Below, piece after piece: positions 1 to 64,000 of a DNA stretch of 64,000 nucleotides. Origin of the DNA: Bradyrhizobium betae. Its GTDB lineage: Bacteria; Pseudomonadota; Alphaproteobacteria; Rhizobiales; Xanthobacteraceae. The stretch spans positions 620,001 to 684,000 of the forward strand of contig NZ_CP044543.1 of NCBI RefSeq assembly GCF_008932115.1. The letters run 5' to 3'. The notes below the pieces were generated by a model. It did not search any database. It saw only the letters and a program-made list of their open reading frames with translations, and was not told where the DNA came from. Each line of letters opens with the position of its first letter. The stretch's first letter is position 1. The translations under genes were made by a program, and so were the position numbers.

Positions 1-1
1 G

Positions 2-904
2 GTTGCGACCTTCAAGGACAGGGCCCGGCAGCGAATCCGGCGTCTGATCGCCGGCATCGCCCCCCGGGGGCGCGCGGAGTTCGTCTCGGAGATCGCCAAT
101 CCCGTCGCCGCCGGCCTGCTGACCGACCTCCTCGAGGTCCCCGAGGCTGACGGGACGACACTGATGACATGGTCGAACGCCATGATCGGAGACGACGACG
201 ATGACTACGTTCCATCCATCGACCACCGCATTCAGTGCGTCCGCGCGCTGGACCGGTATGTCGAGGCGCTCATCAAGGAGCGGGCGGGATCGGACCGGAC
301 CGATTTCCTGACCGTCGTGACCCGCCTGACGATCGACAACAAGCCGCTGGACCTCGATGCACTCTGCGAGAACTTCGCGAGTTTCGTGGTCGCCGCCAAC
401 GAAACCACACGGCATACGATGACGCGATCCATCGTCGCGCTCACCGAGAATCCGTCCGAGCGCGCCAAACTTCAGGCCGATCCCGCCCTGGTGCCCCAGG
501 CAACGAAGGAATTCGTGCGCTGGGCCACGCCGCTCATTCACGCACGCCGGACCGCCACCCGGGATACCGTGCTGGCAGGCCAGAACATTCGCGAAGGCGA
601 CAAGGTCGTGCTTTGGTACAAGTCCGCCAATCGCGACGACAGTCGTTGGCCGGATGCCATGCAGTTCAAGGTCGATCGCTATTGCAGCAAGGACGCGCCG
701 AACCACATCTCGTTCGGCTCGGGGATCAATCACTGCCTGGGCTGGCGATACGCCGAGATGCAGATCACGATCCTGTTCGAGGAACTGCTCGCGACGCTGC
801 CCGACATTCACGCCATCGGCGCCCCGAAGCTGCTGCGGTCGAACTTCATTGCCGGCATCAAGGCGCTCGATGTCGCATTCACCCCGGTTGGTCGTCCGGC
901 CTGA
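2..904 (+). CDS. Cytochrome P450 (5' end missing)
   Basis: The last 300 residues of a cytochrome P450, a haem monooxygenase needing ferredoxin/reductase partners that are not in the window. The frame is open to the left edge, so the start lies outside. Visible signatures are the I-helix segment AANETTRH, the K-helix ExxR as EFVR, and the haem-ligand loop FGSGINHCLG with its cysteine near base 735. Length and motifs fit a class I bacterial P450. It converges on the NRPS gene with only 34 bp between the stops. P450s next to MbtH/NRPS pairs often hydroxylate the carrier-bound amino acid or the released product, so a tailoring role is inferred; the substrate is unknown. Confidence 0.93.
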   Translation, partial: VATFKDRARQRIRRLIAGIAPRGRAEFVSEIANPVAAGLLTDLLEVPEADGTTLMTWSNAMIGDDDDDYVPSIDHRIQCVRALDRYVEALIKERAGSDRTDFLTVVTRLTIDNKPLDLDALCENFASFVVAANETTRHTMTRSIVALTENPSERAKLQADPALVPQATKEFVRWATPLIHARRTATRDTVLAGQNIREGDKVVLWYKSANRDDSRWPDAMQFKVDRYCSKDAPNHISFGSGINHCLGWRYAEMQITILFEELLATLPDIHAIGAPKLLRSNFIAGIKALDVAFTPVGRPA

Positions 905-938
905 CCGACGAATTGACGGGTTCGGCCGCCGCTTCCGA

Positions 939-3900
939 TCACGATCCTCGGGTCGCTGCCCGGATCATGTTGCGGCTCAGGATGGCGCCAATCCTGGCCG
1001 CGTGCGGCGGTTCGAACACCGAATAGTGGCCGGCGTCCACCCCCACGATTTCGATGGCGCCGCTGGTCACCGCCCCGAGCGACGAGCTTAGATCCGCATC
1101 GAGATTGTCGGTGGCGCGGACGAAGACAAGAGGCGCGCGGACGCGACGCGGCGTATGGTCCGCAAGCAGCCGACCGCTCCATTCGAAAGCCGCGGCGATC
1201 CGGTCAAGCAGGTCCTCCGACGTTTCGTCGCCACCGGACAGCGACGCATCCCCCTCTCCTCCCAGCATCGAGCCCGGCACGGTGCGGGGACCCGCGACGT
1301 CGGCGCTGACGTTGGAGAAGTAGGAATCAATCAGAAACAGAACAGCCACCTCATCACCCTCGGCCTCCAGCAGGCGCGTCATGTCGTGGGCGACAACCCC
1401 GCCGAACGACCAGCCCATCAAATGATAGGGACCGCGAGGCTGCACAGTCCGGAGGGCGTCGACATACCCCCGCGCCATGTCGGCAATTGACCCGGGCGGC
1501 GGCGCCGCATCGACGACACCAGCCGCCTGCAGCCCATAGACGGGAATTCGGACGTCGAGGCCGTCCAGCATGCGATAGTACACTTGGGCCAGCCCCGCGG
1601 CGGGAGGGACGCAGAACAGCGGCCTCAGCGAGCCGGAGACGCGCAGACGCACGAGCTGGTGATGGGCCGCGGCGAATTCGCGCGCGGTGATCGCCTTCGC
1701 CAGTGCCCTCGGGGTCGGATTGTCGAAAACCAGCTCGATCGGCAGTTCGCGGCCATGGTCGGCCCGCAGACGCGAGGCCAGTTGCATCACCATCAGCGAG
1801 TGCCCGCCGAGCAAGAAGAAATTGTCCAGCACGGTGACGCGGTCGGCGCCAGTGAGCGAACCGAACAGCCGGCAAATGTCCGCCTCGAGATCGCTCTCGG
1901 GTTCAACACGATCAGCCGACACGTCCCGCTGGCCTCTCGGCAATGACCTGCGGTCGAGCTTGCCATTGGGCAGGAGCGGCATGGTTTCCAGCACGACCAC
2001 GACCGACGGCACCATCACCGGCGGCAGCGTGGTGACCAGCACCGCGCGCAAACCGGAGCCGTCGAGCCGGACGTCGCCGGACGGCACCACATAAGCCACC
2101 AGGCGCGCATCCGCACTGCTGTCGTCGAAGATCGCCGCCGCTTCGGCAACCCCGGCCTGCCCCAGCAACGCTAGCTCGATTTCTGCCAGTTCGATCCGCA
2201 CACCCCGAAGCTTGACCTGTTCGTCCTTGCGACCGCAGAAAACGATCTCTCCATCCGCATCGCGATAGGCGCGATCGCCCGTACGATACATGCGCTCCCC
2301 GGCTGCGCCGAACGGACACGGCAGAAAACGCTCGGCCGTCAATCCGGGCCGCCGCCAATATCCCCGGGTAAGGCCAGCGCCGGAGATATAGATCTCTCCG
2401 ACAACCCCGAGCGGCATTGGGCGCAGGCATTCGTCGAGGATGTGGACGCCGTAGCTCGGCAGGGCGCGACCGATCGGAATGGCCTGGTCAACGGCAACGG
2501 CGGCAATCTCGAACGCTGTTGCGTCGATGCAGGCCTCCGTCGGCCCGTACATGTTGAAGAACCGGCAGGATGGCAGGCGCGAACGGAGCTTCTCCAGCAA
2601 CGGCGCCGGCAGCACTTCGCCGCCCAGGATCAACACACGAAGCGTGGACAATCCGATCGGAATGGAATCGGCGATCACGGCGGCGAATGACGGAACGACA
2701 TCGATATGCGTGGCGGCCAAATTGACCACCGACCGCATGAACAGCGCCGGATCACTCGTCTCGGCCGGCGACAGGACGATGCAGGTTGCTCCCGCCACCA
2801 GCGGCAGGAGCATCTGATGGATGCTCGGATCAAAACTCATCGAGCTGGAGAACACGAAACGCGACGATGGCCCGACATCCCACAGGCCAAGCTGGTCGCC
2901 GAGCTTGCCGACCAGGTTCTGATGCGTGAGCGCCACGCCCTTGGGCCTGCCTGTCGAACCAGAGGTGTAGATCAGGAACGCAATGTTCTGCGCCTGCAAC
3001 GGTGCCGACCGGTCCGACTGGCTCAATGGCTCCGGGTCGCACGCCGCGATCCCCTCTTCCACCGCACCATTGCCAAGCACGATTGCCGCAATGTCGTGCC
3101 CTGCGAAAATGTCCGCAGTGCCGCGCTGAGTGAGCACGACCGGAGCGCCGCTGTCCGCGATCATATGGCTCAGCCGCTCGGCTGGATGTTGTGGGTCCAG
3201 CGGCAGACAGCCGCCTCCCGCCTTCAGCACCGCCAGCACGGCCGCCACCGCTTCCAGACTGCGGTCCAGTCCGATGGCGACCACTGTTTCCGGGCCAACG
3301 CCGCGATCGATGAGATAACGTGCGAGGCGGTTCGAGCGCTTGTCGAGTTCGTCATAGGTCTGCGACTGGCCACCGCCGACGATGGCGACCCTGCCGCTGG
3401 CGGCGGCGAATGCAGCAGCCAGAACGTCAGGGAGCGTCTTGCCGATCGTTGCTGCGGTAGTGGTGGTCACCGGATCGGCGCGTGGCTCGTCGATGTCGAC
3501 CGGCAGCGCGAGCGCACCGACGGGAAAGCCTGTTGTCGCGATCTGTGCGGCGATGGCGACGATCCGCGACAAATGCGACTGCAGATCCGTCCGACGATAA
3601 AGGGCGGCATTGCCATCGAGATCCATGCGCAATCGTCCCTCCGCCTTGTTGTCGATCAGGCTCAGGGACAGATCGCGGACGGGACCGTAAGAGAGATAGT
3701 GCGATGATGACTGCGCGCCGCTGAACTGCAGATCCTGGTCCACCAGCATGATGTTCACGGACAGGCTGAAATAGTCCGGCTCGCCCGGCCGCAGCCCCAG
3801 ATCGTTGCGGACGTGTTCGAAGCGATAGGCTTGATGGCGCAGCGCAAGCCGCATCTGCCGCGAGATATCCCTGGCGACCGCATCGAAGCCAAGTCCCGGC

Positions 3901-4847
3901 GAAACATTGACCCGCAGGTGGCATTCGTTCGACGCCATCGCCGGGAAGGCTCGCGCCGCGCTTGCCAGGCGGCCCAGCAGTTGCGTGCCGAGCACGACCT
4001 CGTGCTGCCCCTGATAGACCGATTGCAGGACCGCGGCGGCGGCCATCAGCAGGTGCTCGGGTCTGATCCCGGCCTGTCGTGACAGTTCGCGCAGTTGATC
4101 GGAGACCGACGCCGGCAAATAGCAGGTCTCGCGCAGAACGGCATCGGACGAGCCGCCGGCGCGGGCACCGGTCGCGGACCAACTGCTCATCTTTTCGGCG
4201 CCGGCGAGAGTCGTCTTCCAGTAGCGGCGGTCGTCGTCACATCGGGATGACTTACGATAAGCCTGCGCTTCGCTCGCCATCGCGGCCGTGCCGCCCAGCG
4301 GATAGTCGGGACACGACTGCCCTTCTCGCAGCGCTGAATAGGTTTCAGCCAGGCGATTGCCGACGATCCAGGCCGACTGACCGTCGAAGGCAATGTGATG
4401 ATAGATCTGGCCCCAAAGCCAGCGCGCATCAGCGGTCTGAAGCAGCAGCCAGCGGAACGGCGGCTCGGTCTCCAGCCGGAAGGGACGGCGGAGCTCCGAA
4501 TTGATCCGACCGACCGCTGCTGCCGACGGATCCGGCGCCTGCCTGACATCGATGATCGACAGTATCTCGCCGCGAGCCGCAACCACTTCCTGCCATAGCG
4601 CGTCGTCGCGCGCATAACATCTGAGGCGGAGCGACTCGGTGTGGTCGACGACATGCTCGGCGGCCGTCGCCAGCGTCCGCAGATCCAGCTCACCGACGAT
4701 CTCGGTGTACAAGCCTATGTTGTAGACACAGCCCGTCTTATCGAGCAGCTGTCCAAACCAGATGTCACGCTGGGCAACCGACAGCGGAAAGCGTTCTGGC
4801 GCAATCGACGCTTCCCTCATCACACCGAAGCTCCCGCGGATCTGCAA
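939..4847 (-). CDS. Single-module non-ribosomal peptide synthetase, C-A-T-TE
   Basis: A 1302-aa synthetase module. Condensation domain, about residues 18-440, with an intact HHIAFDG motif at 150-156. Adenylation domain, about 470-970, with A3 YTSGSTGRPKG near 627-637, A5 YGPTE near 767, A7 YRTGD, A8 GRKDEQVKLRG and A10 NGKLDRR. Carrier domain with GGHSL, phosphopantetheine serine about 1017. Thioesterase with GWSFGG, nucleophile serine about 1147, and a late GHYS holding the likely catalytic histidine. All catalytic motifs look intact. MbtH lies 11 bp upstream, so the two are co-transcribed. A single module with both C and TE domains must join its amino acid to a partner acyl or amine and release it itself; the product is unknown. 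A second ATG at 4820 could be the true start. Confidence 0.96.
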   Translation of the reverse strand: MQIRGSFGVMREASIAPERFPLSVAQRDIWFGQLLDKTGCVYNIGLYTEIVGELDLRTLATAAEHVVDHTESLRLRCYARDDALWQEVVAARGEILSIIDVRQAPDPSAAAVGRINSELRRPFRLETEPPFRWLLLQTADARWLWGQIYHHIAFDGQSAWIVGNRLAETYSALREGQSCPDYPLGGTAAMASEAQAYRKSSRCDDDRRYWKTTLAGAEKMSSWSATGARAGGSSDAVLRETCYLPASVSDQLRELSRQAGIRPEHLLMAAAAVLQSVYQGQHEVVLGTQLLGRLASAARAFPAMASNECHLRVNVSPGLGFDAVARDISRQMRLALRHQAYRFEHVRNDLGLRPGEPDYFSLSVNIMLVDQDLQFSGAQSSSHYLSYGPVRDLSLSLIDNKAEGRLRMDLDGNAALYRRTDLQSHLSRIVAIAAQIATTGFPVGALALPVDIDEPRADPVTTTTAATIGKTLPDVLAAAFAAASGRVAIVGGGQSQTYDELDKRSNRLARYLIDRGVGPETVVAIGLDRSLEAVAAVLAVLKAGGGCLPLDPQHPAERLSHMIADSGAPVVLTQRGTADIFAGHDIAAIVLGNGAVEEGIAACDPEPLSQSDRSAPLQAQNIAFLIYTSGSTGRPKGVALTHQNLVGKLGDQLGLWDVGPSSRFVFSSSMSFDPSIHQMLLPLVAGATCIVLSPAETSDPALFMRSVVNLAATHIDVVPSFAAVIADSIPIGLSTLRVLILGGEVLPAPLLEKLRSRLPSCRFFNMYGPTEACIDATAFEIAAVAVDQAIPIGRALPSYGVHILDECLRPMPLGVVGEIYISGAGLTRGYWRRPGLTAERFLPCPFGAAGERMYRTGDRAYRDADGEIVFCGRKDEQVKLRGVRIELAEIELALLGQAGVAEAAAIFDDSSADARLVAYVVPSGDVRLDGSGLRAVLVTTLPPVMVPSVVVVLETMPLLPNGKLDRRSLPRGQRDVSADRVEPESDLEADICRLFGSLTGADRVTVLDNFFLLGGHSLMVMQLASRLRADHGRELPIELVFDNPTPRALAKAITAREFAAAHHQLVRLRVSGSLRPLFCVPPAAGLAQVYYRMLDGLDVRIPVYGLQAAGVVDAAPPPGSIADMARGYVDALRTVQPRGPYHLMGWSFGGVVAHDMTRLLEAEGDEVAVLFLIDSYFSNVSADVAGPRTVPGSMLGGEGDASLSGGDETSEDLLDRIAAAFEWSGRLLADHTPRRVRAPLVFVRATDNLDADLSSSLGAVTSGAIEIVGVDAGHYSVFEPPHAARIGAILSRNMIRAATRGS

Positions 4848-4858
4848 GATTCAACCGT

Positions 4859-5086
4859 TCAACGCTGGACGGTCCGGTCCGGGAGTTTGCCGGCACGCAT
4901 GTCGATCCAGCAGCTTTCGACGAAGGCCAGACAGTCGGCCTTTTGCGCCGCCGAATGTGCCTGATTCCAGCCAGCTGGAATCGGCTTGGCAGCCGGCCAG
5001 ATCGCATATTGCGCGTCATGATTGACAAGGACGACGAATTCATCGCCGTCGATTGACCAATTGCCAGACGCTGGCTCCCCATCCAT
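4859..5086 (-). CDS. MbtH-like NRPS accessory protein
   Basis: A 75-aa protein of the MbtH family, small partners that bind and activate adenylation domains. Family hallmarks are visible: FVVLVNHDAQYAIWP, then PIPAGW, then CWIDMR near the C terminus. The family norm is about 60-75 aa, so it is full length. It is first in a two-gene minus-strand operon, and its stop is 11 bp before the NRPS start, so it is very probably the dedicated chaperone of that A domain. The 155-bp gap upstream, before the kup gene, should hold the operon promoter. Confidence 0.93.
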   Translation of the reverse strand: MDGEPASGNWSIDGDEFVVLVNHDAQYAIWPAAKPIPAGWNQAHSAAQKADCLAFVESCWIDMRAGKLPDRTVQR

Positions 5087-5241
5087 CGCGCCTTACCTGA
5101 TCATGGCCTGACCGATCACGCCGGACGGCATCGATTTTCGTCTCGCACGGCCGATGATTCGAGTCCAGCAGCGGCCCTTCATCGCTACCACAGCGATGCG
5201 GCCTCGCGCGCATCCGCGATCGCGAATTTCGCCTCAGGCGG

Positions 5242-7170
5242 CTAGATCGTCACCTGCGTTCCGACCTCGACCACGCGGCCGGAGGGGATCTGGAAATAGT
5301 CGGTTGCGTCGTTGGCGGAGCGGCTGAGCGAGATGAACAGCCGGTCCTGCCAGCGGGGCATGCCGGAATGGGCGGCGGGCTTCAGCGCCCTGCGCGACAG
5401 GAAGAACGAGGTCGACATGATGTCGAACTGCCAGCCGAGCTTGCGGGCGATCGCCAGCGCCTTCGGCACGTTCGGCGATTCCATGAAGCCGAACTTCAGC
5501 GTCACCTTGGAGAAGGTCGGGCTGATCTGCTCCAGCCTCACCCGCTCGGCCGGGTCGATGCGCGGGGTCTGCGCGGTCTCGATGGTGAGAATGACGTTCT
5601 TCTCGTGCAGCACCTTGTAGTGCTTCAGACTATGCATCAGCGCGGTCGGCGCGCTCAGCGGATCGCTGGTCAGGAACACGGCGGTGCCGGGCACCCGCTG
5701 CGGCGGCCGCTTCTCCAGCATCGCCACGAGATCGGCGAGCGGAAATTCGAGCTTGCGCGACTTCTCGAACAGCAGCCGGCTGCCGCGCCGCCACGTGTAC
5801 ATCAGGATGATCATCAGCGCGCCGAGCGCCAGCGGCACCCAGCCGCCTTCGAACACCTTGAGCAGGTTGGCGGAGAGAAAGGTCAGGTCGAGGAACAGGA
5901 ACGGCGCAATCAGCGCGGCGGCCGCGAACGGCGACCACTTCCAGACCTTCCAGATCACGACAAAGCCCATCATCGCCGTGACCACCATGGTGCCGGTCAC
6001 GGAGATGCCATAGGCCGAGGCGAGCGCACTGGAGGAACGGAACAGCAGCACCAGCAGCACCACCGCGACCAGCAGCAACTGGTTGATGCGCGGGATGAAG
6101 ATCTGGCCGGAATGGGCTTCCGATGTATGACGAATTTCGAAGCGCGGCAGCAGGCCAAGTTGAATCGCCTGGCGTGTCAGCGAATAGGCGCCGGTGATGA
6201 CCGCCTGGCTCGCGATCACGGTGGCGGCGGTGGCGAGCACGACCATGCAGCCGCGGAAAAAACCCTGCGGGAAGAGCTGGAAGAACGGGCTCACGATCGC
6301 GCCGGGATCGCCGAGCACGAGCGCGCCCTGCCCCAGATAGTTCAGCGCCAGCGACGGCAGCACGATGAACAGCCACGCGGTCTGGATCGGCCGTTTGCCG
6401 AAATGGCCGAGATCGGCATAGAGCGCCTCGGCACCGGTGACGGCCAGAAACACCGCGCCCAGCGTCACGAAGCTGATGATGCCGTGGTGGAGCATGAAGG
6501 ACACGGCGTAGAGCGGGTTCAGCGCATACAGCACCTGCGGCTGTTCGATGATCGGATGGATCGCCGCCAGTGCGATCACCGCGAACCACACGCACATCAC
6601 AGGGCCGAAGAAGGCCGCGACCCGGGCGGTGCCGCGCGACTGCACGGCAAAAAGGCAGGCCAGGATCACCACCGTCAGCGGCACGATGTAGGGCTCGAAC
6701 CGCAGCGTGACGTCCTTCATGCCTTCAATTGCCGACAGCACCGAGAGCGCCGGCGTGATCACGGCATCGCCATAGAACAGCGCGCCGGAGATGATGCCGA
6801 GCATGACGATGGTCGCCCCGCCAGTGCCGACCGCGCGCTGCGCCAGCGCCATCAGAGCGAGCGTGCCGCCTTCGCCGTTGTTGTCGGCGCGGAGCAGGAT
6901 CACGACGTATTTCAGGGTCACCACGACGAGCAGCGCCCACAGGATCAGCGAGAGCACGCCGAGCACGGCGGCCTGGGTCGGCGCCCCCTCAGTCCCCGAC
7001 GCAGCCATCACGGCTTCCCGGAACGCATAGAGCGGGCTGGTGCCGATATCGCCGTAGACGACCCCGATGCTGCCGAGCGTCAGCGCACCGAAACGGGCGG
7101 TCGTATGGGCTTCGCCATGCCCATTGGCCGCCGCCGTTTCCGGGGCGGAAATCGCTATATCACTTGTCAT
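5242..7170 (-). CDS. kup: KUP-family potassium uptake transporter (copy 1)
   Basis: A 642-aa Kup/HAK/KT low-affinity K+ importer, probably a K+/H+ symporter of the inner membrane. The N-terminal family signature [18 protein letters not shown] is present, followed by roughly twelve hydrophobic helices to about residue 440 and the usual soluble C-terminal domain. The protein ends [10 protein letters not shown], exactly like the second copy downstream in the sequence. The ATG at 7170 is close to the family start. Lies 140 bp from the paralogue on the same strand, a tandem duplication that has since diverged. Confidence 0.95.
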
Positions 7171-7310
7171 GGGAGAGCCCAGTGGCCTCTAAAATGCTTC
7201 ACTGCACAACGGCGGAAGAGCGCGCGGCTTATAGTCCTGCGCTGCCGGCATAGCCTAGCCCGTTTCTGGGCCCTCACCATGCAAAAATCGCATAAGTCCG
7301 TCGATTGCAA

Positions 7311-9209
7311 TCAGATGGTGACTTGTGTGCCGACTTCAACCACCCGCCCGGTGGGAATCTGGAAATAGTCGGTGGCGTCATTGGCGGACCGGCTCAGCGC
7401 GATGAACAAATGGTCCTGCCACAGCGGCATGCCGGACTGCGCCGAGGCCTTGAGCGACCTCCGTGACACGAAGAATGACGTCGACATGATGTCGAACTGC
7501 CAGCCCTGCTTGCGCGCGATCGCGAGTGCCTTGGGCACGTTCGGCTGCTCCATGTAACCGAACCTCAGCCGGACCTTCGAGAACTTCTCGCTGACCTTCT
7601 CCATCCTGAACCGATCCACCAGATCGACCCGCGGCGTATGCGCCGTCTCGATGGTCAAGATCACGTTGTGCTCGTGCAGCACCTTGTTGTGCTTGAGATT
7701 ATGCAGCAGCGCGGTCGGCACAAAGGAAGGATCGCTGGTGAGGAAGACCGCGGTGCCCTTGACGATGTGCGGCGGCCGCTTCTCCAGGCTTTTGATCAGG
7801 TCGTCCAGCGGCACCTCGATCCGGCGCGTCTTCTGGATCAGGATCGCCGAGCCGCGCCGCCAGGTCCAGATCGTCCCGGCCATGGCGACGCCGAACAGCA
7901 GCGGCACCCAGGCGCCCTCGAGCAGCTTGAGCAGATTGGCGCTGAAGAAGGTCATGTCGACGACGACGAAAGGCACGATCACGGCAGCCGCCGTCGCGGC
8001 ACGCCAGTTCCACAGCTTCCAGATCACGACAAACCCCATGATGCCGTCGGCAACCATGGTGGTGGAGACCGCGATGCCATAGGCCGAAGCCAGATTGCTG
8101 GAGCTGTGGAACAACAACACCAGCAGCATCACGCCGATCAGCAGCAGCCGGTTCACGCGCGGCAGATAGATCTGGCCGGCATGGGTCTCGGAGGTGTAGC
8201 GCACCTCGAAGCGCGGCAAGAGGCCGAGTTGCACCGCCTGATAGACCAGCGAATAGGCGCCGGTGATCACCGCCTGGCTCGCGATCACGGTCGCCGCGGT
8301 CGCAAGTCCGACCAGCGGCAACACCAGATACTCGGGCACCATGCTGTAGAAGGAATGCTCAATCGCGCTGGGATCGGACAGCACCAGCGCGCCCTGTCCG
8401 AAATAGTTGATCAGCAGCGACGGCAGCACGAAGAACATCCAGGCGGACTGGATCGGCTTGCGGCCGAAATGGCCGAGATCGGCATAGAGCGCCTCGCCAC
8501 CGGTCACCGCCAGGAACACCGCGCCGAGCGTGACCAGACCGATCGTGCCGTGCGACAGCAGGAATTGCAGCGCGTAATAGGGATTGATAGCGGCCAGCAC
8601 CGACGGATCGTCGGCGATGTGAACGATGCCCATCACCGCCAGGCAGGTGAACCAGATCACCATCACCGGGCCGAAGGCCGAGGCCACCAGCGCCGTCCCC
8701 TTGCTCTGGACCGCGAACAGCAGCGCCAGGATGAAGACGGTGAGCGGCACGACATAGTGCTCGAAGGCGGGCGTGGCGAGCTTGAGACCTTCGACCGCCG
8801 ACAACACCGAGATCGCCGGTGTGATCATGGAATCGCCGATGAACATGGAGGCGCCGACCACGCCGAGCGCGAGCAGGAACCAGCTTCGCCGCCCGAGCGC
8901 ACGCTGGCCCAGCGCCATCAGCGAGAGCGTGCCGCCCTCCCCGTTATTGTCGGCGCGCAGCAGCAGCAGGACGTATTTGGCGGTGACGACGATAAAGAGC
9001 GCCCACAGGATCAGCGACAGCACGCCGAGCACCATGACCCGCGACACCGGCTCGCCGTGGGCCGCGCCTCTGACCGCCTCGTGGAATGCGTAGAGCGGCG
9101 AGGTGCCGATATCGCCAAAGACGACGCCGATGCTCCCGAGCGTAAGGGACCAAAAGCCCGAAGTGACCGGCCCTTCCTGGGTCTCGGTCGATGTGATGCT
9201 CGCCGTCAT
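7311..9209 (-). CDS. kup: KUP-family potassium uptake transporter (copy 2)
   Basis: A second Kup transporter, about 632 aa from the chosen start, with [18 protein letters not shown] near the N terminus and the same C-terminal [10 protein letters not shown] as copy 1. Similarity runs through the whole membrane part and the C-terminal cytoplasmic domain, so both copies look functional. The frame stays open back to a GTG at 9284, but the ATG at 9209 (MTASITS) gives an N terminus of usual Kup length and is preferred. Transcribed before copy 1, with 140 bp between them, so either an operon or two separately regulated units. Confidence 0.94.
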
Positions 9210-9382
9210 GTGGATGGAAAACGCTTCGTCCCTGGAATTGATCCGGCGCCTTTCGACGCTTCCGGCGCGGCTGTCAATCGGCACAGCACCTTAGCAGGCG
9301 GCGAGGCAGATGCTGTGACGCCGCAGCAACGGTTGCCACCAGCGCGACGACATGCCTCAGGTAAGATGGTAGCGCAAGACCT

Positions 9383-10210
9383 CTAGGGCTTCAAATTCGG
9401 CGGCAGCGGCGGATCTTCCCGCATCAGGGTGATCGTCACCCGGCGGTTGGCCGCCAGCGAGGGGTCGTCCGGAAACAGCGGCTGGGTGTCCGCCTTGCCC
9501 GAAACGGCGAAGACGTGCGACGGCGGCAGGCCCTCGCGTTCGAGGATCTGGCGCACTGCATTGGCCCGATCGGCCGACAGATCGAAGGCGCCGTAGTCGC
9601 TGCGGCTCGGCACGAAACCGGCTGCGGTGTGGCCGGCGATGGAGACGCGGAGCGGCGTGGCCTTGAGCGGAATGGCGAGCTTCTCGATCAGGCGGCGCGT
9701 GCGGTCATAGGGCACCTTTGAGCCGTCCGCGAACATCGAGCGGCCGTCCTGGTCGACGATCTCGAGGTTGAGGCCCTGCTTGGTCTCCTCGAACATGATG
9801 TGCTTGGACATCTCGGTCAGTTCCGGCATGTCCTGCAAGGCCTGACGCAGCGACGCTGCGGCGAGCGCGAAACCGCGGTCGACCTTGAGCCTCGCGCCGG
9901 ACGTCTTGTCGTGATCCTCCTGGTCCGGCGTCGGCGTGTTCGACGACTCCTCAGGCTGGATGTGGTCGACGTTCTTCAGCCGCGCGCGGGTCGGCAGGCC
10001 GTCGGATTCGATGATGCCGGCGTAGCGCGCCTCGCTCTGGACGCCGAAGGCCTCGCGCATGGAGCCCGCGACGATCTTCAGCTTGTTGGAGTCCTGGGTG
10101 GAGAACGCGACCAGCATCACGAAAAACGCCAGCAGCAAGGCCATCAGATCGGCAAACGTCACGAACCAGCCATGGCCGCCGTGAGCTTCTTCGCGTTTCT
10201 TCTTTGCCAT
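9383..10210 (-). CDS. motB: Flagellar motor stator protein MotB, OmpA-like C-terminal domain
   Basis: A 275-aa stator subunit. A short basic cytoplasmic tail (MAKKKREE) precedes one transmembrane helix that begins FADLMALLLAFFVM; Asp21 matches the proton-carrying aspartate of MotB. A periplasmic linker follows, and the last ~130 residues are an OmpA/MotB peptidoglycan-binding domain (LSADRANAVRQIL, then NRRVTI). It lies 23 bp downstream of motA on the same strand, the usual A-B order. No other flagellar genes are in the window, so the stator pair is separate from the main flagellar clusters here. Confidence 0.93.
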   Translation of the reverse strand: MAKKKREEAHGGHGWFVTFADLMALLLAFFVMLVAFSTQDSNKLKIVAGSMREAFGVQSEARYAGIIESDGLPTRARLKNVDHIQPEESSNTPTPDQEDHDKTSGARLKVDRGFALAAASLRQALQDMPELTEMSKHIMFEETKQGLNLEIVDQDGRSMFADGSKVPYDRTRRLIEKLAIPLKATPLRVSIAGHTAAGFVPSRSDYGAFDLSADRANAVRQILEREGLPPSHVFAVSGKADTQPLFPDDPSLAANRRVTITLMREDPPLPPNLKP

Positions 10211-10233
10211 CTGTCAGATCCCGGCGTCCGGCG

Positions 10234-11007
10234 TTACGCCGGAACCGGCTCGCCTTCGGCGTGGCGGTGCTTTTCGGGCAGATAGGCCAGCAGCATCTCG
10301 CGCACCAACGTCGGACTCTTGGAGTCGCGGATCATCAGAATGCCATCGATGATCAGCGTACGATTGGTTTCCTCGTCGATCAGCTTGCCATGCAGCTTGT
10401 CGGCGATCGGCAGGCAGAGCAGGTTCGCGACCAGCGCGCCGTAGAGAGTTGCCAGCAGGGCGGTCGCCATGAACGGGCCGAGCTTCGAGGGATCCGACAT
10501 GTTCGAGAACATCTGCACCATGCCGATCAGCGTTCCGATCATGCCGAACGCAGGCGCGCAGTCGCCGACGGCGCGGTAGATCTTGCTGCCTTCGTTGAGA
10601 TGCAGCAGGAAGTTGTCGCGGTCGCGCTCCATATTGTCCCTGATGAAATCGAGGTCGTAGCCGTCGGCGACGTAGCGGATACCCTTCGCCAGGAACGGCT
10701 CGTCAGTCTCGACCTTTTCCAACCCCACCGGGCCCTGCTTGCGGGCGATCTCGGCGATGCGGGCGAGTTCGTCGACCAGGTCGTGCGCCGACAGCCGGCT
10801 CATCGTGAAGGCGAATTTCATGCCGAGCGGCAGGCCATGCATCAGCACCGAGAGCGGAAAGCGGATCATGGTCGCAGCGGCCGAGCCGCCGAAGATGATG
10901 ATCGCCGCATGATCGCTGATGAACATGTGCAGATCGCCGCCCATGAACACCATCAGCGCGATAACTGCGAGGCCGCCCACAAGCCCGGCGCCCGTCATGA
11001 TATCCAT
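10234..11007 (-). CDS. motA: Flagellar motor stator protein MotA/PomA type
   Basis: About 257 aa, with hydrophobic segments at the N terminus (GLVGGLAVIALMVFMGG and following), a cytoplasmic loop, and two later helices including the GMIGTLIGMVQMF and TALLATLYGALVANLL segments typical of MotA/ExbB channel proteins. Forms the ion-conducting stator with MotB just downstream. Start: a TTG at 11019 is in frame, but the ATG at 11007 has a GGAG Shine-Dalgarno six bases upstream and is chosen. The short PomA-like length, without the long MotA insert, fits alphaproteobacterial stators. Confidence 0.93.
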   Translation of the reverse strand: MDIMTGAGLVGGLAVIALMVFMGGDLHMFISDHAAIIIFGGSAAATMIRFPLSVLMHGLPLGMKFAFTMSRLSAHDLVDELARIAEIARKQGPVGLEKVETDEPFLAKGIRYVADGYDLDFIRDNMERDRDNFLLHLNEGSKIYRAVGDCAPAFGMIGTLIGMVQMFSNMSDPSKLGPFMATALLATLYGALVANLLCLPIADKLHGKLIDEETNRTLIIDGILMIRDSKSPTLVREMLLAYLPEKHRHAEGEPVPA

Positions 11008-11372
11008 GGGAGACTCCAACGCGAACGCAACAACGGCCGTCCTGGCCGGTGGCGCGGCCCAACCCCGAACCGCATTGGAAACCCTAGTGAGCCGCGATTA
11101 AAGACGCGTAAAGGTTAAGTCCGGACAGCGTGTCCCGCCGCTGCTGATGGTACCGCGATTGCCGTACAGCGACATGAATCTCAACACTTCGCTAACCATG
11201 ATGACGTCGCCATGCGACGAAAACCTCGGCGTCTCGTGCAGGCCGATGTCTGGAATGGCCAGGCGCTTCTGAAGAAGCGATTTGTCTTGAGATGCGATGT
11301 GTCTTGCGCGTCAGGACCACACCCATGTCGCCGGCCCGCGCGAGCCGGCGACATGGCTGGCAAGTCAGGAGC
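11008..11372. other. Intergenic region, motA upstream side
   Basis: 365 bp without a convincing gene. It should contain the motAB promoter, though no clear consensus box could be assigned. The only structure seen is the strong stem-loop at 11323-11356 downstream of the RraA-like gene. Short frames here lack ribosome sites and recognisable protein character. Confidence 0.6.
11323..11356 (-). terminator. Strong stem-loop 3' of the RraA-like gene
   Basis: A perfect 13-bp stem, ccatgtcgccggc pairing with gccggcgacatgg, around an 8-base loop. It begins 17 bp after the RraA-like stop codon on the minus strand. There is no T-run, so it is either a Rho-dependent or 3'-end-stabilising hairpin rather than a classical intrinsic terminator. 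Confidence 0.55.
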
Positions 11373-12092
11373 TCAGTGAATTTCCGCGGAGCGCTTCAGC
11401 GCGGCCTTCAGCTTCTCCAGCGAGAAGTCGGGGCTGCGGGCAATCTCGAGGATCGGCGTCTCGCGGCGGCCGCAGAGTTCGGCCGCTTCAGGCAGCTTCG
11501 CGGCGATGTCGAGCGGGATCACGATCGCGCCATGCTGGTCGGCGTGAATGAGGTCATCCGACTTCACGGTCATGCCGGCGACGCGCACTTCGCCGCCGAA
11601 GCTCTCCGCATGCACCCACGCATGCGACGGGCCGATCGAACCGGCCAGCGCCTGGAAGCCCGGGGCCCATTGCGGGATGTCTCGGATCGAGCCGTCGGTG
11701 ATGACGCCGAGGCAGCCGAGCGCCTTGTGTACGTTGCTCTGCACCTCGCCCCAGAACGCACCGTAGCCGACATCGGGACCGTCGATGTCCTGGATCACCG
11801 AGATGCGCGGACCGTGGCCGGTACCGACATATTCGTAATAGTCGATGCGGCGCTTGGACTGCTCTTCGGCCGGCAGCGAGGATTTCAGCACCGAGCGGAT
11901 CGCGACCGTGCGGGCGTAACCGACGATCGGCGGCAGATCGGGGAACGGGCAGACGAGTTGCTTGGTGGTGTAGCCGATCAGCCGGCGCTCGGGCGCGACG
12001 ATCTCCATGGCATTGCAGATCGTCGGGGTGTCGTAGCGGCCCAGCGCTTCGAGGACGGAAGCGGGCAGCGGCCCGGTCGCGGAATTGGTCAC
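11373..12092 (-). CDS. RraA-family protein (HMG/CHA aldolase-like)
   Basis: About 239 aa of the RraA / 4-hydroxy-4-methyl-2-oxoglutarate aldolase fold, often annotated as demethylmenaquinone methyltransferase-like. The metal/oxalate-site motif is visible as GCLGVITDGSIRD; the acidic and Arg-Asp residues are those used by the aldolase members. Catalysis and substrate cannot be fixed from sequence; many such proteins act in protocatechuate/gallate breakdown. Start: the frame extends to a TTG at 12170, but a GTG at 12092 has a good GGGAGAG ribosome site seven bases upstream and fits the family N terminus. It stands alone; its neighbours pssA and motA are unrelated. Confidence 0.85.
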   Translation of the reverse strand: MTNSATGPLPASVLEALGRYDTPTICNAMEIVAPERRLIGYTTKQLVCPFPDLPPIVGYARTVAIRSVLKSSLPAEEQSKRRIDYYEYVGTGHGPRISVIQDIDGPDVGYGAFWGEVQSNVHKALGCLGVITDGSIRDIPQWAPGFQALAGSIGPSHAWVHAESFGGEVRVAGMTVKSDDLIHADQHGAIVIPLDIAAKLPEAAELCGRRETPILEIARSPDFSLEKLKAALKRSAEIH

Positions 12093-12214
12093 GGCGTTCT
12101 CTCCCAGATTGGCGGCCGCTGTTGGCGCGGTGCCGCCTGCACAGGCGATATAGCCGAGATCAGGCTTCAACCCAACTCAGCACGCCCTCATGGCAGATAT
12201 CCGTGTCTTGTCGT

Positions 12215-13099
12215 TCAGTGCAGCCGTCCGGGCCGGTCGTCCTCGTCCGGCGGCTCCGCCAGATTTGCCAGCGTCGGCGCGGAGGGCGGCGACGGGACCT
12301 CGCCTCCTCCTGCCGGCGCGGCGGTTTCCATCGCACGGGCCTGGTCGCGATAGGATTTGAAACCGAGTGGCAGTGAGGCCAGATACAGCACCGTGCCGAT
12401 CGAGAGCACGTACCAGGGATAGCTGATCAGCAGCGCGATGAAGAAGATCACCGCGACGAAGGCCGGCAGCACCAGCTCCGGCGGCACCCGCATGCGCATG
12501 CTCTTGCCGGAGAACACCGGCAGGCGCGACACCATCAGGAAGGCAATCAACAGCGTGTAGCCGGCCGTGAGCGACGCGGGCCAGCGGCCCAGATCCAGGA
12601 ACGCGGCATAGATCGGCAACATCACGGTGATTGCGCCGGCCGGCGCCGGCATGCCCGTGAAGAAATTGGCGGCAAAGGCCGGCTTGTTCGGATCGTCCAG
12701 CGTCGCGTTGAAGCGGGCAAGCCGCAGGCACATGGAGATCGCAAACACCATGGCCGCGATCCAGCCGGCATTGCCGAGCTCGTGCAGCTGCCAGAAATAC
12801 AGCATCAGGCCGGGGGCCACGCCGAAATTGACGAAATCGGCGAGGCTGTCGAGCTCGGCGCCGAACTTGGACTGGCCCTTGATCAGCCGCGCGATGCGGC
12901 CGTCGATGCCGTCGAGCGCGGCCGCGAACACGATGGCATAGACGGCGAGCGTCATCCGCCCTTCGATCGACAGCCGGATCGCCGTCAGGCCGGCGCAGAT
13001 CGCCAGCAGCGTGATGACGTTGGGCACCAGCATCCGCACCGGGATCGGGCGGAACCGGCGGCGGCGCACGTCTGGATCTCTGGAGTCGTAGGGCGTCAT
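12215..13099 (-). CDS. pssA: CDP-diacylglycerol-serine O-phosphatidyltransferase
   Basis: A 294-aa membrane enzyme making phosphatidylserine from CDP-diacylglycerol and serine, the first committed step to phosphatidylethanolamine. The complete CDP-alcohol phosphotransferase motif DG-x2-AR-x8-G-x3-D-x3-D is present, running from DGRIAR through G to DSLAD, near residues 84-106. Several hydrophobic helices follow, fitting the type II (integral) PssA of rhizobia. The cytoplasmic tail is Pro/Asp-rich. Lies 86 bp downstream of psd in the same orientation, so PS synthesis and decarboxylation are probably co-expressed. Confidence 0.95.
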   Translation of the reverse strand: MTPYDSRDPDVRRRRFRPIPVRMLVPNVITLLAICAGLTAIRLSIEGRMTLAVYAIVFAAALDGIDGRIARLIKGQSKFGAELDSLADFVNFGVAPGLMLYFWQLHELGNAGWIAAMVFAISMCLRLARFNATLDDPNKPAFAANFFTGMPAPAGAITVMLPIYAAFLDLGRWPASLTAGYTLLIAFLMVSRLPVFSGKSMRMRVPPELVLPAFVAVIFFIALLISYPWYVLSIGTVLYLASLPLGFKSYRDQARAMETAAPAGGGEVPSPPSAPTLANLAEPPDEDDRPGRLH

Positions 13100-13185
13100 G
13101 GATCGTCCTCACCTCAAGGCGAGATATAGCAAGCCCCGCCCCCTCCGCCATTGCGGCGGAAGGCCCTCATGGACCGACTTATTGG

Positions 13186-13884
13186 TTAATTGGCGCGGAA
13201 GGCGCGGCTCGGGTCGTCGCCGGCAAGGTCGGCCAAAATCGTCTCGCCTGCGATTGCGGTCTGCCCTTCCGAGACCAGCGCCTTGGTGCCGACGGGCAGA
13301 TAGACGTCGAGGCGCGAGCCGAAGCGGATCAGGCCAAAGCGCTCACCGGCCCCGATCGCCTGCCCTTCCCTGACGAAGCAGACGATGCGCTTGGCGATCA
13401 GCCCTGCGATCTGGACCACGCCGATCCGTGCCGTCGGCGTCGTGATCACCAGCGAGTTACGCTCGTTGTCCTCGCTCGCCTTGTCGAGTTCGGCATTGAT
13501 GAAGAGGCCGGGCCGGTAGGCGATGCGGTCCACCCTGCCCGCCAAGGGGGCGCGGTTCACATGGCAGTTGAACACGCTCATGAACACCGAGATGCGCGGC
13601 AGCGGGCGGTCGCCGAGCCCGAGCTCGGCCGGCGGCAGCGCCATGGTGATCATCGAGACACGGCCGTCGGCCGGCGACACCACGAGCCCCTCGCGCACCG
13701 GCGTCACCCGCACGGGGTCGCGGAAGAACAGCGCGCACCACACGGTCAGGATCGTGCCGATCCACCCGAGCGGCGACCACAGCCAGAACAGGATCAGGCT
13801 CGCCAGCGCAAAGCCGCCGATGAAGGGATAGCCCTCCTTGTGGATCGGCGGGATCTGACGCTGGATCGAATCGAGAATGGACAT
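13186..13884 (-). CDS. psd: Phosphatidylserine decarboxylase proenzyme
   Basis: About 232 aa, converts phosphatidylserine to phosphatidylethanolamine at the inner membrane. The short alphaproteobacterial-type Psd has hydrophobic N-terminal helices, the conserved [14 protein letters not shown] block in the middle, and RFGSRLD near the C terminus, where the Gly-Ser pair is the self-cleavage site that makes the pyruvoyl group. Start: a GTG at 13914 is in frame, but the ATG at 13884 (MSILDSIQ) gives the usual N terminus. First gene of the psd-pssA unit. Confidence 0.95.
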
Positions 13885-13965
13885 CACTATCTGCCGCCTG
13901 AGGGTTGATGGCACGCGGGGTGCCCCGCGCGGTTGTTTAGGCCAGAGTTGGGACCGGAGACAAGG

Positions 13966-15924
13966 TCACTCCGCGGCCGCAGGCGCTGTCAGGGCGTCCT
14001 GAACCGGCGGCGGCTCCCGGTTTGGCGCCTCGCTGGTATCAGCCATCTTGGCCAGCTTCTCGCGCGCGGCCTCGGCCTCGCGCTGCCTGTTCCACATGCT
14101 GGCATAGAGGCCGCCCTGCGCGAGCAGCTTGGCGTGGGTGCCGCGCTCGGCGATGCGGCCCTGGTCCAGCACGATGATCTCGTCGGCGCCGACAATGGTC
14201 GAAAGCCGGTGCGCGATCACCAGCGAAGTGCGGTTTTTCGCCACCCGCTCGAGCGCGCCCTGGATCTCGTGCTCGGTATGGGTGTCGAGCGCCGACGTCG
14301 CCTCATCCAGCACCAGGATCGGCGGTGCCTTCAGGACGGTCCGCGCGATGGCGACACGCTGCTTCTCGCCGCCGGACAACTTCAGGCCGCGCTCGCCGAC
14401 CTGGGTCTCGTAGCCCTTCGGCGCCATGCGGATGAAATGGTCGATCTGCGCCAGTTGCGCCGCCTGCTCGACCTCGGCATCGCTGGCGTCCCAGCGGCCG
14501 TAGCGGATGTTGTAGCGGATGGTGTCGTTGAACAGCACGGTATCCTGCGGCACCATGCCGATCGAAGCGCGCAAGCTGGCCTGCGTGACCTCGCGGATGT
14601 CCTGGCCGTCGATCAAAATCCTGCCGCCGGAGATGTCGTAGAGCCGGAACAGAAGCCGCGAGAGGGTCGACTTGCCCGCGCCCGACGGGCCGACGATCGC
14701 CACCGTCTTGCCGGCCGGCACCTCGAAGCTGATGCCCTTCAGGATCGGGCGCGCAGGCTCATAGGCAAAGCGCACGTCCTCGAAACGCACATTGCCGGCG
14801 GAGACCACCAGCGGCTTCGCATCGGGCACGTCCTTGATCTCGGCTTCGCGGCCGAGGACGCCAAACATCTTCTCGATGTCGATGATCGCCTGCTTGATCT
14901 CGCGATAGACCATGCCCATGAAGTTCAGCGGCTGGTAGAGCTGAATCATCATGGCGTTGACCAGAACGAAATCGCCGACCGTGTTGGTGCCGTTGCGCAC
15001 GCCGATTGCGCACATCAGCATGGTCGCGGTCAGCCCCATCGTGAAGATCACCGCCTGTCCGGTGTTGAGCACGGCGAGCGACGTATAGGCCTGGACGCTC
15101 GATTCTTCGTAGCGCGCGACCGACTTGTCATAGCGCTGCGCCTCGCGCGCCTCGGCGCTGAAATATTTCACGGTCTCGTAGTTGAGCAGCGAGTCGATCG
15201 CCTTGGTATTCGCCTCGGTGTCGGAATCGTTCATCTTGCGGCGAATGCCGATCCGCCACTCGGTCGCGATGTAGGTGTAGTACATGTACACCGTCACCGT
15301 GATCAGGGTCGCGACCACGTAGCGCCAGTCGAACTGCCAGAGCAGCACGGCCATCAGCAGCGAGACCTCGACGATGGTCGGGATCAGCTGGAGGATCACC
15401 ATGCGCACGATGACCTCGATGCCCTCGCGGCCGCGCTCGAGCACCCGCGTCAGGCCGCCGGTCTTGCGTTCGAGGTGAAAGCGCAGCGAGAGTTCGTGCA
15501 TGTGAATGAAGGTGATGGTGGCAAGCTTGCGCACCGCATGCATGGCCACGCGGGCGAAGATGCCGTCGCGCCATTGCGTCAACACCGCCATCATGATGCG
15601 CATCACGCCGTAGCTCGCGGTCAGCAGCAACGGCGAGGCGATCACCCAGAGGTGCCAATTGTCGGGCTGCACCGGCGCGGTGTTGGCGCCGGTCAGCGCA
15701 TCGGTCGCCCATTTGAAGCTGAATGGAACCGTGAGCGTGATCAGCTTGGCGGCGAGCAGCAGCACCATCGACCAGACCACACGCATCTTCAGGTCGAAGC
15801 GGTCGCCCGGCCAGATATAGGGCCACAGATGCGCCAGCGTGCCCATCAGCGTGGCCCGTTCCAGCGGTCCGCCGGCCGGCTCGGGCGCTTCGGCGCCATG
15901 GGGCGAATGGGGATGAGTCATCAA
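13966..15924 (-). CDS. Atm1/HMT1-type ABC exporter, fused permease and ATPase
   Basis: A 652-aa half-transporter. The N-terminal ~330 residues carry six transmembrane helices; the C-terminal ATPase has Walker A GPSGAGKST, the Q-loop, signature LSGGEKQR, Walker B ILVLDEATSALD and switch histidine in IAHRLST. Best resemblance is to the Atm1/HMT1/Rv-type family that exports glutathione-linked sulfur compounds or metal-thiol conjugates; substrate assignment is inference. The functional protein would be a homodimer. It is a single gene, separated from psd by 81 bp on the same strand, with a 190-bp gap upstream facing the divergent LOG gene. Confidence 0.92.
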   Translation of the reverse strand: MMTHPHSPHGAEAPEPAGGPLERATLMGTLAHLWPYIWPGDRFDLKMRVVWSMVLLLAAKLITLTVPFSFKWATDALTGANTAPVQPDNWHLWVIASPLLLTASYGVMRIMMAVLTQWRDGIFARVAMHAVRKLATITFIHMHELSLRFHLERKTGGLTRVLERGREGIEVIVRMVILQLIPTIVEVSLLMAVLLWQFDWRYVVATLITVTVYMYYTYIATEWRIGIRRKMNDSDTEANTKAIDSLLNYETVKYFSAEAREAQRYDKSVARYEESSVQAYTSLAVLNTGQAVIFTMGLTATMLMCAIGVRNGTNTVGDFVLVNAMMIQLYQPLNFMGMVYREIKQAIIDIEKMFGVLGREAEIKDVPDAKPLVVSAGNVRFEDVRFAYEPARPILKGISFEVPAGKTVAIVGPSGAGKSTLSRLLFRLYDISGGRILIDGQDIREVTQASLRASIGMVPQDTVLFNDTIRYNIRYGRWDASDAEVEQAAQLAQIDHFIRMAPKGYETQVGERGLKLSGGEKQRVAIARTVLKAPPILVLDEATSALDTHTEHEIQGALERVAKNRTSLVIAHRLSTIVGADEIIVLDQGRIAERGTHAKLLAQGGLYASMWNRQREAEAAREKLAKMADTSEAPNREPPPVQDALTAPAAAE

Positions 15925-16114
15925 AACAGCCTGAAAGCCCGCCGGATGCGGGCTGCGTTGCGATTAACGATTTTCGCTCGTCATATAGAAGCTTCCGGAG
16001 CCGAACGCACCCCGCCAGATGGCGAATCTTCGATTGTTTGTCGCCATTTACCGGTAGATTTCCGGATGCTCCGAATCACCGATTGGGCTTGACGCCCTTT
16101 CGCTGCAATGCATC

Positions 16115-16729
16115 ATGGCACCAATGAGCACCATCAAAACCGTCTGTGTCTATTGCGGCTCCGGCCCGGGAACCAATCCCCGTTTCACCGAAGGCGCCAA
16201 GGCGCTCGGCAAGGCGCTCGCCGAGAACAACGTCCGTCTGGTCTATGGCGGCGGCTCGGTCGGCCTGATGGGCGCGGTCGCGACCTCCGTGCTCGATCAC
16301 GGCGGCACCGTCACCGGCATCATCCCCGAATTCCTGCGCAAGCGCGAGAACGCGCTGACGCGCGTGCAGGAGATGATCGTCACTCCCGACATGCATGAGC
16401 GCAAGCGGCTGATGTTCGAACGCTCCGACGCCTTCGTGGCATTGCCGGGCGGCGTCGGCACGCTCGAGGAGCTGGTCGAGCAACTGACCTGGAAGCAGCT
16501 CGGCCGTCACGCCAAGCCCGTGCTGCTCGCCAATATCGACAATTTCTGGGAGCCGCTGTTCTCGCTGCTGTCGCACATGCGCCAGACCGAGTTCATCCGC
16601 GCCGGCCTGTCGGTCGACATCCTCAAGGCCGATCGCGTCGAGGAGATCCTGCCGAAGCTGAAGTCCGCGGTGGCCCAGCTCGCCGAGGCCGAAAAGCAGC
16701 TCGCCCCGGACGTGGCGCGCAAGCTCTAA
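16115..16729 (+). CDS. LOG-family protein (TIGR00730, nucleoside 5'-monophosphate phosphoribohydrolase)
   Basis: A 204-aa LOG/TIGR00730 protein. It has the Rossmann-like start VCVYCGSGPG, GGGSVGLMG, and the diagnostic PGGVGTLEE motif whose Glu and Arg residues form the active site in cytokinin-activating LOG enzymes, which release free base from nucleotide monophosphates. In bacteria the natural substrate is usually AMP-like or cytokinin nucleotides. A second ATG at 16124 is equally possible as the start. Monocistronic and divergent from the Atm1-type gene. Confidence 0.92.
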   Translation: MAPMSTIKTVCVYCGSGPGTNPRFTEGAKALGKALAENNVRLVYGGGSVGLMGAVATSVLDHGGTVTGIIPEFLRKRENALTRVQEMIVTPDMHERKRLMFERSDAFVALPGGVGTLEELVEQLTWKQLGRHAKPVLLANIDNFWEPLFSLLSHMRQTEFIRAGLSVDILKADRVEEILPKLKSAVAQLAEAEKQLAPDVARKL

Positions 16730-16754
16730 GAGCTGCAGTCCATCGCAGCCTCCC

Positions 16755-16840
16755 CGTCATTGCGAGCGAATCGAAGCAATCCAGAATCCCTCCGCGGAAA
16801 GATTCTGGATTGCTTCGTCGCTTCGCTCCTCGCAATGACG
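16755..16840. repeat. Palindromic dispersed repeat between LOG gene and cimA
   Basis: An 86-bp imperfect palindrome. The outer arms are cgtcattgcgag and ctcgcaatgacg; the inner arms gaagcaatccagaatc and gattctggattgcttc are perfect complements. It would fold into one long hairpin between two convergent genes and could terminate both. This element type is common in Bradyrhizobium and Rhodopseudomonas. Half of a copy (gtcattgcgagcg) remains near 62884. Confidence 0.88.
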
Positions 16841-16857
16841 GCGTTTGTGGCGACCGC

Positions 16858-18456
16858 CTACGCCGGCGCGCCGGACTTCACGAGCTTGTAGATCACCGAA
16901 TCCATCAGCGCCTGGAACGAGGCGTCGATGATGTTCGGCGACACGCCGACCGTGGTCCAGCTGTCGCCGTTCTCGTCCCTGCTCTCGATCAGCACGCGCG
17001 TCACCGCGCCGGTGCCGCCATTGAGGATACGCACGCGGTAATCGATCAGCTCCAGCCCCTCGATGTATTTCTGGTACTTGCCGAGGTCCTTGCGAAGCGC
17101 GACGTCGAGTGCGTTGACGGGGCCGTTGCCTTCAGCGGCCGAAATCAAATGCTCGCCGGCGACGTCGACCTTGACCACGGCAAGTGCCACGGTGACCCGT
17201 TGACCCAGCGCATTATAGCGCTGCTCGACATTGACGTCGAACTGCTCGACCTCGAAATAATGCGGCACCTTGCCGAGCGTGCGGCGCGCCAGGAGGTCGA
17301 ACGAGGCGTTGGCGGATTCATAGGCGTAGCCGGCCGCCTCGCGCTCCTTCAACTCCTCCACCAGCCGCGTCAGCTTCGGATCGCTCTTCTCATAGGCGAT
17401 GCCGGCGCGGTCGAGCTCGGCGATGACGTTGGAGCGGCCGGCCTGGTCGGACACCAGCACCTTGCGGTGATTGCCGACCGTCTCGGGCAGCACGTGCTCG
17501 TAGGTGTGCGGGTCCTTCAGCACGGCGGAGGCATGAATGCCGGTCTTGGTGACGAAGGCGCTCTCGCCGACATAGGCCGCATGCCGGTTCGGCACGCGGT
17601 TGAGCATGTCGTCGAGCGTGCGCGAGACCTTGACCAGGGTCGCCAGCTTCTCCGACGTGACCGATATCTCGAAGGCGTCGGCAAACTCCTGCTTCAACTT
17701 CAAGGTCGGGATCAGCGAGCAGAGATTGGCATTGCCGCAGCGCTCGCCAAGGCCGTTCAGCGTGCCCTGGATCTGCCGCGCGCCGGCGCGCACAGCGGCG
17801 AGCGAATTCGCCACCGCCTGCTCGGTGTCGTTATGGGCGTGGATGCCGAGATGATCGCCGGGGATGTGCTTCGTCACCTCGGCGACGATCGCCTCGATCT
17901 CGTTCGGCATGGTGCCGCCGTTGGTGTCGCACAAGACCACCCAGCGCGCGCCGGCCTCATAGGCGGCCTTGGCGCAGGCGAGCGCGAAGCTGGAATCTTC
18001 CTTGTAGCCGTCGAAGAAATGCTCGCAGTCGAGCATGACCTCGCGGCCGGCCGCCTTCGCCGCCGCGACGCTGTCGCGGATGGAAGCGAGATTTTCCTCC
18101 TTCGTCGTCTCCAGTGCGACGCGCACCTGATAGGCGGAGGACTTCGCGACGAAACAGATCGCATCGGCTTTCGCTTCCAGCAGTCCGGCAACACCGGGAT
18201 CGTTGGAGACCGAGCGCCCTGCCCGGCGCGTCATACCGAAGGCGGTGAAGCGCGCATGGTTGAGCTTCGGCTTGCTGCCGAAAAATTCGGTGTCGGTCGG
18301 ATTGGCGCCGGGATAGCCGCCTTCGACATAGTCGATGCCGAGATCGTCCAGCATCGCGGCGATGATCTGCTTGTCGGCCAGCGTAAAATCGACGCCGTTG
18401 GTCTGCGCGCCGTCGCGCAGCGTGGTGTCGAACAGATAGAGGCGCTCCTTGCTCAT
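16858..18456 (-). CDS. cimA: (R)-citramalate synthase CimA
   Basis: About 532 aa, condenses pyruvate and acetyl-CoA to citramalate, the threonine-independent route to isoleucine. The catalytic TIM barrel starts YLFDTTLRDGAQTNG and carries the metal-site GIHAHND; the last ~130 residues match the LeuA-type allosteric dimer domain (HYFEVEQFDV onward). The TLRDGAQ-TNGVDF start separates the CimA/TIGR00977 group from isopropylmalate synthases. Start: the frame extends to 18501, but the ATG at 18456 overlaps the upstream GNAT stop as ATGA and gives the family N terminus. Last gene of the cysS-peptide-GNAT-cimA chain. Confidence 0.94.
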   Translation of the reverse strand: MSKERLYLFDTTLRDGAQTNGVDFTLADKQIIAAMLDDLGIDYVEGGYPGANPTDTEFFGSKPKLNHARFTAFGMTRRAGRSVSNDPGVAGLLEAKADAICFVAKSSAYQVRVALETTKEENLASIRDSVAAAKAAGREVMLDCEHFFDGYKEDSSFALACAKAAYEAGARWVVLCDTNGGTMPNEIEAIVAEVTKHIPGDHLGIHAHNDTEQAVANSLAAVRAGARQIQGTLNGLGERCGNANLCSLIPTLKLKQEFADAFEISVTSEKLATLVKVSRTLDDMLNRVPNRHAAYVGESAFVTKTGIHASAVLKDPHTYEHVLPETVGNHRKVLVSDQAGRSNVIAELDRAGIAYEKSDPKLTRLVEELKEREAAGYAYESANASFDLLARRTLGKVPHYFEVEQFDVNVEQRYNALGQRVTVALAVVKVDVAGEHLISAAEGNGPVNALDVALRKDLGKYQKYIEGLELIDYRVRILNGGTGAVTRVLIESRDENGDSWTTVGVSPNIIDASFQALMDSVIYKLVKSGAPA

Positions 18457-18956
18457 GACGCGGCCCCGAGCGTCTTCTTCATCGTGGTGTTGGCCAGCCA
18501 CTCGTCGTTGACGGTGATGCTGTTGCGCTGCATGGCGACGTAGCCGCGCTTGGCAAAAAAGCCCTGCGCGGTATCGCTGGCGTCGACCGAGAGGCTGGTC
18601 GCCCCGCGGCCGCCGGCAAGCTTCTCCAGCGCGTCGACCAGCATGGTCGCGATGCCCTGCCCGGTCACGGCGGGATGCACATAGAGCATGCGGAGGTGAT
18701 CGGCGCCGTGCAACGAGGCGAAGCCGATGGGCGAGCCCTCCAGCGTCGCAACCAGTGTCAGGTCTGCAGCAAGCCGCTTGCCGAACTCTTCGCTGTCCGC
18801 AGCCTCCATCCAGGCCTGCTGCTGCGCCTCGTTGTAGTCCTCGCCGGTCAGCTCCTCGATGCTGGCCGTGAAGATCGCGGCGAGGACCTGCACATCAGCC
18901 GGCAGGAAGGGCCGCAGGCCGGGCTTTGGCAAAGTCTGTCCCATGGTCTTCACCAT
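18453..18956 (-). CDS. GNAT-family N-acetyltransferase
   Basis: About 167 aa with a GNAT fold. The acetyl-CoA binding stretch LYVHPAVTGQGIATMLVDALE contains the Q/RxxGxA motif A, and the C-terminal half FFAKRGYVAMQRNS is the usual final strand-helix. Substrate unknown; the N-terminal LRPFLPADV is typical of YafP/YjaB-like stand-alone members. Start ATG at 18956 overlaps the stop of the 37-aa ORF by 7 bases, and its own stop overlaps the cimA ATG by 4, so translation is probably coupled across the chain. A longer reading to 19214 runs over cysS and is not credible. Confidence 0.88.
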   Translation of the reverse strand: MVKTMGQTLPKPGLRPFLPADVQVLAAIFTASIEELTGEDYNEAQQQAWMEAADSEEFGKRLAADLTLVATLEGSPIGFASLHGADHLRMLYVHPAVTGQGIATMLVDALEKLAGGRGATSLSVDASDTAQGFFAKRGYVAMQRNSITVNDEWLANTTMKKTLGAAS

Positions 18957-19063
18957 ATCCCATAGAGCTTGAGCGCCAGCGCGATCGCGGCGCCGAGCAA
19001 CAGGATCTTGAGCGCGATGTAATAGAGCCAGTGCCGCGGAAACGGCGTGTCGGGGCGCTTCAT
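18950..19063 (-). CDS. 37-aa single-span membrane peptide
   Basis: Reading [15 protein letters not shown] and then a hydrophobic stretch [20 protein letters not shown] short polar N terminus with basic residues is followed by one transmembrane helix to nearly the last residue. Its ATG overlaps the cysS stop (ATGA), and its end overlaps the GNAT start by 7 bases, an arrangement hard to explain by chance. It is shorter than the usual length cut-off for gene calling. Function unknown; it may simply secure translational coupling or be a small membrane protein in its own right. Confidence 0.65.
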
Positions 19064-20442
19064 CGCACAACCTCCCAGGTCGTCCCGTCCCTGGAGTCCT
19101 TGATCGCGACGCCCATCGCGGCGAGCAGATCGCGGATTCGGTCGGACTCTCCAAAATCCTTGCGGCCACGGGCCGCCGTCCGCTCCGAGAGCAGGCGCTC
19201 GACCTCCTTGGCATCGACGCCGCTGGCCTGCTGCTTGCGCCCTTCCCACTGCGCAGCGCTTTCGGACAGGAAGCCGAGCATCCGCAATGAACCCGCCAGC
19301 GCGGGTACGTCGCTGCTGCGCAGGCCGTGCAGCGCCGCGATCGCGAGCGGCGTGTTGAGGTCGTCGAGCAACGGATCGACCACGGACGCAGCCGGCTTGC
19401 CCGGCGCGACGTCGGCCGCGACGCGATACCAGTCGTCGAGCGTCTTGGCGCTCTCCTCCAGCGACTTCATGGTCCAGTCGATCGGCGAACGATAATGCGT
19501 CTTCAGCATGTTCAGGCGCAGCACCTCGCCCGGCCAATCCGCGAGCAACTCGTGGATCGTGATGAAGTTGCCGAGGCTCTTCGACATCTTCTCGCTCTCG
19601 ACCTGCAGGAAGCCATTGTGCATCCAGTAGTTTGCCATGCGCTCGCGGTGAAAGGCGCAGCAAGTCTGCGCGACCTCGTTCTCGTGATGCGGGAACACGA
19701 GATCGATGCCGCCGCCATGGATGTCGAAATGCTCGCCGAGATGCTTCCAGGCCATGGCCGAGCACTCGATGTGCCAGCCGGGACGGCCCTCGGCCTTGAT
19801 GCCGGCCGGCGACGGCCAGGACGGCTCGCCGGGCTTCGACGGCTTCCACAGCACGAAATCGGTGTTGTCCTTCTTGTAAGGCGCGACATCGACGCGGGCG
19901 CCGGCGATCATCTCGTCCAGCGAGCGATTGGACAGCGCGCCGTAACGCGGCAGGCCGGCATTGGCCGCGTTCATCGCCTGCGGCGAGAACAACACGTGGT
20001 CCTCGGCGGCATAGGCAAAGCCGCCCTTGACCAGCTTCTCGATGATCTCGCGCATCTCGCCGATATGCTCGGTCGCGCGCGGCTCGACGCTCGGCCGCAG
20101 CGCACCGAGGGCATCGACGTCGGCGTGAAACTGCTGTCCGGTCTGCTCGGTGACCTTGCGGATCGCCTCGTTCAGCGGCAGGCCGGGAAAATCGCGCGCG
20201 GCGCGGTCGTTGATCTTGTCGTCGACGTCGGTGATGTTGCGGACATATTTGACGTGCGCCTCGCCATAGAGATGGCGCAGCAGCCGAAACAGCACGTCGA
20301 ACACGATCACCGGCCGTGCATTGCCGATATGGGCGAAGTCATAGACGGTCGGTCCGCAGACATACATGCGGACGTCGTTGGCATCGAGCGGCACGAACGG
20401 CCGCTTCTCCTTCGTCAGCGTATCGTAGAGGCGCAATTCCAT
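19060..20442 (-). CDS. cysS: Cysteinyl-tRNA synthetase
   Basis: A 460-aa class I aminoacyl-tRNA synthetase charging tRNA-Cys. HIGH appears as HIGN in [11 protein letters not shown] near residue 38, and KMSKS is present as EKMSKSLGN near 268. The zinc-site cysteines and histidines are in [10 protein letters not shown] and in the GWHIECSAM / HHENEVAQ segments. The C-terminal helical domain is complete. It is first in a four-gene chain with the 37-aa peptide, GNAT and cimA; the two amino-acid genes have no obvious metabolic link apart from the shared transcript. Confidence 0.97.
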
Positions 20443-20735
20443 ATGGATACCCGTCGGCTGTTGGCCGGGCGTCCAGTGCTCTCAATGGTTTTGAGAAAAG
20501 ACGGCTCCAGCCAGCGAATCGCTAGCTCGTAATCTCGCGGCAAATGGCGCAAATGACGAGGAGACCGTTCATGGCGGAACATATGGGCTATGAGGCGGCC
20601 CCGCGTCAAGAGTGCCGCGGAAATGCCGTTTTGTCTCCGCGCTTCCCCCTCGCCGGCCTTAATGGTTCATGATCCTTAACTATTTGCGCCCATTCTGGAA
20701 CTGGCAGTTCCTGCTTTTTTGCCTCCGGTGTTCTC

Positions 20736-21041
20736 ATGCGATCATTGCTCGCGCTCATTTCCTGCGCCTCCATCATTTCAGCATCCAGCGCTTTCGCCGA
20801 AACCCGCGTCTTCATTATTCCCAACCAGGCGGACGGCTACGGCGTCGATCATTGCTTGGCCAAGGGCGACAAATGCGGTGCACAGGTCGCACGGACCTAC
20901 TGCCAGTCACGGGATTTTGCCCAGGCATCGAGCTATCGCCGGATCGATCCCGACGAAATTACCGGCTCTGTCCCCAAAACCGGCGCAAACTGCTCGCATG
21001 GCCATTGCGACGAATATGTCGCAATCACCTGCCAGCGCTGA
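20736..21041 (+). CDS. Small secreted protein of unknown function
   Basis: A 101-aa protein with a clear Sec signal peptide (MRSLLALISCASIISASSAFA, cut before ETRV). The mature part of about 80 residues has six cysteines, in HCLAKGDKC, YCQS, NCSHGHC and ITCQR, suggesting disulphide bonding in the periplasm. No family is recognised, but similar short cysteine-containing exports are frequent in Bradyrhizobium. Upstream 20443-20735 is a 293-bp gap between the divergent cysS and this gene; a short antisense frame in it is not credible. Confidence 0.78.
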   Translation: MRSLLALISCASIISASSAFAETRVFIIPNQADGYGVDHCLAKGDKCGAQVARTYCQSRDFAQASSYRRIDPDEITGSVPKTGANCSHGHCDEYVAITCQR

Positions 21042-21171
21042 ATTCGCTCGGAACTGGCGTATCTTAGGCCCGGTCTTTGGCCCCGAAACGACGTGACGAT
21101 CCCGCGGGAAGCGGCTATGGGAGGGCGCGCTTCGGCCCTCCAATGTCACATGGGGCCGTGACCTCGCTAGA

Positions 21172-22362
21172 ATGGCGGATATGCCTGAATTTTTGTCTCT
21201 CTCCCGTGCCCGCTTGATCTCTGCCTGCACCGTGCTTCTGAGCACCGTCGTGCTCGCCACCGGCGCTTTCGCGCAGGCCGGCCCGCCCGGTCCGCCGCCT
21301 CAACCCGGCCAGAATGGGCTTGGCCCCAATCCGATGTGCGTGCGACTGGAAGGCCAGCTCGCCGCGCTCGATCGCGGGGGCGGCGGCGGTGATCCCGCGC
21401 GCGACGACCAGATCCGCCGCTACCAGGACTCCCAGGCCAAGCAGCAGGCCGAGCTCGACCGCGTCACCATGCAGGCCAAGCGCATGGGCTGCGATTCCTC
21501 CGGCTTCTTTTCGCTGTTCAACGGCCAGTCGGCGCAATGCGGTCCGGTCAACACCCAGATCCAGCAGATGCGCGCCAATCTGGACCAGATCACCGGCAAT
21601 CTCGAACGCCTGCGCGGCGGCGGCCCCGGCGGCTTCAGCCCGGAGCGCGACAGCCAGCGCCGCTCGGTGCTGGCGGCGCTGGCGCAGAACAATTGCGGTC
21701 CGCAATACGCCAACGCGGCGCAGTCGCAGGGCGGCAACTTCCTGAGCAATCTGTTCGGCGGCAACAATCCCAACAATCCGCAAGGCGGCCCGCCCTCCGA
21801 TCTCGGCCCGCAATCCGGCACCTACCGCACCGTGTGCGTGCGCACCTGCGACGGCGCCTATTTCCCGGTCTCGTTCGCCACCGTGCCGGCGCGCTTCCCC
21901 GACGACGAGAAGACCTGCAAGGCGCTGTGCCCGGCCGCGGAAGCCGTGCTCTACACCCACCGCAATCCCGGCGAAGACATGAACTCCGCGGTCTCCACCA
22001 GCGGCCAGCCCTACACGGCGCTGCCGACCGCGTTCAAATTCCGCAGCGAGTTCAACCCGTCCTGCTCCTGCAAGGCGGCGGGACAGACCTGGGCCGACGC
22101 CTTGAAATCGGCCGACGACAAGGCGGCAGCCGAGCAGCAGGGTGACATCATCGTCACCGAGGAGAGCGCCAAGAAGATGCAGCAGCAGCGGCTCGGCAAG
22201 GGCACGCCTGCGACGACCGCGAAGAAGGGCACGACCCCGGCGCCGACGACAGCGAACGCTCCGGCCGCAACGCCGCCGGCAGACACGGGCACGGCGACAT
22301 CGACCGAGAACAAGCCAATCCGCTCGGTGGGGCCAAGCTTCCTGCCGCAGCAGCAGAAGTAG
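21172..22362 (+). CDS. DUF2865 secreted protein
   Basis: A 396-aa exported protein. The N-terminal ~34 residues form a signal peptide ending GAFAQA. A helical, Gln-rich region (residues about 50-150) precedes the conserved core, recognisable as DUF2865: TYRTVCVRTCDGAYFPVS, DDEKTCKALCP and AEAVLYTHR. The C-terminal ~90 residues are Ala/Pro/Thr-rich and low in complexity. Cysteine pairs suggest a periplasmic, disulphide-bonded core. The biochemical function of the family is unknown. ATG at 21172 is chosen; an in-frame ATG at 21181 is also possible. Confidence 0.85.
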   Translation: MADMPEFLSLSRARLISACTVLLSTVVLATGAFAQAGPPGPPPQPGQNGLGPNPMCVRLEGQLAALDRGGGGGDPARDDQIRRYQDSQAKQQAELDRVTMQAKRMGCDSSGFFSLFNGQSAQCGPVNTQIQQMRANLDQITGNLERLRGGGPGGFSPERDSQRRSVLAALAQNNCGPQYANAAQSQGGNFLSNLFGGNNPNNPQGGPPSDLGPQSGTYRTVCVRTCDGAYFPVSFATVPARFPDDEKTCKALCPAAEAVLYTHRNPGEDMNSAVSTSGQPYTALPTAFKFRSEFNPSCSCKAAGQTWADALKSADDKAAAEQQGDIIVTEESAKKMQQQRLGKGTPATTAKKGTTPAPTTANAPAATPPADTGTATSTENKPIRSVGPSFLPQQQK

Positions 22363-22371
22363 GTTTTTGTT

Positions 22372-22522
22372 CCCTTCTCCCCTTGTGGGAGAAGGTGGCG
22401 CGGAGCGCCGGATGAGGGGTTCTGTCCGCGCTCACATGTCCAAATGAGTACGTGGATAGAACCCCTCACCCGAATGAGTTTGTTTCGACTGCGGTGCTGC
22501 CCTCTCCCGCAAGGGGCGAGGG
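22372..22522. repeat. Dispersed palindromic repeat, copy A
   Basis: It begins cccttctccccttgtgggag and continues through ggatgaggggt, an inverted match acccctcacccg, and a closing ccctctcccgcaagggg hairpin. The same elements in the same order occur at 58359-58558 (copy B). It fills the gap between the DUF2865 gene and the convergent nadE gene, so it may act as a transcription end. Confidence 0.85.
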
Positions 22523-22580
22523 CACAATAACGCCCATCTCGCTTGCGGGTGCGGAAGCGATAATCCGCAAAAGCCGGAGC

Positions 22581-24338
22581 CTACCCCTCGAACGCGTCGA
22601 TCGACGCCCTGCTGCCGCGCGAGACCAGCGTCTCGTCCGCCACCGGCAGCCCCTCGCCCTTGTCGCGAAAGCGATTGGTGATGGGATAGCGGCGGTCGCG
22701 GCCGAAATTCCGAGCCGTCACCTTCACGCCCGGCGCGGCCTGGCGGCGCTTGTATTCGGCGACGTTGAGGAGATGGTCGATGCGGGTCACCGTCTCGCGG
22801 TCGAAGCCGGCCGCGATGATCTGATCGAGCGGCTCCTCGCGTTCGATGAGACGCTGCAGGATGGCATCGAGCACTTCGTAAGGCGGCAGCGAGTCCTGGT
22901 CGCTCTGGTTCTCGCGCAGCTCCGCGCTCGGCGGGCGCGTGATGATGTCTGGCAGGATGACCTCGCCCGCAGGCCCGAGCGCGCCGTCCGGCTTCCAGGC
23001 ATTGCGCAAGCTTGCCAGCCGAAACACCTGCGTCTTGTAGATGTCCTTGATCGGATTGAAGCCACCGTTCATGTCGCCATAGAGCGTGGCGTAGCCGACC
23101 GACATTTCCGACTTGTTGCCTGTCGTGACCACCATCAGCCCGGTCTTGTTGGAGATCGCCATCAGCAGCGTGCCGCGGGTGCGGGCCTGCAGGTTCTCCT
23201 CAGTGATATCGGGCGGCAGGTTCTTGAAGATGCCGGACAAGATTGTCTCCAAGCCGGTCACGGCTTCGGCGATCGGCAGCACCTCGTAGCGGATGCCGAG
23301 ATGGCCGGCGAGCTCGCCGGCGTCGGCGATCGAATGTGCGGCGGTGTAGCGATAGGGCAGCATCACGCCGTGGACCTGGTCGGCGCCGAGCGCATCGACC
23401 GCGATCGCCGCGCAGAGCGCCGAATCGATGCCGCCGGAGATGCCGAGCAGCACGCCGGGAAAGCCGTTCTTGGCGACGTAGTCGCGCAGGCCCAGCACGC
23501 AGGCGGCGTAGTCGGCGTGGTCGCCCTCGGGCAGCTGCGCGATCGGCCCCGCGCAGCGCCAATCGTCGCCATGTCTGGTGAAACGCAGCGTCGTGGTCGT
23601 CTCTGCGAAAGCGGGCAATTGCGCGGCGAGCGAGAGATCGCCGTTGAGCGCGAAGGAGGCGCCGTCGAACACCAGCTCGTCCTGGCCGCAGACCTGGTTG
23701 AGATAGACCAGCGGCAACCCGCTCTCGGTGACGCGCGCCACCGCCACCGACAGGCGCACGTCGTTCTTATCGCGGGCGTATGGCGAGCCGTTCGGCACCA
23801 GGATGATCTCGGCGCCGGTCTCGGCCAGTGTCTCGACCACGTTCTCGTAGTCTTCGGACTCCTCCAGCCAGATGTCCTCGCAGATCGGCACGCCGATCCG
23901 CACGCCGCGCACGGTCACCGGGCCGGCCGCGGGCCCGCGCGAAAACAGCCGCTTCTCGTCGAACACGCCGTAATTCGGCAGATTGCACTTGAAGCGCAAG
24001 CTCGCGATACGGCCGCCGTCGAGCAGCGCGCAGGCATTGTAGAGCCTGCCGTCCTCGACCCACGGCGTGCCGACCAGCATCGCAGGCCCGCCGTCGGCGG
24101 TCTCGCGCGCGAGGCTCTCGATCGCGGCGCGACAGGCGGCCTGAAAGGCCGGCTTCTGCACCAGATCTTCCGGCGGATAGCCGGCGATGAACAATTCCGG
24201 AAACAGCACGAGATCGGCGCCGTCGGCGATCGCCTGCGCGCGCGCGGCCCGCACCTTGGCTGCATTGCCCTCGATGTCGCCCATGGTCGGGTTGAGCTGG
24301 GCGAGCGTGACCGCGAATGCGTTGAGACGTTCGGTCAT
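22581..24338 (-). CDS. nadE: Glutamine-dependent NAD+ synthase
   Basis: A 585-aa two-domain enzyme making NAD+ from nicotinate adenine dinucleotide. Residues about 1-265 are a nitrilase-type glutaminase: the Glu in LFPELFIAGYP, Lys in RFKCNLPNYG and Cys in GVPICEDIW form the catalytic triad. Residues about 290-550 are the synthase domain with the ATP-pyrophosphatase loop LLGISGGIDSALC. Length fits glutamine-using NadE rather than the short ammonia-only enzyme. Follows dgkA with 24 bp between them and probably shares its transcript. Confidence 0.97.
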   Translation of the reverse strand: MTERLNAFAVTLAQLNPTMGDIEGNAAKVRAARAQAIADGADLVLFPELFIAGYPPEDLVQKPAFQAACRAAIESLARETADGGPAMLVGTPWVEDGRLYNACALLDGGRIASLRFKCNLPNYGVFDEKRLFSRGPAAGPVTVRGVRIGVPICEDIWLEESEDYENVVETLAETGAEIILVPNGSPYARDKNDVRLSVAVARVTESGLPLVYLNQVCGQDELVFDGASFALNGDLSLAAQLPAFAETTTTLRFTRHGDDWRCAGPIAQLPEGDHADYAACVLGLRDYVAKNGFPGVLLGISGGIDSALCAAIAVDALGADQVHGVMLPYRYTAAHSIADAGELAGHLGIRYEVLPIAEAVTGLETILSGIFKNLPPDITEENLQARTRGTLLMAISNKTGLMVVTTGNKSEMSVGYATLYGDMNGGFNPIKDIYKTQVFRLASLRNAWKPDGALGPAGEVILPDIITRPPSAELRENQSDQDSLPPYEVLDAILQRLIEREEPLDQIIAAGFDRETVTRIDHLLNVAEYKRRQAAPGVKVTARNFGRDRRYPITNRFRDKGEGLPVADETLVSRGSRASIDAFEG

Positions 24339-24362
24339 GGCCGCCGCGCTCCGATCCCTTGG

Positions 24363-24716
24363 CTAGACGAAGCCCAATCGTTCGACGATGGCAAGGATCC
24401 AGAACGCGCCGGCCATCAGGAGGGCGACGCCGACCGCGGCGGAGCCCATGTCCTTGACCCGGCCGATCTGCTTGTCATGGTCCATGGTCAGGCGATCGGC
24501 GAGCTTCTCGATCGCCGTGTTGAGCAGCTCGACCACCAGCACGAACGCAACTGAACACACCAGCTCGACCGAGCGCGTCGCGGTCGCGCCGACGAACCAG
24601 GCGAGCGGCAGCGACAAGAGGAGCGCAACAACCTCCTCCCGGACGGCCTGCTCCGAGCGGAACGCAAAGGCAAGACCATTGCGGGAATTGATCGTGGCCT
24701 TCCAGATCCGCAGCAA
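24363..24716 (-). CDS. dgkA: Diacylglycerol kinase DgkA
   Basis: A 117-aa integral membrane kinase that recycles diacylglycerol to phosphatidic acid. Three hydrophobic helices are visible, and the active-site region is ELLNTAIEKLADRL followed by KQIGRVKDMGSAAV, the conserved Glu and Asn/Asp residues of the DgkA family. Length matches the usual ~120 aa. Lies 4 bp after the DAHP synthase stop and 24 bp before nadE, so the three form a tight minus-strand operon despite unrelated functions. Confidence 0.94.
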   Translation of the reverse strand: MLRIWKATINSRNGLAFAFRSEQAVREEVVALLLSLPLAWFVGATATRSVELVCSVAFVLVVELLNTAIEKLADRLTMDHDKQIGRVKDMGSAAVGVALLMAGAFWILAIVERLGFV

Positions 24717-24720
24717 GGTC

Positions 24721-26109
24721 CTAGAGCCCCGCTGCGACCGGCATCGGCCTCGCCTTACCCACGCGGTCCTGCTTGAGGAGCTCGGCGACCAGGAAAGCCA
24801 TGTCGATGGACTGCTCGGCGTTGAGCCTGGGATCGCAGACCGTGTGATAGCGGTCGTTGAGATCTTCGTCGGTGATGGCGCGGGCGCCGCCGATACACTC
24901 GGTGACGTCCTGGCCGGTCATCTCCAGATGCACGCCGCCGGCGTGGGTGCCTTCCGCCGCGTGGATGGTGAAGAACGACTTCACCTCGGACAAGACGCGG
25001 TCGAACGGCCGCGTCTTGTAGCCCGACGTGGAGGTGATGGTGTTGCCGTGCATGGGATCGCACGACCAGACCACGACCCTGCCCTCGCGCTTCACGGCGC
25101 GGATCAGGCCCGGCAGATGGTCGGCGACCTTGTCGGAGCCGAAGCGGTTGATCAGCGTCAGCCGGCCCGGCTCGTTGTCCGGGTTGAGCACGTCGATCAG
25201 CTTGAGCAGCTCGTCGGGCTTGAGCGACGGGCCGCACTTCAGGCCGATCGGGTTCTTGATGCCGCGGAAATATTCGACATGGCCATGGTCGAGCTGGCGG
25301 GTGCGGTCGCCGATCCAGATCATGTGGCCCGAGGTCGCGTACCAGTCGCCGGTGGTGGAATCGACGCGGGTCATGGCCTGCTCGTAGCCGAGCAGCAGCG
25401 CCTCGTGGCTGGTGTAGAAATCGGTGGCGCGCAGCTCCGGATGGCTCTCGAGGTCGAGGCCGCAGGCGCGCATGAAGTTGAGCGCGTCCGAGATGCGGTC
25501 GGCCAGCTCCTTGTAGCGGCGGGACTGCGGTGAGTCCTTCAGGAAGCCGAGCATCCACTCATGCACGCTGCCCAGATTGGCGTAGCCGCCGGTCGCAAAC
25601 GCGCGGAGCAGGTTCAGCGTCGCCGCCGACTGGCGATAGGCCATCAGCTGACGCTGCGGATCCGGCACGCGCGCTTCCTTGGTGAAGGCGATGTCGTTGA
25701 CGATGTCGCCGCGATAGCTCGGCAGCTCGACGCCGCCGATCTTCTCGGTCGGCGAGGAGCGCGGCTTGGCGAACTGGCCGGCGATGCGGCCGACCTTCAC
25801 CACCGGCACGGCGCCGGCATAGGTCAGCACCACCGCCATCTGCAGTAGCACGCGGAAGAAGTCGCGAATGTTGTTGGCGCCGTGCTCGGCAAAGCTCTCG
25901 GCGCAGTCGCCGCCCTGAAGCAGGAAGGCCTCGCCGGCCGCCACGCGCCCCAAGGCCTTCTTCAGATTGCGTGCCTCGCCCGCGAACACCAGCGGCGGAA
26001 AGGTCGCAAGCTGCGCCTCGACGTCGGCCAAAGCCTTGGCGTCGGGATAATCGGGCACCTGTAGCACCGGCTTGCTGCGCCAGGACTCGGGCGTCCACCG
26101 CTCGGACAT
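24721..26109 (-). CDS. Class II 3-deoxy-D-arabino-heptulosonate 7-phosphate synthase
   Basis: About 462 aa, condenses phosphoenolpyruvate and erythrose 4-phosphate, the first step of the shikimate pathway. This is the class II (plant/AroG-II) type: [25 protein letters not shown], the PEP/metal region [16 protein letters not shown], and a late [12 protein letters not shown] are all characteristic. Start: the frame extends to 26139, but the ATG at 26109 has GGAGAG seven bases upstream and is preferred. First gene of the DAHPS-dgkA-nadE unit. The 180-bp gap upstream holds its promoter; no leader peptide or attenuator was recognised. Confidence 0.95.
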
Positions 26110-26289
26110 CGCAATCTCTCCGTGAAGCAAAAAACACAACCTGATCTGTGGGTTGCGAGGGCCGCCTTATACACAGGCTGGCCCCGCCCCGCCAGTTGTA
26201 AATCCATTTCGCACTGCAAACCCTTGCGGGAAAAGCTGAATTCGCATTTGCTAGGGGCGTAGAAGAAACTGGCAGCACACCATCCCTCC

Positions 26290-27186
26290 ATGGACGCCGC
26301 ACCGGACGACGTTTTCATCGACGAGATCAGCTTCCCGGCGACCGACGGGTATGCGCTGACCGGCACCCTGTTCCTGCCGCGCGGCGCCAAGCGCCATGCC
26401 GTGCTGATCAATTCGGCCACCGCCGTCCCGCGAAAGATCTACCGCGGATTTGCCTCCTACCTTGCCCATCGCGGCTGCGCGGTCCTCACTTACGACTATC
26501 GCGGCATCGGCGACTCCCGCCAGCCGGCGATGGTCGGCTACAACCAGCCGAAATCGCTGGTCGGCTTCAAGGCCTCGATGTCGGACTGGGCCGCGCAGGA
26601 CGTCACCGCAGCGGTGCGCTGGATGCGCGAGCGCTACACCACCCTGCCCCTTGCCTATGTCGGCCATTCCTTCGGCGGCCAGGCGCTCGGGCTTATCGCG
26701 AACAACGCGGAAATATCGCGCGCCGCGTTCGTGGCCTCGCAGGCCGCGACCTGGCGGCTGATGACGTCGCCGGAGAAATACCGCATCTTCGCCTTCATGA
26801 ATTTCATCGGTGTGCCGCTGGTCCACGCGCTCGGCTACGCGCCGGGCTGGGCCGGGATCGGCGAGGACTTGCCCAAGGGCGTCTTCCTGGAATGGGCCGA
26901 CTGGGTCTCGAGCCCGCGCTATCTCTTCGATTCAAAGCTGCCCGCGCTTGAGAATTTCGCGAAGTTCAAGGGCGAGCTGCGCGCGCTGTGCTTCTCCGAC
27001 GATCCCTGGGCGACGCGGCCTGCGGTCGAACTCCTCACCGGCGGCTTCAGCGCGATCAAGCCGGAGGTATTGACGGTGAAGCCGTCCGACGTCGGCGCCC
27101 AGGCGATCGGCCATTTCGGCTTCTTCCGCCCCGAGCACCGCGACACGTTGTGGCGCGGCGTGGCGGAATGGATCCAGGGGGAGTGA
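26290..27186 (+). CDS. Alpha/beta hydrolase
   Basis: A 298-aa alpha/beta hydrolase. The nucleophile elbow is GHSFGG with serine near residue 127, the oxyanion region lies in the N-terminal LINSATAVPR, and the last part GAQAIGHFGFFRPEH supplies the likely catalytic histidine. It resembles the COG4757/YbgC-adjacent group of putative esterases with a YDYRGIGDS strand-loop. No signal peptide; cytoplasmic. Substrate unknown. Its stop lies 3 bp from the stop of the convergent histidine kinase gene. Confidence 0.87.
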   Translation: MDAAPDDVFIDEISFPATDGYALTGTLFLPRGAKRHAVLINSATAVPRKIYRGFASYLAHRGCAVLTYDYRGIGDSRQPAMVGYNQPKSLVGFKASMSDWAAQDVTAAVRWMRERYTTLPLAYVGHSFGGQALGLIANNAEISRAAFVASQAATWRLMTSPEKYRIFAFMNFIGVPLVHALGYAPGWAGIGEDLPKGVFLEWADWVSSPRYLFDSKLPALENFAKFKGELRALCFSDDPWATRPAVELLTGGFSAIKPEVLTVKPSDVGAQAIGHFGFFRPEHRDTLWRGVAEWIQGE

Positions 27187-27189
27187 GAG

Positions 27190-28500
27190 TCAGGCGATTG
27201 CCGCTGGCAGCTTGATGACGATCCGCAATCCGGTTCGCTCACCCTCCGTGATGTTCACGGCGTCGATCGACCCTCCGAGACGTTCGACGATCCGCTTGAC
27301 GATCGAGAGGCCGAGACCGACACCCTCACCTTCCGGCCGCTGCCCACGGAAGAACGGCTCGAAGATCCGGTCGATCTCGTCGGGCGGCACGCCCGGTCCA
27401 TTGTCCTCGATCTGAAGCACGGCCATCGCGCCGTCCCGGTAAATCGCCACATCGATCCTGCCACCCTGCGGCGTGAAACGGAGCGCGTTGTCGATGAGAT
27501 TGCGGATCATGGCCGCGAGCATGACGGGCTCTCCGCGCACCGGAACGGACTCGGCCCGTTCGAAGCCGAGATCGACGCCGCGGCTGATCGCCTCCTGCAG
27601 GAGATCGGCGATGACCCCTCTCGCTGCACGATCGAGCTCCACCACATCCCATTGCACGCGTTCGGCAGGTGCAGCGTCGTGCCGCGCCAGTGCAAGCAAC
27701 TGCTCCAGAAGGTGCTTGCTGCGGCGCATGCCCTGTCGAAGCGACGCTAGGCGCTCGCGCGCGGCCGGCGGCAATTCGACCTGGTCGAGATTTTCGGCTT
27801 GCAGGCTCATCGCCGTCAGCGGCGTGCGCAGTTCGTGCGCGGCGTCCGCGATGAACCGCCGCTGCTGCCCGATCATCTCGTGCATGCGCTGCAATAGCCC
27901 GTTGATCGAGGATACGAACGGCTTCAGTTCGCCTGGAAGGTCGCGGAGCGGCAAGGCCGTCATGTCGTCAGCGCGCCGGACGTCGAGCTCGTGCGCCAAC
28001 CGGACCATGGGTCGAAGCGATCCGGCGATGACGAAGGCGATCACCAGCATCAGGCAAGGGATCAACGCCGCGATCGGAAGCACGGTGCGCAGCGCCATGT
28101 CACTTGCGATCTCATCCCTCACCCCCGTGCTCTGCGCCACCGCGAACCGGCTGCCGTCGGACCGCGTCTTCAGCACCACCCGGACCGGCTTTCCCTTCCG
28201 CGTCGCATCGCGCATTCCGTCCTGGAGCCGCCACAGCTGGCGGTCCTCGGGTGTGCCCTGCGGCGTCTGTCCCAATTCCATCAACCAGACTTCGGAGGCC
28301 TCATCGACCCCGTGGAGGTCCTGACCTCCCGTGAAGCCACCGCTCTGAACGAGGCCCGCGATCTGGATCAGCACGGAGTCCTGCGTCTCGATGGCTTCGT
28401 CAGCCGCCCACCGGTGCGCAAACACGCCTCCGATGAGGCCCGTGAGCAGGACAATCGTCGTCAAGCTGATGAACAGCCGGCCGCGCAGCGAGTTGATCAT
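27190..28500 (-). CDS. Two-component sensor histidine kinase (DUF347 locus)
   Basis: About 436 aa. Two membrane helices (residues about 9-30, and the LPIAALIPCLMLVIAFVI segment near 140) flank a ~110-aa periplasmic sensor, followed by HAMP, a HisKA domain with the phospho-accepting histidine in DAAHELRTPL, and a HATPase with DNALRFTP, EDNGPGVPP and VGLGLSI boxes. QseC/PmrB-like architecture. The ATG at 28500 overlaps the response-regulator stop as ATGA, which decides the start over 28521. It probably senses an envelope signal and phosphorylates the regulator upstream. Confidence 0.94.
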   Translation of the reverse strand: MINSLRGRLFISLTTIVLLTGLIGGVFAHRWAADEAIETQDSVLIQIAGLVQSGGFTGGQDLHGVDEASEVWLMELGQTPQGTPEDRQLWRLQDGMRDATRKGKPVRVVLKTRSDGSRFAVAQSTGVRDEIASDMALRTVLPIAALIPCLMLVIAFVIAGSLRPMVRLAHELDVRRADDMTALPLRDLPGELKPFVSSINGLLQRMHEMIGQQRRFIADAAHELRTPLTAMSLQAENLDQVELPPAARERLASLRQGMRRSKHLLEQLLALARHDAAPAERVQWDVVELDRAARGVIADLLQEAISRGVDLGFERAESVPVRGEPVMLAAMIRNLIDNALRFTPQGGRIDVAIYRDGAMAVLQIEDNGPGVPPDEIDRIFEPFFRGQRPEGEGVGLGLSIVKRIVERLGGSIDAVNITEGERTGLRIVIKLPAAIA

Positions 28501-29159
28501 GGCGCGCGATCCACCATCCATCCCATCCCGCGCACGTTACGGATCGCCTCGTTGCCGAGCTTCCTTCGGATGGTGTGGATCAGGAATTCGACCGCATTGC
28601 TTTCGACCTCCTCGTTCCAGCCGTAGAGCTGCCGCTCGAGCTCGCTCCGCGACAGGATGGTGCCGGGCCTGGTCAGCAAGGCCTGAAGCAGCGCGAACTC
28701 GCGCGCGGTCAGGAGCGCGGTTTGACCACACAGCGACGCCTCTCGGGTCGCAGGATCGAGCGTGAGCTTGCCATTGCCAAGCACGGCGCTCGCGCCACTG
28801 CCCTCGCGGCGCAGCACCGCCCGCATGCGCGCCAGCAGTTCGCGGATCTCGAACGGCTTGACCAGATAATCGTCGGCACCGAGATCGAGGCCTTCGACCC
28901 TGTGGTCGACGCCGTCCCGCGCGGTGACGATGATGACGGGGCACTTGCAGCCATTCGCACGCAACTGCCGCAGGACATCGCGGCCATCCGCGTTCGGCAG
29001 CCCGAGATCGAGCAGCAGCACCTCGTAAGTCTCGCTCGCGGCAGCAAGCAGTGCGGTTTCGCCGTCCCTGACCCAGTCGACGGCATAGGCGGCATCTTTC
29101 AACGCCTGCTCGACGGCGGCGCCGACCATCCTGTCGTCCTCGATCAACAAAACCCGCAA
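28497..29159 (-). CDS. OmpR-family response regulator (DUF347 locus)
   Basis: About 220 aa: receiver domain with acidic pocket LLIEDD, phospho-acceptor Asp in LLLDLGLP and Lys in DDYLVKPF, then a winged-helix OmpR/PhoB DNA-binding domain (LTAREFALLQ, VEFLIHTIRRKLG). An ATG at 29204 is in frame, but a TTG at 29159 starts the protein at RVLLIEDD as is usual for the family, has GAGG six bases upstream, and leaves room for the operator repeats at 29212-29231. QseB/PmrA-like. Translationally coupled to the kinase gene. Confidence 0.92.
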   Translation of the reverse strand: MRVLLIEDDRMVGAAVEQALKDAAYAVDWVRDGETALLAAASETYEVLLLDLGLPNADGRDVLRQLRANGCKCPVIIVTARDGVDHRVEGLDLGADDYLVKPFEIRELLARMRAVLRREGSGASAVLGNGKLTLDPATREASLCGQTALLTAREFALLQALLTRPGTILSRSELERQLYGWNEEVESNAVEFLIHTIRRKLGNEAIRNVRGMGWMVDRAP

Positions 29160-29211
29160 AACGCGATCCTCGCACCCGCCGGGCCATCCGGCCGTCAAAA
29201 TCATGCCGATT

Positions 29212-29231
29212 CCGACTTAGCGCAGAGTTAG
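29212..29231 (-). promoter_or_regulatory. Response-regulator-like direct repeats, regulator side
   Basis: On the minus strand two repeats, CTAACTC (from 29231) and CTAAGTCGG (from 29220), start exactly 11 bases apart. This spacing is standard for dimers of OmpR/PhoB-type regulators. They lie just upstream of the regulator-kinase genes, suggesting autoregulation. Confidence 0.6.
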
Positions 29232-29289
29232 CAAGCGCCGGCGGGACCAAATTGCGGCGAAGTTCGTCCTGCCCCGAAAATCCTCGTCC

Positions 29290-29309
29290 CTAAGCCGGGC
29301 CTAAGTCGG
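29290..29309 (+). promoter_or_regulatory. Response-regulator-like direct repeats, DUF347 side
   Basis: CTAAGCCGG and CTAAGTCGG begin 11 bases apart (29290 and 29301), sharing the CTAAGtCGG core with the pair at 29212-29231. They lie 45-64 bp upstream of the first DUF347 gene, so the same regulator probably controls both sides of the divergent region. Confidence 0.62.
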
Positions 29310-29353
29310 CTGCGCGACGGTCCCGCACCGTTTCGGTTTTGGGAGATTTGGGC

Positions 29354-30136
29354 GTGTCGCGATATTCAGGCTTTGGCGCAGGACGGATGCTGAACAAGGT
29401 CCCGGAGGTCACCGCGATCTTCTGGGCCATCAAGATCCTATCGACCACAGTCGGCGAGACCGGCGCCGACTACCTCGCCGTGCATGTCGGCCTCGGCGCC
29501 AGCCTGACCGCAATCTGCATGTCCGGCCTGCTGCTCGCCGCGCTGCTGGTGCAACTCAGCCGTCGCGCCTACGTCCCCTGGATCTACTGGCTGACCGTCG
29601 TCCTCGTCAGCATCGTCGGCACGCAGCTCACGGACCTTCTCACCGACAAGCTGGAGATCAGTCTCTACGTCAGCACCGCTGCGTTCGCCTGCGCGCTCGC
29701 GGCAACATTCGCAATCTGGTACGGCGCCGAGCGGACGCTGTCGATCCACAGCATCGTCACGACACGGCGCGAGCTGTTCTACTGGACGGCGATCCTGTTC
29801 ACATTCGCGCTCGGCACCGCCGCAGGCGATCTGGCGACCGAAGCGCTGGGGCTCGGCTTCCAGCTCGGCGTCCTCGCCTTCGGCATGCTGATCGCGGCGG
29901 TGACGATGACCTATTACATGGGCGCCAATCCGGTCCTCACCTTCTGGCTCGCCTACATTCTCACCCGCCCACTCGGCGCCTCGCTCGGCGATCTGCTGTC
30001 GCAGTCGCGCGAGTACGGCGGCATGGGCCTCGGCACGATCCAGACCAGCATCGCCTTCCTGACCGTGATCATCGGCCTCGTCGCATGGGTGACGTTCGAG
30101 GGCGACGGCAGCCGCCGCGCCGATCCGGCGCAATAG
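29354..30136 (+). CDS. DUF347 four-repeat membrane protein (copy 1)
   Basis: About 260 aa of COG4705 with four tandem DUF347 repeats, each of two membrane helices with an aromatic-Trp pair and a Gly...Gly/Thr-Asp signature: [72 protein letters not shown]. Eight helices are predicted by eye. The role of the family is unknown. Start: a TTG at 29339 is in frame, but the GTG at 29354 has GGGAGA seven bases upstream. First gene of a three-gene plus-strand unit with a secreted protein and a second DUF347 gene, divergent from the two-component system. Confidence 0.87.
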
Positions 30137-30198
30137 CTTCAACCGCGAAATCTTCACCGCTCCCTGCATGGACGCAGGAGCACAGTAGGAGAAACCAC

Positions 30199-30600
30199 AT
30201 GATGAAATTCGTTACCGCCATCGCCGTCGGCCTGCTGACCACCTTCACGGCCGAACCGAACATGCATGCGAGCCAGCACTTCACGTTCGTGCCGCTGACG
30301 GAAGCCGCGACCGCAAAACTCGGCGACCTCACGCCGTTCCGGAGCATCGTGGTCGATGTCGCCGCGCTGATCGACAAGGGCGACCTTGCCGCCGCCAAGA
30401 CCCGGATCAAGGATCTCGAGACCAAATGGGACGAGGCCGAAGCCGGCTTGAAGCCGCGCGCGGCGGCCGACTGGCACACCGTCGACAAGGCGATCGACCG
30501 CGCGCTGGAGGCATTGCGCGCCGGCACGCCGGATGCGGCCAAGTGCAAGCAGGCCATCATCGATCTGCTCTCGGTCATGGACAGCGCCGCCAAGGCCTGA
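30199..30600 (+). CDS. Small exported protein between the DUF347 genes
   Basis: A 133-aa protein with an N-terminal signal sequence ([21 protein letters not shown], likely cut near MHA-S). The mature part is helical and charged, with an internal [19 protein letters not shown] coiled-coil-like stretch and [15 protein letters not shown] at the end; one cysteine only. No family recognised. The ATG at 30199 follows a good AGGAGA site; upstream in-frame codons encode nothing signal-like. Its place between two DUF347 genes suggests a periplasmic partner of that system. Confidence 0.82.
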
Positions 30601-30669
30601 CGCTGCCCGCGCACCGTCGTTCAGTCAGCCGCGGGTCCAGGCCGCGGCTGATGCAGCGGAGAGGACACC

Positions 30670-31461
30670 ATGGAAGACCAGACCAAGAGCGGCATCGTCA
30701 GCGACAGCAAGGTTCCGGAAGTCACACTCGGCTTCTGGATCATCAAGATCGCCGCCACGACGCTTGGAGAGACCGGCGGCGACACCGTGACGATGACGCT
30801 GAACTGGGGCTATCTCACAGGCACCGGCCTTTTTCTGGTCGCCATGATCGTCCTGGTCGCGGCGCAAATCCGCTCGCGCAGATTTCACCCCACGCTGTAC
30901 TGGGCCACGATCGTCGCATCGACCACATTCGGTACGACCATGGCCGACTTCGCCGACCGCTCCCTTGGCATCGGATACACCGGCGGCTCGACCTTGCTGC
31001 TCACCTGCCTCGTGCTGGTGCTCGGGGTCTGGTATCGCACCGAAGGAACAATCTCGGTCAACAGCGTCAGCACGCCGCGCATCGAGGCGTTCTATTGGGG
31101 CGCAATCACGTTTTCCCAGACGCTGGGCACCGCGCTCGGCGACTGGATCGCCGACACCGGCAACATGGGCTACCGCGGCGGCGCGCTCATCTTCGGAGCG
31201 GGCCTCGCGATCATTGCCGTGCTCTACCTCTGGACGCGCATCTCATGTGTCACGCTGTTCTGGGTAGCCTTCATCCTGACGCGTCCCTTGGGTGCGACAG
31301 TGGGCGACTTCCTCGACAAGCCGCTCGATCATGGCGGCCTCGCCTTGAGCCGTCCGCTTGCCTCGGCCGTGATCGCGGCGTTCATGCTGGTGTGCCTGCT
31401 GCTGATCCCGCAACGCGCGGGGCAGCATCCCCGCGATCAAGAGGTGGCAGAGCAGGCCTGA
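30670..31461 (+). CDS. DUF347 four-repeat membrane protein (copy 2)
   Basis: A 263-aa paralogue of the protein at 29354-30136. Four repeats are readable: GFWIIKIAATTLGETGGD, LYWATIVASTTFGTTMAD, FYWGAITFSQTLGTALGD and [18 protein letters not shown]. Both copies keep the same KVPEVT lead-in, and the Gly-Asp pair of each repeat is mostly kept. GGAGAGG precedes the ATG. The two copies have clearly diverged from each other, so this is an old duplication or a functional heteromer. No transport or enzyme activity can be assigned. Confidence 0.87.
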   Translation: MEDQTKSGIVSDSKVPEVTLGFWIIKIAATTLGETGGDTVTMTLNWGYLTGTGLFLVAMIVLVAAQIRSRRFHPTLYWATIVASTTFGTTMADFADRSLGIGYTGGSTLLLTCLVLVLGVWYRTEGTISVNSVSTPRIEAFYWGAITFSQTLGTALGDWIADTGNMGYRGGALIFGAGLAIIAVLYLWTRISCVTLFWVAFILTRPLGATVGDFLDKPLDHGGLALSRPLASAVIAAFMLVCLLLIPQRAGQHPRDQEVAEQA

Positions 31462-31482
31462 GACGTCGATGGCGGCGTGACG

Positions 31483-31746
31483 TTAACGAATGATCGTCGT
31501 CAGAGACGAGTAACGCCTGTTCGGCCTGGCTTCGCTCGGCGCGAATTGCGCAAAGGCTTCGCTGACGCGCGCCGCCGGCGGCGTGTCGCCGGCGAAGCGA
31601 AATTCCTTCGGCCGCGGCGCGTAGGTGCTGGCGCTGTAATAGGCGTCGTCGAAACGCGCCTCGCCGACCCCGAACAATGCGTCGCACACGAACAGGAGCG
31701 CGTAGACTCCCGCGACCGCAGCGACGATCTCCCTGACAACTGACAT
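31483..31746 (-). CDS. Small membrane-anchored hypothetical protein
   Basis: An 87-aa protein: one hydrophobic N-terminal segment (REIVAAVAGVYALLFVCDALFG) and then a polar, Ala/Arg-rich tail without known motif. The frame extends to 31857, but the ATG at 31746 gives the membrane segment at the N terminus. This kind of short protein is common in Bradyrhizobium. It converges on the second DUF347 gene with 21 bp between stops. Confidence 0.7.
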   Translation of the reverse strand: MSVVREIVAAVAGVYALLFVCDALFGVGEARFDDAYYSASTYAPRPKEFRFAGDTPPAARVSEAFAQFAPSEARPNRRYSSLTTIIR

Positions 31747-31870
31747 GCTGATGCCCCACCCTTTGCAGGCAGCATGCACGCCGGTTGCAAAACCCAGGTT
31801 TAAGGCGCCGCGTGACTTGTCGGGAGGGTTTGCAGCCGCTGAGCGGATCGCGGACAATTTTATCGATCGT

Positions 31871-31910
31871 CAAAACCGAGCCCGCCTGACCGGACGGGTC
31901 AGGCGGGCTC
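31871..31910 (-). terminator. Intrinsic terminator of the aldehyde dehydrogenase gene
   Basis: A perfect 14-bp stem, gagcccgcctgacc with ggtcaggcgggctc, with a 5-base loop, followed on the minus strand by GGTTTTG. It starts 25 bp after the dehydrogenase stop. A clean Rho-independent terminator by GC-rich stem and short T-run. Confidence 0.85.
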
Positions 31911-31934
31911 CAGGACTGGCCGGCTCGGGAGGTG

Positions 31935-33422
31935 TCAGACGGCCAGATTCATCCACACCGCCTTGGGCTCGGTGAAATTGTCGATCGCGGCCGTGCCATG
32001 CTCGCGGCCGAGGCCGGAGTCGCGCTCGCCGCCCCAGGGCAGGCGCACGTCGGTATAACCATAGGTGTTCATCCAGACCGTGCCCGCGCGTGCCCGCTTG
32101 GCAAAACGCTGCAGCTTGCCGATGTCACGGCTCCACACGCCGGCGGCGAGGCTGTAGGCGGTGCCGTTGGCGATCCGCAGCGCATCGGCCTCGTCCTTGA
32201 ACCTGATGACGCTGACGACGGGACCGAAGATCTCCTCCTGCGAAATCCGCATCTCGTGCGCGACATTCGCAAACACCGCCGGGCTGATGAAATAGCCGCG
32301 CTCGCCAACCCTCGCCCCGCCGGTCACGAGGCTCGCGCCCTCCTGCCGACCGATGTCGACATAGTCGAGGATCGACTTCATCTGCTTCTCGGAGATCACG
32401 GGGCCGAGCGCCGTCTTGCGATCGAGCGGGTCGCCCATCCTGAGCGACTTGGCCCGCGCCGCGATTCGTTCGACGACTTCGTCATAGGCCTTCTCCTGCA
32501 CCAGCACGCGGGAGCCGGCCGAGCAGACCTGCCCCGCGTTGAAGAAGATGCCGGACGCCGCCGCCCTGGAGGCTGCTTCGAGATCGGCATCGTCGAAAAT
32601 CACGTTGGCCGACTTGCCGCCGAGCTCGAGCGAGACGCGCTTGAAGTTGCCGGACGCGCCTTTCATGATTCCGCGGCCCACACCGGGCGAGCCGGTGAAG
32701 GTGACCTTGTCGACATCGGGGTGATTGACCAGCGCGTCGCCGACGACGCGGCCGGGTCCGGTGACGACGTTGAACACGCCCGGCGGAAGGCCCGCTTCGA
32801 GCGCGAGCTCGGCGATGCGCAGCGCCGACAGCGAGGTCAGCTCGGCCGGCTTCATCACGACGGTGCAGCCGCAGGCCAGCGCCGGCGCGAGCTTCCACAT
32901 GCCGATCATCAGCGGGAAATTCCACGGCACGATCGCCGCGACCACGCCGACCGGCTCGCGCACGGTGTAGGTCAACGCGTCGTCGCGGACCGGCACGACG
33001 TCGCCGCTGATCTTGTCGGCCCAGCCAGCGTAATAGATCAGCGTGTCGATCGCAGCCGGAAAGTCCTGGCGCAGCGTCGCCGAGATCGGCTTGCCGGCGT
33101 CGATCGACTCGATCTCGACGATCTCGTCCGTGTGCTGCTTGAGCAGCTCCGCCCAGCGCAGCAGGATCTGGCCGCGCTTGGACGCGCGCATCGTGCGCCA
33201 CGGACCTTCGAACGCCCGGCGGGCGGCGGCGACGGCGTGATCGACATCGGCCTCGTTGCCCTCGGCAATGATGGCGATCACCTGGCCGGTCGCGGGATTG
33301 AGGGATTTGAAGGTGCGGCCGGAGCTTGCGGGCACGCGGCGGCCATCGATGAGCAGGTCCTGGGGCCGGGCCATGAACTCGGCGGCGGGGGACCGCGCAA
33401 AGTCATATGCAATTGACATCAT
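31935..33422 (-). CDS. NAD(P)-dependent aldehyde dehydrogenase
   Basis: A 495-aa ALDH-superfamily enzyme oxidising an aldehyde to the acid. Catalytic cysteine in FFNAGQVCSAGS (near residue 299), general-base Glu in SLELGGKS (near 265), and the oxyanion/cofactor segment VPWNFP are intact, so it should be active. Closest in style to phenylacetaldehyde/betaine-type ALDHs; the exact substrate is not deducible. Divergent from the ModE-like regulator at 33534 across a short AT-rich gap holding a 14-bp palindrome, so regulation by that protein is likely. ATG at 33422 or 33419. Confidence 0.94.
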   Translation of the reverse strand: MMSIAYDFARSPAAEFMARPQDLLIDGRRVPASSGRTFKSLNPATGQVIAIIAEGNEADVDHAVAAARRAFEGPWRTMRASKRGQILLRWAELLKQHTDEIVEIESIDAGKPISATLRQDFPAAIDTLIYYAGWADKISGDVVPVRDDALTYTVREPVGVVAAIVPWNFPLMIGMWKLAPALACGCTVVMKPAELTSLSALRIAELALEAGLPPGVFNVVTGPGRVVGDALVNHPDVDKVTFTGSPGVGRGIMKGASGNFKRVSLELGGKSANVIFDDADLEAASRAAASGIFFNAGQVCSAGSRVLVQEKAYDEVVERIAARAKSLRMGDPLDRKTALGPVISEKQMKSILDYVDIGRQEGASLVTGGARVGERGYFISPAVFANVAHEMRISQEEIFGPVVSVIRFKDEADALRIANGTAYSLAAGVWSRDIGKLQRFAKRARAGTVWMNTYGYTDVRLPWGGERDSGLGREHGTAAIDNFTEPKAVWMNLAV

Positions 33423-33434
33423 ATTTCCTCCGTT

Positions 33435-33448
33435 TCTGGTATACCAGA
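33435..33448. promoter_or_regulatory. 14-bp perfect palindrome between ALDH and regulator genes
   Basis: tctggtataccaga reads the same on both strands. It lies 13 bp upstream of the dehydrogenase ATG and 86 bp upstream of the regulator ATG, in an AT-rich stretch unlike the surrounding high-GC DNA. It is a plausible operator for the divergent ModE-type regulator. Confidence 0.62.
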
Positions 33449-33533
33449 TTAGGAACGTATTGGCCGCAGTAAATATGATATGGTTTGCCTATGGGTGCTC
33501 TTCATATGAATTCTACTTCATAAAGTCTGTTGC

Positions 33534-34616
33534 ATGCTCCAGATCGAGATCGAGGTTGTCTGGCGGTTTCACCGGGAGGGCAGCCCGCGCACGGCGGTCG
33601 TCATGCTCGGCGTCCTCAACGAGATCCGGAAGACCGGAAAGATCTCCAGCGCCGCTACCGATGCTCACCTCTCCTACCGCCACGTCTGGAATCTGATCGA
33701 GCAATGGTCCGAGTTCTTCGGCACGCCCCTGGTGGAAACCCGGCGCGGCAAGGGCACCAAGCTCACCGCATTCGGCGAGCGGCTGGTATGGGCGGGCGAG
33801 CGCATGCAGGCGCGGCTTGGCCCGCAGCTCGAAAATCTCGCGCAGGAGCTGGCCAGCGAGATCAAGCCGTTCCTCGAGCAGCGGCCGTCGGTGATCCGGG
33901 TCCATGCCAGCCACGGCTTTGCGGTGGCAAAACTGCGCGAATTCCTCGACCGCGAGCCCGGCATCGGCGTCGACCTGCGCTATGTCAGCAACCAGAATTC
34001 GCTGGTCTCGCTGGCGCAGGGCGCATGCGATCTCTCCGGCCTGCACCTGCCGCACGGCGCGCTGCGGGCACAGGGCATCAAGTCGGCGCGCGAATGGCTC
34101 GATCCGCGCGAGGATCGCGTCATCAGCTTCGTCACGCGCGAAATGGGACTGATGGTCGCGCGCGGCAATCCGCTTGGCATCCAATCGATCGAGGATCTCA
34201 CCCGCTCCAAGGTGCGCTTCGTAAACCGCGACCACGATTCCGGCACGCGCCTGCTGTTCGATCAGCTGCTCGCCGCGAACCACATCGATGAGGCCAGGAT
34301 CAACGGCGCGCAGCAGATCGAATTCACCCACGCCGCGGTCGCGGCCTATGTCGCGAGCGGCATGGCGGATGCGAGTTTCGGCGTCGAAGCCGCGGCCCGG
34401 CAATTCGGCCTCGATTTCATCCGGATTCTCACCGAGGATTATTTTTTCGTCTGCAAGCGCGCGTTCCTCGACACCGAGCCGATGCAGCGCATCCTGGAGA
34501 TCATGCGCAGCGCCGATTTTCGCACCGCCGTCGGGAGCCTGCCCGGCTACGTCCCGTCGGATACCGGCGAGGTCACCGGCGTGAAGGCATTCCTGGAGAA
34601 GCACGCCGTGCGATGA
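33534..34616 (+). CDS. Regulator with ModE-type HTH and periplasmic-binding-like domain
   Basis: A 360-aa protein. The first ~100 residues are a LysR/ModE-type winged helix (GKISSAATDAHLSYRHVWNLIEQW). From about residue 110 a PBP_like (PF12727-type) substrate-binding domain follows (IRVHASHGFAVAKLREFL, VRFVNRDHDSGTRLLFDQLL, ASFGVEAAARQFGLDF), related to molybdate/tungstate-binding proteins. It probably senses a small oxyanion or metabolite. Divergent from the aldehyde dehydrogenase, with a palindrome between them, so that gene is the likely target. Confidence 0.86.
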   Translation: MLQIEIEVVWRFHREGSPRTAVVMLGVLNEIRKTGKISSAATDAHLSYRHVWNLIEQWSEFFGTPLVETRRGKGTKLTAFGERLVWAGERMQARLGPQLENLAQELASEIKPFLEQRPSVIRVHASHGFAVAKLREFLDREPGIGVDLRYVSNQNSLVSLAQGACDLSGLHLPHGALRAQGIKSAREWLDPREDRVISFVTREMGLMVARGNPLGIQSIEDLTRSKVRFVNRDHDSGTRLLFDQLLAANHIDEARINGAQQIEFTHAAVAAYVASGMADASFGVEAAARQFGLDFIRILTEDYFFVCKRAFLDTEPMQRILEIMRSADFRTAVGSLPGYVPSDTGEVTGVKAFLEKHAVR

Positions 34617-34694
34617 TGTGGCGGACCGCGCTTACCTTGTCCGCGACGGGCAGGAGTGGCAATCTCTGATGCAATTGACTCAAGAGACCCGATC

Positions 34695-35069
34695 ATGTCG
34701 CGCGCGAGCGCAAGTTCAAGTCCCCAGCTGAGCATTCGCATCGATCTTGACGACCGGGGCCGTATCGGGCCAGGGAAGATCGAGCTGCTGGAGCAGATCC
34801 GGGAGCATGGCTCGATCTCGGCGGCCGGCCGGGCGATGGAGATGTCCTACAAGCGCGCCTGGGATCTCGTGGACGAGATCAACCGCATCTGCGGTCGTAC
34901 TGCGGTCGAACCGCAGGCGGGCGGCAAGAATGGCGGCGGCGCGATGCTCACCAAGTTCGGCGCGACCCTGGTCGCGCGGTACCGCAAGATCGAGCGCGAC
35001 GCCGCGCGCGCGGTGCGCAAGGAGCTGACAGCACTCAAGTCGGACATCGCACGCTCGCGGAAATCCTGA
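34695..35069 (+). CDS. Lone ModE-type winged-helix protein
   Basis: About 124 aa consisting of a ModE/LysR-like HTH domain only (ELLEQIREHGSISAAGRAMEMSYKRAWDLVDEINR), without the molybdate-binding MOP domain of full ModE. The conserved KFGATLVARYRKIERD closes the domain. Such short proteins are annotated as ModE-family regulators. Start: a GTG at 34656 is in frame but the ATG at 34695 is preferred. Lies 78 bp after the ModE-PBP regulator gene, same strand, and may be part of its control circuit. Confidence 0.84.
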   Translation: MSRASASSSPQLSIRIDLDDRGRIGPGKIELLEQIREHGSISAAGRAMEMSYKRAWDLVDEINRICGRTAVEPQAGGKNGGGAMLTKFGATLVARYRKIERDAARAVRKELTALKSDIARSRKS

Positions 35070-35079
35070 CAGGCCCCGC

Positions 35080-35652
35080 TCAGATCGCCGGCTCGTCCTT
35101 CAGCGCCGAGATCACCTGCTCGCCTTGCGTCGTCAGGCGATAAGTCACCAGCGGACGGCTCGACGGCGGCTTGCGTGCGACTTCGACGACATAGCCGCGC
35201 ACCATCAGGGCTTCGAAACTGCCGTAATAGCCGAACATGCTGATCTGGTTCTGCTTGAGCAGCTTGAACTCGCGCAAGAGACGAATCTCATTGCCCGACA
35301 GCAGCGACCGGCGCACGCGCTGCACGAAACTTGCGCGCTGCTCGAACCAGGCCTGATCGGGCAATTCGTGCGAGACCGGCGCCGGGTCGCGTTCACACGG
35401 GCGCGCGTCCGGCGCAGCTCCGACCGTGACCTCCGGCAGGCGCGGCATGCTGCTGACAACTGCGTCCCTGGCAATATCGAGCAACGCCAGCGGCCAGCGC
35501 CGCTTGTTGTCCACCATGACCGGCGGCGGCACGACATTGTCGCGCACCAATTGCTCGAAGCGGCCGGCGGTCACGCCGACATAGGCCGCGGCCCGGCGGC
35601 GGTCGACCATGCGGGTGTCCCGCACGACCTCGCAAGCAACGTTCTCGTCCAC
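35080..35652 (-). CDS. Putative HTH-containing protein of unknown function
   Basis: About 190 aa from the chosen GTG. An N-terminal excisionase/MerR-like helix-turn-helix is suggested by DRRRAAAYVGVTAGRFEQLVRDNVVP followed by a W-P-LALLDIARD segment. The C-terminal half (SGNEIRLLREFKLLKQNQISMFGYYGSFEALMVRGYV) looks helical and ends in a winged-helix-like RPLVTYRLTTQGEQV. The frame extends to 35877 with low-quality coding; the GTG at 35652 follows a G-rich AGGGG. Family not recognised. Convergent with the lone ModE protein. Confidence 0.55.
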   Translation of the reverse strand: MDENVACEVVRDTRMVDRRRAAAYVGVTAGRFEQLVRDNVVPPPVMVDNKRRWPLALLDIARDAVVSSMPRLPEVTVGAAPDARPCERDPAPVSHELPDQAWFEQRASFVQRVRRSLLSGNEIRLLREFKLLKQNQISMFGYYGSFEALMVRGYVVEVARKPPSSRPLVTYRLTTQGEQVISALKDEPAI

Positions 35653-35783
35653 CCCAAAATCCCCTGGCGCCTCGTCGCGCAAGCCCGGCGGCGAACCTAG
35701 GGGGGACCGCCGCTCTCGAAAAGCAGAGAATTTCGCACATGTTGATGCCGTTTCGGCAACGGCTATAGTCGGACCGGGGTCCC

Positions 35784-36722
35784 CTGCGCTTTCACTCACC
35801 GTCGATCCAATATTTCCATGCGGTCCGCCGCACCGGCTCGATCCGGGCCGCGGCGCGTGTCCTGAACGTCGCCTCATCGGCGGTGAGCCGCCAAATTCTC
35901 AAGCTCGAACAAGAGGTTGGATCGCCCCTCTTCGAGCGCAATGCGCGCGGCCTGACGCTGACCACGGTCGGCGAGATGCTGGCCCGGCACGTCATGAACG
36001 TGCTTCAGGACCTCGACCGCTTCCGCTCCGACGTCGCCTCGCTCTCCGGCGCCTGGCACGGCACGGTCAGCATCGCCTGCATCGAGTCCCTGACCGAGTC
36101 GGTGCTGCCGGACCTGATCGCCTCGCACCGCGGCCGCGCCCGGCGCGTCAGCTTCACCACGGAGGTGAAGGGGTCCTCAGACGTGCTGGAAGCGCTCAGC
36201 CGCGGCGAGGCCGACATCGGCATCGCCATGGCGCTGCGGCATCCGCCGGACCTGCGCCAGGTCGCCTTGAAGCGGTTTCGCCTTGGCGCCGTCGTCGCCC
36301 GCGAGCATCCGCTGGCGCGTCGCAAGACGGTCACGCTGGCACAATGCCTCGCCTTTCCCGTCATCAACGCAATGCCGGAGCTGTCGATCTATCATTTGCT
36401 CCAGCCGCTGATCGCTCAGCTCCCGGAAACGCCGGAGCCCGCAATCCAGGCCAACTCGATCGACCTGATGCGCGAGCTCGCCGCGCGTGGCGCCGGCGTC
36501 GCCTTCCAGACCCAGCTCGGCATTGGCCGCCTGTCGCGCGAGAGCCAGCTCGTTTTCCTGCCGCTCGACAATGCCGGGAGCCCGGTCTGGTCGGACCTCG
36601 GCATCTATGTCCGTGCCGAGCGCACCCTGCCCGCCTACACCGAGTCATTTCTTCAGGAGCTCGTGAGTGAGCTCGGCGAGCGCGAGCGGCGCGAGAACGC
36701 GGCCTATCCGCATGTAGCGTGA
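35784..36722 (+). CDS. LysR-family transcriptional regulator without ordinary start codon
   Basis: A LysR regulator. The HTH is complete only upstream of the first ATG/GTG/TTG: FHAVRRTGSIRAAARVLNVASSAVSRQI is encoded from about 35814, while the first usual start in frame is the GTG at 35883, which would delete most of the HTH. No ATG, GTG or TTG occurs between the in-frame stop at 35766-35768 and 35883; a CTG at 35784 is the best candidate. The remainder (GLTLTTVGEMLARH onward, LysR substrate domain to about residue 300) is intact. Divergent in layout from the HTH gene at 35080-35652. Confidence 0.78.
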   Translation: MRFHSPSIQYFHAVRRTGSIRAAARVLNVASSAVSRQILKLEQEVGSPLFERNARGLTLTTVGEMLARHVMNVLQDLDRFRSDVASLSGAWHGTVSIACIESLTESVLPDLIASHRGRARRVSFTTEVKGSSDVLEALSRGEADIGIAMALRHPPDLRQVALKRFRLGAVVAREHPLARRKTVTLAQCLAFPVINAMPELSIYHLLQPLIAQLPETPEPAIQANSIDLMRELAARGAGVAFQTQLGIGRLSRESQLVFLPLDNAGSPVWSDLGIYVRAERTLPAYTESFLQELVSELGERERRENAAYPHVA

Positions 36723-36805
36723 TGGCCTGACAGTAGTTTCCCGGGATAGGGCCGATGCTCGCCATCTGGTAACCTCTGCGCCCGCTCACTCCTGAGGAAT
36801 TCAAA

Positions 36806-37753
36806 TTGCCGTTAGCTCGGCTCAAGCCTTCGCGAGTCCTCGGCATCGAGCGTTTCACGGACTTCGGCGAATTTCGCGCCAACGAGGTGCTCGGCCTCGC
36901 CACCTCTACGCCGCTCCGTCCGCGTGAGTTCTCGCTGACCCGCGCCATCCTGCCGCTCCAGAACGGGCTCTTCGTGCTCCAGCGCGCCTTCGCACGCCAG
37001 CTCGAGCTCGATGTCGGCACCGATCAGGGCATGGGCCTCGTGGTCCCGTTCAGCTTTCACTCCCTCTACAACGGCCGCGAGATCGATAATTCGACGGTGA
37101 GCGTCGTACGCGGCAGGGTCCCGATCAAGTCTGTCGAGCCCCAGCCCAACACTTACCTGATGATGCGCTTCAACTCGGACATGCGCCATCGCGGCTGGGC
37201 GGACTACGACAGCGGGCTCGGCTTCTTCCGCACCCACGACGCGCCGATGGCACGGCTGCGCGCCACGATCCTGAACATGTTCTGCCTGGCCTCGGAACAT
37301 GGCGAACCCCGGCAGTTCGAAGCGATCAACCGGCCGATCCAGGAAACCTTGCTCGACTGCCTCGACGCTGCGCTCGTGCCGGCGGACGGGCTGGCTGCGC
37401 GGCGCGGGTCGTTCGACAAGCACCGCAAGCTGATCGCGCGGCTCGACGAAATCGTCGCGCTGTTCGGCAGCAAACCGCTCTACAGCGACGACCTCGCCCG
37501 CGCGCTCGGCGTCTCCGTGCGCACGCTGCAGACCGCAACGCACGCCGTGCATGGCGTCAGCCTGCATCACTATCTCAGGCTCAAGCGGCTGTGGTCCACC
37601 CGCATCCAGCTGATGACCGGCGGCGCCGGATTGAGCGTCAAGGCCGCGGCGCTCGGCAACGGCTTCTGGCACCTCGGCGACTTCTCGCGGGGTTACAAGA
37701 TGACGTTCGGCGAGGCGCCGTCAGAGACGCTGGCGCGGGGCCGGCGTCTCTGA
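36806..37753 (+). CDS. AraC-family transcriptional regulator (TTG start)
   Basis: A 315-aa AraC/XylS-type activator. The N-terminal ~200 residues form the sensing region. The C-terminal double HTH is clear (YSDDLARALGVSVRTLQTAT and WSTRIQLMTGG onward, with the second helix GNGFWHLGDFSRGYKMTFGE). Start is a TTG preceded by GAGGA seven bases upstream. The target is not evident; it lies 83 bp after the LysR gene on the same strand and is convergent with the YqhA-family gene. Confidence 0.9.
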   Translation: MPLARLKPSRVLGIERFTDFGEFRANEVLGLATSTPLRPREFSLTRAILPLQNGLFVLQRAFARQLELDVGTDQGMGLVVPFSFHSLYNGREIDNSTVSVVRGRVPIKSVEPQPNTYLMMRFNSDMRHRGWADYDSGLGFFRTHDAPMARLRATILNMFCLASEHGEPRQFEAINRPIQETLLDCLDAALVPADGLAARRGSFDKHRKLIARLDEIVALFGSKPLYSDDLARALGVSVRTLQTATHAVHGVSLHHYLRLKRLWSTRIQLMTGGAGLSVKAAALGNGFWHLGDFSRGYKMTFGEAPSETLARGRRL

Positions 37754-37763
37754 GCGCGCCCGC

Positions 37764-38360
37764 TCAGCCGTGATTGGACTCCTTGCGGTGCCCGTGCCCG
37801 TGTCCGCTCTCGCTGAGACGGTCGACCCAGGCGATGCCGACCGCGGAGATGATGAAGGTCAGGTGGATCAGCACCTGCCACATCACGCCGCTTTCGGTGA
37901 AATTGCTCCGCGTCGTGCCGAGATTGCCGGCCTCGATGAAGGTCCGCAGCAGCGAGATCGAGGAGATGCCGATGATCGCCATCGCCAGCTTGATCTTGAG
38001 CACGCTGGCATTGACGTGGCTCAGCCATTCCGGCTCGTCGGGATGGCCGTCCAGGTTCAGGCGCGAGACGAAGGTCTCGTAGCCGCCGACGATCACCATC
38101 ACCAGCAGGTTGGAGATCATGACGACGTCGATCAGTCCGAGCACGACCAGCATGATCTGCTGCTCGCTGGCGTCGAACGAGTGCAGAACCAGGTGCCAGA
38201 GCTCCTTCAGGAACAGGAACACATAGACGGCTTGCGCGACGATGAGGCCGACATAGAGCGGCACCTGCAGCCAGCGGGAGCCGAAGATCAACTGGGCGAA
38301 CGCGCCGATTTGCGGCGGCGGCAAAGGCGCAGCAGACGGTGCTTTGGGTTCAGACGTCAT
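37764..38360 (-). CDS. UPF0114 (YqhA-like) membrane protein
   Basis: A 198-aa integral membrane protein of the UPF0114/TIGR00645 family. Three to four hydrophobic helices are visible (FGSRWLQVPLYVGLIVAQAVY, IMLVVLGLIDVVMISNLLVMVIVGGYE, WQVLIHLTFIISAVGIAW), with the family's VGGYETFVSRL. Function unknown. It is the last gene of the four-gene TerB-like/HP/TerC unit, 35 bp from the terC reading frame, with a His-rich tail (ESGHGHGHRKES) that could bind metal. Confidence 0.9.
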   Translation of the reverse strand: MTSEPKAPSAAPLPPPQIGAFAQLIFGSRWLQVPLYVGLIVAQAVYVFLFLKELWHLVLHSFDASEQQIMLVVLGLIDVVMISNLLVMVIVGGYETFVSRLNLDGHPDEPEWLSHVNASVLKIKLAMAIIGISSISLLRTFIEAGNLGTTRSNFTESGVMWQVLIHLTFIISAVGIAWVDRLSESGHGHGHRKESNHG

Positions 38361-38394
38361 TGATCACTCCGGAGTGCGGTCAGAAAACGTCACC

Positions 38395-38986
38395 TCAGAG
38401 ACTCGCGATCACAGGCGCAAGCTCGAGCGAGCCCCGATAGATCATTTCGAAGGCGACGTAAACGATGATGGCGAGACCGACATAGGCGATCCAGCGCTGC
38501 TTCTGGAGCACGCGGCCAAGCAGGTCGGCGGCCACGCCCATCAACCCGACCGACAACAGCAGGCCGAAGGCGAGGATATAGGGATGCTCGCGCGCGGCCC
38601 CGGCGACCGCAAGCACGTTGTCGAGCGACATCGAGATATCGGCTGCGACAATCTGCGCCGCCGCCATGGCTGAACGCAAGCTCGCTGGACTGTGCGGCCT
38701 GCTCGCGCAGCTCGCGCCACATCTTCCAGCAGACCCACAGCAGCAGCACGCCGCCGGCCTGCAGCAAGCCGATCACCTGCAGAAGCTGGGTCGCGACGCC
38801 GGCAAAGACGATGCGCAGGGCGGTTGCTGCAATGATGCCGACGACGATGGCGCGGCGGCGTTGCTCGGCCGGCAGGCCCGCGGCAGCAAGGCCGATGACC
38901 ACGGCGTTGTCGCCGGCCAGCACGAGATCGATCAGGATGACCTGGAGCAGCGCGGACAGCGCGTCGGCGGTGACGAATTCAAACAT
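38395..38986 (-). pseudogene. TerC-family membrane protein gene, frameshifted
   Basis: Two overlapping frames make one TerC-family protein. The N-terminal frame (38986 down) has the TerC start FEFVTADALSALLQVILIDLVLAGDNAVVIG and its family Asp residues. The C-terminal part, SAMAAAQIVAADISMSLDNVLAVAG, with the second conserved SLDNVLAVAG motif, is in the next frame and runs to 38395. The shift lies around 38665-38690. As read, full-length protein needs a one-base frame change. It could be a real mutation, a sequencing error or recoding. The family exports or handles metals; neighbours encode TerB-like and YqhA proteins. Confidence 0.85.
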
Positions 38987-38992
38987 GTTTGA

Positions 38993-39340
38993 TCATTTTT
39001 TCGGTAAGGACGGATCGAGCCAATGCGGCTTCTTTCGCTCGATCCAGTCGAAGACCTTTGAACGGGAGGAGCGCAATGCGGGCACGTCTTCGGCCAGCAG
39101 CGCAAGCCCCAGCGGCAGCATCCAGACGCCGAGCACGGGCAGGAACGACAGCACGCCGCCGACGACGAGCAGCGTCCCCGAAGGGATCCTCACCCAGCGG
39201 CTGGACGGTTTGAGCAGATAGGAGACGGTGTCGCCCACACGGGACGGCATGCGATCGACCAGCTTGTCGAGGCGCGGGTCGCCGCCGGCCATCTGGCCGG
39301 TGCTGCGCTTGGTTCTACGTTCGTCCGATGCTGCGCTCAT
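38993..39340 (-). CDS. Small two-helix membrane protein of the TerB/TerC unit
   Basis: A 115-aa protein. A polar N-terminal half precedes a hydrophobic hairpin, IPSGTLLVVGGVLSFLPVLGVWMLPLGLALLAED, and a basic C-terminal end (RSSRSKVFDWIERKKPHW). No named family recognised; short proteins with this GxLLxLPVLGxWMLPLGL hairpin are common in alphaproteobacteria. Its ATG region lies 22 bp after the TerB-like stop, and its stop is 6 bp from the terC start, so it is part of the same transcript. Confidence 0.78.
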   Translation of the reverse strand: MSAASDERRTKRSTGQMAGGDPRLDKLVDRMPSRVGDTVSYLLKPSSRWVRIPSGTLLVVGGVLSFLPVLGVWMLPLGLALLAEDVPALRSSRSKVFDWIERKKPHWLDPSLPKK

Positions 39341-39362
39341 GTTTGCTCCATCAAGCGGTGCG

Positions 39363-39815
39363 CTATTCGGCGCGCACCGCGTTCGGCGTGACCTGCTTGG
39401 CCCGTGGCAGCACCAGCGTCAGCAGGCGCAACAGCTTGATCGCCTGCACCTCGTGGGGATGCACGTCCTCGTCCGCGGCCGCAACGCGCTCCGACAGCTC
39501 CATCAGATGCGACGAGAGCGGAAGATTCGAGACTGGCCGCAGCGTATCGATCACCACGTTGGCAAAGTCCGGCTCCTCGAGTCGTTCCGCCAGTTCGTCG
39601 AATATCGCAAACAGCCGATCGTCGCTCATGTGCGGCGCCAATCCGCGATCCCTGATGAAACGGACCACCTCGTCGCGCTCGACCGGCGAGACGCGGCGGT
39701 CGGCGACCGCCACAAGCGCGCCGGCAATCACCAGCACGACCGCAGCCTGCTCATTGAGGCGGGACGGTTCTGTGATCTCGGGTTCGGTCGGATTGGAAAG
39801 GGCGGCGTCAGACAT
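39363..39815 (-). CDS. TerB-like protein
   Basis: A 150-aa protein with a TerB-type helical domain (VVLVIAGALVAVADRRVSPVERDEVVRFI, then DEDVHPHEVQAIKLLRLL), the acidic ADxxVxxxE pattern of TerB/DjlA-like metal-binding proteins. Usually cytoplasmic and membrane associated. Assignment is by fold-level pattern, not a full family match. First gene of a minus-strand unit with a membrane protein, TerC and YqhA, suggesting a membrane-stress or metal-handling module. Confidence 0.75.
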   Translation of the reverse strand: MSDAALSNPTEPEITEPSRLNEQAAVVLVIAGALVAVADRRVSPVERDEVVRFIRDRGLAPHMSDDRLFAIFDELAERLEEPDFANVVIDTLRPVSNLPLSSHLMELSERVAAADEDVHPHEVQAIKLLRLLTLVLPRAKQVTPNAVRAE

Positions 39816-40349
39816 CGGTGCTCCTCAGTTGCGAAATGACCGCGCGGAGCTGCGATGGGGACGATTGGGTCGGAGGGAACAGAGAAGGCCCGACGATCGG
39901 CCAATCCATCGCATTCGCGCGGGACAGGTCATCCGACATCGCGAGGTTCGCTGACATCGTCAGCGGCCTCGCCAGAGGGGCCCGGATTCGTGTTCGTTCC
40001 AGACATAAAGATGGGGCCGCCGGAATCAAGGCGGCAGCCGTGCGACCAGCCGCCGCATCGGGTTCCATGGTGCTGCGTTTGGTAAAGCAATGGTGCGCGT
40101 GTCCCGGACGCGCTGCAGCGTGCAACGCTGCTGCGCAGAGTCGGGACCCAGGAGGCGACGGAGGCCGCTGCTACATGGGCCCCGGCTCTGCAGCGCATCG
40201 CCAAGTGGCGCTGCGCTGCGTCCGGGGCACGAGGCCATCGCAGCGTCGCTCGCAACGTCTAACAACGGCTAACGAGCCAGCGATCTGATTTGGATGCAGA
40301 TTGGCTGGGGCGCCCCGCTATATCGGGCCGCACACAGGAGCGTGAACCG
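39816..40349. other. Intergenic region with dispersed repeat
   Basis: 534 bp without a supported gene. The plus-strand frames here (for example 39818-40288) run through the hairpin repeat and have no ribosome sites. The region divides the TerB-like operon (leftward) from the MOSC fusion gene (rightward) and should hold both promoters. Confidence 0.7.
40099..40232. repeat. Nested palindromic dispersed element
   Basis: Outer arms gtgtcccggacgc...gcagcg and cgctgc...gcgtccggggcac pair, and inside them ctgcgcagagtcgggaccca pairs with tgggccccggctctgcag. The whole 134 bp can fold into a nested cruciform. Similar elements, containing tcccggacgcgctgcagcg, are scattered in Bradyrhizobium genomes. 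Confidence 0.75.
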
Positions 40350-42110
40350 ATGGCACGGTTGCTTTCAGTAAATGTCGGCCTGCCGCGCGACGTCGCGTGG
40401 CAAGGCAAGACCGTCCATACGGGCATCTGGAAAACGCCCGTCGAAGGCCCGCGAATGGTGCGCCGCCTCAACATCGATGGTGACGGCCAGGGCGATACGG
40501 CGGGTCATGGCGGCGAGCAGCGCGCCGTCTACGTTTACCAGCAGGAGTCCTGTCTGTTCTGGCAGAAGCATCTGGGCCGATCGAACCTCGTCCCCGGTCA
40601 GTTCGGCGAGAATTTGACAGTCGATGGCCTCGCCGACACCGAGGTCTGCATCGGCGACTGCTACAGGATCGGCTCTGCCCTGCTCGAGGTGACGCAGCCG
40701 CGCGTCACCTGCTACCGGCTCGGCATTCGCTTGGAGGAGCCGGATATGGCCGCGCTGCTCGTCAAGCACGGCCGGCCCGGCTTCTATTTTCGCGTGATCG
40801 AGGAAGGCAATGTCAGGGCCGGTGATGAGATCACGCAGGTCGCCGCGGGCCCCGAGCGCATGAGCGTGTCCGACATCAATGCATTGCTCTATCTGCCGCC
40901 TCACCCGCGCGACCACCTCGAGCGCGCACTGCGGATTCCCGCGCTGAGCCGCGGCTGGCGACATTCGTTCGAGGCGTTGCTCGCGCAGCAGCGCAAGGAC
41001 AAGACAGTCGCGGGAAATGCCGGGCTTGGCCCAACGGCAAGCCCGGCTCCGGCCTGGCGCGGCTTCCGACCGTTTCGCGTCGCGCGCAAGACCGCCGAAA
41101 GCGACACCGTGACGTCGCTGACCCTCGATCCCACGGACGGACATCCCGTCGCCGCCGCCCTGCCCGGCCAGTTCATCGTAGTGCGGCTCGGGCCGTCGGC
41201 GGCACCTGCGATGACACGCAGCTATTCGCTGTCGAGCCGCTCCGATACCGCGTCCTATCGCGTCAGCATCAAGCGGGAGTCACACGGGGCGGCCAGCCGA
41301 TATATCGCCGACGAGCTCCGGATCGGCGACGTCGTCCAGGTCGGCGCGCCGCGCGGCAGTTTCACGCTGCGTCAGGACGCGCGGCCGATCGTCTTGCTGA
41401 GTGCCGGCATCGGCGCGACGCCGGTGCTCGCCATGCTCCAGTCACTCGCCGCGGAAGGCGCCACACGAGAGGTTTGGTGGCTGCATGGCACCCGCAACGG
41501 TCGCGAACATGCATTCGCCGCGGAGGTGCGCGGGCTGCTCGCTGGGCTCGCTCACCATCGCAGCCACAACTGCTACAGCGCGCCCGATCCCGGCGATCGT
41601 GCCGGCACGGATTTCGACTGCACCGGGCATCTGGATGCGGGCTTGCTGCAGCGGCTCGACGTGCCGCGCGACGCTGACTTCTATATCTGCGGGCCGGCTG
41701 CATTCACGACCGACCTTGCGGCGGGTCTCGGCGCGCTAGGCATCGGGCCGGATCACATCTTCACCGAGCTGTTCGGCACCAAGCCTTCACTGACGCCGGG
41801 CATTGCAGCCGCGCCGAAGATCGCAGCACATCTGCCGGCCGGAGCCCCCGGCCCGGGTCCGATGGTGTCGTTCGTCCGCAGCGGCCTGAATGTCCGCTGG
41901 GGGCCGTCCTATGCCAGCCTGCTCGAGCTCGCCGAAGCGTGTGACGTGCCGGTGCGCTGGTCGTGCCGGACCGGCGTGTGCCACAATTGCGAGAGCGGGC
42001 TCATAGCCGGCGACGTCAGCTATGCGCCGGATCCGCTCGACCCACCGGCGGACGGAAATGTGCTGATCTGCTGCGCACGGCCGCAGGGCGACGTCGTCAT
42101 CGATCTGTGA
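40350..42110 (+). CDS. MOSC domain - ferredoxin reductase - [2Fe-2S] ferredoxin fusion
   Basis: A 586-aa three-part protein. Residues about 1-170 are a YiiM-type MOSC domain (VGLPRDVAWQGK, then QPRVTCYRLGIRL with the conserved Mo-ligand cysteine). Residues about 250-480 are a ferredoxin-reductase-like module: flavin motif RSYSLSS and NAD-site GIGATPVLAM. The C-terminal ~90 residues are a plant-type [2Fe-2S] ferredoxin with CRTGVCHNC and a later ICCARP cysteine. The whole could carry electrons from NAD(P)H to a molybdenum centre, so a self-contained N-hydroxylated-compound reductase (as for YiiM/YcbX) is inferred. Start ATG at 40350 has AGGAG nine bases upstream. Confidence 0.9.
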   Translation: MARLLSVNVGLPRDVAWQGKTVHTGIWKTPVEGPRMVRRLNIDGDGQGDTAGHGGEQRAVYVYQQESCLFWQKHLGRSNLVPGQFGENLTVDGLADTEVCIGDCYRIGSALLEVTQPRVTCYRLGIRLEEPDMAALLVKHGRPGFYFRVIEEGNVRAGDEITQVAAGPERMSVSDINALLYLPPHPRDHLERALRIPALSRGWRHSFEALLAQQRKDKTVAGNAGLGPTASPAPAWRGFRPFRVARKTAESDTVTSLTLDPTDGHPVAAALPGQFIVVRLGPSAAPAMTRSYSLSSRSDTASYRVSIKRESHGAASRYIADELRIGDVVQVGAPRGSFTLRQDARPIVLLSAGIGATPVLAMLQSLAAEGATREVWWLHGTRNGREHAFAAEVRGLLAGLAHHRSHNCYSAPDPGDRAGTDFDCTGHLDAGLLQRLDVPRDADFYICGPAAFTTDLAAGLGALGIGPDHIFTELFGTKPSLTPGIAAAPKIAAHLPAGAPGPGPMVSFVRSGLNVRWGPSYASLLELAEACDVPVRWSCRTGVCHNCESGLIAGDVSYAPDPLDPPADGNVLICCARPQGDVVIDL

Positions 42111-42148
42111 AAGCGTCGGCGTATTCAAAACTGACATGGGAGGGCTTG

Positions 42149-42736
42149 ATGCGTACTGACATGTTGCCGGGAGTGGCTTTTCCGGATTACGAGCTCAGCG
42201 ACCATACCGGCAAACACCGCAAGCTCTCGGAGCTGCAAGGAGGCGACCCCACGGTGGTCGTTCTCGGCCATGGCGGCTTTTGTCCAAAGCAGGCCGAAGG
42301 ACTGCTGCAGCTCCATCGGGAGATGGAAGTCGGCTATTGCCGGATGGTGACGATCACGACCGACAATATCACCCAGACGAACGAGTAACGCAGCGGCGTC
42401 GGGGCGCACTGGCCCTTCCTGTCCGATTCCCGGCGGATCGTTCAGAAGGATCTCGACATCGCCGAATACACCGATCCCGTCCACAATCCGATGATCCCGC
42501 ATGTCGTCGTGCTGGAGCCCCGCCTCGTCATCCACAAAGTCTACAACGGCTACTGGTTCTTCGGACGTCCGACCGTCGAAGAGCTTCGCCAGGACCTGCG
42601 GGCCGTCACCATGAAATGCCGCCCGGATTGGGACATCACGGCCCCCGGTCTCAAGACGCTCTGGGACCAGGGCCGCAAGGAGCACTTTTATCCCTACGGC
42701 AAGGCTTACGTCGAAACTCTCGGCGAACGGGATTAG
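42149..42736 (+). pseudogene. Redoxin-like gene with in-frame stop
   Basis: A thioredoxin-fold, redoxin-type gene split by a TAA at 42386-42388. The first part has FPDYELSDHTGKHRKLSELQ and GGFCPKQAEG, a single-cysteine redoxin-like active site. Right after the stop the same frame continues R-S-G-V-G-A-H-W-P-F-L-S-D and runs on to a natural end at 42736 (VVVLEPRLVIHKVYNGYWF). A single base change from a TAC/TAT Tyr codon would restore a ~195-aa protein. GGGAGGG is seven bases before the ATG. Overlaps the convergent nhaA gene by 4 bp at the end. Confidence 0.83.
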
Positions 42737-43968
42737 CCCTCGGCCTCGTTGCGCCAGCGCTGGGCGTATTCCGCGCCCCATCCGAGGCCGAGCGTCACGG
42801 AAATCAGCGAGCCGAGCAGCACGCCGAGCTTCGCGGCATCCAGCAGTCTGTCGTCGGTGAACGCGAGCATCGCGATGAAGATCGACATGGTGAAGCCGAT
42901 GCCGGCCAAAAGCCCGATCAGGCAAACGCCGCCCCATGACACGCCGGGAGCGAGGCGGCACCAGCCGGTGCGCACCGCCAGCCACGTTGCACCGATCACA
43001 CCGACCGGCTTGCCCGCACACAGGGCCAGCGCGACACCGAGTGTCACGAACTGTGCGCCGCCGGAGAGCTCCGTGCTCGCGAAGCCGACCCCGGCATTCG
43101 CGAGCGCGAACAGCGGCATGATCCCGTAAGCGACCCAGGGATGCAGCGCGGTCTCGACACGCATGACGGGCGGGACGATCTCCGGGCTGGCCGACCGCAC
43201 CGGCGTGATCAGGCCAAGCACGACACCGGCCAGCGTCGGATGAACCCCGGCCATGAGGAAGCCCGCCCAGACGATGAACGCCGGTACGACATAGGCATAA
43301 GCAGAGTTGAGCCCGAACCTCTGAAAGCCGAATGCAAGGACGACCCCGAGCGCCGCGACGGCGAAGCCGGTGGAATCGAGTCCGCTGGTGTAGAACGCAG
43401 CGATGATGAGTACCGCGATGATGTCGTCGATGATGGCGAGCGCCAGCAAAAAGACCCGCACATTGCCCGGGATCGATTTTCCGAGCAGCGCGAGCACGCC
43501 GACGGCGAAAGCGATGTCGGTTGCCGTCGGGATCGCCCAGCCTTGGCTGCGCCCGGGAGCGGCGTTGAAGCTCAGGTAGATCAGCGCGGGAACGACGACA
43601 CCGCCGACAGCGGCGAGCACTGGCAGAATGGCCTGATCAAACCGGCTCAGTGCGCCCTCGTGGATCTCGCGACGGATCTCCATGCCGACGACCAGGAAGA
43701 AGATCGTCATCAAGGCGTCGTTGATCCAGAAATGCAGCGGCCTCTCGAAGGCGAACCCGCCAAGGCGAAGCGGAATCTCCAGGTGCCAGAGATCATGATA
43801 CGAATGGGCGAAGGGTGAGTTGGCCCAGAGCAGCGCGGCCGCGGCGGCCACGAGCAGCACGATGCCGCTGATGGCCTCGACATGCAGGAATTGCTGGAGT
43901 GTGGAAAGCGCCCGCTCAACGAAAAGAGGTGTTTTGGGCAGGTCCCCGCCGGGCAGCTGGTCGTTCAT
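42733..43968 (-). CDS. nhaA: Na+/H+ antiporter NhaA
   Basis: About 411 aa, exchanges sodium for protons across the inner membrane. The twelve-helix profile is complete; the transport-site aspartates are in [13 protein letters not shown] and [13 protein letters not shown] (NhaA Asp163/164 and Asp133). The ion-coupling region [15 protein letters not shown] and the late [13 protein letters not shown] are typical. Start: ATG at 43968 (MNDQLPGG) is chosen; 43980 and 44022 are also open. No nhaR or other Na+ gene adjoins. Confidence 0.95.
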
Positions 43969-44169
43969 GGGCACACGCATCCTGCGTGGCGGCCCGACCA
44001 TCGCTTGACCTGTCGCTGCCACATGCAGCGAGCACCCGGACCCGTTCTACACGGCGCCGGGCGTAAGGCAACCCTGCTCCACGCGCATATGCGTCCAGCC
44101 CATGCGGCGGGAACTCCGGAGCGGCAAGGATCGTTGGTGCACCTCACGACACATTCTGACGGGAACCCC

Positions 44170-44997
44170 ATGTGCCGCTGGATCGCATACCGGGGCGAGA
44201 CGACCTCGTTCGAGCCTTACGTCACCGAGCCCGAGCATTCGCTGATCGCGCAGAGCATCCGCTCGCTGCAATCGACAGCGGGCTCGAATGGTGATGGCTT
44301 CGGTCTCGGCTGGTACGGCGAGCACCCGGAGCCTGGGCTTTATCGCGAGACGCGCCCCGCCTGGTCGGATGAAAACCTCCGCTACCTCTGCCGCCATCTC
44401 CGCTCGCACCTGTTCTTCGCCCATGTGCGCGCCGCCACCGGCACGGCGGTCACGCGGCAGAACTGTCATCCCTTCGCCTGCGGCCAGTGGATGTTCATGC
44501 ACAACGGCTTCATCGGCAGCTGGAATCGCCTGCGTCGGAAGGTCGAGGCGCTGATCCCCGATGCCTATTATCCGTCGCGTTTGGGCTCGACGGACTCGGA
44601 AGCCGTGTTCCTCGCCATCATGGGCGCCGGTCTCGACAGCGACCCGGTCGGCGCGACGCACCGCGTGCTGCAATCGCTTGCTGGCCTTGTCAACGAAGGC
44701 GAACACCGCGAGCGGCTGCGCTTCACCAGCGCGATCGCGAACGGTCGCGATCTCTACGCCTTCCGCGTTTCGGTCAACGATGCCGCGAACACGCTGTATT
44801 TTCGCGAATCCGGCGGCCAGGTCGTCGTCGTGTCCGAGCCGTTCGACAAGGAAACGGACTGGACCGAAGTGCCGCCCAATCACGCTCTAATCGCGCGCGC
44901 GTCCGAAAGCGTGAAGATTGTTCCGTTCGACCTTGCAATTTCCAGTGTGTCCGGCGCGGAACCCGCCTCCGTCAGGAGGATTATCGCCCGCAGGTAA
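44170..44997 (+). CDS. Class II glutamine amidotransferase (YafJ/EgtC-like)
   Basis: About 275 aa with a class II glutaminase fold: catalytic cysteine is residue 2 (M-C-RWIAYRG, becoming the N-terminal nucleophile after Met removal). Typical motifs are GDGFGLGWYG, FFAHVRAATG and FMHNGFIGSW. YafJ and EgtC of the ergothioneine pathway are the closest relatives; EgtC hydrolyses a gamma-glutamyl bond. The following GCS2-ligase gene starts 19 bp downstream, so the pair mirrors EgtA/EgtC. Egt B and D genes are absent from the window. The true target is unknown. Confidence 0.88.
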   Translation: MCRWIAYRGETTSFEPYVTEPEHSLIAQSIRSLQSTAGSNGDGFGLGWYGEHPEPGLYRETRPAWSDENLRYLCRHLRSHLFFAHVRAATGTAVTRQNCHPFACGQWMFMHNGFIGSWNRLRRKVEALIPDAYYPSRLGSTDSEAVFLAIMGAGLDSDPVGATHRVLQSLAGLVNEGEHRERLRFTSAIANGRDLYAFRVSVNDAANTLYFRESGGQVVVVSEPFDKETDWTEVPPNHALIARASESVKIVPFDLAISSVSGAEPASVRRIIARR

Positions 44998-45016
44998 TAC
45001 CATCGCCGGGTGGACA

Positions 45017-46246
45017 ATGACATTTGCTTCGGACGTTTTGAAACTGCTGCGCCTCGATTCCTCCGACGACAAGCAGCACCTCGTCATTCGCTCGGCCGGC
45101 GGCCGCGGCAAGGCGGCCGAATATTCGTTCGGCATCGAGGAGGAATACTTCCTCGCCGATCGCCGCAGCTTTGAGGTCGCGATCGAAACGCCCAATGCGC
45201 TGTTCGAATCGGCGAACTGGTCCACCGGCGGCCAGGCCATGCGCGAGATGCTGCAATCCCAGCTCGAGGTCGCCACCAACGTTCACGTCGACGTCAATGA
45301 CGCACGGGAAGAGCTGAGGTTCCTGCGCCGCGAGGTCGCCAACGTCGCCGCGCAATACGGCTTCGTCATCATGGCCTGCGGCACCCACCCGACCGCGGTC
45401 TGGCGCATGTCGCAGCCGAGTCCGAAGCCGCGCTACGAGGAGATGATCGAGGATCTGCGCAGCATCGGCCACCGCAACATGATGTGCGGCATGCATGTGC
45501 ACGTCCAGTTGCCGGATCCCGAAAGGCGGATGGCGGTGATGCGGGCGATGCTGCCGCATCTGCCGCTGTTCATCGCGCTGGCCGCGTCCTCCCCGTTCTG
45601 GAATTCCCACAAGACGGGACTGAAGGGCTACCGGCTGGCGGCCTATAGCGAGCTGCCGCGCACCGGCATGCCCGAATTGTTCGAGAACAGGCAGGACTAC
45701 GACGCCTATATCGGCGCATTGCAGCGCTCGGGCGCGATCCCCGACGAGAGCCACATCTGGTGGGCGATGCGTCCGTCCATGAAGCATCCGACGCTCGAGC
45801 TTCGCACGCCCGACACCTGCACCTTCGTCGATGACGCTATTGCCATAGCCTCGCTCTATCGCTGCCTGACGCGGCACCTCTATCTGCGGCCTCATCTGTC
45901 GAAGGAGGTCACCGTGGTCGAACGCGCGATCGCGGTCGAGAACAAATGGCGCGCCCAGCGCTATGGCACCGACTGCATCTTTGCGTCCAAGGATGGGCCG
46001 GTCACGATCTCCGAACTGCTCACACGCATCATCGACGACACCGCCGAGGACGCCGCCGCGCTGAACTGCGCCTCGGAGGTCGAGCATTGCCGGACCATCG
46101 TCGAACGCGGCAGCTCGGCCGAGTTCCAGCTTCGCGCCTACCGCGAAAACGGCGACGACATCGCATCGGTGTCACGATGGATTGCTACAGCTACGATCTC
46201 GGGAACGAGCGCTCCGATCGGGCGCAGCGTTCAGGCGCCGACATAG
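45017..46246 (+). CDS. Carboxylate-amine ligase of the GCS2/YbdK family
   Basis: A 409-aa member of the glutamate-cysteine ligase 2 superfamily. The family opening SFGIEEEYFLAD, with the acidic metal-binding residues, and the central AFGPTHP-like CGTHPTAVW and MCGMHVHVQLPD (metal histidines) are intact. It ligates an amino acid to a carboxylate with ATP; YbdK members make gamma-glutamyl or other amides. Start: the frame extends to 44918 in the preceding gene, but the ATG at 45017 gives a normal N terminus. The C-terminal ~25 residues are degenerate in look. Co-transcribed with the amidotransferase. Confidence 0.87.
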   Translation: MTFASDVLKLLRLDSSDDKQHLVIRSAGGRGKAAEYSFGIEEEYFLADRRSFEVAIETPNALFESANWSTGGQAMREMLQSQLEVATNVHVDVNDAREELRFLRREVANVAAQYGFVIMACGTHPTAVWRMSQPSPKPRYEEMIEDLRSIGHRNMMCGMHVHVQLPDPERRMAVMRAMLPHLPLFIALAASSPFWNSHKTGLKGYRLAAYSELPRTGMPELFENRQDYDAYIGALQRSGAIPDESHIWWAMRPSMKHPTLELRTPDTCTFVDDAIAIASLYRCLTRHLYLRPHLSKEVTVVERAIAVENKWRAQRYGTDCIFASKDGPVTISELLTRIIDDTAEDAAALNCASEVEHCRTIVERGSSAEFQLRAYRENGDDIASVSRWIATATISGTSAPIGRSVQAPT

Positions 46247-46309
46247 CGTCCGCACAAGCTTCGAAAACGATAAGGGCGCTGCGGAGTTTGCCGTGGCGTG
46301 GAGGAACGC

Positions 46310-46513
46310 ATGACCGACATCACCTGTTGCGCTGGCTGTGGCCACAGCCTGGTCCCCATGCTGACCAGGAAGGGCTCGACGGAGTTCAGCTGCCTCTGGT
46401 GCGAAGGCATCGACGCACGGGCAATGGACATGGCGAAGTGGGCGGACAGCCCGACCGGCAAGCCCCAACGGTCCTCGGCTGCACATCCCCCATCACGCCT
46501 GCCGCCAAATTAG
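46310..46513 (+). CDS. Small zinc-ribbon-like protein
   Basis: A 67-aa protein with two Cys pairs, CCAGC near residue 6 and SCLWC near residue 27, fitting a rubredoxin-/zinc-ribbon-like knuckle, then a polar tail. The ATG at 46310 has GGAGG six bases upstream, one of the better sites in the area. Function unknown. Lies 63 bp after the GCS2-ligase stop on the same strand, possibly part of that unit. Confidence 0.65.
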   Translation: MTDITCCAGCGHSLVPMLTRKGSTEFSCLWCEGIDARAMDMAKWADSPTGKPQRSSAAHPPSRLPPN

Positions 46514-46748
46514 ACAACCGGCGGCACATCCGGGGGATCGCACCGCTTGCAAAGCGAGCAAATCGTCCGGCGAATCGGTCGACCTAACTACCGGTGCAAC
46601 CACCGGATTTTGCTTGCTCCGCGATGGCGCGCGGGCCGTCCCATCGCTGGAACCGAACTGGCCCAGAATTCGCAACGCGGCATTCAGACCTTCAGTCTCC
46701 GCTGCCCGCCAGATCGCGCGCGGATGACCGGCCAGATCGGAGAATGCC
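46514..46748. other. Intergenic region before the bicupin-like gene
   Basis: 235 bp with no gene and no clear structure; it should hold the promoter of the bicupin-like gene. Confidence 0.5.
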
Positions 46749-47759
46749 ATGAACGTGCATGCTGCCGCCGATATCAAATTCACCGGACTCACCCGCCCGA
46801 ACGGCGCGCCGCTTCGCCTCAACGACCAGGATTTCGTCGCGATCGACCGCGACAAGAATGCGAAATATGAGGCGACCTACCGGCCGCAGGCACTCTACAA
46901 CCGCGCCAATGAAGGCTTTCACGCCAACAACGAAACCTTCCTGCTGCACGAGGTCGCCACCAACCTGCCGATCTACCGCCCCGACACCGGCCCCACCGAT
47001 TTCCATCTTCATCTGCCGCCGGGCGGCTTTCAGCTCGTGCTGGTCACCTCGGGCGCGTTCACCTTCGACTACGACGGGCGCTTCTACAATGTCGGCCCCG
47101 GCGCGGTGATGCTGCAAAGCGCGATCGTGCACCGCCAGCTGTTCTACACCTGGTCGGGACTGTCGACCGAAGAGAACCTGAAGACGGCGCAGACCGTGGT
47201 GCCGGACCCGATCTCGATGGGCTATTCGAGCAAATTCCTCGAAGCCTTCATCACCGACCCCACGACCTTTCCGAACCCCACGATCGTGGGTCCGGACCAG
47301 ATCAACGAGGCCGAGACGCCGCGCGTGGCCTGGAATCATCCGTTGCATGATCGCCCGACCGATGCCGGCTTCTGGCTGCAGGACCCGCTGGCGCTGGATG
47401 CGCTGTTCAAGCCACTGACCGACAATTCGGTCAAATCGGCCCTGCCGGTCTATGTGCGCGATATCGGCATCGAGATTCCGAGTGGCCATCTCGTCACCGG
47501 CCACATCATCGCAACCGACCCGCGCGGCCAGTCGCTGCTGCCGAAGAGCACGTCGATCGCCGCGGACACCGCCTTCTTTGCCAAGGGCGAGGTCGTGATC
47601 TATCGCGTCATTCGCGGCACGGCCGAGTTCAGGAAGAGGTCCGGCGAGAGCTTTGAACTCTCCGCCGGCGATGTCGTAACGGCGGGCAAGGAGTCGGTCA
47701 GCCTCATTGGCCTCGGCGAAAACACCCAGGTGCTCAGGCTCGGCTGCTCAAGGGCATGA
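46749..47759 (+). CDS. Cupin-like protein of unknown function
   Basis: A 336-aa protein with what look like two cupin-type beta regions. The first, HLHLPPGGFQLVLVTSGAFTFDYDG with AVMLQSAIVHR, has the pattern of a sensing/dioxygenase-type cupin; the second, near residues 265-330 (VIYRVIRGTAEFRKRSGESFELSAGDVV), is the RmlC-like C-terminal jelly roll. No signal peptide. A metal-binding HxH is present in HLHLPP but not the full cupin motif 1. The product is uncertain. The downstream 43-aa ORF starts in its stop codon. Confidence 0.8.
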   Translation: MNVHAAADIKFTGLTRPNGAPLRLNDQDFVAIDRDKNAKYEATYRPQALYNRANEGFHANNETFLLHEVATNLPIYRPDTGPTDFHLHLPPGGFQLVLVTSGAFTFDYDGRFYNVGPGAVMLQSAIVHRQLFYTWSGLSTEENLKTAQTVVPDPISMGYSSKFLEAFITDPTTFPNPTIVGPDQINEAETPRVAWNHPLHDRPTDAGFWLQDPLALDALFKPLTDNSVKSALPVYVRDIGIEIPSGHLVTGHIIATDPRGQSLLPKSTSIAADTAFFAKGEVVIYRVIRGTAEFRKRSGESFELSAGDVVTAGKESVSLIGLGENTQVLRLGCSRA

Positions 47760-47887
47760 ACGAGCTGCGCAGCTGGACCCCGACGCAGCGTGACGAGATC
47801 GACGGCCTCGCCGGCCAGATCATCACGCAGAGGGACGTTCGTCCCCTGCGCACCGAGGGCAAGCCGGTCGGGTATCTGTACGGCTAG
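47756..47887 (+). CDS. Small 43-aa ORF coupled to the cupin-like gene
   Basis: Starts in the ATGA formed with the cupin-like gene stop and reads a polar, charged peptide (MNELRSWTPTQRDEIDGLAG, then RDVRPLRTEGKPVGYLYG). It ends 4 bp before the stem-loop at 47891-47918. It is too short to classify and may be a true small protein or a degraded 3' segment of a longer protein. Confidence 0.45.
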   Translation: MNELRSWTPTQRDEIDGLAGQIITQRDVRPLRTEGKPVGYLYG

Positions 47888-47890
47888 CGC

Positions 47891-47918
47891 AAAAAGAACG
47901 GCCCGCCGAAGCGGGCCG
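47891..47918. terminator. Shared terminator between convergent units
   Basis: cggcccgc/gcgggccg forms an 8-bp GC stem with a cgaa loop, preceded by an A-run on the left (aaaaaga), so it would end the minus-strand YflT-like unit with T-rich RNA and could also serve the plus-strand unit. Confidence 0.78.
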
Positions 47919-47930
47919 CCGAACTCTCAT

Positions 47931-48551
47931 TTAGCGGAGCGATCCGCCGTAGAGCTGCCGCTCCTTGCGAACTTCGTCGGCGCCATAAGGCTTGCTGGCG
48001 GGGTCGAAGGACTTCCACCCGGCCTTCTGCCAGGCAGCGCTACGGTCGCGCAAATCGACCGACGACTCGTTCAGGATTGTGTCGAGGCGCGCGCGATCGG
48101 CCTCCGCAACGCGCGCGGACACCAGCGTGCCTCCACGACGAACGCCCTCGGCATAAGAGTCAGCATCCTCCTTGGAAATGCCGGCTTCAGTCAGCGCCCC
48201 AACGACGCCGCCGGTTGCAGCGCCTGCAGCCGCGCCGACGGCAGTCGCAGCGAGCCAACCTGCTGCGACGACAGGACCGAGGCCGGGGATCGCGAGAAGG
48301 CCGAGACCGGCCAAAAGGCCGGCGGTGCCGCCCACGCCCGCACCGATGCCAGCGCCCTTGCCCGCACCTTCGGCGCGGTCGTCGACACCGTCGCGGTCAC
48401 GATCCACCTTCTTGTCGGTATTGAACCAGCTGTCCGAATTGTTGGCGACGATGCTGATGTCCGAGTGCGGCACGCCGGCAGCTTCGAGCCGCTGAACCGC
48501 CTGCTGCGCATTGGTGTAGTTATCGTAAAGACGAGAGATTGTAACGGTCAT
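47931..48551 (-). CDS. YflT-like general stress protein with glycine-zipper hairpin
   Basis: About 206 aa. The N-terminal ~35 residues, SRLYDNYTNAQQAVQRLEAAGVPHSDISIVAN, match the general-stress YflT domain. A Gly/Ala-rich hydrophobic hairpin (GAGIGAGVGGTAGLLAGLGLL and AATAVGAAAGAATGG) follows, then a helical basic tail. Probably a stress-induced membrane-associated protein. Start at the ATG 48551 (MTVTISR), not the longer frame. Second gene of a two-gene minus-strand unit, 13 bp after the small secreted protein. Confidence 0.83.
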   Translation of the reverse strand: MTVTISRLYDNYTNAQQAVQRLEAAGVPHSDISIVANNSDSWFNTDKKVDRDRDGVDDRAEGAGKGAGIGAGVGGTAGLLAGLGLLAIPGLGPVVAAGWLAATAVGAAAGAATGGVVGALTEAGISKEDADSYAEGVRRGGTLVSARVAEADRARLDTILNESSVDLRDRSAAWQKAGWKSFDPASKPYGADEVRKERQLYGGSLR

Positions 48552-48564
48552 TTTGATTCCTTGC

Positions 48565-48900
48565 TTACTTGGCCGAATTGACGTTGCCCTGGAAGTCGAC
48601 GCTGACCGCAGTGGCTGATCCGCCCTTGCTGGCCTGGCCGCGCCACACACCCTTGTCGTCCTTCTTCAGTGCGGTGACGTTGGCGTAGCCGGCGTCCTCG
48701 ATCTTGGACTTGGCCTGACCTTCAGTGAAACTGTTGCGACCCGCGACAGGCGCATCGGAGTTGTTCTGACCTGGACTGTTGACCGCGTTGTTGTTCGGCC
48801 CAGACTGCGCCGGCGGATTCTGCGCTGAAGCGGGGGCAGCTACGAAAGCCGTGGCCGCGGCGAATAAAGATATGCAAACGAAAAGTGTCGGGCGCTTCAT
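48565..48900 (-). CDS. Small exported protein, PepSY-like C-terminal half
   Basis: A 111-aa protein: signal peptide ending PASAQ, an Asn/Pro/Ser-rich stretch (QSGPNNNAVNSPGQNN), then a ~55-residue domain (GRNSFTEGQAKSKIEDAGYANV, DKGVWRGQASK, VSVDFQGNV) with the shape of a PepSY-like fold. Likely periplasmic. First gene of the unit with the YflT-like protein; the pairing suggests envelope stress. No gene lies in the 300 bp upstream. Confidence 0.8.
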   Translation of the reverse strand: MKRPTLFVCISLFAAATAFVAAPASAQNPPAQSGPNNNAVNSPGQNNSDAPVAGRNSFTEGQAKSKIEDAGYANVTALKKDDKGVWRGQASKGGSATAVSVDFQGNVNSAK

Positions 48901-49200
48901 GATTGTCTCCAGTGACTAAGGACTGAGCCAAGCTCCCAACGGAGCTTTCGTTCCTACGCCGCGCTCCGAGACATCGCCTGCGCGATTAAACTCTAAACGG
49001 CGCGACATCTCCACGCCGGTTGATGCCGCATCCCGCGTTGCGCACGCTGTTCACGTCGAATCGTCAATGAGGCCTCAATCGGACCCCCGGAGGTTCGTTC
49101 CTAAACATTCAGCAAAAGATCCAGGGGGCCGGCGAGGCATCGGCGATTTTAGCCTAGTCCCGAGCAGGTATGTGTCGGCACGCCGCAGAAAGCGCATTGC
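48901..49200. other. Intergenic region upstream of the stress-protein pair
   Basis: 300 bp without a gene. An extracytoplasmic sigma-type GGAAC near 48954 is not followed by CGTT at normal spacing. No other box or repeat stands out. Confidence 0.5.
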
Positions 49201-49404
49201 CTAGGTTGGAAGCCGCCGTGCGGGAGACGTCAAGCACGCGTTGATATCGGCAGCCATCTTGTTGCGATGCGCCTTCTTCAAGAGCGCCTCCCGTTCTGCA
49301 CCGGGCTCGAGGCATGAGGCCTGTTCAAGCAGCCTCGATGCATCCGCCGCGAGACGTTCGGCAAGTGAATCAACCTGGCGTACGCGATTGCGCTTCTCAG
49401 TCAT
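49201..49404 (-). CDS. Small hypothetical helical protein
   Basis: A 67-aa highly charged protein (MTEKRNRVRQVDSLAERLAADASRLLEQ) that looks all-helical with a Cys in CLEPG and a final NKMAADINACL. Two-cysteine, soluble, no motif. The ATG at 49404 has GGGGAG eight bases upstream. Typical small protein of this genus, function unknown. Confidence 0.7.
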   Translation of the reverse strand: MTEKRNRVRQVDSLAERLAADASRLLEQASCLEPGAEREALLKKAHRNKMAADINACLTSPARRLPT

Positions 49405-49928
49405 GACGAAATCTCCCCGAGATGCGGCAACATCGACACATCTTCCCAGCGCACTTTGCGACTGAGGTCGCGAGACCGGTGGCATCGTGCCGTCGAGCCA
49501 ATCCTGCGTCTGCGCAAGAGCCGCCGATACCCTCGATGTGGTGTCTCGAATGACGTTCGCCAGTGCGCGCCCCCGAGAAACCGCTCTTGGCAGCACTAAG
49601 TTAGGAACAACTCTCCTTCGCTCCAGTTGCGCCTGCATGACATGATCCGTGAATGCGCATGCGACGACGTCCGGGCCCACAATGCTCCCGGCCCCAAGAA
49701 TACGAATTCCAAGAATACGAAGCCGATCCGTGCTCCATGGTGCCGATCCAGCCGGCCTCGAAAACGCGCCCAGGCACGGCACTCTCCCCCGACAGAGGCC
49801 CGCGTCATCAAGGTCGTGACGAGACCGGGACGGTATTCCGGCGTCGACTCCTGCTCTCCAACAGCTGGCTCCCGCCAGCGAAAGTGCACATGCGCATCCT
49901 GAAAAGACGCTCGCCGTCGTTGGCGACC
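49405..49928. other. Gene-poor interval with possible decayed sequence
   Basis: 524 bp with no convincing protein; frames here carry no recognised family and poor start sites. A tandem-like caagaatacgaa/ccaagaatacgaa pair (around 49696-49720) is the only visible repeat. It leads into the hydrolase remnant. Confidence 0.5.
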
Positions 49929-50171
49929 ATGACTCTTCGTGCTCTCGCGGACTATCCCATCACCTCCGCCCTCGTCGCAACGGCCGGCCTGATGGCTGCC
50001 GGCGAGGACGATCGCCTCATCGACATCGACGAGCAGTCCGGCCGGCTGCATGACGAAATCAAGCACAGCAAGATGCGCCGCGTCCCGAATGCGGGTCACA
50101 TGATCCAGCAATCGGATACGGCCGATCTGATGGCTGCGGTCGACGAGGCCGCGGCGGAAACGCTGCATTGA
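49929..50171 (+). pseudogene. Remnant of an alpha/beta-hydrolase C terminus
   Basis: The last 80 codons read VATAGLMAAGEDDRLIDIDE, then RRVPNAGHMIQQSDTADLMAAVDEAA, the typical end of an alpha/beta-hydrolase (the late Asp in GEDDRLI and the catalytic His in AGHMIQQ). There is no nucleophile elbow or N-terminal half anywhere upstream in this frame. It is best read as a 3' fragment left by a deletion. Confidence 0.6.
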
Positions 50172-50200
50172 CTCGCTGGACACTTCCCGAGAGGCTCAAC

Positions 50201-50392
50201 ATGACCGCGAAAATCAAGGAGCATATTTGCTCGACCTGCAACGGCACGGGTTTTCCCCCATCGGGGCAATCGACATTCCCGGGCCGCAAGATCTACCCAA
50301 CCAAATGCTCGACCTGTCTTGGAAAGGGAAGGATTTCAGAGGCCAGCCAAAGCGACCTCGGTGCGCTGAACCTGGCGCGCGCCAAGCGATAG
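50201..50392 (+). CDS. Small DnaJ-type zinc-finger protein
   Basis: A 63-aa protein with two CxxCxGxG-type repeats, ICSTCNGTGF and KCSTCLGKGR, the half-DnaJ zinc-finger pattern, each pair about 25 residues apart. No J-domain. It could bind Zn2+ and serve as a small chaperone- or redox-like factor. ATG at 50201 has GAGAGG upstream. Convergent with gor, 17 bp between stops. Confidence 0.75.
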   Translation: MTAKIKEHICSTCNGTGFPPSGQSTFPGRKIYPTKCSTCLGKGRISEASQSDLGALNLARAKR

Positions 50393-50409
50393 TCCGCTGA
50401 GTACAACCC

Positions 50410-51798
50410 CTACTCCGCCGCCTGCCGCACGTGGCGCGCGGTTGGCGTGCGCATGGTGACGAGCTCTTCGGCCGCGGTCGGATGCAGCGCGATGGTGGAG
50501 TCGAAATCGGCCTTGGTCGCCTTCATCTTGATCGCGATCGCGACCGCCTGGGTGATCTCGGCCGCGGCGTCACCGACGATGTGACAGCCGAGCACACGGT
50601 CGGTCGAGCCGTCGACGACGAGCTTCATCAGCACGCGGGTGTCGCGCCCCGACATCGTCGCCTTGATCGGGCGGAAATTCGTCTTGTAGATGTCGACGTG
50701 GCTGAACTGCGCACGCGCCTCGGTCTCCGTCAGGCCGACCGTGCCGACCTCCGGCTGAGAGAATACGGCGGTCGGAATGGTCGAATGATCGACCTGCACC
50801 TCGCGCTTGCCGAACACGGTGTCGGCGAAGGCATGGCCCTCGCGGATCGCGACCGGCGTCAGGTTGAAGCGATGGGTGACGTCGCCGATCGCATAGATGC
50901 TGTCGACCGAGCTTTTGGAGAAATGATCGACCGCGATGCCGCCATTGTTCGGGTTGATGGCGACGCCGGCCTTCTCCAGGCCGAGATTGGCCACCGCCGG
51001 ATGCCGGCCGATCGCGAACATCACCCGGTCCGAGGCAAGGCTCGACCCGTTGGACAGATGCGTGGTGAACTCGTCGCCGTGGCGATCGACCTTCGCGACC
51101 GTGCAGCCGGTCAGGATGGTGATGCCCTGCTTCTCCATCTCGCTGCGGACGTGAGCGCGGACGTCCTCGTCGAAGCCGCGCAGGATGTTGTCGCCGCGAT
51201 AGATCACGGTGACGTCGGAGCCGAAGCCGGCGAAGATGCCGGCGAATTCGAGCGCGATGTAGCCGCCGCCCTGGATCACGATCCGCTTCGGCAGCTTCTT
51301 GAGGTGAAACGCTTCGTTCGACGAGATCACGTGCTCGATGCCGGGAATCGCAGCGCCGTGGTTGGGCGCGCCGCCGGTGGCGATCAGGATGTATTTCGCC
51401 GTGATCTTCTTGTCGTCCACGAGCAGGCGGACGGTGTGCTTGTCCTCGATCACCGCACGGCTCTTGACGATCTGCGCGCCGGACTTCTCGACATTCGTCG
51501 TGTAGGCCGCCTCCAGCCGGGCGATCTCCTTGTCCTTGTTGGCGATCAGCGTCGGCCAGTCGAAGCTGGCGGGCGGAACGGTCCAGCCGAAACCGGCGGC
51601 GTCCTCGAGCTCGTGACGAAAATGCGAGCCGATCACGAACAGCTTCTTCGGCACGCAGCCGCGGATCACGCAGGTCCCGCCCATGCGGTACTCTTCCGCG
51701 ATCATCACGCGGGCGCCATGGCCGGCCGCGATGCGGGCGGCACGCACGCCGCCCGAGCCGCCACCGATGACAAAGAGGTCGACGTCGAATTCAGCCAT
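50410..51798 (-). CDS. gor: Glutathione-disulfide reductase
   Basis: A 462-aa flavoprotein disulfide reductase keeping glutathione reduced with NADPH. FAD site GGGSGGVRAARIAAG, redox-active disulphide GGTCVIRGCVPKK, NAD(P) motif GGGYIALEFAGIFAG, and the C-terminal dimer-domain HPTAAEE with the catalytic histidine are all present. Minus strand, its own unit or with the DUF2059 gene 46 bp upstream. Confidence 0.96.
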   Translation of the reverse strand: MAEFDVDLFVIGGGSGGVRAARIAAGHGARVMIAEEYRMGGTCVIRGCVPKKLFVIGSHFRHELEDAAGFGWTVPPASFDWPTLIANKDKEIARLEAAYTTNVEKSGAQIVKSRAVIEDKHTVRLLVDDKKITAKYILIATGGAPNHGAAIPGIEHVISSNEAFHLKKLPKRIVIQGGGYIALEFAGIFAGFGSDVTVIYRGDNILRGFDEDVRAHVRSEMEKQGITILTGCTVAKVDRHGDEFTTHLSNGSSLASDRVMFAIGRHPAVANLGLEKAGVAINPNNGGIAVDHFSKSSVDSIYAIGDVTHRFNLTPVAIREGHAFADTVFGKREVQVDHSTIPTAVFSQPEVGTVGLTETEARAQFSHVDIYKTNFRPIKATMSGRDTRVLMKLVVDGSTDRVLGCHIVGDAAAEITQAVAIAIKMKATKADFDSTIALHPTAAEELVTMRTPTARHVRQAAE

Positions 51799-51844
51799 TG
51801 TCCACTCCGACCTCTGTCATCAACTCCTGATCAGATAGTGCCGA

Positions 51845-52396
51845 TCAGATCTCCTTGCCACGCTTGCGCATCTCGGCGCGGAAGGCGCCCATCACGGTCT
51901 CGGCGAAGTTCTGGGCCCAGGAGTTCATGAAGGCCATGCTGAGGCCAATGGCGCGCGGCTCGGCGTCGATCAGCTTCTTGCCCAGCGGCGACTTGTAGAA
52001 GGTGACGAGGTCCTTCAGCTCCTGCTCGGTGAACTCGCTGGCGTAGATCTGCGCCATGCCTTCGCCGATCTCGTTCTGGCGGCCGGCGAGCTGCTGGGCG
52101 ACGACCTGGGCGACCTCGTTGAGGTCCTTCTGGTAGTTCAGGTTCTGCTGGATCAGCGCGATCTTGGTCTTCTCGACCAGGCCCGGCACGGCGCCGGTAT
52201 ACATCGCGGTGGCGTTCTTGATCTGCAAGATCTCCCTGGCCGCGGCGATCGCCGCCGGCGAGGACTTCGGCTGGGCCGGCGCGGCTGCTGCCTTGGGCTG
52301 AGCCGGCGCCGGCTGCTGCGCGACGGCCGGGGCTGCCGAAAGCGCCAGTCCCACAGCGAGGGTCGCGGCCGGCAAGAACTTCAATACGCTCGTCAT
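51845..52396 (-). CDS. DUF2059 secreted protein
   Basis: A 183-aa exported protein: signal peptide MTSVLKFLPAATLAVGLALS with cut after AVAQ, an Ala/Pro-rich linker, then a helical DUF2059 domain (SEFTEQELKDLVTFYKSPLGKKL is the signature) ending MRKRGKEI. Family function unknown; often next to rpiA in alphaproteobacteria. Starts 2 bp after the rpiA stop, so it shares a transcript with rpiA. Confidence 0.92.
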   Translation of the reverse strand: MTSVLKFLPAATLAVGLALSAAPAVAQQPAPAQPKAAAAPAQPKSSPAAIAAAREILQIKNATAMYTGAVPGLVEKTKIALIQQNLNYQKDLNEVAQVVAQQLAGRQNEIGEGMAQIYASEFTEQELKDLVTFYKSPLGKKLIDAEPRAIGLSMAFMNSWAQNFAETVMGAFRAEMRKRGKEI

Positions 52397-52398
52397 TC

Positions 52399-53124
52399 CT
52401 AGTCTCCTTTCGGCTTTCGCCGTTCAATCACGCGGATTCCCTCGCCACCCGCCAAAACAGCCGAGCTGGCCAAGCCGATGAACAACCCATGCTCGACCAC
52501 CCCGGGGATCGCGCTCAACGCCTTGGCGAGGCTGGGCGGATCCACGATACGTCCGAGCTGGGCATCGAGGATCCAGTGGCCGCCGTCGGTGACGAAAACG
52601 TGGCCGTCCTTGTCCCCCCCTTTGGTCTTGCGGACCGCCATTTGCCCGGAAACACCGCATTCCGCAAATGCCTTCTCGATCGCGCGGCGCGTCGCGCCAA
52701 GCCCGAACGGGATCACCTCGACCGGCAGCGGAAAGCGGCCGAGCGTCGGCACCCATTTGGTGTCGTCGGCAATCACGATCATGCGATCCGAAGCGGCCGC
52801 CACGATCTTCTCGCGCAGCAGCGCGCCGCCGCCGCCCTTGATCAGATTGAGCTCGGGATCGATCTCGTCGGCGCCGTCGATGGTGATGTCGAGATGGTCG
52901 ATCTCGTCGAGCGTGGTCAGCGGCACACCGCAACGTTCCGCATCGAGGCGCGTCGCCTCGGAGGTCGGCACGCCGATGACCTTGAGCCCGGCGGCGACGC
53001 GCTCGCCGAGCAGTTCGACGAAATGCTTGGCGGTCGAGCCGGTGCCGAGCCCGAGCTGCATGCCGTCACGCACCTCCTCGAGGGCGCGCGCCGCAGCCTG
53101 CCGCTTCAACTGGTCCATGTTCAC
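52399..53124 (-). CDS. rpiA: Ribose-5-phosphate isomerase A
   Basis: A 241-aa enzyme of the pentose phosphate pathway interconverting ribose 5-phosphate and ribulose 5-phosphate. Substrate motifs are visible: [41 protein letters not shown] with the catalytic acid residues, and GLFIGLASS late. Start is GTG at 53124 or the ATG at 53118. First gene of the unit that includes the DUF2059 gene. Confidence 0.96.
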
Positions 53125-53282
53125 GATGCGCCCGCCCCTGAATAATAAGTAGAGTGTGCCGCCGAGTCTGGCCGCTTGCGGCGGCCTATGTAGCCTCGTT
53201 TTCCCGGCGGGAACAGGCCCATAAGCTGATCTTATGGCCCCGCCCCTTGCGCAGCTCCGGCCGGGCCGGTAGCGCTTGGACC

Positions 53283-53957
53283 ATGACCTCCTCCTATACC
53301 CTCGTCTTCGATCTCGACGGCACGCTTGTGGATACGGCGCCCGACCTGATCACCGCGCTGAATTACGTGCTCGACCGCGAAGGGCTGCCGCCCGTGCCGA
53401 TGGCCTCGGCCCGCAACATGATCGGCGCCGGCGCCCGCAAGCTGATCGAGCGGGGGCTTGAGGCCGAGGGCCGCACCGTGAGCCTCGCGGACATGGACCG
53501 GATGACGGCGGATTTCATCGCCTATTACGCCGACCACATCGCGGTCGAATCCCGGCCCTTCGAGGGGCTGGAAGCCGCGCTCGACCATTTTGCCGCCGAG
53601 GGCCACCGGCTGGCGGTCTGCACCAACAAGCTGGAATGGCTGTCCAAGCGGCTGCTGGACCAGCTCGACATGAGCCGTCGCTTCGCAGCGATCTGCGGCG
53701 CCAACACGTTCGGGGTCCAGAAGCCGGATCCGACCATTTTCCGCGAGACGGTCGCGCGCGCCGGCGGCGATGTGAAGGCCAGTATCATGGTCGGCGATGC
53801 CGGAACCGACGTCGGCGTGGCCCGGCGCGCCGGGGTCCCCGTGATCGGGGTCAGCTTCGGCTATACAGACGTGCCGATCGCCGAGCTGAAGCCGGACCGG
53901 CTGATCCATCACATGCGCGACCTGCCGGCGGCTGCCCTCAGCCTGATGACAGGCTAG
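53283..53957 (+). CDS. gph: Phosphoglycolate phosphatase (HAD family)
   Basis: A 224-aa HAD phosphatase that clears 2-phosphoglycolate. Motif I is [14 protein letters not shown] (nucleophile Asp), motif II is in VCTNK, motif III-IV in KPDPTIF and [15 protein letters not shown]. Length and cap region match Gph. The frame is open to 53154 over the rpiA promoter side; the ATG at 53283 is chosen because it places FDLDGT at residue 9. Divergent from rpiA. Confidence 0.93.
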
Positions 53958-54103
53958 CCCGAACAAGCCACTGATTTGGCAACGCTATTTTTCGGAACCC
54001 TGCGTTAACCATCTATTATCTATGCGCCGTGCGCCGGTTGCCTGCCTGAAACGACACTCCTATGGTCGGCCGGGGATGTGGCGGTTCGTCGCAGTAGAAG
54101 TGG

Positions 54104-54607
54104 ATGGTCATGCGTCGTGTCATCGCGATTGCGTTAGCGGGGGCGAGCCTCCTGGGGGTAATCAGCCTTGGGGGCTGCTCCTCGATGCCTTCAATGGACA
54201 TGTTCAAATCGGCGCCGCCGACCGTTCAGGTCCGGCTCGAATCCAATCCCCCGGGCGCTGACGCCACGACCTCGCTGGGTTCGGGCTGCAAGACCCCCTG
54301 CTCCGTCTCGGTTCCAGCTCCCGATGCACCGTTCACGGTCGCTTTCGCGCTGCCAAAGTACCAGCCGGCCAGCGTGCCGGTGAACGTCATCAGGAATCCC
54401 GGCGATTTCACCACACCCGCCTCGGTCACCACCGACCCCAATCCGGTGTTCGCCGAGCTTCAGCCGGCCGCGCCGCCGAAACCGGTTCGCAAGCCGCACC
54501 GGCCGAAGAAGCCGAAACCGGCCGCAGCCGCGCCCGCCGCGGCGCCGGCCGAGACGGCTCCTGCTGCAGGCTCGCCGTTCCCCGATCCGAACGCAGGCAA
54601 ACGCTGA
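54104..54607 (+). CDS. Putative lipoprotein with Pro/Lys-rich tail
   Basis: A 167-aa lipoprotein. The signal ends in lipobox LGGC-SS (cysteine about residue 25). The mature region shows a PEGA-like beta domain, TVQVRLESNPPGADATTS with CKTPCSVSVP, then a Pro/Ala/Lys-rich linker (KPVRKPHRPKKPKP) that may span the cell wall. In-frame second ATG at 54110. Function unknown; outer- or inner-membrane anchored. Confidence 0.82.
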   Translation: MVMRRVIAIALAGASLLGVISLGGCSSMPSMDMFKSAPPTVQVRLESNPPGADATTSLGSGCKTPCSVSVPAPDAPFTVAFALPKYQPASVPVNVIRNPGDFTTPASVTTDPNPVFAELQPAAPPKPVRKPHRPKKPKPAAAAPAAAPAETAPAAGSPFPDPNAGKR

Positions 54608-54715
54608 TTACGTATACCACCCGATTGTCCTAGACGCGTCCGATGCTTAGATTGCTTCCAGAGCACCGCTGAAGCAAAAGGTGCGCCCGTCGCCGTAAGT
54701 GACAAGGCATTTGGT

Positions 54716-55768
54716 ATGAACGGATCTTCCGCGAGCTCTCTCGCAACGGCGAGCCCTCTCGCCGCGCTGTCGAGCGCCATGACCGATCCGTTCGGGCGGA
54801 CCATCTCTTACTTGCGCGTCTCCGTCACCGACCGCTGCGACCTGCGCTGCTTCTACTGCATGTCGGAAGACATGACGTTCCTGCCCAAGGCGGACCTGCT
54901 GACGCTGGAAGAGCTCGACCGGCTCTGCTCGGCGTTCATTGCCAAGGGCGTCAAGAAGCTGCGCCTTACCGGCGGCGAGCCGCTGGTCCGCCGCAACGTG
55001 ATGACGCTGGTGCGCTCGCTGTCGCGGCATCTTTCCAGCGGCGCCCTGCACGAGCTGACGCTGACGACCAATGGCACCCAGCTTGCGAAATACGCGCAAG
55101 AACTGGCCGATTGCGGCGTCCGCCGCATCAACGTCTCGCTCGACACGCTTGATCCCCAAAAGTTTCGCGAGATCACCCGCTGGGGCGAGATCGACAAGGT
55201 GCTGGAAGGCATCGAGGCCGCGCGCGCCGCGGGCCTCAGCGTGAAGATCAACGCGGTGGCGCTGAAGAACCTCAACGAGGACGAGCTTCCCGAGCTGATG
55301 CGCTGGGCCCACGGCAAGGGCATGGGCCTGACGCTGATCGAAGTCATGCCGATGGGCGAGATCGGCTCGGGCCGCATCGACCAGTATCTGCCGCTGTCGC
55401 TGGTGCGCGCGCGCCTGGCGCAGCAATTCACCTTGACGGATCTGGCCGAGAGCACTGGCGGCCCCGCCCGCTATGTCAGCGTCGCCGAGACCGGCGGCAA
55501 GCTCGGCTTCATCACGCCGATGACCCATAATTTCTGCGAATCGTGCAACCGGGTGCGCATCACCTGCACCGGCACGCTGCACACCTGCCTCGGCCACGAG
55601 GATGCCTCCGATTTGCGCAAACCCCTGCGTGCATCGAGCGAGGATGCACTGCTTGCGGATGCGATCGACCGCGCCATCGGGCTCAAACCCAAGGGCCACG
55701 ATTTCATCATCGACCGCCGCCACGACCGCCCCAGTGTCTCCAGGCATATGAGTGTGACCGGCGGCTGA
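54716..55768 (+). CDS. moaA: Molybdenum cofactor biosynthesis protein MoaA (GTP 3',8-cyclase)
   Basis: A 350-aa radical-SAM enzyme starting molybdopterin synthesis from GTP. First [4Fe-4S] cluster is CDLRCFYC in [10 protein letters not shown] (near residue 40), SAM region RLTGGEP, second cluster [13 protein letters not shown]...C near residues 278-295, and the C terminus ends in the conserved GG needed for function. ATG at 54716 adds ~20 residues before the usual MTDPFGR start at 54779, which is an alternative. No moaC, moaE or moeA in the window; no Moco riboswitch motif was recognised in the 108 bp upstream. Confidence 0.95.
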
Positions 55769-56187
55769 GGGATTCGCGCCAGCGTCGCTAACCTAAGCTT
55801 TTGAGCGCGCGTCAATTTGTCCATTTTCCGATTGACGGCACGTGAAGCCGCTGGTTTGGTGCACCCGCCTTTGCTTGCCCGGCAGCAATAAGCCGGCCCG
55901 CCCCTCTGGCGGTCGCGGTCAAGACGGCAAGGCACGAGGGGAGGACTGACGCCGCAATCGCTTTCGGAAAACGATTCCCGCGGTCGCGTGCATTTTGCAC
56001 GCGGGTCGAGCGATGCGTGCTGAAGCCTCCCGTGAAGTCTGAAGCGCGATGAGATGTGATGAATCATCTCATCGCGCTTCAGGTTGTTGTTCGAGCCTGG
56101 TCTCTTCGGAAAGCCGCTTCGCAACTCGCGCTGGCGCGGCCCTCCGGGTCCGGATCACGCTCATGGCCGCGACGGAGAGAAAGTAAG
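55769..56187. other. Intergenic region with two stem-loops
   Basis: 419 bp between moaA and dctQ. It holds cgcgtgca/tgcacgcg (55985-56003, loop ttt) and the 18-bp inverted repeat at 56039-56082. No gene. The right part should hold the TRAP transporter promoter and ribosome site. Confidence 0.6.
56039..56082. repeat. Perfect 18-bp inverted repeat upstream of the TRAP genes
   Basis: ctgaagcgcgatgagatg is followed after 8 bases by its exact complement catctcatcgcgcttcag. No T-run follows. It lies about 105 bp before the dctQ start and may be an operator, a repeat element or a transcript-end hairpin. Confidence 0.6.
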
Positions 56188-56727
56188 ATGCGTCCCTTGC
56201 TGGCGGTGAGCAACGCCATCGACCTCCTCAACGAAAAGATCGGGTACGTCTGTAACCTGCTGGTGCTGCTGGCGTGTCTGGTCAGCGCGGTCAACGCCAT
56301 GATCCGCTATGCCTTCAGCAACTCCTCCAACGGCTGGCTGGAGCTTCAATGGTACATGTTCGCGATCCTGGTGATGTTCGGCGCGTCCTACACGTTCAAG
56401 CGCAACGAGCATGTGCGGGTCGAGATCTTCTATCTGACGCTCTCCGAGCGCGGCCAGCTCTGGCTCGACATGATCGGCACGCTCTGCTTCCTGATCCCCT
56501 CCTGCCTGCTGCTCGCCTATCTGTCGTGGCCGTTCTTCATGCAGGCCTATAGCGTCGGCGAGATGTCCGGCAATGCCGGCGGCCTGATCCGCTGGCCGAT
56601 CAAGTTCGTGATCCCCGCCGGCTTCGTCCTGCTGGCGCTCCAGGGTGTTTCCGAAGTCATCAAGCGTATCGCGGCTCTCAAGGGCTACGTCACGATCGAC
56701 GCCAAGTACGAGAGGCCGACCCAATGA
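56188..56727 (+). CDS. dctQ: TRAP transporter small permease (DctQ)
   Basis: About 179 aa, the four-helix small membrane subunit of a TRAP uptake system. Helices and the DctQ pattern WLELQWYMFAILVMFGASYTFKRNEHVRVEI are clear; a polar C-terminal ATIDAKYE follows. The ATG at 56188 has GGAGAGA upstream; the longer frame to 56056 begins inside the inverted repeat. Its end overlaps the dctM start as ATGA. Confidence 0.92.
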   Translation: MRPLLAVSNAIDLLNEKIGYVCNLLVLLACLVSAVNAMIRYAFSNSSNGWLELQWYMFAILVMFGASYTFKRNEHVRVEIFYLTLSERGQLWLDMIGTLCFLIPSCLLLAYLSWPFFMQAYSVGEMSGNAGGLIRWPIKFVIPAGFVLLALQGVSEVIKRIAALKGYVTIDAKYERPTQ

Positions 56728-58325
56728 TTACGCTGGAGATGATGCCGCCGTTGATGTTCGGCGGCCTGGTTCTGGCGATGCTGATCGGCTTCCCCGTCGC
56801 GTTCACGCTCGCGGCGGTCGGCCTCTCCTTCGGCTTCCTCGCCATCCATCTCGGATTCTTCGACCTCAACTTCCTCCAGGCGATCCCCGGACGCGTGTTC
56901 GGCAGCGTGCTCTCCAACGAGCTGCTGCTCGCGATTCCGTTCTTCACCTTCATGGGCGCGATATTGGAGAGATGCGGGCTCGCTGAGGACATGCTGGATT
57001 CGATGGGCCAGCTGTTCGGCCCGATCCGCGGCGGCCTCGGCTATTCCGTGATCATCGTCGGCTTCATTCTCGGCGCCATCACCGGCACGGTGGCGGCACA
57101 GGTCATCGCCATGGCGCTGATCTCGATGCCGATCATGATCCGCTACGGCTACAACATGCGCTACATCACCGGCGTGCTCGCGGCCTCCGGCACGATCACG
57201 CAGCTGGTGCCGCCTTCGCTGGTGCTGATCGTGCTCGCCGACCAGCTCGGCAAGTCGGTCGGCGACATGTATCTCGGCGCCTGGGGTCCCTCGGTGTTCC
57301 AGATCATGCTGTTCGCCGGCTACACCTTCATCCTCGGCCTGATCAAGCCGGACCACGTACCGCCGGTGCCGCTGGAAGCGCGCACGCTGAACGGCTGGGC
57401 GCTGTGGAAGAAGTGCCTGATGGGCATCATTCCCTCGGCCGTGCTGATCTTCGTCGTGCTCGGCACCATGATGATGGGCCTTGCGACCCCGACGGAAGCC
57501 GGCGCCATGGGCGCGGTCGGCGCCATCGTGCTCGCCGCGATCCATCACAAGGACTTCACCTCGAATGATCGCAGGGTCCTGATCATCGGCGTGATCGCCG
57601 CCGGCATCGGCACCATCGTCGCGATGCTGTTTACCGAGAACCTTGTGTTCAGGCTTTCGTTCGCGGTGTGCTATATCGCCGTGGCCTGGATCTGCATCCA
57701 GGCTGCCCGCATCCCCGACCTGCGCGACCTCATCAAGCAGGGCTACGAATCCACCATGCGCCTCACCTGCATGGTCACCTTCATCCTGATCGGCTCGACC
57801 TGCTTCTCGGTGGTGTTCCTGGGCGTCTCCGGCGGCGTCTGGCTCGAGCATCTGCTGACCTCGCTGCCCGGCGGCGTCTGGGGCTTCCTGATCTTCATCA
57901 ACCTGTTCATCTTCTTCCTGGCGTTCTTCCTCGACTTCTTCGAGATCGCCTTCATCATCCTGCCGATGATCGCGCCGATCGCGCAGAAGGTTCTCGCGCC
58001 GGTGGTGGGACCCGACGCGGCGCTGATCTGGTTCGGCGTGATGCTGTGCGTGAACATGCAGACCTCGTTCCTGCATCCGCCGTTCGGCTTTGCGCTGTTC
58101 TATTTGCGCGGCGTCGCGCCAAAGGAAGTGAAGAGCTCCGACATCTACTGGGGTGCGATCCCGTGGATCGGCCTGCAGATGATCATGGTGCTTCTCGTGA
58201 TCATCTTCCCGGTCACGGTGACGGGCCTGCTCGACAAGCCGCTGAACGTCGACCTCGACAAGGTCAAGATCGAGGTGCCGCAGATCGACCTGCCGCCGCT
58301 GGATCTGGGACCACCGCAGAAGTAA
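56724..58325 (+). CDS. dctM: TRAP transporter large permease (DctM)
   Basis: A 533-aa multi-pass permease. The mannitol/chloroaromatic-type DctM, longer than the common 430 aa because of an extra central segment (DRRVLIIGVIAAGIGTIV onward). Signature GAITGTVAAQVIAMALISMPIM and FLDFFEIAFIILPMIAPI. It works with DctQ and a periplasmic binding protein; one of the same family is at 63104-64000 but on the other strand. Solute unknown, probably an organic acid. Na+-driven by family precedent. Confidence 0.93.
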   Translation: MITLEMMPPLMFGGLVLAMLIGFPVAFTLAAVGLSFGFLAIHLGFFDLNFLQAIPGRVFGSVLSNELLLAIPFFTFMGAILERCGLAEDMLDSMGQLFGPIRGGLGYSVIIVGFILGAITGTVAAQVIAMALISMPIMIRYGYNMRYITGVLAASGTITQLVPPSLVLIVLADQLGKSVGDMYLGAWGPSVFQIMLFAGYTFILGLIKPDHVPPVPLEARTLNGWALWKKCLMGIIPSAVLIFVVLGTMMMGLATPTEAGAMGAVGAIVLAAIHHKDFTSNDRRVLIIGVIAAGIGTIVAMLFTENLVFRLSFAVCYIAVAWICIQAARIPDLRDLIKQGYESTMRLTCMVTFILIGSTCFSVVFLGVSGGVWLEHLLTSLPGGVWGFLIFINLFIFFLAFFLDFFEIAFIILPMIAPIAQKVLAPVVGPDAALIWFGVMLCVNMQTSFLHPPFGFALFYLRGVAPKEVKSSDIYWGAIPWIGLQMIMVLLVIIFPVTVTGLLDKPLNVDLDKVKIEVPQIDLPPLDLGPPQK

Positions 58326-58358
58326 CGGACGGTGTAGCAGCGATCGCTGACACTTCTT

Positions 58359-58558
58359 CCCTTCTCCCCTTGCGGGAGAAGGTGGCGCGAAGCGCCGGAT
58401 GAGGGGTATACCTCCGCGCGTTCGATTGAGAGTTGGACTCGCGGATAGAACCCCTCACCCGTCTCGCCGCTATCGCCATAGCCGATGCAAAGCATCGGCG
58501 TTATCAGGACGGCGGCCGAGGGCCGCCTATGCCACCCTCTCCCGCAAGGGGAGAGGGC
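58359..58558. repeat. Dispersed palindromic repeat, copy B
   Basis: Same design as 22372-22522: cccttctccccttgcgggag, then ggatgaggggt, the inverted acccctcacccg and ccctctcccgcaaggggagag at the end. This copy has a ~50-bp extra insert (around 58473-58535). Its right end enters the 3' end of the kinase gene and encodes that protein's last ~18 residues. Confidence 0.85.
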
Positions 58559-59943
58559 GCAGCGTCAGTGCCGCGCGAATTCTTCCCCGCGACGTTGACC
58601 TTCTCCGCCAGCCGAAACCGCAGCGTGAACTCCGCGCCGCCGCCCGGCAAATTCTCCACGGCCACCGTGGCGGCGTGATCGTCCGCGACACCGCGCACGA
58701 TCGACAGCCCCAGGCCCGCGCCGTCGCTACGCTGACGGTCGGCGCGCCAGAAGCGCTGGAAGATCAGGTCGCGCTCGGCCTCCGCGATGCCGGGACCGCA
58801 ATCGCGCACCCGCACCGAACCGTCGTCACTCACCTCGATATCGACGGAAGTGTCCTTTGCGGTGAACTTGATGGCGTTTTCGGCGAGGTTGAAGATCGCG
58901 CGCTGGAGCATCTCGGAATTGCCATGGATCAACACCGGCTCGTCCGTGCCCTTCAGCGCGATGTCCTTGTGCTGCGCGATCGCCAACGGCGCGATCGCGG
59001 CGACCACCTCGGCGCAGACGGCGCGCAAATCCGCGGTCTCGCCGGGATCGAGCACCAGGGTGTCGAGCTCGGCGATCTCCAGCAGCTGCGCGACGATGCG
59101 GCTCATGCCTTCGATGTCGTCATGCAGCGCCTGCCGCGCGGCGGTGTCATGCAGCGTTTCGATCCGTGTCCGCAGGATCGCAAGCGGCGTGCGCAATTGA
59201 TGCGCGGCGTCGGCCGTGAACTGGCGTTGCACGCGAAAGCCGCCTTCGAGCCGGTCGAGCGCCTGGTTGACGGCGGTGACCAGCGGCATGATCTCGCGCG
59301 GGATCTGCCGGGTCGGCAGGCGGATGTCGGTGCGCGCCGGCCCGATATTGCTGGCTTCCTCGGACGCCTTCCACAACGGCGCGAGCGCGCGGCGGAAGAT
59401 GATGATGTCGATGGCGAGCAGGATCAGCAGGATCGGAATGGTGATCCACCCCACCCGCCGGAAGAAGTTCGAGATGATGTCGTCGATGATGACGTCGCGA
59501 TGCGCCAGATCCTCGGCGACGCGGATACGCACGATCTTGCCGTCGATGATGCGCGTGACGCCGGCGCCGGAAATCGTCTCGGACAATGGCGGCGCCTGTG
59601 CCGCCGCGGCTCCCGTCTTGCGGCGCGACGAGAACAGCAATCGGCCGTCGGCATCGCGGATGTCGTAGAGATAGCGGCCATAGGCTTCGGAATAGAGGCC
59701 GCGAAGGCTGTCCGGCAGATTGAACGTCAGCAGGCCGTCCGGCGCCGCGACGATGCGCTCGGCCAGCACTTCGGCCTGCGCCCGCATGGCCTTGCGGTGC
59801 AGCTGGTCGACCTCGGAATTGAGCAGCCAGAACAGCACCAGCGGCAGGAAGATCGCGACCACCGCGACCGCCACGATGTGCATGAACACGATGCGCGAGA
59901 TCAGCGATTTGAACGTCGGCCTGACGAACGCTCCGCCGGCCAC
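58504..59943 (-). CDS. TctE-like sensor histidine kinase
   Basis: A 479-aa kinase. N-terminal transmembrane helix, a ~100-aa periplasmic sensor, a second helix (ITIPILLILLAIDIIIF), a HAMP-like region, phospho-His in FTADAAHQLRTPL, and a HATPase with NLAENAIKFT, RDCGPGIAE and GAGLGLSIV. It resembles the TctE/2CSK_N group that senses tricarboxylates for TRAP/TctCBA-type transporters. The last ~18 residues, after GTDAAP, are encoded by the dispersed repeat and are not part of the kinase domain. Lies 1 bp after the regulator stop. Confidence 0.93.
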   Translation of the reverse strand: MAGGAFVRPTFKSLISRIVFMHIVAVAVVAIFLPLVLFWLLNSEVDQLHRKAMRAQAEVLAERIVAAPDGLLTFNLPDSLRGLYSEAYGRYLYDIRDADGRLLFSSRRKTGAAAAQAPPLSETISGAGVTRIIDGKIVRIRVAEDLAHRDVIIDDIISNFFRRVGWITIPILLILLAIDIIIFRRALAPLWKASEEASNIGPARTDIRLPTRQIPREIMPLVTAVNQALDRLEGGFRVQRQFTADAAHQLRTPLAILRTRIETLHDTAARQALHDDIEGMSRIVAQLLEIAELDTLVLDPGETADLRAVCAEVVAAIAPLAIAQHKDIALKGTDEPVLIHGNSEMLQRAIFNLAENAIKFTAKDTSVDIEVSDDGSVRVRDCGPGIAEAERDLIFQRFWRADRQRSDGAGLGLSIVRGVADDHAATVAVENLPGGGAEFTLRFRLAEKVNVAGKNSRGTDAAPSPLAGEGGIGGPRPPS

Positions 59944-59944
59944 G

Positions 59945-60619
59945 TTATTTCTCCTCGGCCATGAGATAGCCGACGCCGCGGATGGTGTGGATCACGACCT
60001 TGGCGCCGTGTTCAGCGAGCTGCTTGCGCAGCCGTGAGACGTAGACCTCGACCGCGTTGGAGGCGACCTCGCCTTCGAGCCCGAAGATGTGGTCCTCGAC
60101 GTTCTTCTTCGGCACCACCCGCCCCTGCCGGCGCAGCAGGATCTCCAGCACCGAGGTCTCGCGCGCGGAGATGATCCGCGGCTGGTCGTCGACGAATATC
60201 TGGCGGCTCTCGGTGTCGTAGACGAGGTTGGCGAGGCGCAGCGAACGGCCGAGCAACTGACCGGGACGGCGCAGGATCGCCTCCAGCCGGGCCACCAGCT
60301 CCTCCATCGCGAACGGCTTGGCAAGATAGTCGTCGGCGCCGCTGCGCAGGCCGGTGACGCGGTCCTGCAAGCCGCCGCGCGCGGTCAGCACCAGCACCGG
60401 CAGTGGCTCCATCTGCCGGCGCAATTCGCGCAGCACCGACAGGCCGTCGCCGTCGGGCAGGCCGAGGTCGAGGATCATCGCGGCATAGCTGACGCTGCTG
60501 ACCGCCTCGCGCGCCTCGGCGGCGCTGCCGACGATGTCGCTCTCATACCCCGCCGTCGCCAGCCCGGCGGCGACCAGCCGCGACAGTTCGGCATTGTCCT
60601 CGACGATCAGAAGACGCAT
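59945..60619 (-). CDS. TctD-like OmpR-family response regulator
   Basis: About 224 aa: receiver with LLIVEDN, phospho-Asp in ILDLGLPDGDG and Lys in YLAKPF, then a winged-helix effector (AVEVYVSRLRKQLAEHG). The ATG at 60619 gives the normal MRLLIVEDN start; the frame extends to 60757 with nothing conserved. Partner of the TctE-like kinase. With a TRAP transporter on both sides, control of organic-acid uptake is likely. The promoter lies in the 215 bp shared with the TetR gene. Confidence 0.92.
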   Translation of the reverse strand: MRLLIVEDNAELSRLVAAGLATAGYESDIVGSAAEAREAVSSVSYAAMILDLGLPDGDGLSVLRELRRQMEPLPVLVLTARGGLQDRVTGLRSGADDYLAKPFAMEELVARLEAILRRPGQLLGRSLRLANLVYDTESRQIFVDDQPRIISARETSVLEILLRRQGRVVPKKNVEDHIFGLEGEVASNAVEVYVSRLRKQLAEHGAKVVIHTIRGVGYLMAEEK

Positions 60620-60801
60620 CGCATTCCCGCCGGATGTTCCGGTGCAATCGCGGCTCGCGCCGCATCGCTGATCTCTTCCATCATTCGCGCAGTTTCGGCC
60701 AGCAAAAAGGCGGGGCTTGCCGGCCTTTTGGTGCGCTGTCAGGTTCGTGTAAGCCACTCAGGCGAGTGCGCACAAGTCTTACCGCAAAATCGCCAGCTTG
60801 C

Positions 60802-60829
60802 GATATATAGACCATACGGTCTATATATC
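60802..60829. promoter_or_regulatory. TetR operator, 12-bp perfect arms
   Basis: Arms gatatatagacc and ggtctatatatc are exact complements with a 4-base atac spacer. It lies 4 bp before the ATG of the TetR gene, between likely -10 and the start, so binding would shut off the gene itself. Confidence 0.85.
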
Positions 60830-60833
60830 AGGA

Positions 60834-61448
60834 ATGCGCAATCAGACCCCAGTGCAGTCGCCCCGTGGCCGCCCCCGGAGTTTCGACCTGGACGTCGCGG
60901 TCGAACGCGCGATGGACGTGTTCTGGTCGCGCGGCTATCACGCCACGGCGCTCCCCGATCTGCTGCGCGCGACCAGGCTCTCGCGCGGCAGTCTTTACGC
61001 CGCGTTCGGCGACAAGCACTCGCTGTTCCTGCGTGCGCTGGATCGCTACATTGCCGACGCCCTGACCCGGATCGACACCGAACTCGCCCCCGACAGGTGG
61101 CCGGTCGACGGCCTGCGGGCCTTCCTTGCCGGCTACGTCGACCGCACCAGCGGTGCCAATGGCCGGCGCGGATGCCTGCTCGTGGCCACAGCCATGGAAC
61201 TGGCCGGCCAGGATGCCGAGGTTGGCCGTCGCATCGCGAGCTTCTTCAAGGCGCTGGAGACCAGGCTGGCGGCTGCCTTGTCCCGCGCGAAGGCGGCGGG
61301 CCTGCTGGCCGATGGTGTCGAGCCCTCGAGTGCCGCCCGAATTCTGGTCTGTTTCGTTGAGGGGATGCGCGTGGTCGGAAAGACGGCGCCGGCACGGACG
61401 ACGTCGAAGGCCACCGCTGACGCTCTTCTCGATCGCTTCATCAAGTGA
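60834..61448 (+). CDS. TetR-family transcriptional repressor
   Basis: About 204 aa. The N-terminal TetR helix-turn-helix is RAMDVFWSRGYHATALPDLLRATRLSRGSLYAAFGDK; the following helices form the ligand-binding core. The ATG at 60834 is preferred over the TTG at 60798 because the palindrome 60802-60829 is then upstream of the gene. A close relative of AcrR/NemR-type exporters' repressors by position. The EamA-type exporter gene follows 88 bp downstream and shares a half-site motif. Confidence 0.93.
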   Translation: MRNQTPVQSPRGRPRSFDLDVAVERAMDVFWSRGYHATALPDLLRATRLSRGSLYAAFGDKHSLFLRALDRYIADALTRIDTELAPDRWPVDGLRAFLAGYVDRTSGANGRRGCLLVATAMELAGQDAEVGRRIASFFKALETRLAAALSRAKAAGLLADGVEPSSAARILVCFVEGMRVVGKTAPARTTSKATADALLDRFIK

Positions 61449-61507
61449 GCAACCCAATCATATGAACGATCATGCCGCGCCTTCCGCCATCAGTGCATCT
61501 ATATCTG

Positions 61508-61519
61508 GACCGAGCGGTC
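61508..61519. promoter_or_regulatory. Second TetR half-site pair upstream of the EamA gene
   Basis: GACC-gagc-GGTC repeats the core GACC-N4-GGTC of the operator at 60802-60829, and the right half continues with GGTCT as in that site. It lies 17 bp upstream of the exporter start at 61537, so the same repressor probably controls the exporter. Confidence 0.6.
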
Positions 61520-61536
61520 TCGAAATTAGGAATGCC

Positions 61537-62397
61537 ATGTCGGCTCTCCAGGTCGTCTGCGCCGTCGCCGTTCCCCTGCTCTGGGGCTACCAGTTCGTGG
61601 CGATCAAGGTGGGCGTCACGGAGTTTCCGCCGCTGTTCTTCCTCGCGCTGCGCTTCCTCGCCATCGCGCTGCTGCTCGTTCCGTTCGTCAAGAGGCCCAC
61701 GCGCCGACAGCTTGGCCCCATTGCCGCTATTTCGCTTTTCCTTGGCGGACTGAACTTCGGGCTGTTCTATGTCGGCCTTGGCCTCGGCTCGGGAAGCATG
61801 TCGGCCGTCGCATATCAGCTCGCCACGCCCTTCACCGTCCTGTTGGCCTGGCCGCTGCTCGCGGAGAGACCGTCCCTCATCACGTCGGCCGGCGTGGTAC
61901 TCGCATTCGTCGGCGTGGTCGTGCTGGCAGCGCAGCCCGGCCTGTCGGCAAACCCGCTGCCGCTGCTACTCGTGGTCGGGGCAGCCTTCGCTTTCGCGGT
62001 GTCCAACGTCCTGGCCAAACGTTACGGCCCTTTCGATCCGCTGATGTTGATGGGGTGGTCGTCGCTGTTCACGGTGCCGCAGGTCATGGTGATGTCGCTG
62101 CTGCTCGAACACGGACAGTTGGCGAGCCTTGCCACCGCGGATGAAAATGGTTGGCTCGCCCTCGCCTACACGATTTTCATCGGCGGAATCGTCGGCTTTG
62201 GCCTCTGGTTCTGGCTGATCGCCCGCTGCTCGATGGGCCGCGTCGCCCCCTTCGGCCTGCTGCTGCCGGTGTTCGCCCTGATGTCGAGCGTGCTGTTCCT
62301 TGGCGAGCGTGTGACCCCGAGATTGATCGCCGGCGGGCTGCTCGCGATCTCCGGCGTTGCCATTACACAAATCCGACCGAGCGCGCGGCCACGCTGA
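61537..62397 (+). CDS. EamA-family (DMT) transporter
   Basis: A ~286-aa ten-helix exporter of the drug/metabolite transporter superfamily, with two EamA halves (LLWGYQFVAIKVGV in the first; FGLWFWLIARCSMGRVAPFGLLLPVF in the second). The ATG at 61537 (MSALQVV) has AGGA five bases upstream and a usual family N terminus; the ATG at 61462 adds ~25 polar residues lacking support and would place the operator inside the gene. Probably exports an amino acid or a toxic metabolite sensed by the TetR protein. Confidence 0.91.
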   Translation: MSALQVVCAVAVPLLWGYQFVAIKVGVTEFPPLFFLALRFLAIALLLVPFVKRPTRRQLGPIAAISLFLGGLNFGLFYVGLGLGSGSMSAVAYQLATPFTVLLAWPLLAERPSLITSAGVVLAFVGVVVLAAQPGLSANPLPLLLVVGAAFAFAVSNVLAKRYGPFDPLMLMGWSSLFTVPQVMVMSLLLEHGQLASLATADENGWLALAYTIFIGGIVGFGLWFWLIARCSMGRVAPFGLLLPVFALMSSVLFLGERVTPRLIAGGLLAISGVAITQIRPSARPR

Positions 62398-62401
62398 ACG
62401 C

Positions 62402-62758
62402 CTACAGTCCCTCTGAGCTGGTGCCCTGCCGCTGATAAGCCACCCTGAGTTCAGCCAACTGATCGCTTGTTGCTCCCTGCTCGGCGTTGGCGCGGCTTGC
62501 AGGCAAGTCCATGTAAGCGATCGGCTGCTCGAACTGGCTCGCCGTGAAGTCGTACCTTTCGCCTCCGATCCGATTGTAGAAATGATCGCCGGCCGGCAGG
62601 GGCGTCTTCAGCAGCTCGCCGCCGAAGAGGTCGTGGATCAGCAGCGCGGTGACGTTGCATTGCCCGGCCGCGGGGTTGCCCGCCGTCCATTGGCTGGCCG
62701 TCGACAGCGACCACGCCTTGCGTAGCGCGCGTTGAATATCATCGGGATCGAAGCGCAT
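62402..62758 (-). CDS. YunG-like small protein
   Basis: A 118-aa protein of the YunG type. Conserved features are W-S-x3-S-x2-W-T (WSLSTASQWT), NPAAGQCNVTALLIHDLFGGELL, and HFYNRIGGERYDFTASQF. The Cys-Asn and His/Asp residues are spread like those of a small hydrolase-like fold, but no activity is known. Its stop is 5 bp from the convergent EamA gene stop. Confidence 0.78.
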   Translation of the reverse strand: MRFDPDDIQRALRKAWSLSTASQWTAGNPAAGQCNVTALLIHDLFGGELLKTPLPAGDHFYNRIGGERYDFTASQFEQPIAYMDLPASRANAEQGATSDQLAELRVAYQRQGTSSEGL

Positions 62759-63103
62759 CGTCAGCTCCCAACGGATCCGCGTCGAGAATCAAATTTCGGA
62801 TTATTCGATTTTTGCTTTATGCCATTGTTTTGCCCGACGTGTCAAACGGGTCCGTTGCGCGGCTGAGCGCAACTCCATCCGCGTGTCATTGCGAGCGGTG
62901 TAGAAGCGGACGCGCGCCTTCCTGCAAATTTACCCGGTAAGTCAAACTGTTGTCGGCCGCTATCGAGCCATTTTCCCGCACCCCGCGTCTACTGTGCATG
63001 GGGTTGTTTTGCGGACTTTGAGTACGCACATGCGCCGCCAAAGAAAAAGCCCGGCCTCGCGAACGCGGCCGGGCTCATTCATGTTGCGACGTTCATCGAA
63101 GGA
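62759..63103. other. Intergenic region with repeat relic
   Basis: 345 bp upstream of the YunG-like gene and downstream of the binding-protein gene. Near 62884 gtcattgcgagcg matches one end of the repeat at 16755, the other half being absent. No gene seen; AT-rich at the left part. Confidence 0.55.
63044..63075 (-). terminator. Intrinsic terminator of the TRAP binding-protein gene
   Basis: agcccggcc and ggccgggct make a 9-bp stem with a 10-base loop. Read on the minus strand it ends in a run of T (aaaaa on the plus strand), 28 bp after the binding-protein stop. Confidence 0.88.

Positions 63104-64000
<897 letters not shown>

Follow-up and report, generated by a model that had tools for sequence, protein, structure and literature searches.

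In the 64,000-nucleotide stretch of Bradyrhizobium betae DNA analysed here (the window), a sensor kinase and an OmpR-type regulator are encoded divergently from a DUF347 membrane protein, an exported protein and a second DUF347 protein. This layout, proposed in an earlier note on the sequence, was confirmed by gene calls and domain searches. The features, in order, are:

27190..28521, minus strand: sensor histidine kinase, MmfS orthologue (HisKA 58 bits, HATPase_c 98.9 bits)
28497..29159, minus strand: OmpR/PmrA-type response regulator, MmfR orthologue (Response_reg/Trans_reg_C; TTG start)
29216..29231, minus strand: candidate tandem operator CTAAC-N6-CTAAG, facing mmfR, CTAACTCTGCGCTAAG
29290..29305, plus strand: candidate tandem operator CTAAG-N6-CTAAG, facing mmfC1, CTAAGCCGGGCCTAAG
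29354..30136, plus strand: DUF347 protein, MmfC1 clade (four DUF347 repeats; GTG start)
30199..30600, plus strand: exported 133-aa protein, MmfD orthologue (only genome match to pBS64 MmfD)
30670..31461, plus strand: DUF347 protein, MmfC2 clade (Pfam match, clade position in tree)

The regulator gene overlaps the start of the kinase gene by 25 bases. Comparison with kin led to the rejection of two upstream starts, ATG 29204 for the regulator in favor of TTG 29159, and TTG 29339 for the first DUF347 protein in favor of GTG 29354. The module is flanked by DAHP synthase/hydrolase and ORF124/aldehyde dehydrogenase genes, which are kept in relatives.

A chromosomal relative of the mmf core

The module had been taken to be undescribed. 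It is not: the mmf cluster of transposon Tn6048 in Cupriavidus metallidurans CH34, reported as mmfA B C1 D C2 R S eamA (PMC12029693), contains these genes in a matching order (C1-D-C2, R, S). That cluster has been known since the description of Tn6048 as strongly zinc/lead-induced and without an assigned function. Further copies reside on pMOL98, pHB44 and pBS64, and the same cargo order accompanied by a regulator–kinase pair is found on Burkholderia pBVIE02 and Variovorax pBS64. When pBS64 proteins were searched against the genome, in that direction only, the window regulator was the top match to MmfR (63% identity, 293 bits; next 54%, 235 bits) and the window kinase to MmfS (41%, 299 bits; next 33%, 187 bits). 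The sole match to MmfD was 30295-30579 in the window, with 63% identity over 95 residues (49-143). At 176.2 and 202.5 bits, the two DUF347 proteins score above the Pfam threshold of 28.2, and in a tree of 70 proteins they fall one on each side of a C1/C2 clade split supported at 100/100.

Every element of an mmf core was thus found: C1 and C2 clades, MmfD between them, linked MmfR/MmfS, and a shared candidate operator before the cargo. The full Tn6048 cluster was not, as mmfA (PepSY), mmfB (undecaprenyl-diphosphatase) and eamA are absent from the window module by gene calls and Pfam, as is a transposon setting; the lack of the three genes counts against the reading preferred below. Sequence comparison gives good support to the reading of the locus as a chromosomal, divergent five-gene mmf core composed of mmfS, mmfR, mmfC1, mmfD and mmfC2 relatives.

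Candidate tandem operators in the shared gap

The gap between the two units was described earlier as holding two pairs of CTAAG(T/C)CGG repeats. One pair does face each unit, with a repeat period of 11 bp, but the motif fits only three of the four half-copies; the exception is the distal half-copy of the pair facing the regulator, CTAACTCTG. Relaxed to CTAAS-N6-CTAAG, the pattern has two matches in the window against 0.01 expected, and none of 100 shuffles contained two. The mmfC1-facing candidate operator is the sole exact copy in the 7.4-Mb genome by a count of exact matches, which argues for a narrow, local regulon.

Such a regulon sits poorly with a general envelope-stress role (acid, osmotic, cationic peptide) in which metals act just indirectly. 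The nearest models to the regulator, QseB and PmrA, speak for such a role, though their scores lie under the NCBIfam equivalog cut-offs (219 of 345 and 213 of 330 bits), and passages on mmf and DUF347 in the metal literature (PMC4531530; PMC12029693; PMC2864759) speak against it, so that we regard it as very unlikely. The kinase likewise falls short of the QseC (215 of 475 bits) and PmrB (163 of 314 bits) cut-offs.

Similar boxes, in the forms CTAAG, CTCAG or CTATG followed by N6-CTAAG, lie ahead of mmf operons in alpha-, beta- and gammaproteobacteria, transposon-type loci included. In a scan of 81 of 83 loci (L227 and L228 were left out), at least nine of ten box bases were present at 58, compared with 0.8% of 1,620 shuffles, counts that are not independent since the loci are related. 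The box was found at 48 of 53 loci with an MmfR-type regulator and at 10 of 28 without one in the stretch covered, some of the latter having genes hidden by contig ends; five of the 23 loci below nine bases have such a regulator. It is evident from these sequences that, across most of the loci compared, an MmfR-type regulator is accompanied by a candidate operator of the CTAAG-N6-CTAAG type. Box and regulator are not always together, which, like the 23 weaker boxes, counts against the reading preferred below; L168, one of the ten box loci lacking an MmfR-type regulator, has a plasmid-type regulator. Of 39 module loci, 36 also carry the regulator-facing box; it is missing from L047, L109 and L129, and in the last two the first DUF347 gene and the regulator share one strand. 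Both transcription units are accordingly preceded by a conserved box, which is what control of both directions by the regulator would predict, and the kinase–regulator pair appears, from sequence, to control the set of two membrane proteins and one exported protein.

Inheritance of the block

The conserved linkage anticipated for the module was borne out by a neighborhood survey, in which all five genes were present at 36 of 60 genus loci (60 of 93 other matching genomes, one locus each by best match, except for G463, where the chromosomal copy was used). Within 25 syntenic genus loci, a block of kinase, regulator, DUF347 and exported protein is present in 18 and absent from seven, all seven of which retain the second DUF347 gene (MmfC2 clade); the genomes with the exported protein are exactly the 18 block holders. 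This minimal block has been gained or lost repeatedly as one unit at one genus locus. When loci were picked by similarity to the second DUF347 protein, the first was absent in 23 of 60 genus loci and 28 of 39 phylum loci, the phylum set being 39 of 44 further genomes (G183, G679, G792, G509 and G600 left out). These absences also count against the preferred reading, as does the finding of an MmfR-type regulator at just three of these 39 phylum loci. Inheritance of the second DUF347 gene is looser.

Among the best 80 of 565 loci ranked by similarity to the first DUF347 protein, a choice that biases them towards the module, an MmfR-type regulator (at least 55% identity) occurs at 52 and a plasmid-type regulator at six. 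At 78 of these best 80, the gene for the exported protein follows immediately 3′ of the one for the first DUF347 protein, making a partnership between the two likely. Of the suggestion that the exported protein may assist the paired membrane proteins, the part that concerns the first DUF347 protein is thus likely, while the second is linked more loosely. The exported protein has a signal peptide and roughly 90 residues predicted to form a helical bundle, modeled as helical over 45-132, and has no family in Pfam or NCBIfam at E 0.001. The comparison also places kin of mmf on the chromosomes of many proteobacteria that live in soil or with plants, beyond metal-resistance plasmids and transposons.

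Probable metal handling and known systems

Locus identity and box together are well supported; the signal and the transport we infer. The preferred reading, to which we assign a probability of roughly 0.6, is that of a chromosomal mmf module in which MmfS senses an envelope metal and MmfR activates a probable metal-handling system of MmfC1, MmfD and MmfC2. MmfS would respond to excess divalent (heavy) metal in the envelope by phosphorylating MmfR. This regulator would then bind both tandem sites in a head-to-tail arrangement, like PmrA, and switch on mmfC1-D-C2 plus its own operon. MmfD would serve as the extracytoplasmic partner of MmfC1, delivering or taking up metal, with MmfC2 an accessory inheritable apart from the other genes. 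The first DUF347 protein is predicted as an eight-helix structure (pLDDT 92.9) in which each odd-numbered helix bears a conserved acid (E26/D30, D85, D150 and D204 in its alignment numbering), and the acidic residues of MmfC1 and MmfC2, both taken to be eight-helix membrane proteins, are read here as a putative cation path. Structure comparison, covering known transporter folds (MFS or other), found no significant PDB match and no close solved fold for the DUF347 model, so transport by DUF347 is argued from residue pattern and context, a point against the preferred reading.

More tentatively, and with less than even odds, MmfC1 and MmfD may constitute a new two-part metal exporter under a dedicated single-target two-component switch, in some lineages coupled to the recycling of undecaprenyl phosphate. 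If so, MmfC1 would be a four-repeat membrane protein of eight helices that lacks a close solved fold and bears a single conserved acid on every odd helix, and MmfD an extracytoplasmic four-helix metal carrier paired with it.

Upregulation of mmf by Pb and Zn is reported (PMC12029693; PMC2864759), in favor of the preferred reading. Against it, the mmf-positive Cupriavidus gilardii NOV2-1 and the type strain were reported to grow no differently with Cd, Co or Zn (PMC12029693), and a study of pHB44 put forward uptake of iron/vanadium instead (PMC4914505). An iron system, with MmfRS as a BqsRS/PmrAB-like sensor of ferrous or ferric iron and cargo that imports or manages iron, would share its operator layout with the BqsR box (PMC4682146) and fit the Fe and V growth effects linked to pHB44 (PMC4914505), the FTR1 and other iron-transport genes adjoining the Azospirillum copy, and the VIT gene adjoining an Acinetobacter DUF347 gene. 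The pHB44 effects concern the whole plasmid, however (PMC4914505), and the reported inducers are Zn and Pb (PMC12029693; PMC2864759). We consider such an iron system unlikely. It is also favored by an ExxE at the start of the sensor, within an E-A-x-E-x-Q-D right behind the first membrane helix, a sequence that all 23 of the aligned kinases share unchanged. This position may be general among QseC-like kinases, which counts against the iron system.

Alternatively, the module could guard the undecaprenyl-phosphate cycle: metals or bacitracin-like compounds would trap the carrier, and DUF347, alongside the undecaprenyl-diphosphatase often carried by mmf clusters, would recycle or move it. Consistent with this, mmfB is present in Tn6048, the first DUF347 gene has a PAP2-type phosphatase nearby in 23 of the best 80 of 565 loci, UppP stands beside DUF347 in operons cited by a Frankia paper (PMC4531530), and the bacitracin MIC is 300 ug/ml when pHB44 is present, as against 40 ug/ml in its absence (PMC4914505). 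Four of eight hand-picked annotated plasmid contexts hold a PAP2/undecaprenyl-diphosphatase gene; these are from Azospirillum (two DedA genes), Delftia, Brasilonema and Cryobacterium (DedA and UppP). The window module, by gene calls and Pfam, contains neither a PAP2 nor a UppP-type phosphatase, PAP2 and BacA are each near only one of 39 DUF347 loci of the phylum sample, and the reported inducers Zn and Pb (PMC12029693; PMC2864759) again point elsewhere, leaving this a rather improbable account.

Returning to metal handling by an mmf module, several known systems invite comparison. The Frankia paper (PMC4531530) cites DUF347-UppP operons of a Bacillus isolate that are upregulated by lead, together with a diatom DUF347 induced by divalent metal. 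These operons likewise tie a DUF347 membrane protein to the lead response; they include a UppP gene, and the passages describing them do not mention MmfD or MmfRS. PmrAB and QseBC provide the best NCBIfam models and the top-scoring solved regulator structures (BasR, that is, PmrA). The head-to-tail half-sites and 11-bp repeat are also shared, those of PmrA being CTTAAT and CCTAAG five bases apart (PMC3973317), but the window genes score below the equivalog cut-offs and the linked genes differ. BqsRS (CarRS) of Pseudomonas aeruginosa uses the same architecture of two pentamers six bases apart, TTAAG(N)6TTAAG (PMC4682146), with TTAAG where the window has CTAAG; 432 candidate BqsR operators were reported at up to two mutations (PMC4682146), a count not like that of the one exact site here. 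Closest is the mmf cluster of Tn6048, with its C1- and C2-clade DUF347 proteins, secreted MmfD in between, MmfR/MmfS kin and tandem operator. Unlike Tn6048, the window locus is chromosomal, keeps its position in relatives, shows no transposon and has its kinase–regulator unit divergent from the cargo. The candidate operator, the minimal block, the tight MmfC1–MmfD pair and the named residues together offer a handle on mmf function.

Gene content and identity of the module

The window (C1:620001-684000, in a genome of 7.42 Mb on two contigs) holds all five genes claimed by the earlier note, each at its claimed place: a two-component pair on the minus strand and, on the plus strand, a gene for an exported protein flanked by two DUF347 genes, here D1 and D2.

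Features of the module and its neighbour (window coordinates)
27190-28521, minus strand, kinase, overlapping the regulator by 25 bases
28497-29159, minus strand, regulator, TTG start at 29159
29216-29231, minus strand, repeat CTAACTCTGCGCTAAG
29290-29305, plus strand, repeat CTAAGCCGGGCCTAAG
29354-30136, plus strand, D1 (DUF347), GTG start at 29354
30199-30600, plus strand, exported protein of 133 residues
30670-31461, plus strand, D2 (DUF347)
31483-31743, minus strand, ORF124, a small conserved protein adjoining the module

The start codons of the regulator and D1 were reassigned by conservation: MmfR of the Variovorax pBS64 mmf copy aligns from residue 1 at the TTG, and the GTG of D1, with a purine run upstream, is preserved among close orthologues. 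ORF124, retained in syntenic relatives, matched no Pfam or NCBIfam family at E 0.001.

The earlier note regarded the module as undescribed, a view that the literature does not support: this gene set, on Tn6048 of Cupriavidus metallidurans CH34, has been named mmfA, mmfB, mmfC1, mmfD, mmfC2, mmfR and mmfS (PMC4914505). CH34 is reported to hold three mmf copies; Pb and Zn raise expression of the cluster, whose function is given as unknown (PMC12029693). With the pBS64 mmf proteins as queries against the whole window genome, the best matches, taken in one direction, were the window regulator for MmfR (63%, 293 bits; runner-up 54%, 235 bits), the window kinase for MmfS (41%, 299 bits; runner-up 33%, 187 bits) and, as the sole match of MmfD, the window exported protein (63% across 95 residues). 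Burkholderia vietnamiensis pBVIE02 carries the order PepSY, undecaprenyl-diphosphatase, DUF347, signal-peptide protein, DUF347, regulator, kinase, and shares with the window 66% identity in D1, 66% in the exported protein (91 residues), 61% in D2, 62% in the regulator and 39% in the kinase. A tree of 70 DUF347 proteins has a 100/100 split, with D1 on the MmfC1 side and D2 on the MmfC2 side. At the level of sequence, the identity of the module as an mmf core is well supported. Residues D89 and Q208 of the C1 proteins (n = 31; D1 residues, A3 numbering) are replaced by R and K in the C2 proteins examined (n = 15), a contrast compatible with distinct roles or with a complementary pair.

Linkage, joint presence and paralogues

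The neighbourhood survey proposed in the earlier note bore out its expectation of conserved linkage. The named loci closest to the window indicate the genus Bradyrhizobium. D2 has a match in 94 of 195 genomes of the genus, and among loci from 60 of the 93 matching genomes other than the window's own, all five genes occur together in 36, the exported protein accompanying D1 in 36 of 37. Among the best 80 of 565 loci by similarity to D1, a selection biased towards the module and spanning Bradyrhizobium, Methylobacterium, Paraburkholderia, Burkholderia, Undibacterium and Pseudomonas among others, the exported protein lies directly 3' of D1 in 78, joins D1 with an MmfR-type regulator and an MmfS-type kinase in 50, and all five genes are present in 30. 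A phylum-wide draw gave matches in 47 of 398 genomes; the 39 loci examined include D1 in 11, the exported protein with D1 in 3, an MmfR-type regulator in 3 and some OmpR-family regulator in 19. At class level, DUF347 exceeded the cut-off in 18 of 289 genomes. These counts point to D1 and MmfD as a tight pair within the module, with MmfRS as its usual regulator, to a D2 that frequently stands alone, and to a DUF347 family broader than the module.

Twenty-five genus loci share common flanks as far as the stretches reach: DAHP synthase (25/25) and an adjoining hydrolase (24/25) on one side, ORF124 and an aldehyde dehydrogenase, wherever covered, on the other. The block of kinase, regulator, D1 and exported protein is present in 18; the other seven (L053, L054, L055, L058, L060, L065 and L069) keep D2 and lack all four, and the exported protein is detected in the genomes of the same 18. 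On the D2 gene tree, block presence requires five changes, at least three of them forced by well-supported branches, and shows no significant clustering (65 of 500 shuffles as low). Joint presence or absence, together with these changes, suggests that the four genes of the block are gained or lost together, with exchange between strains as another possible source of the pattern.

A paralogous, plasmid-borne module lies on contig C2 (269 kb; locus L009, 9016-15480), with a regulator, kinase, PepSY protein, two DUF347 proteins, a TMEM165-like gene and a PAP2 phosphatase. A plasmid of Bradyrhizobium sp. SK17 encodes identical (100%) versions of its regulator, kinase, PepSY, TMEM165 and PAP2 proteins. 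Two more DUF347 sites occur on C2 (L010, 6900-15200): at one the gene spans two frames, with VIT/rubrerythrin-like, cytochrome b561 and multicopper-oxidase genes close by; the other has a split kinase gene and a regulator gene in its neighbourhood. In a plasmid copy of Bradyrhizobium sp. 184 (L042, 2406-5436), kinase and regulator each lie in two frames and both DUF347 genes appear full length. A 38.8 kb contig labelled viral (L226), which may be a virus or a mislabelled plasmid, bears a complete mmfA-B-C1-D-C2-R-S cassette. DUF347 also neighbours PAP2 and two-component genes in Azospirillum (L231), a cyanobacterium (L236) and an actinobacterium (L237), with DedA nearby in L231 and L237 and UppP in L237.

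A conserved box and its probable regulator

Of the four half-copies of CTAAG(T/C)CGG described in the earlier note, three fit and the fourth does not. The tandem-repeat pattern itself gave two matches against 0.01 expected, and none of 100 shuffles had two. The exact site, CTAAG-N6-CTAAG, occurs once in the window genome, 5' of D1, versus seven copies of the reversed pattern. In 25 relatives the exact site has 41 copies: 17 of the 18 that carry the block have one at the locus, and the 7 that lack it have none there. The reversed control reaches 208 in these genomes, which makes the site about fivefold rarer.

In the set of 39 loci, the window counted, where D1 is accompanied by a regulator more than 50% identical, every locus has a box 5' of D1, a few with one or two pentamer bases changed, and 36 have another directed at the regulator. 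The pentamers are otherwise kept and the inner six bases variable. Upstream of the first operon gene in 81 of 83 loci (L146-L226), near -72 from mmfA or mostly -83 to -122 from mmfC1, the best box matched 9 or 10 of 10 bases in 58 and all 10 in 26, while 0.8% of shuffled controls (n = 1,620) reached 9 and none 10. Many betaproteobacterial and pseudomonad copies have the form CTCAG or CTATG-N6-CTAAG. Where an MmfR-type regulator is present, 48 of 53 loci have such a box; where it is absent, 10 of 28 do (Fisher p 4e-7, uncorrected for relatedness). A conserved box of mmf modules, as a candidate operator, is well supported by these comparisons.

The L009 module has CTCAT-N6-CTCAG in place of the mmf box. 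A CTCAT-N6-CTCA(T/G) pair accompanies the plasmid-type regulator in L009, L039, L074, L176 and L193, amounting to about two independent sequences, and was not found in L111, L168 or L231 within the parts scanned. In Methylobacterium and Methylorubrum (L176, L177, L193, L194, L196), mmf cargo sits under another regulator type with another tandem repeat, which suggests that switch and operator were swapped together; L168, with a plasmid-type regulator and a CTAAG box, is a counter-example.

Probable function and relation to known systems

The module is best read as a dedicated metal-responsive switch coupled to a membrane cargo of two parts. Metal as the MmfRS signal is proposed by analogy with the published induction of mmf and DUF347 kin, and transport by the DUF347 cargo because of residue pattern and context. 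DUF347 is reported to be enriched in Arctic algae, where it is termed a presumed stress-associated metal transporter (PMC9756366), and in cold-adapted dinoflagellates (PMC6249206). Against a metal switch stand three points: C. gilardii NOV2-1, which has mmf, reportedly grew as the type strain did with Cd, Co or Zn (PMC12029693); iron/vanadium uptake was proposed for pHB44 (PMC4914505); and the window module lacks mmfA and mmfB, both present in the Tn6048 cluster.

The literature passages covered yielded no mmf operator, cross-class survey or structure. The best-scoring solved structures for the regulator are BasR (PmrA) chains. The mmf box shares its layout with two published boxes: that bound by BqsR, TTAAG(N)6TTAAG (PMC4682146), and that bound by PmrA, which in Klebsiella combines the half-sites CTTAAT and CCTAAG at a distance of five bases (PMC3973317).
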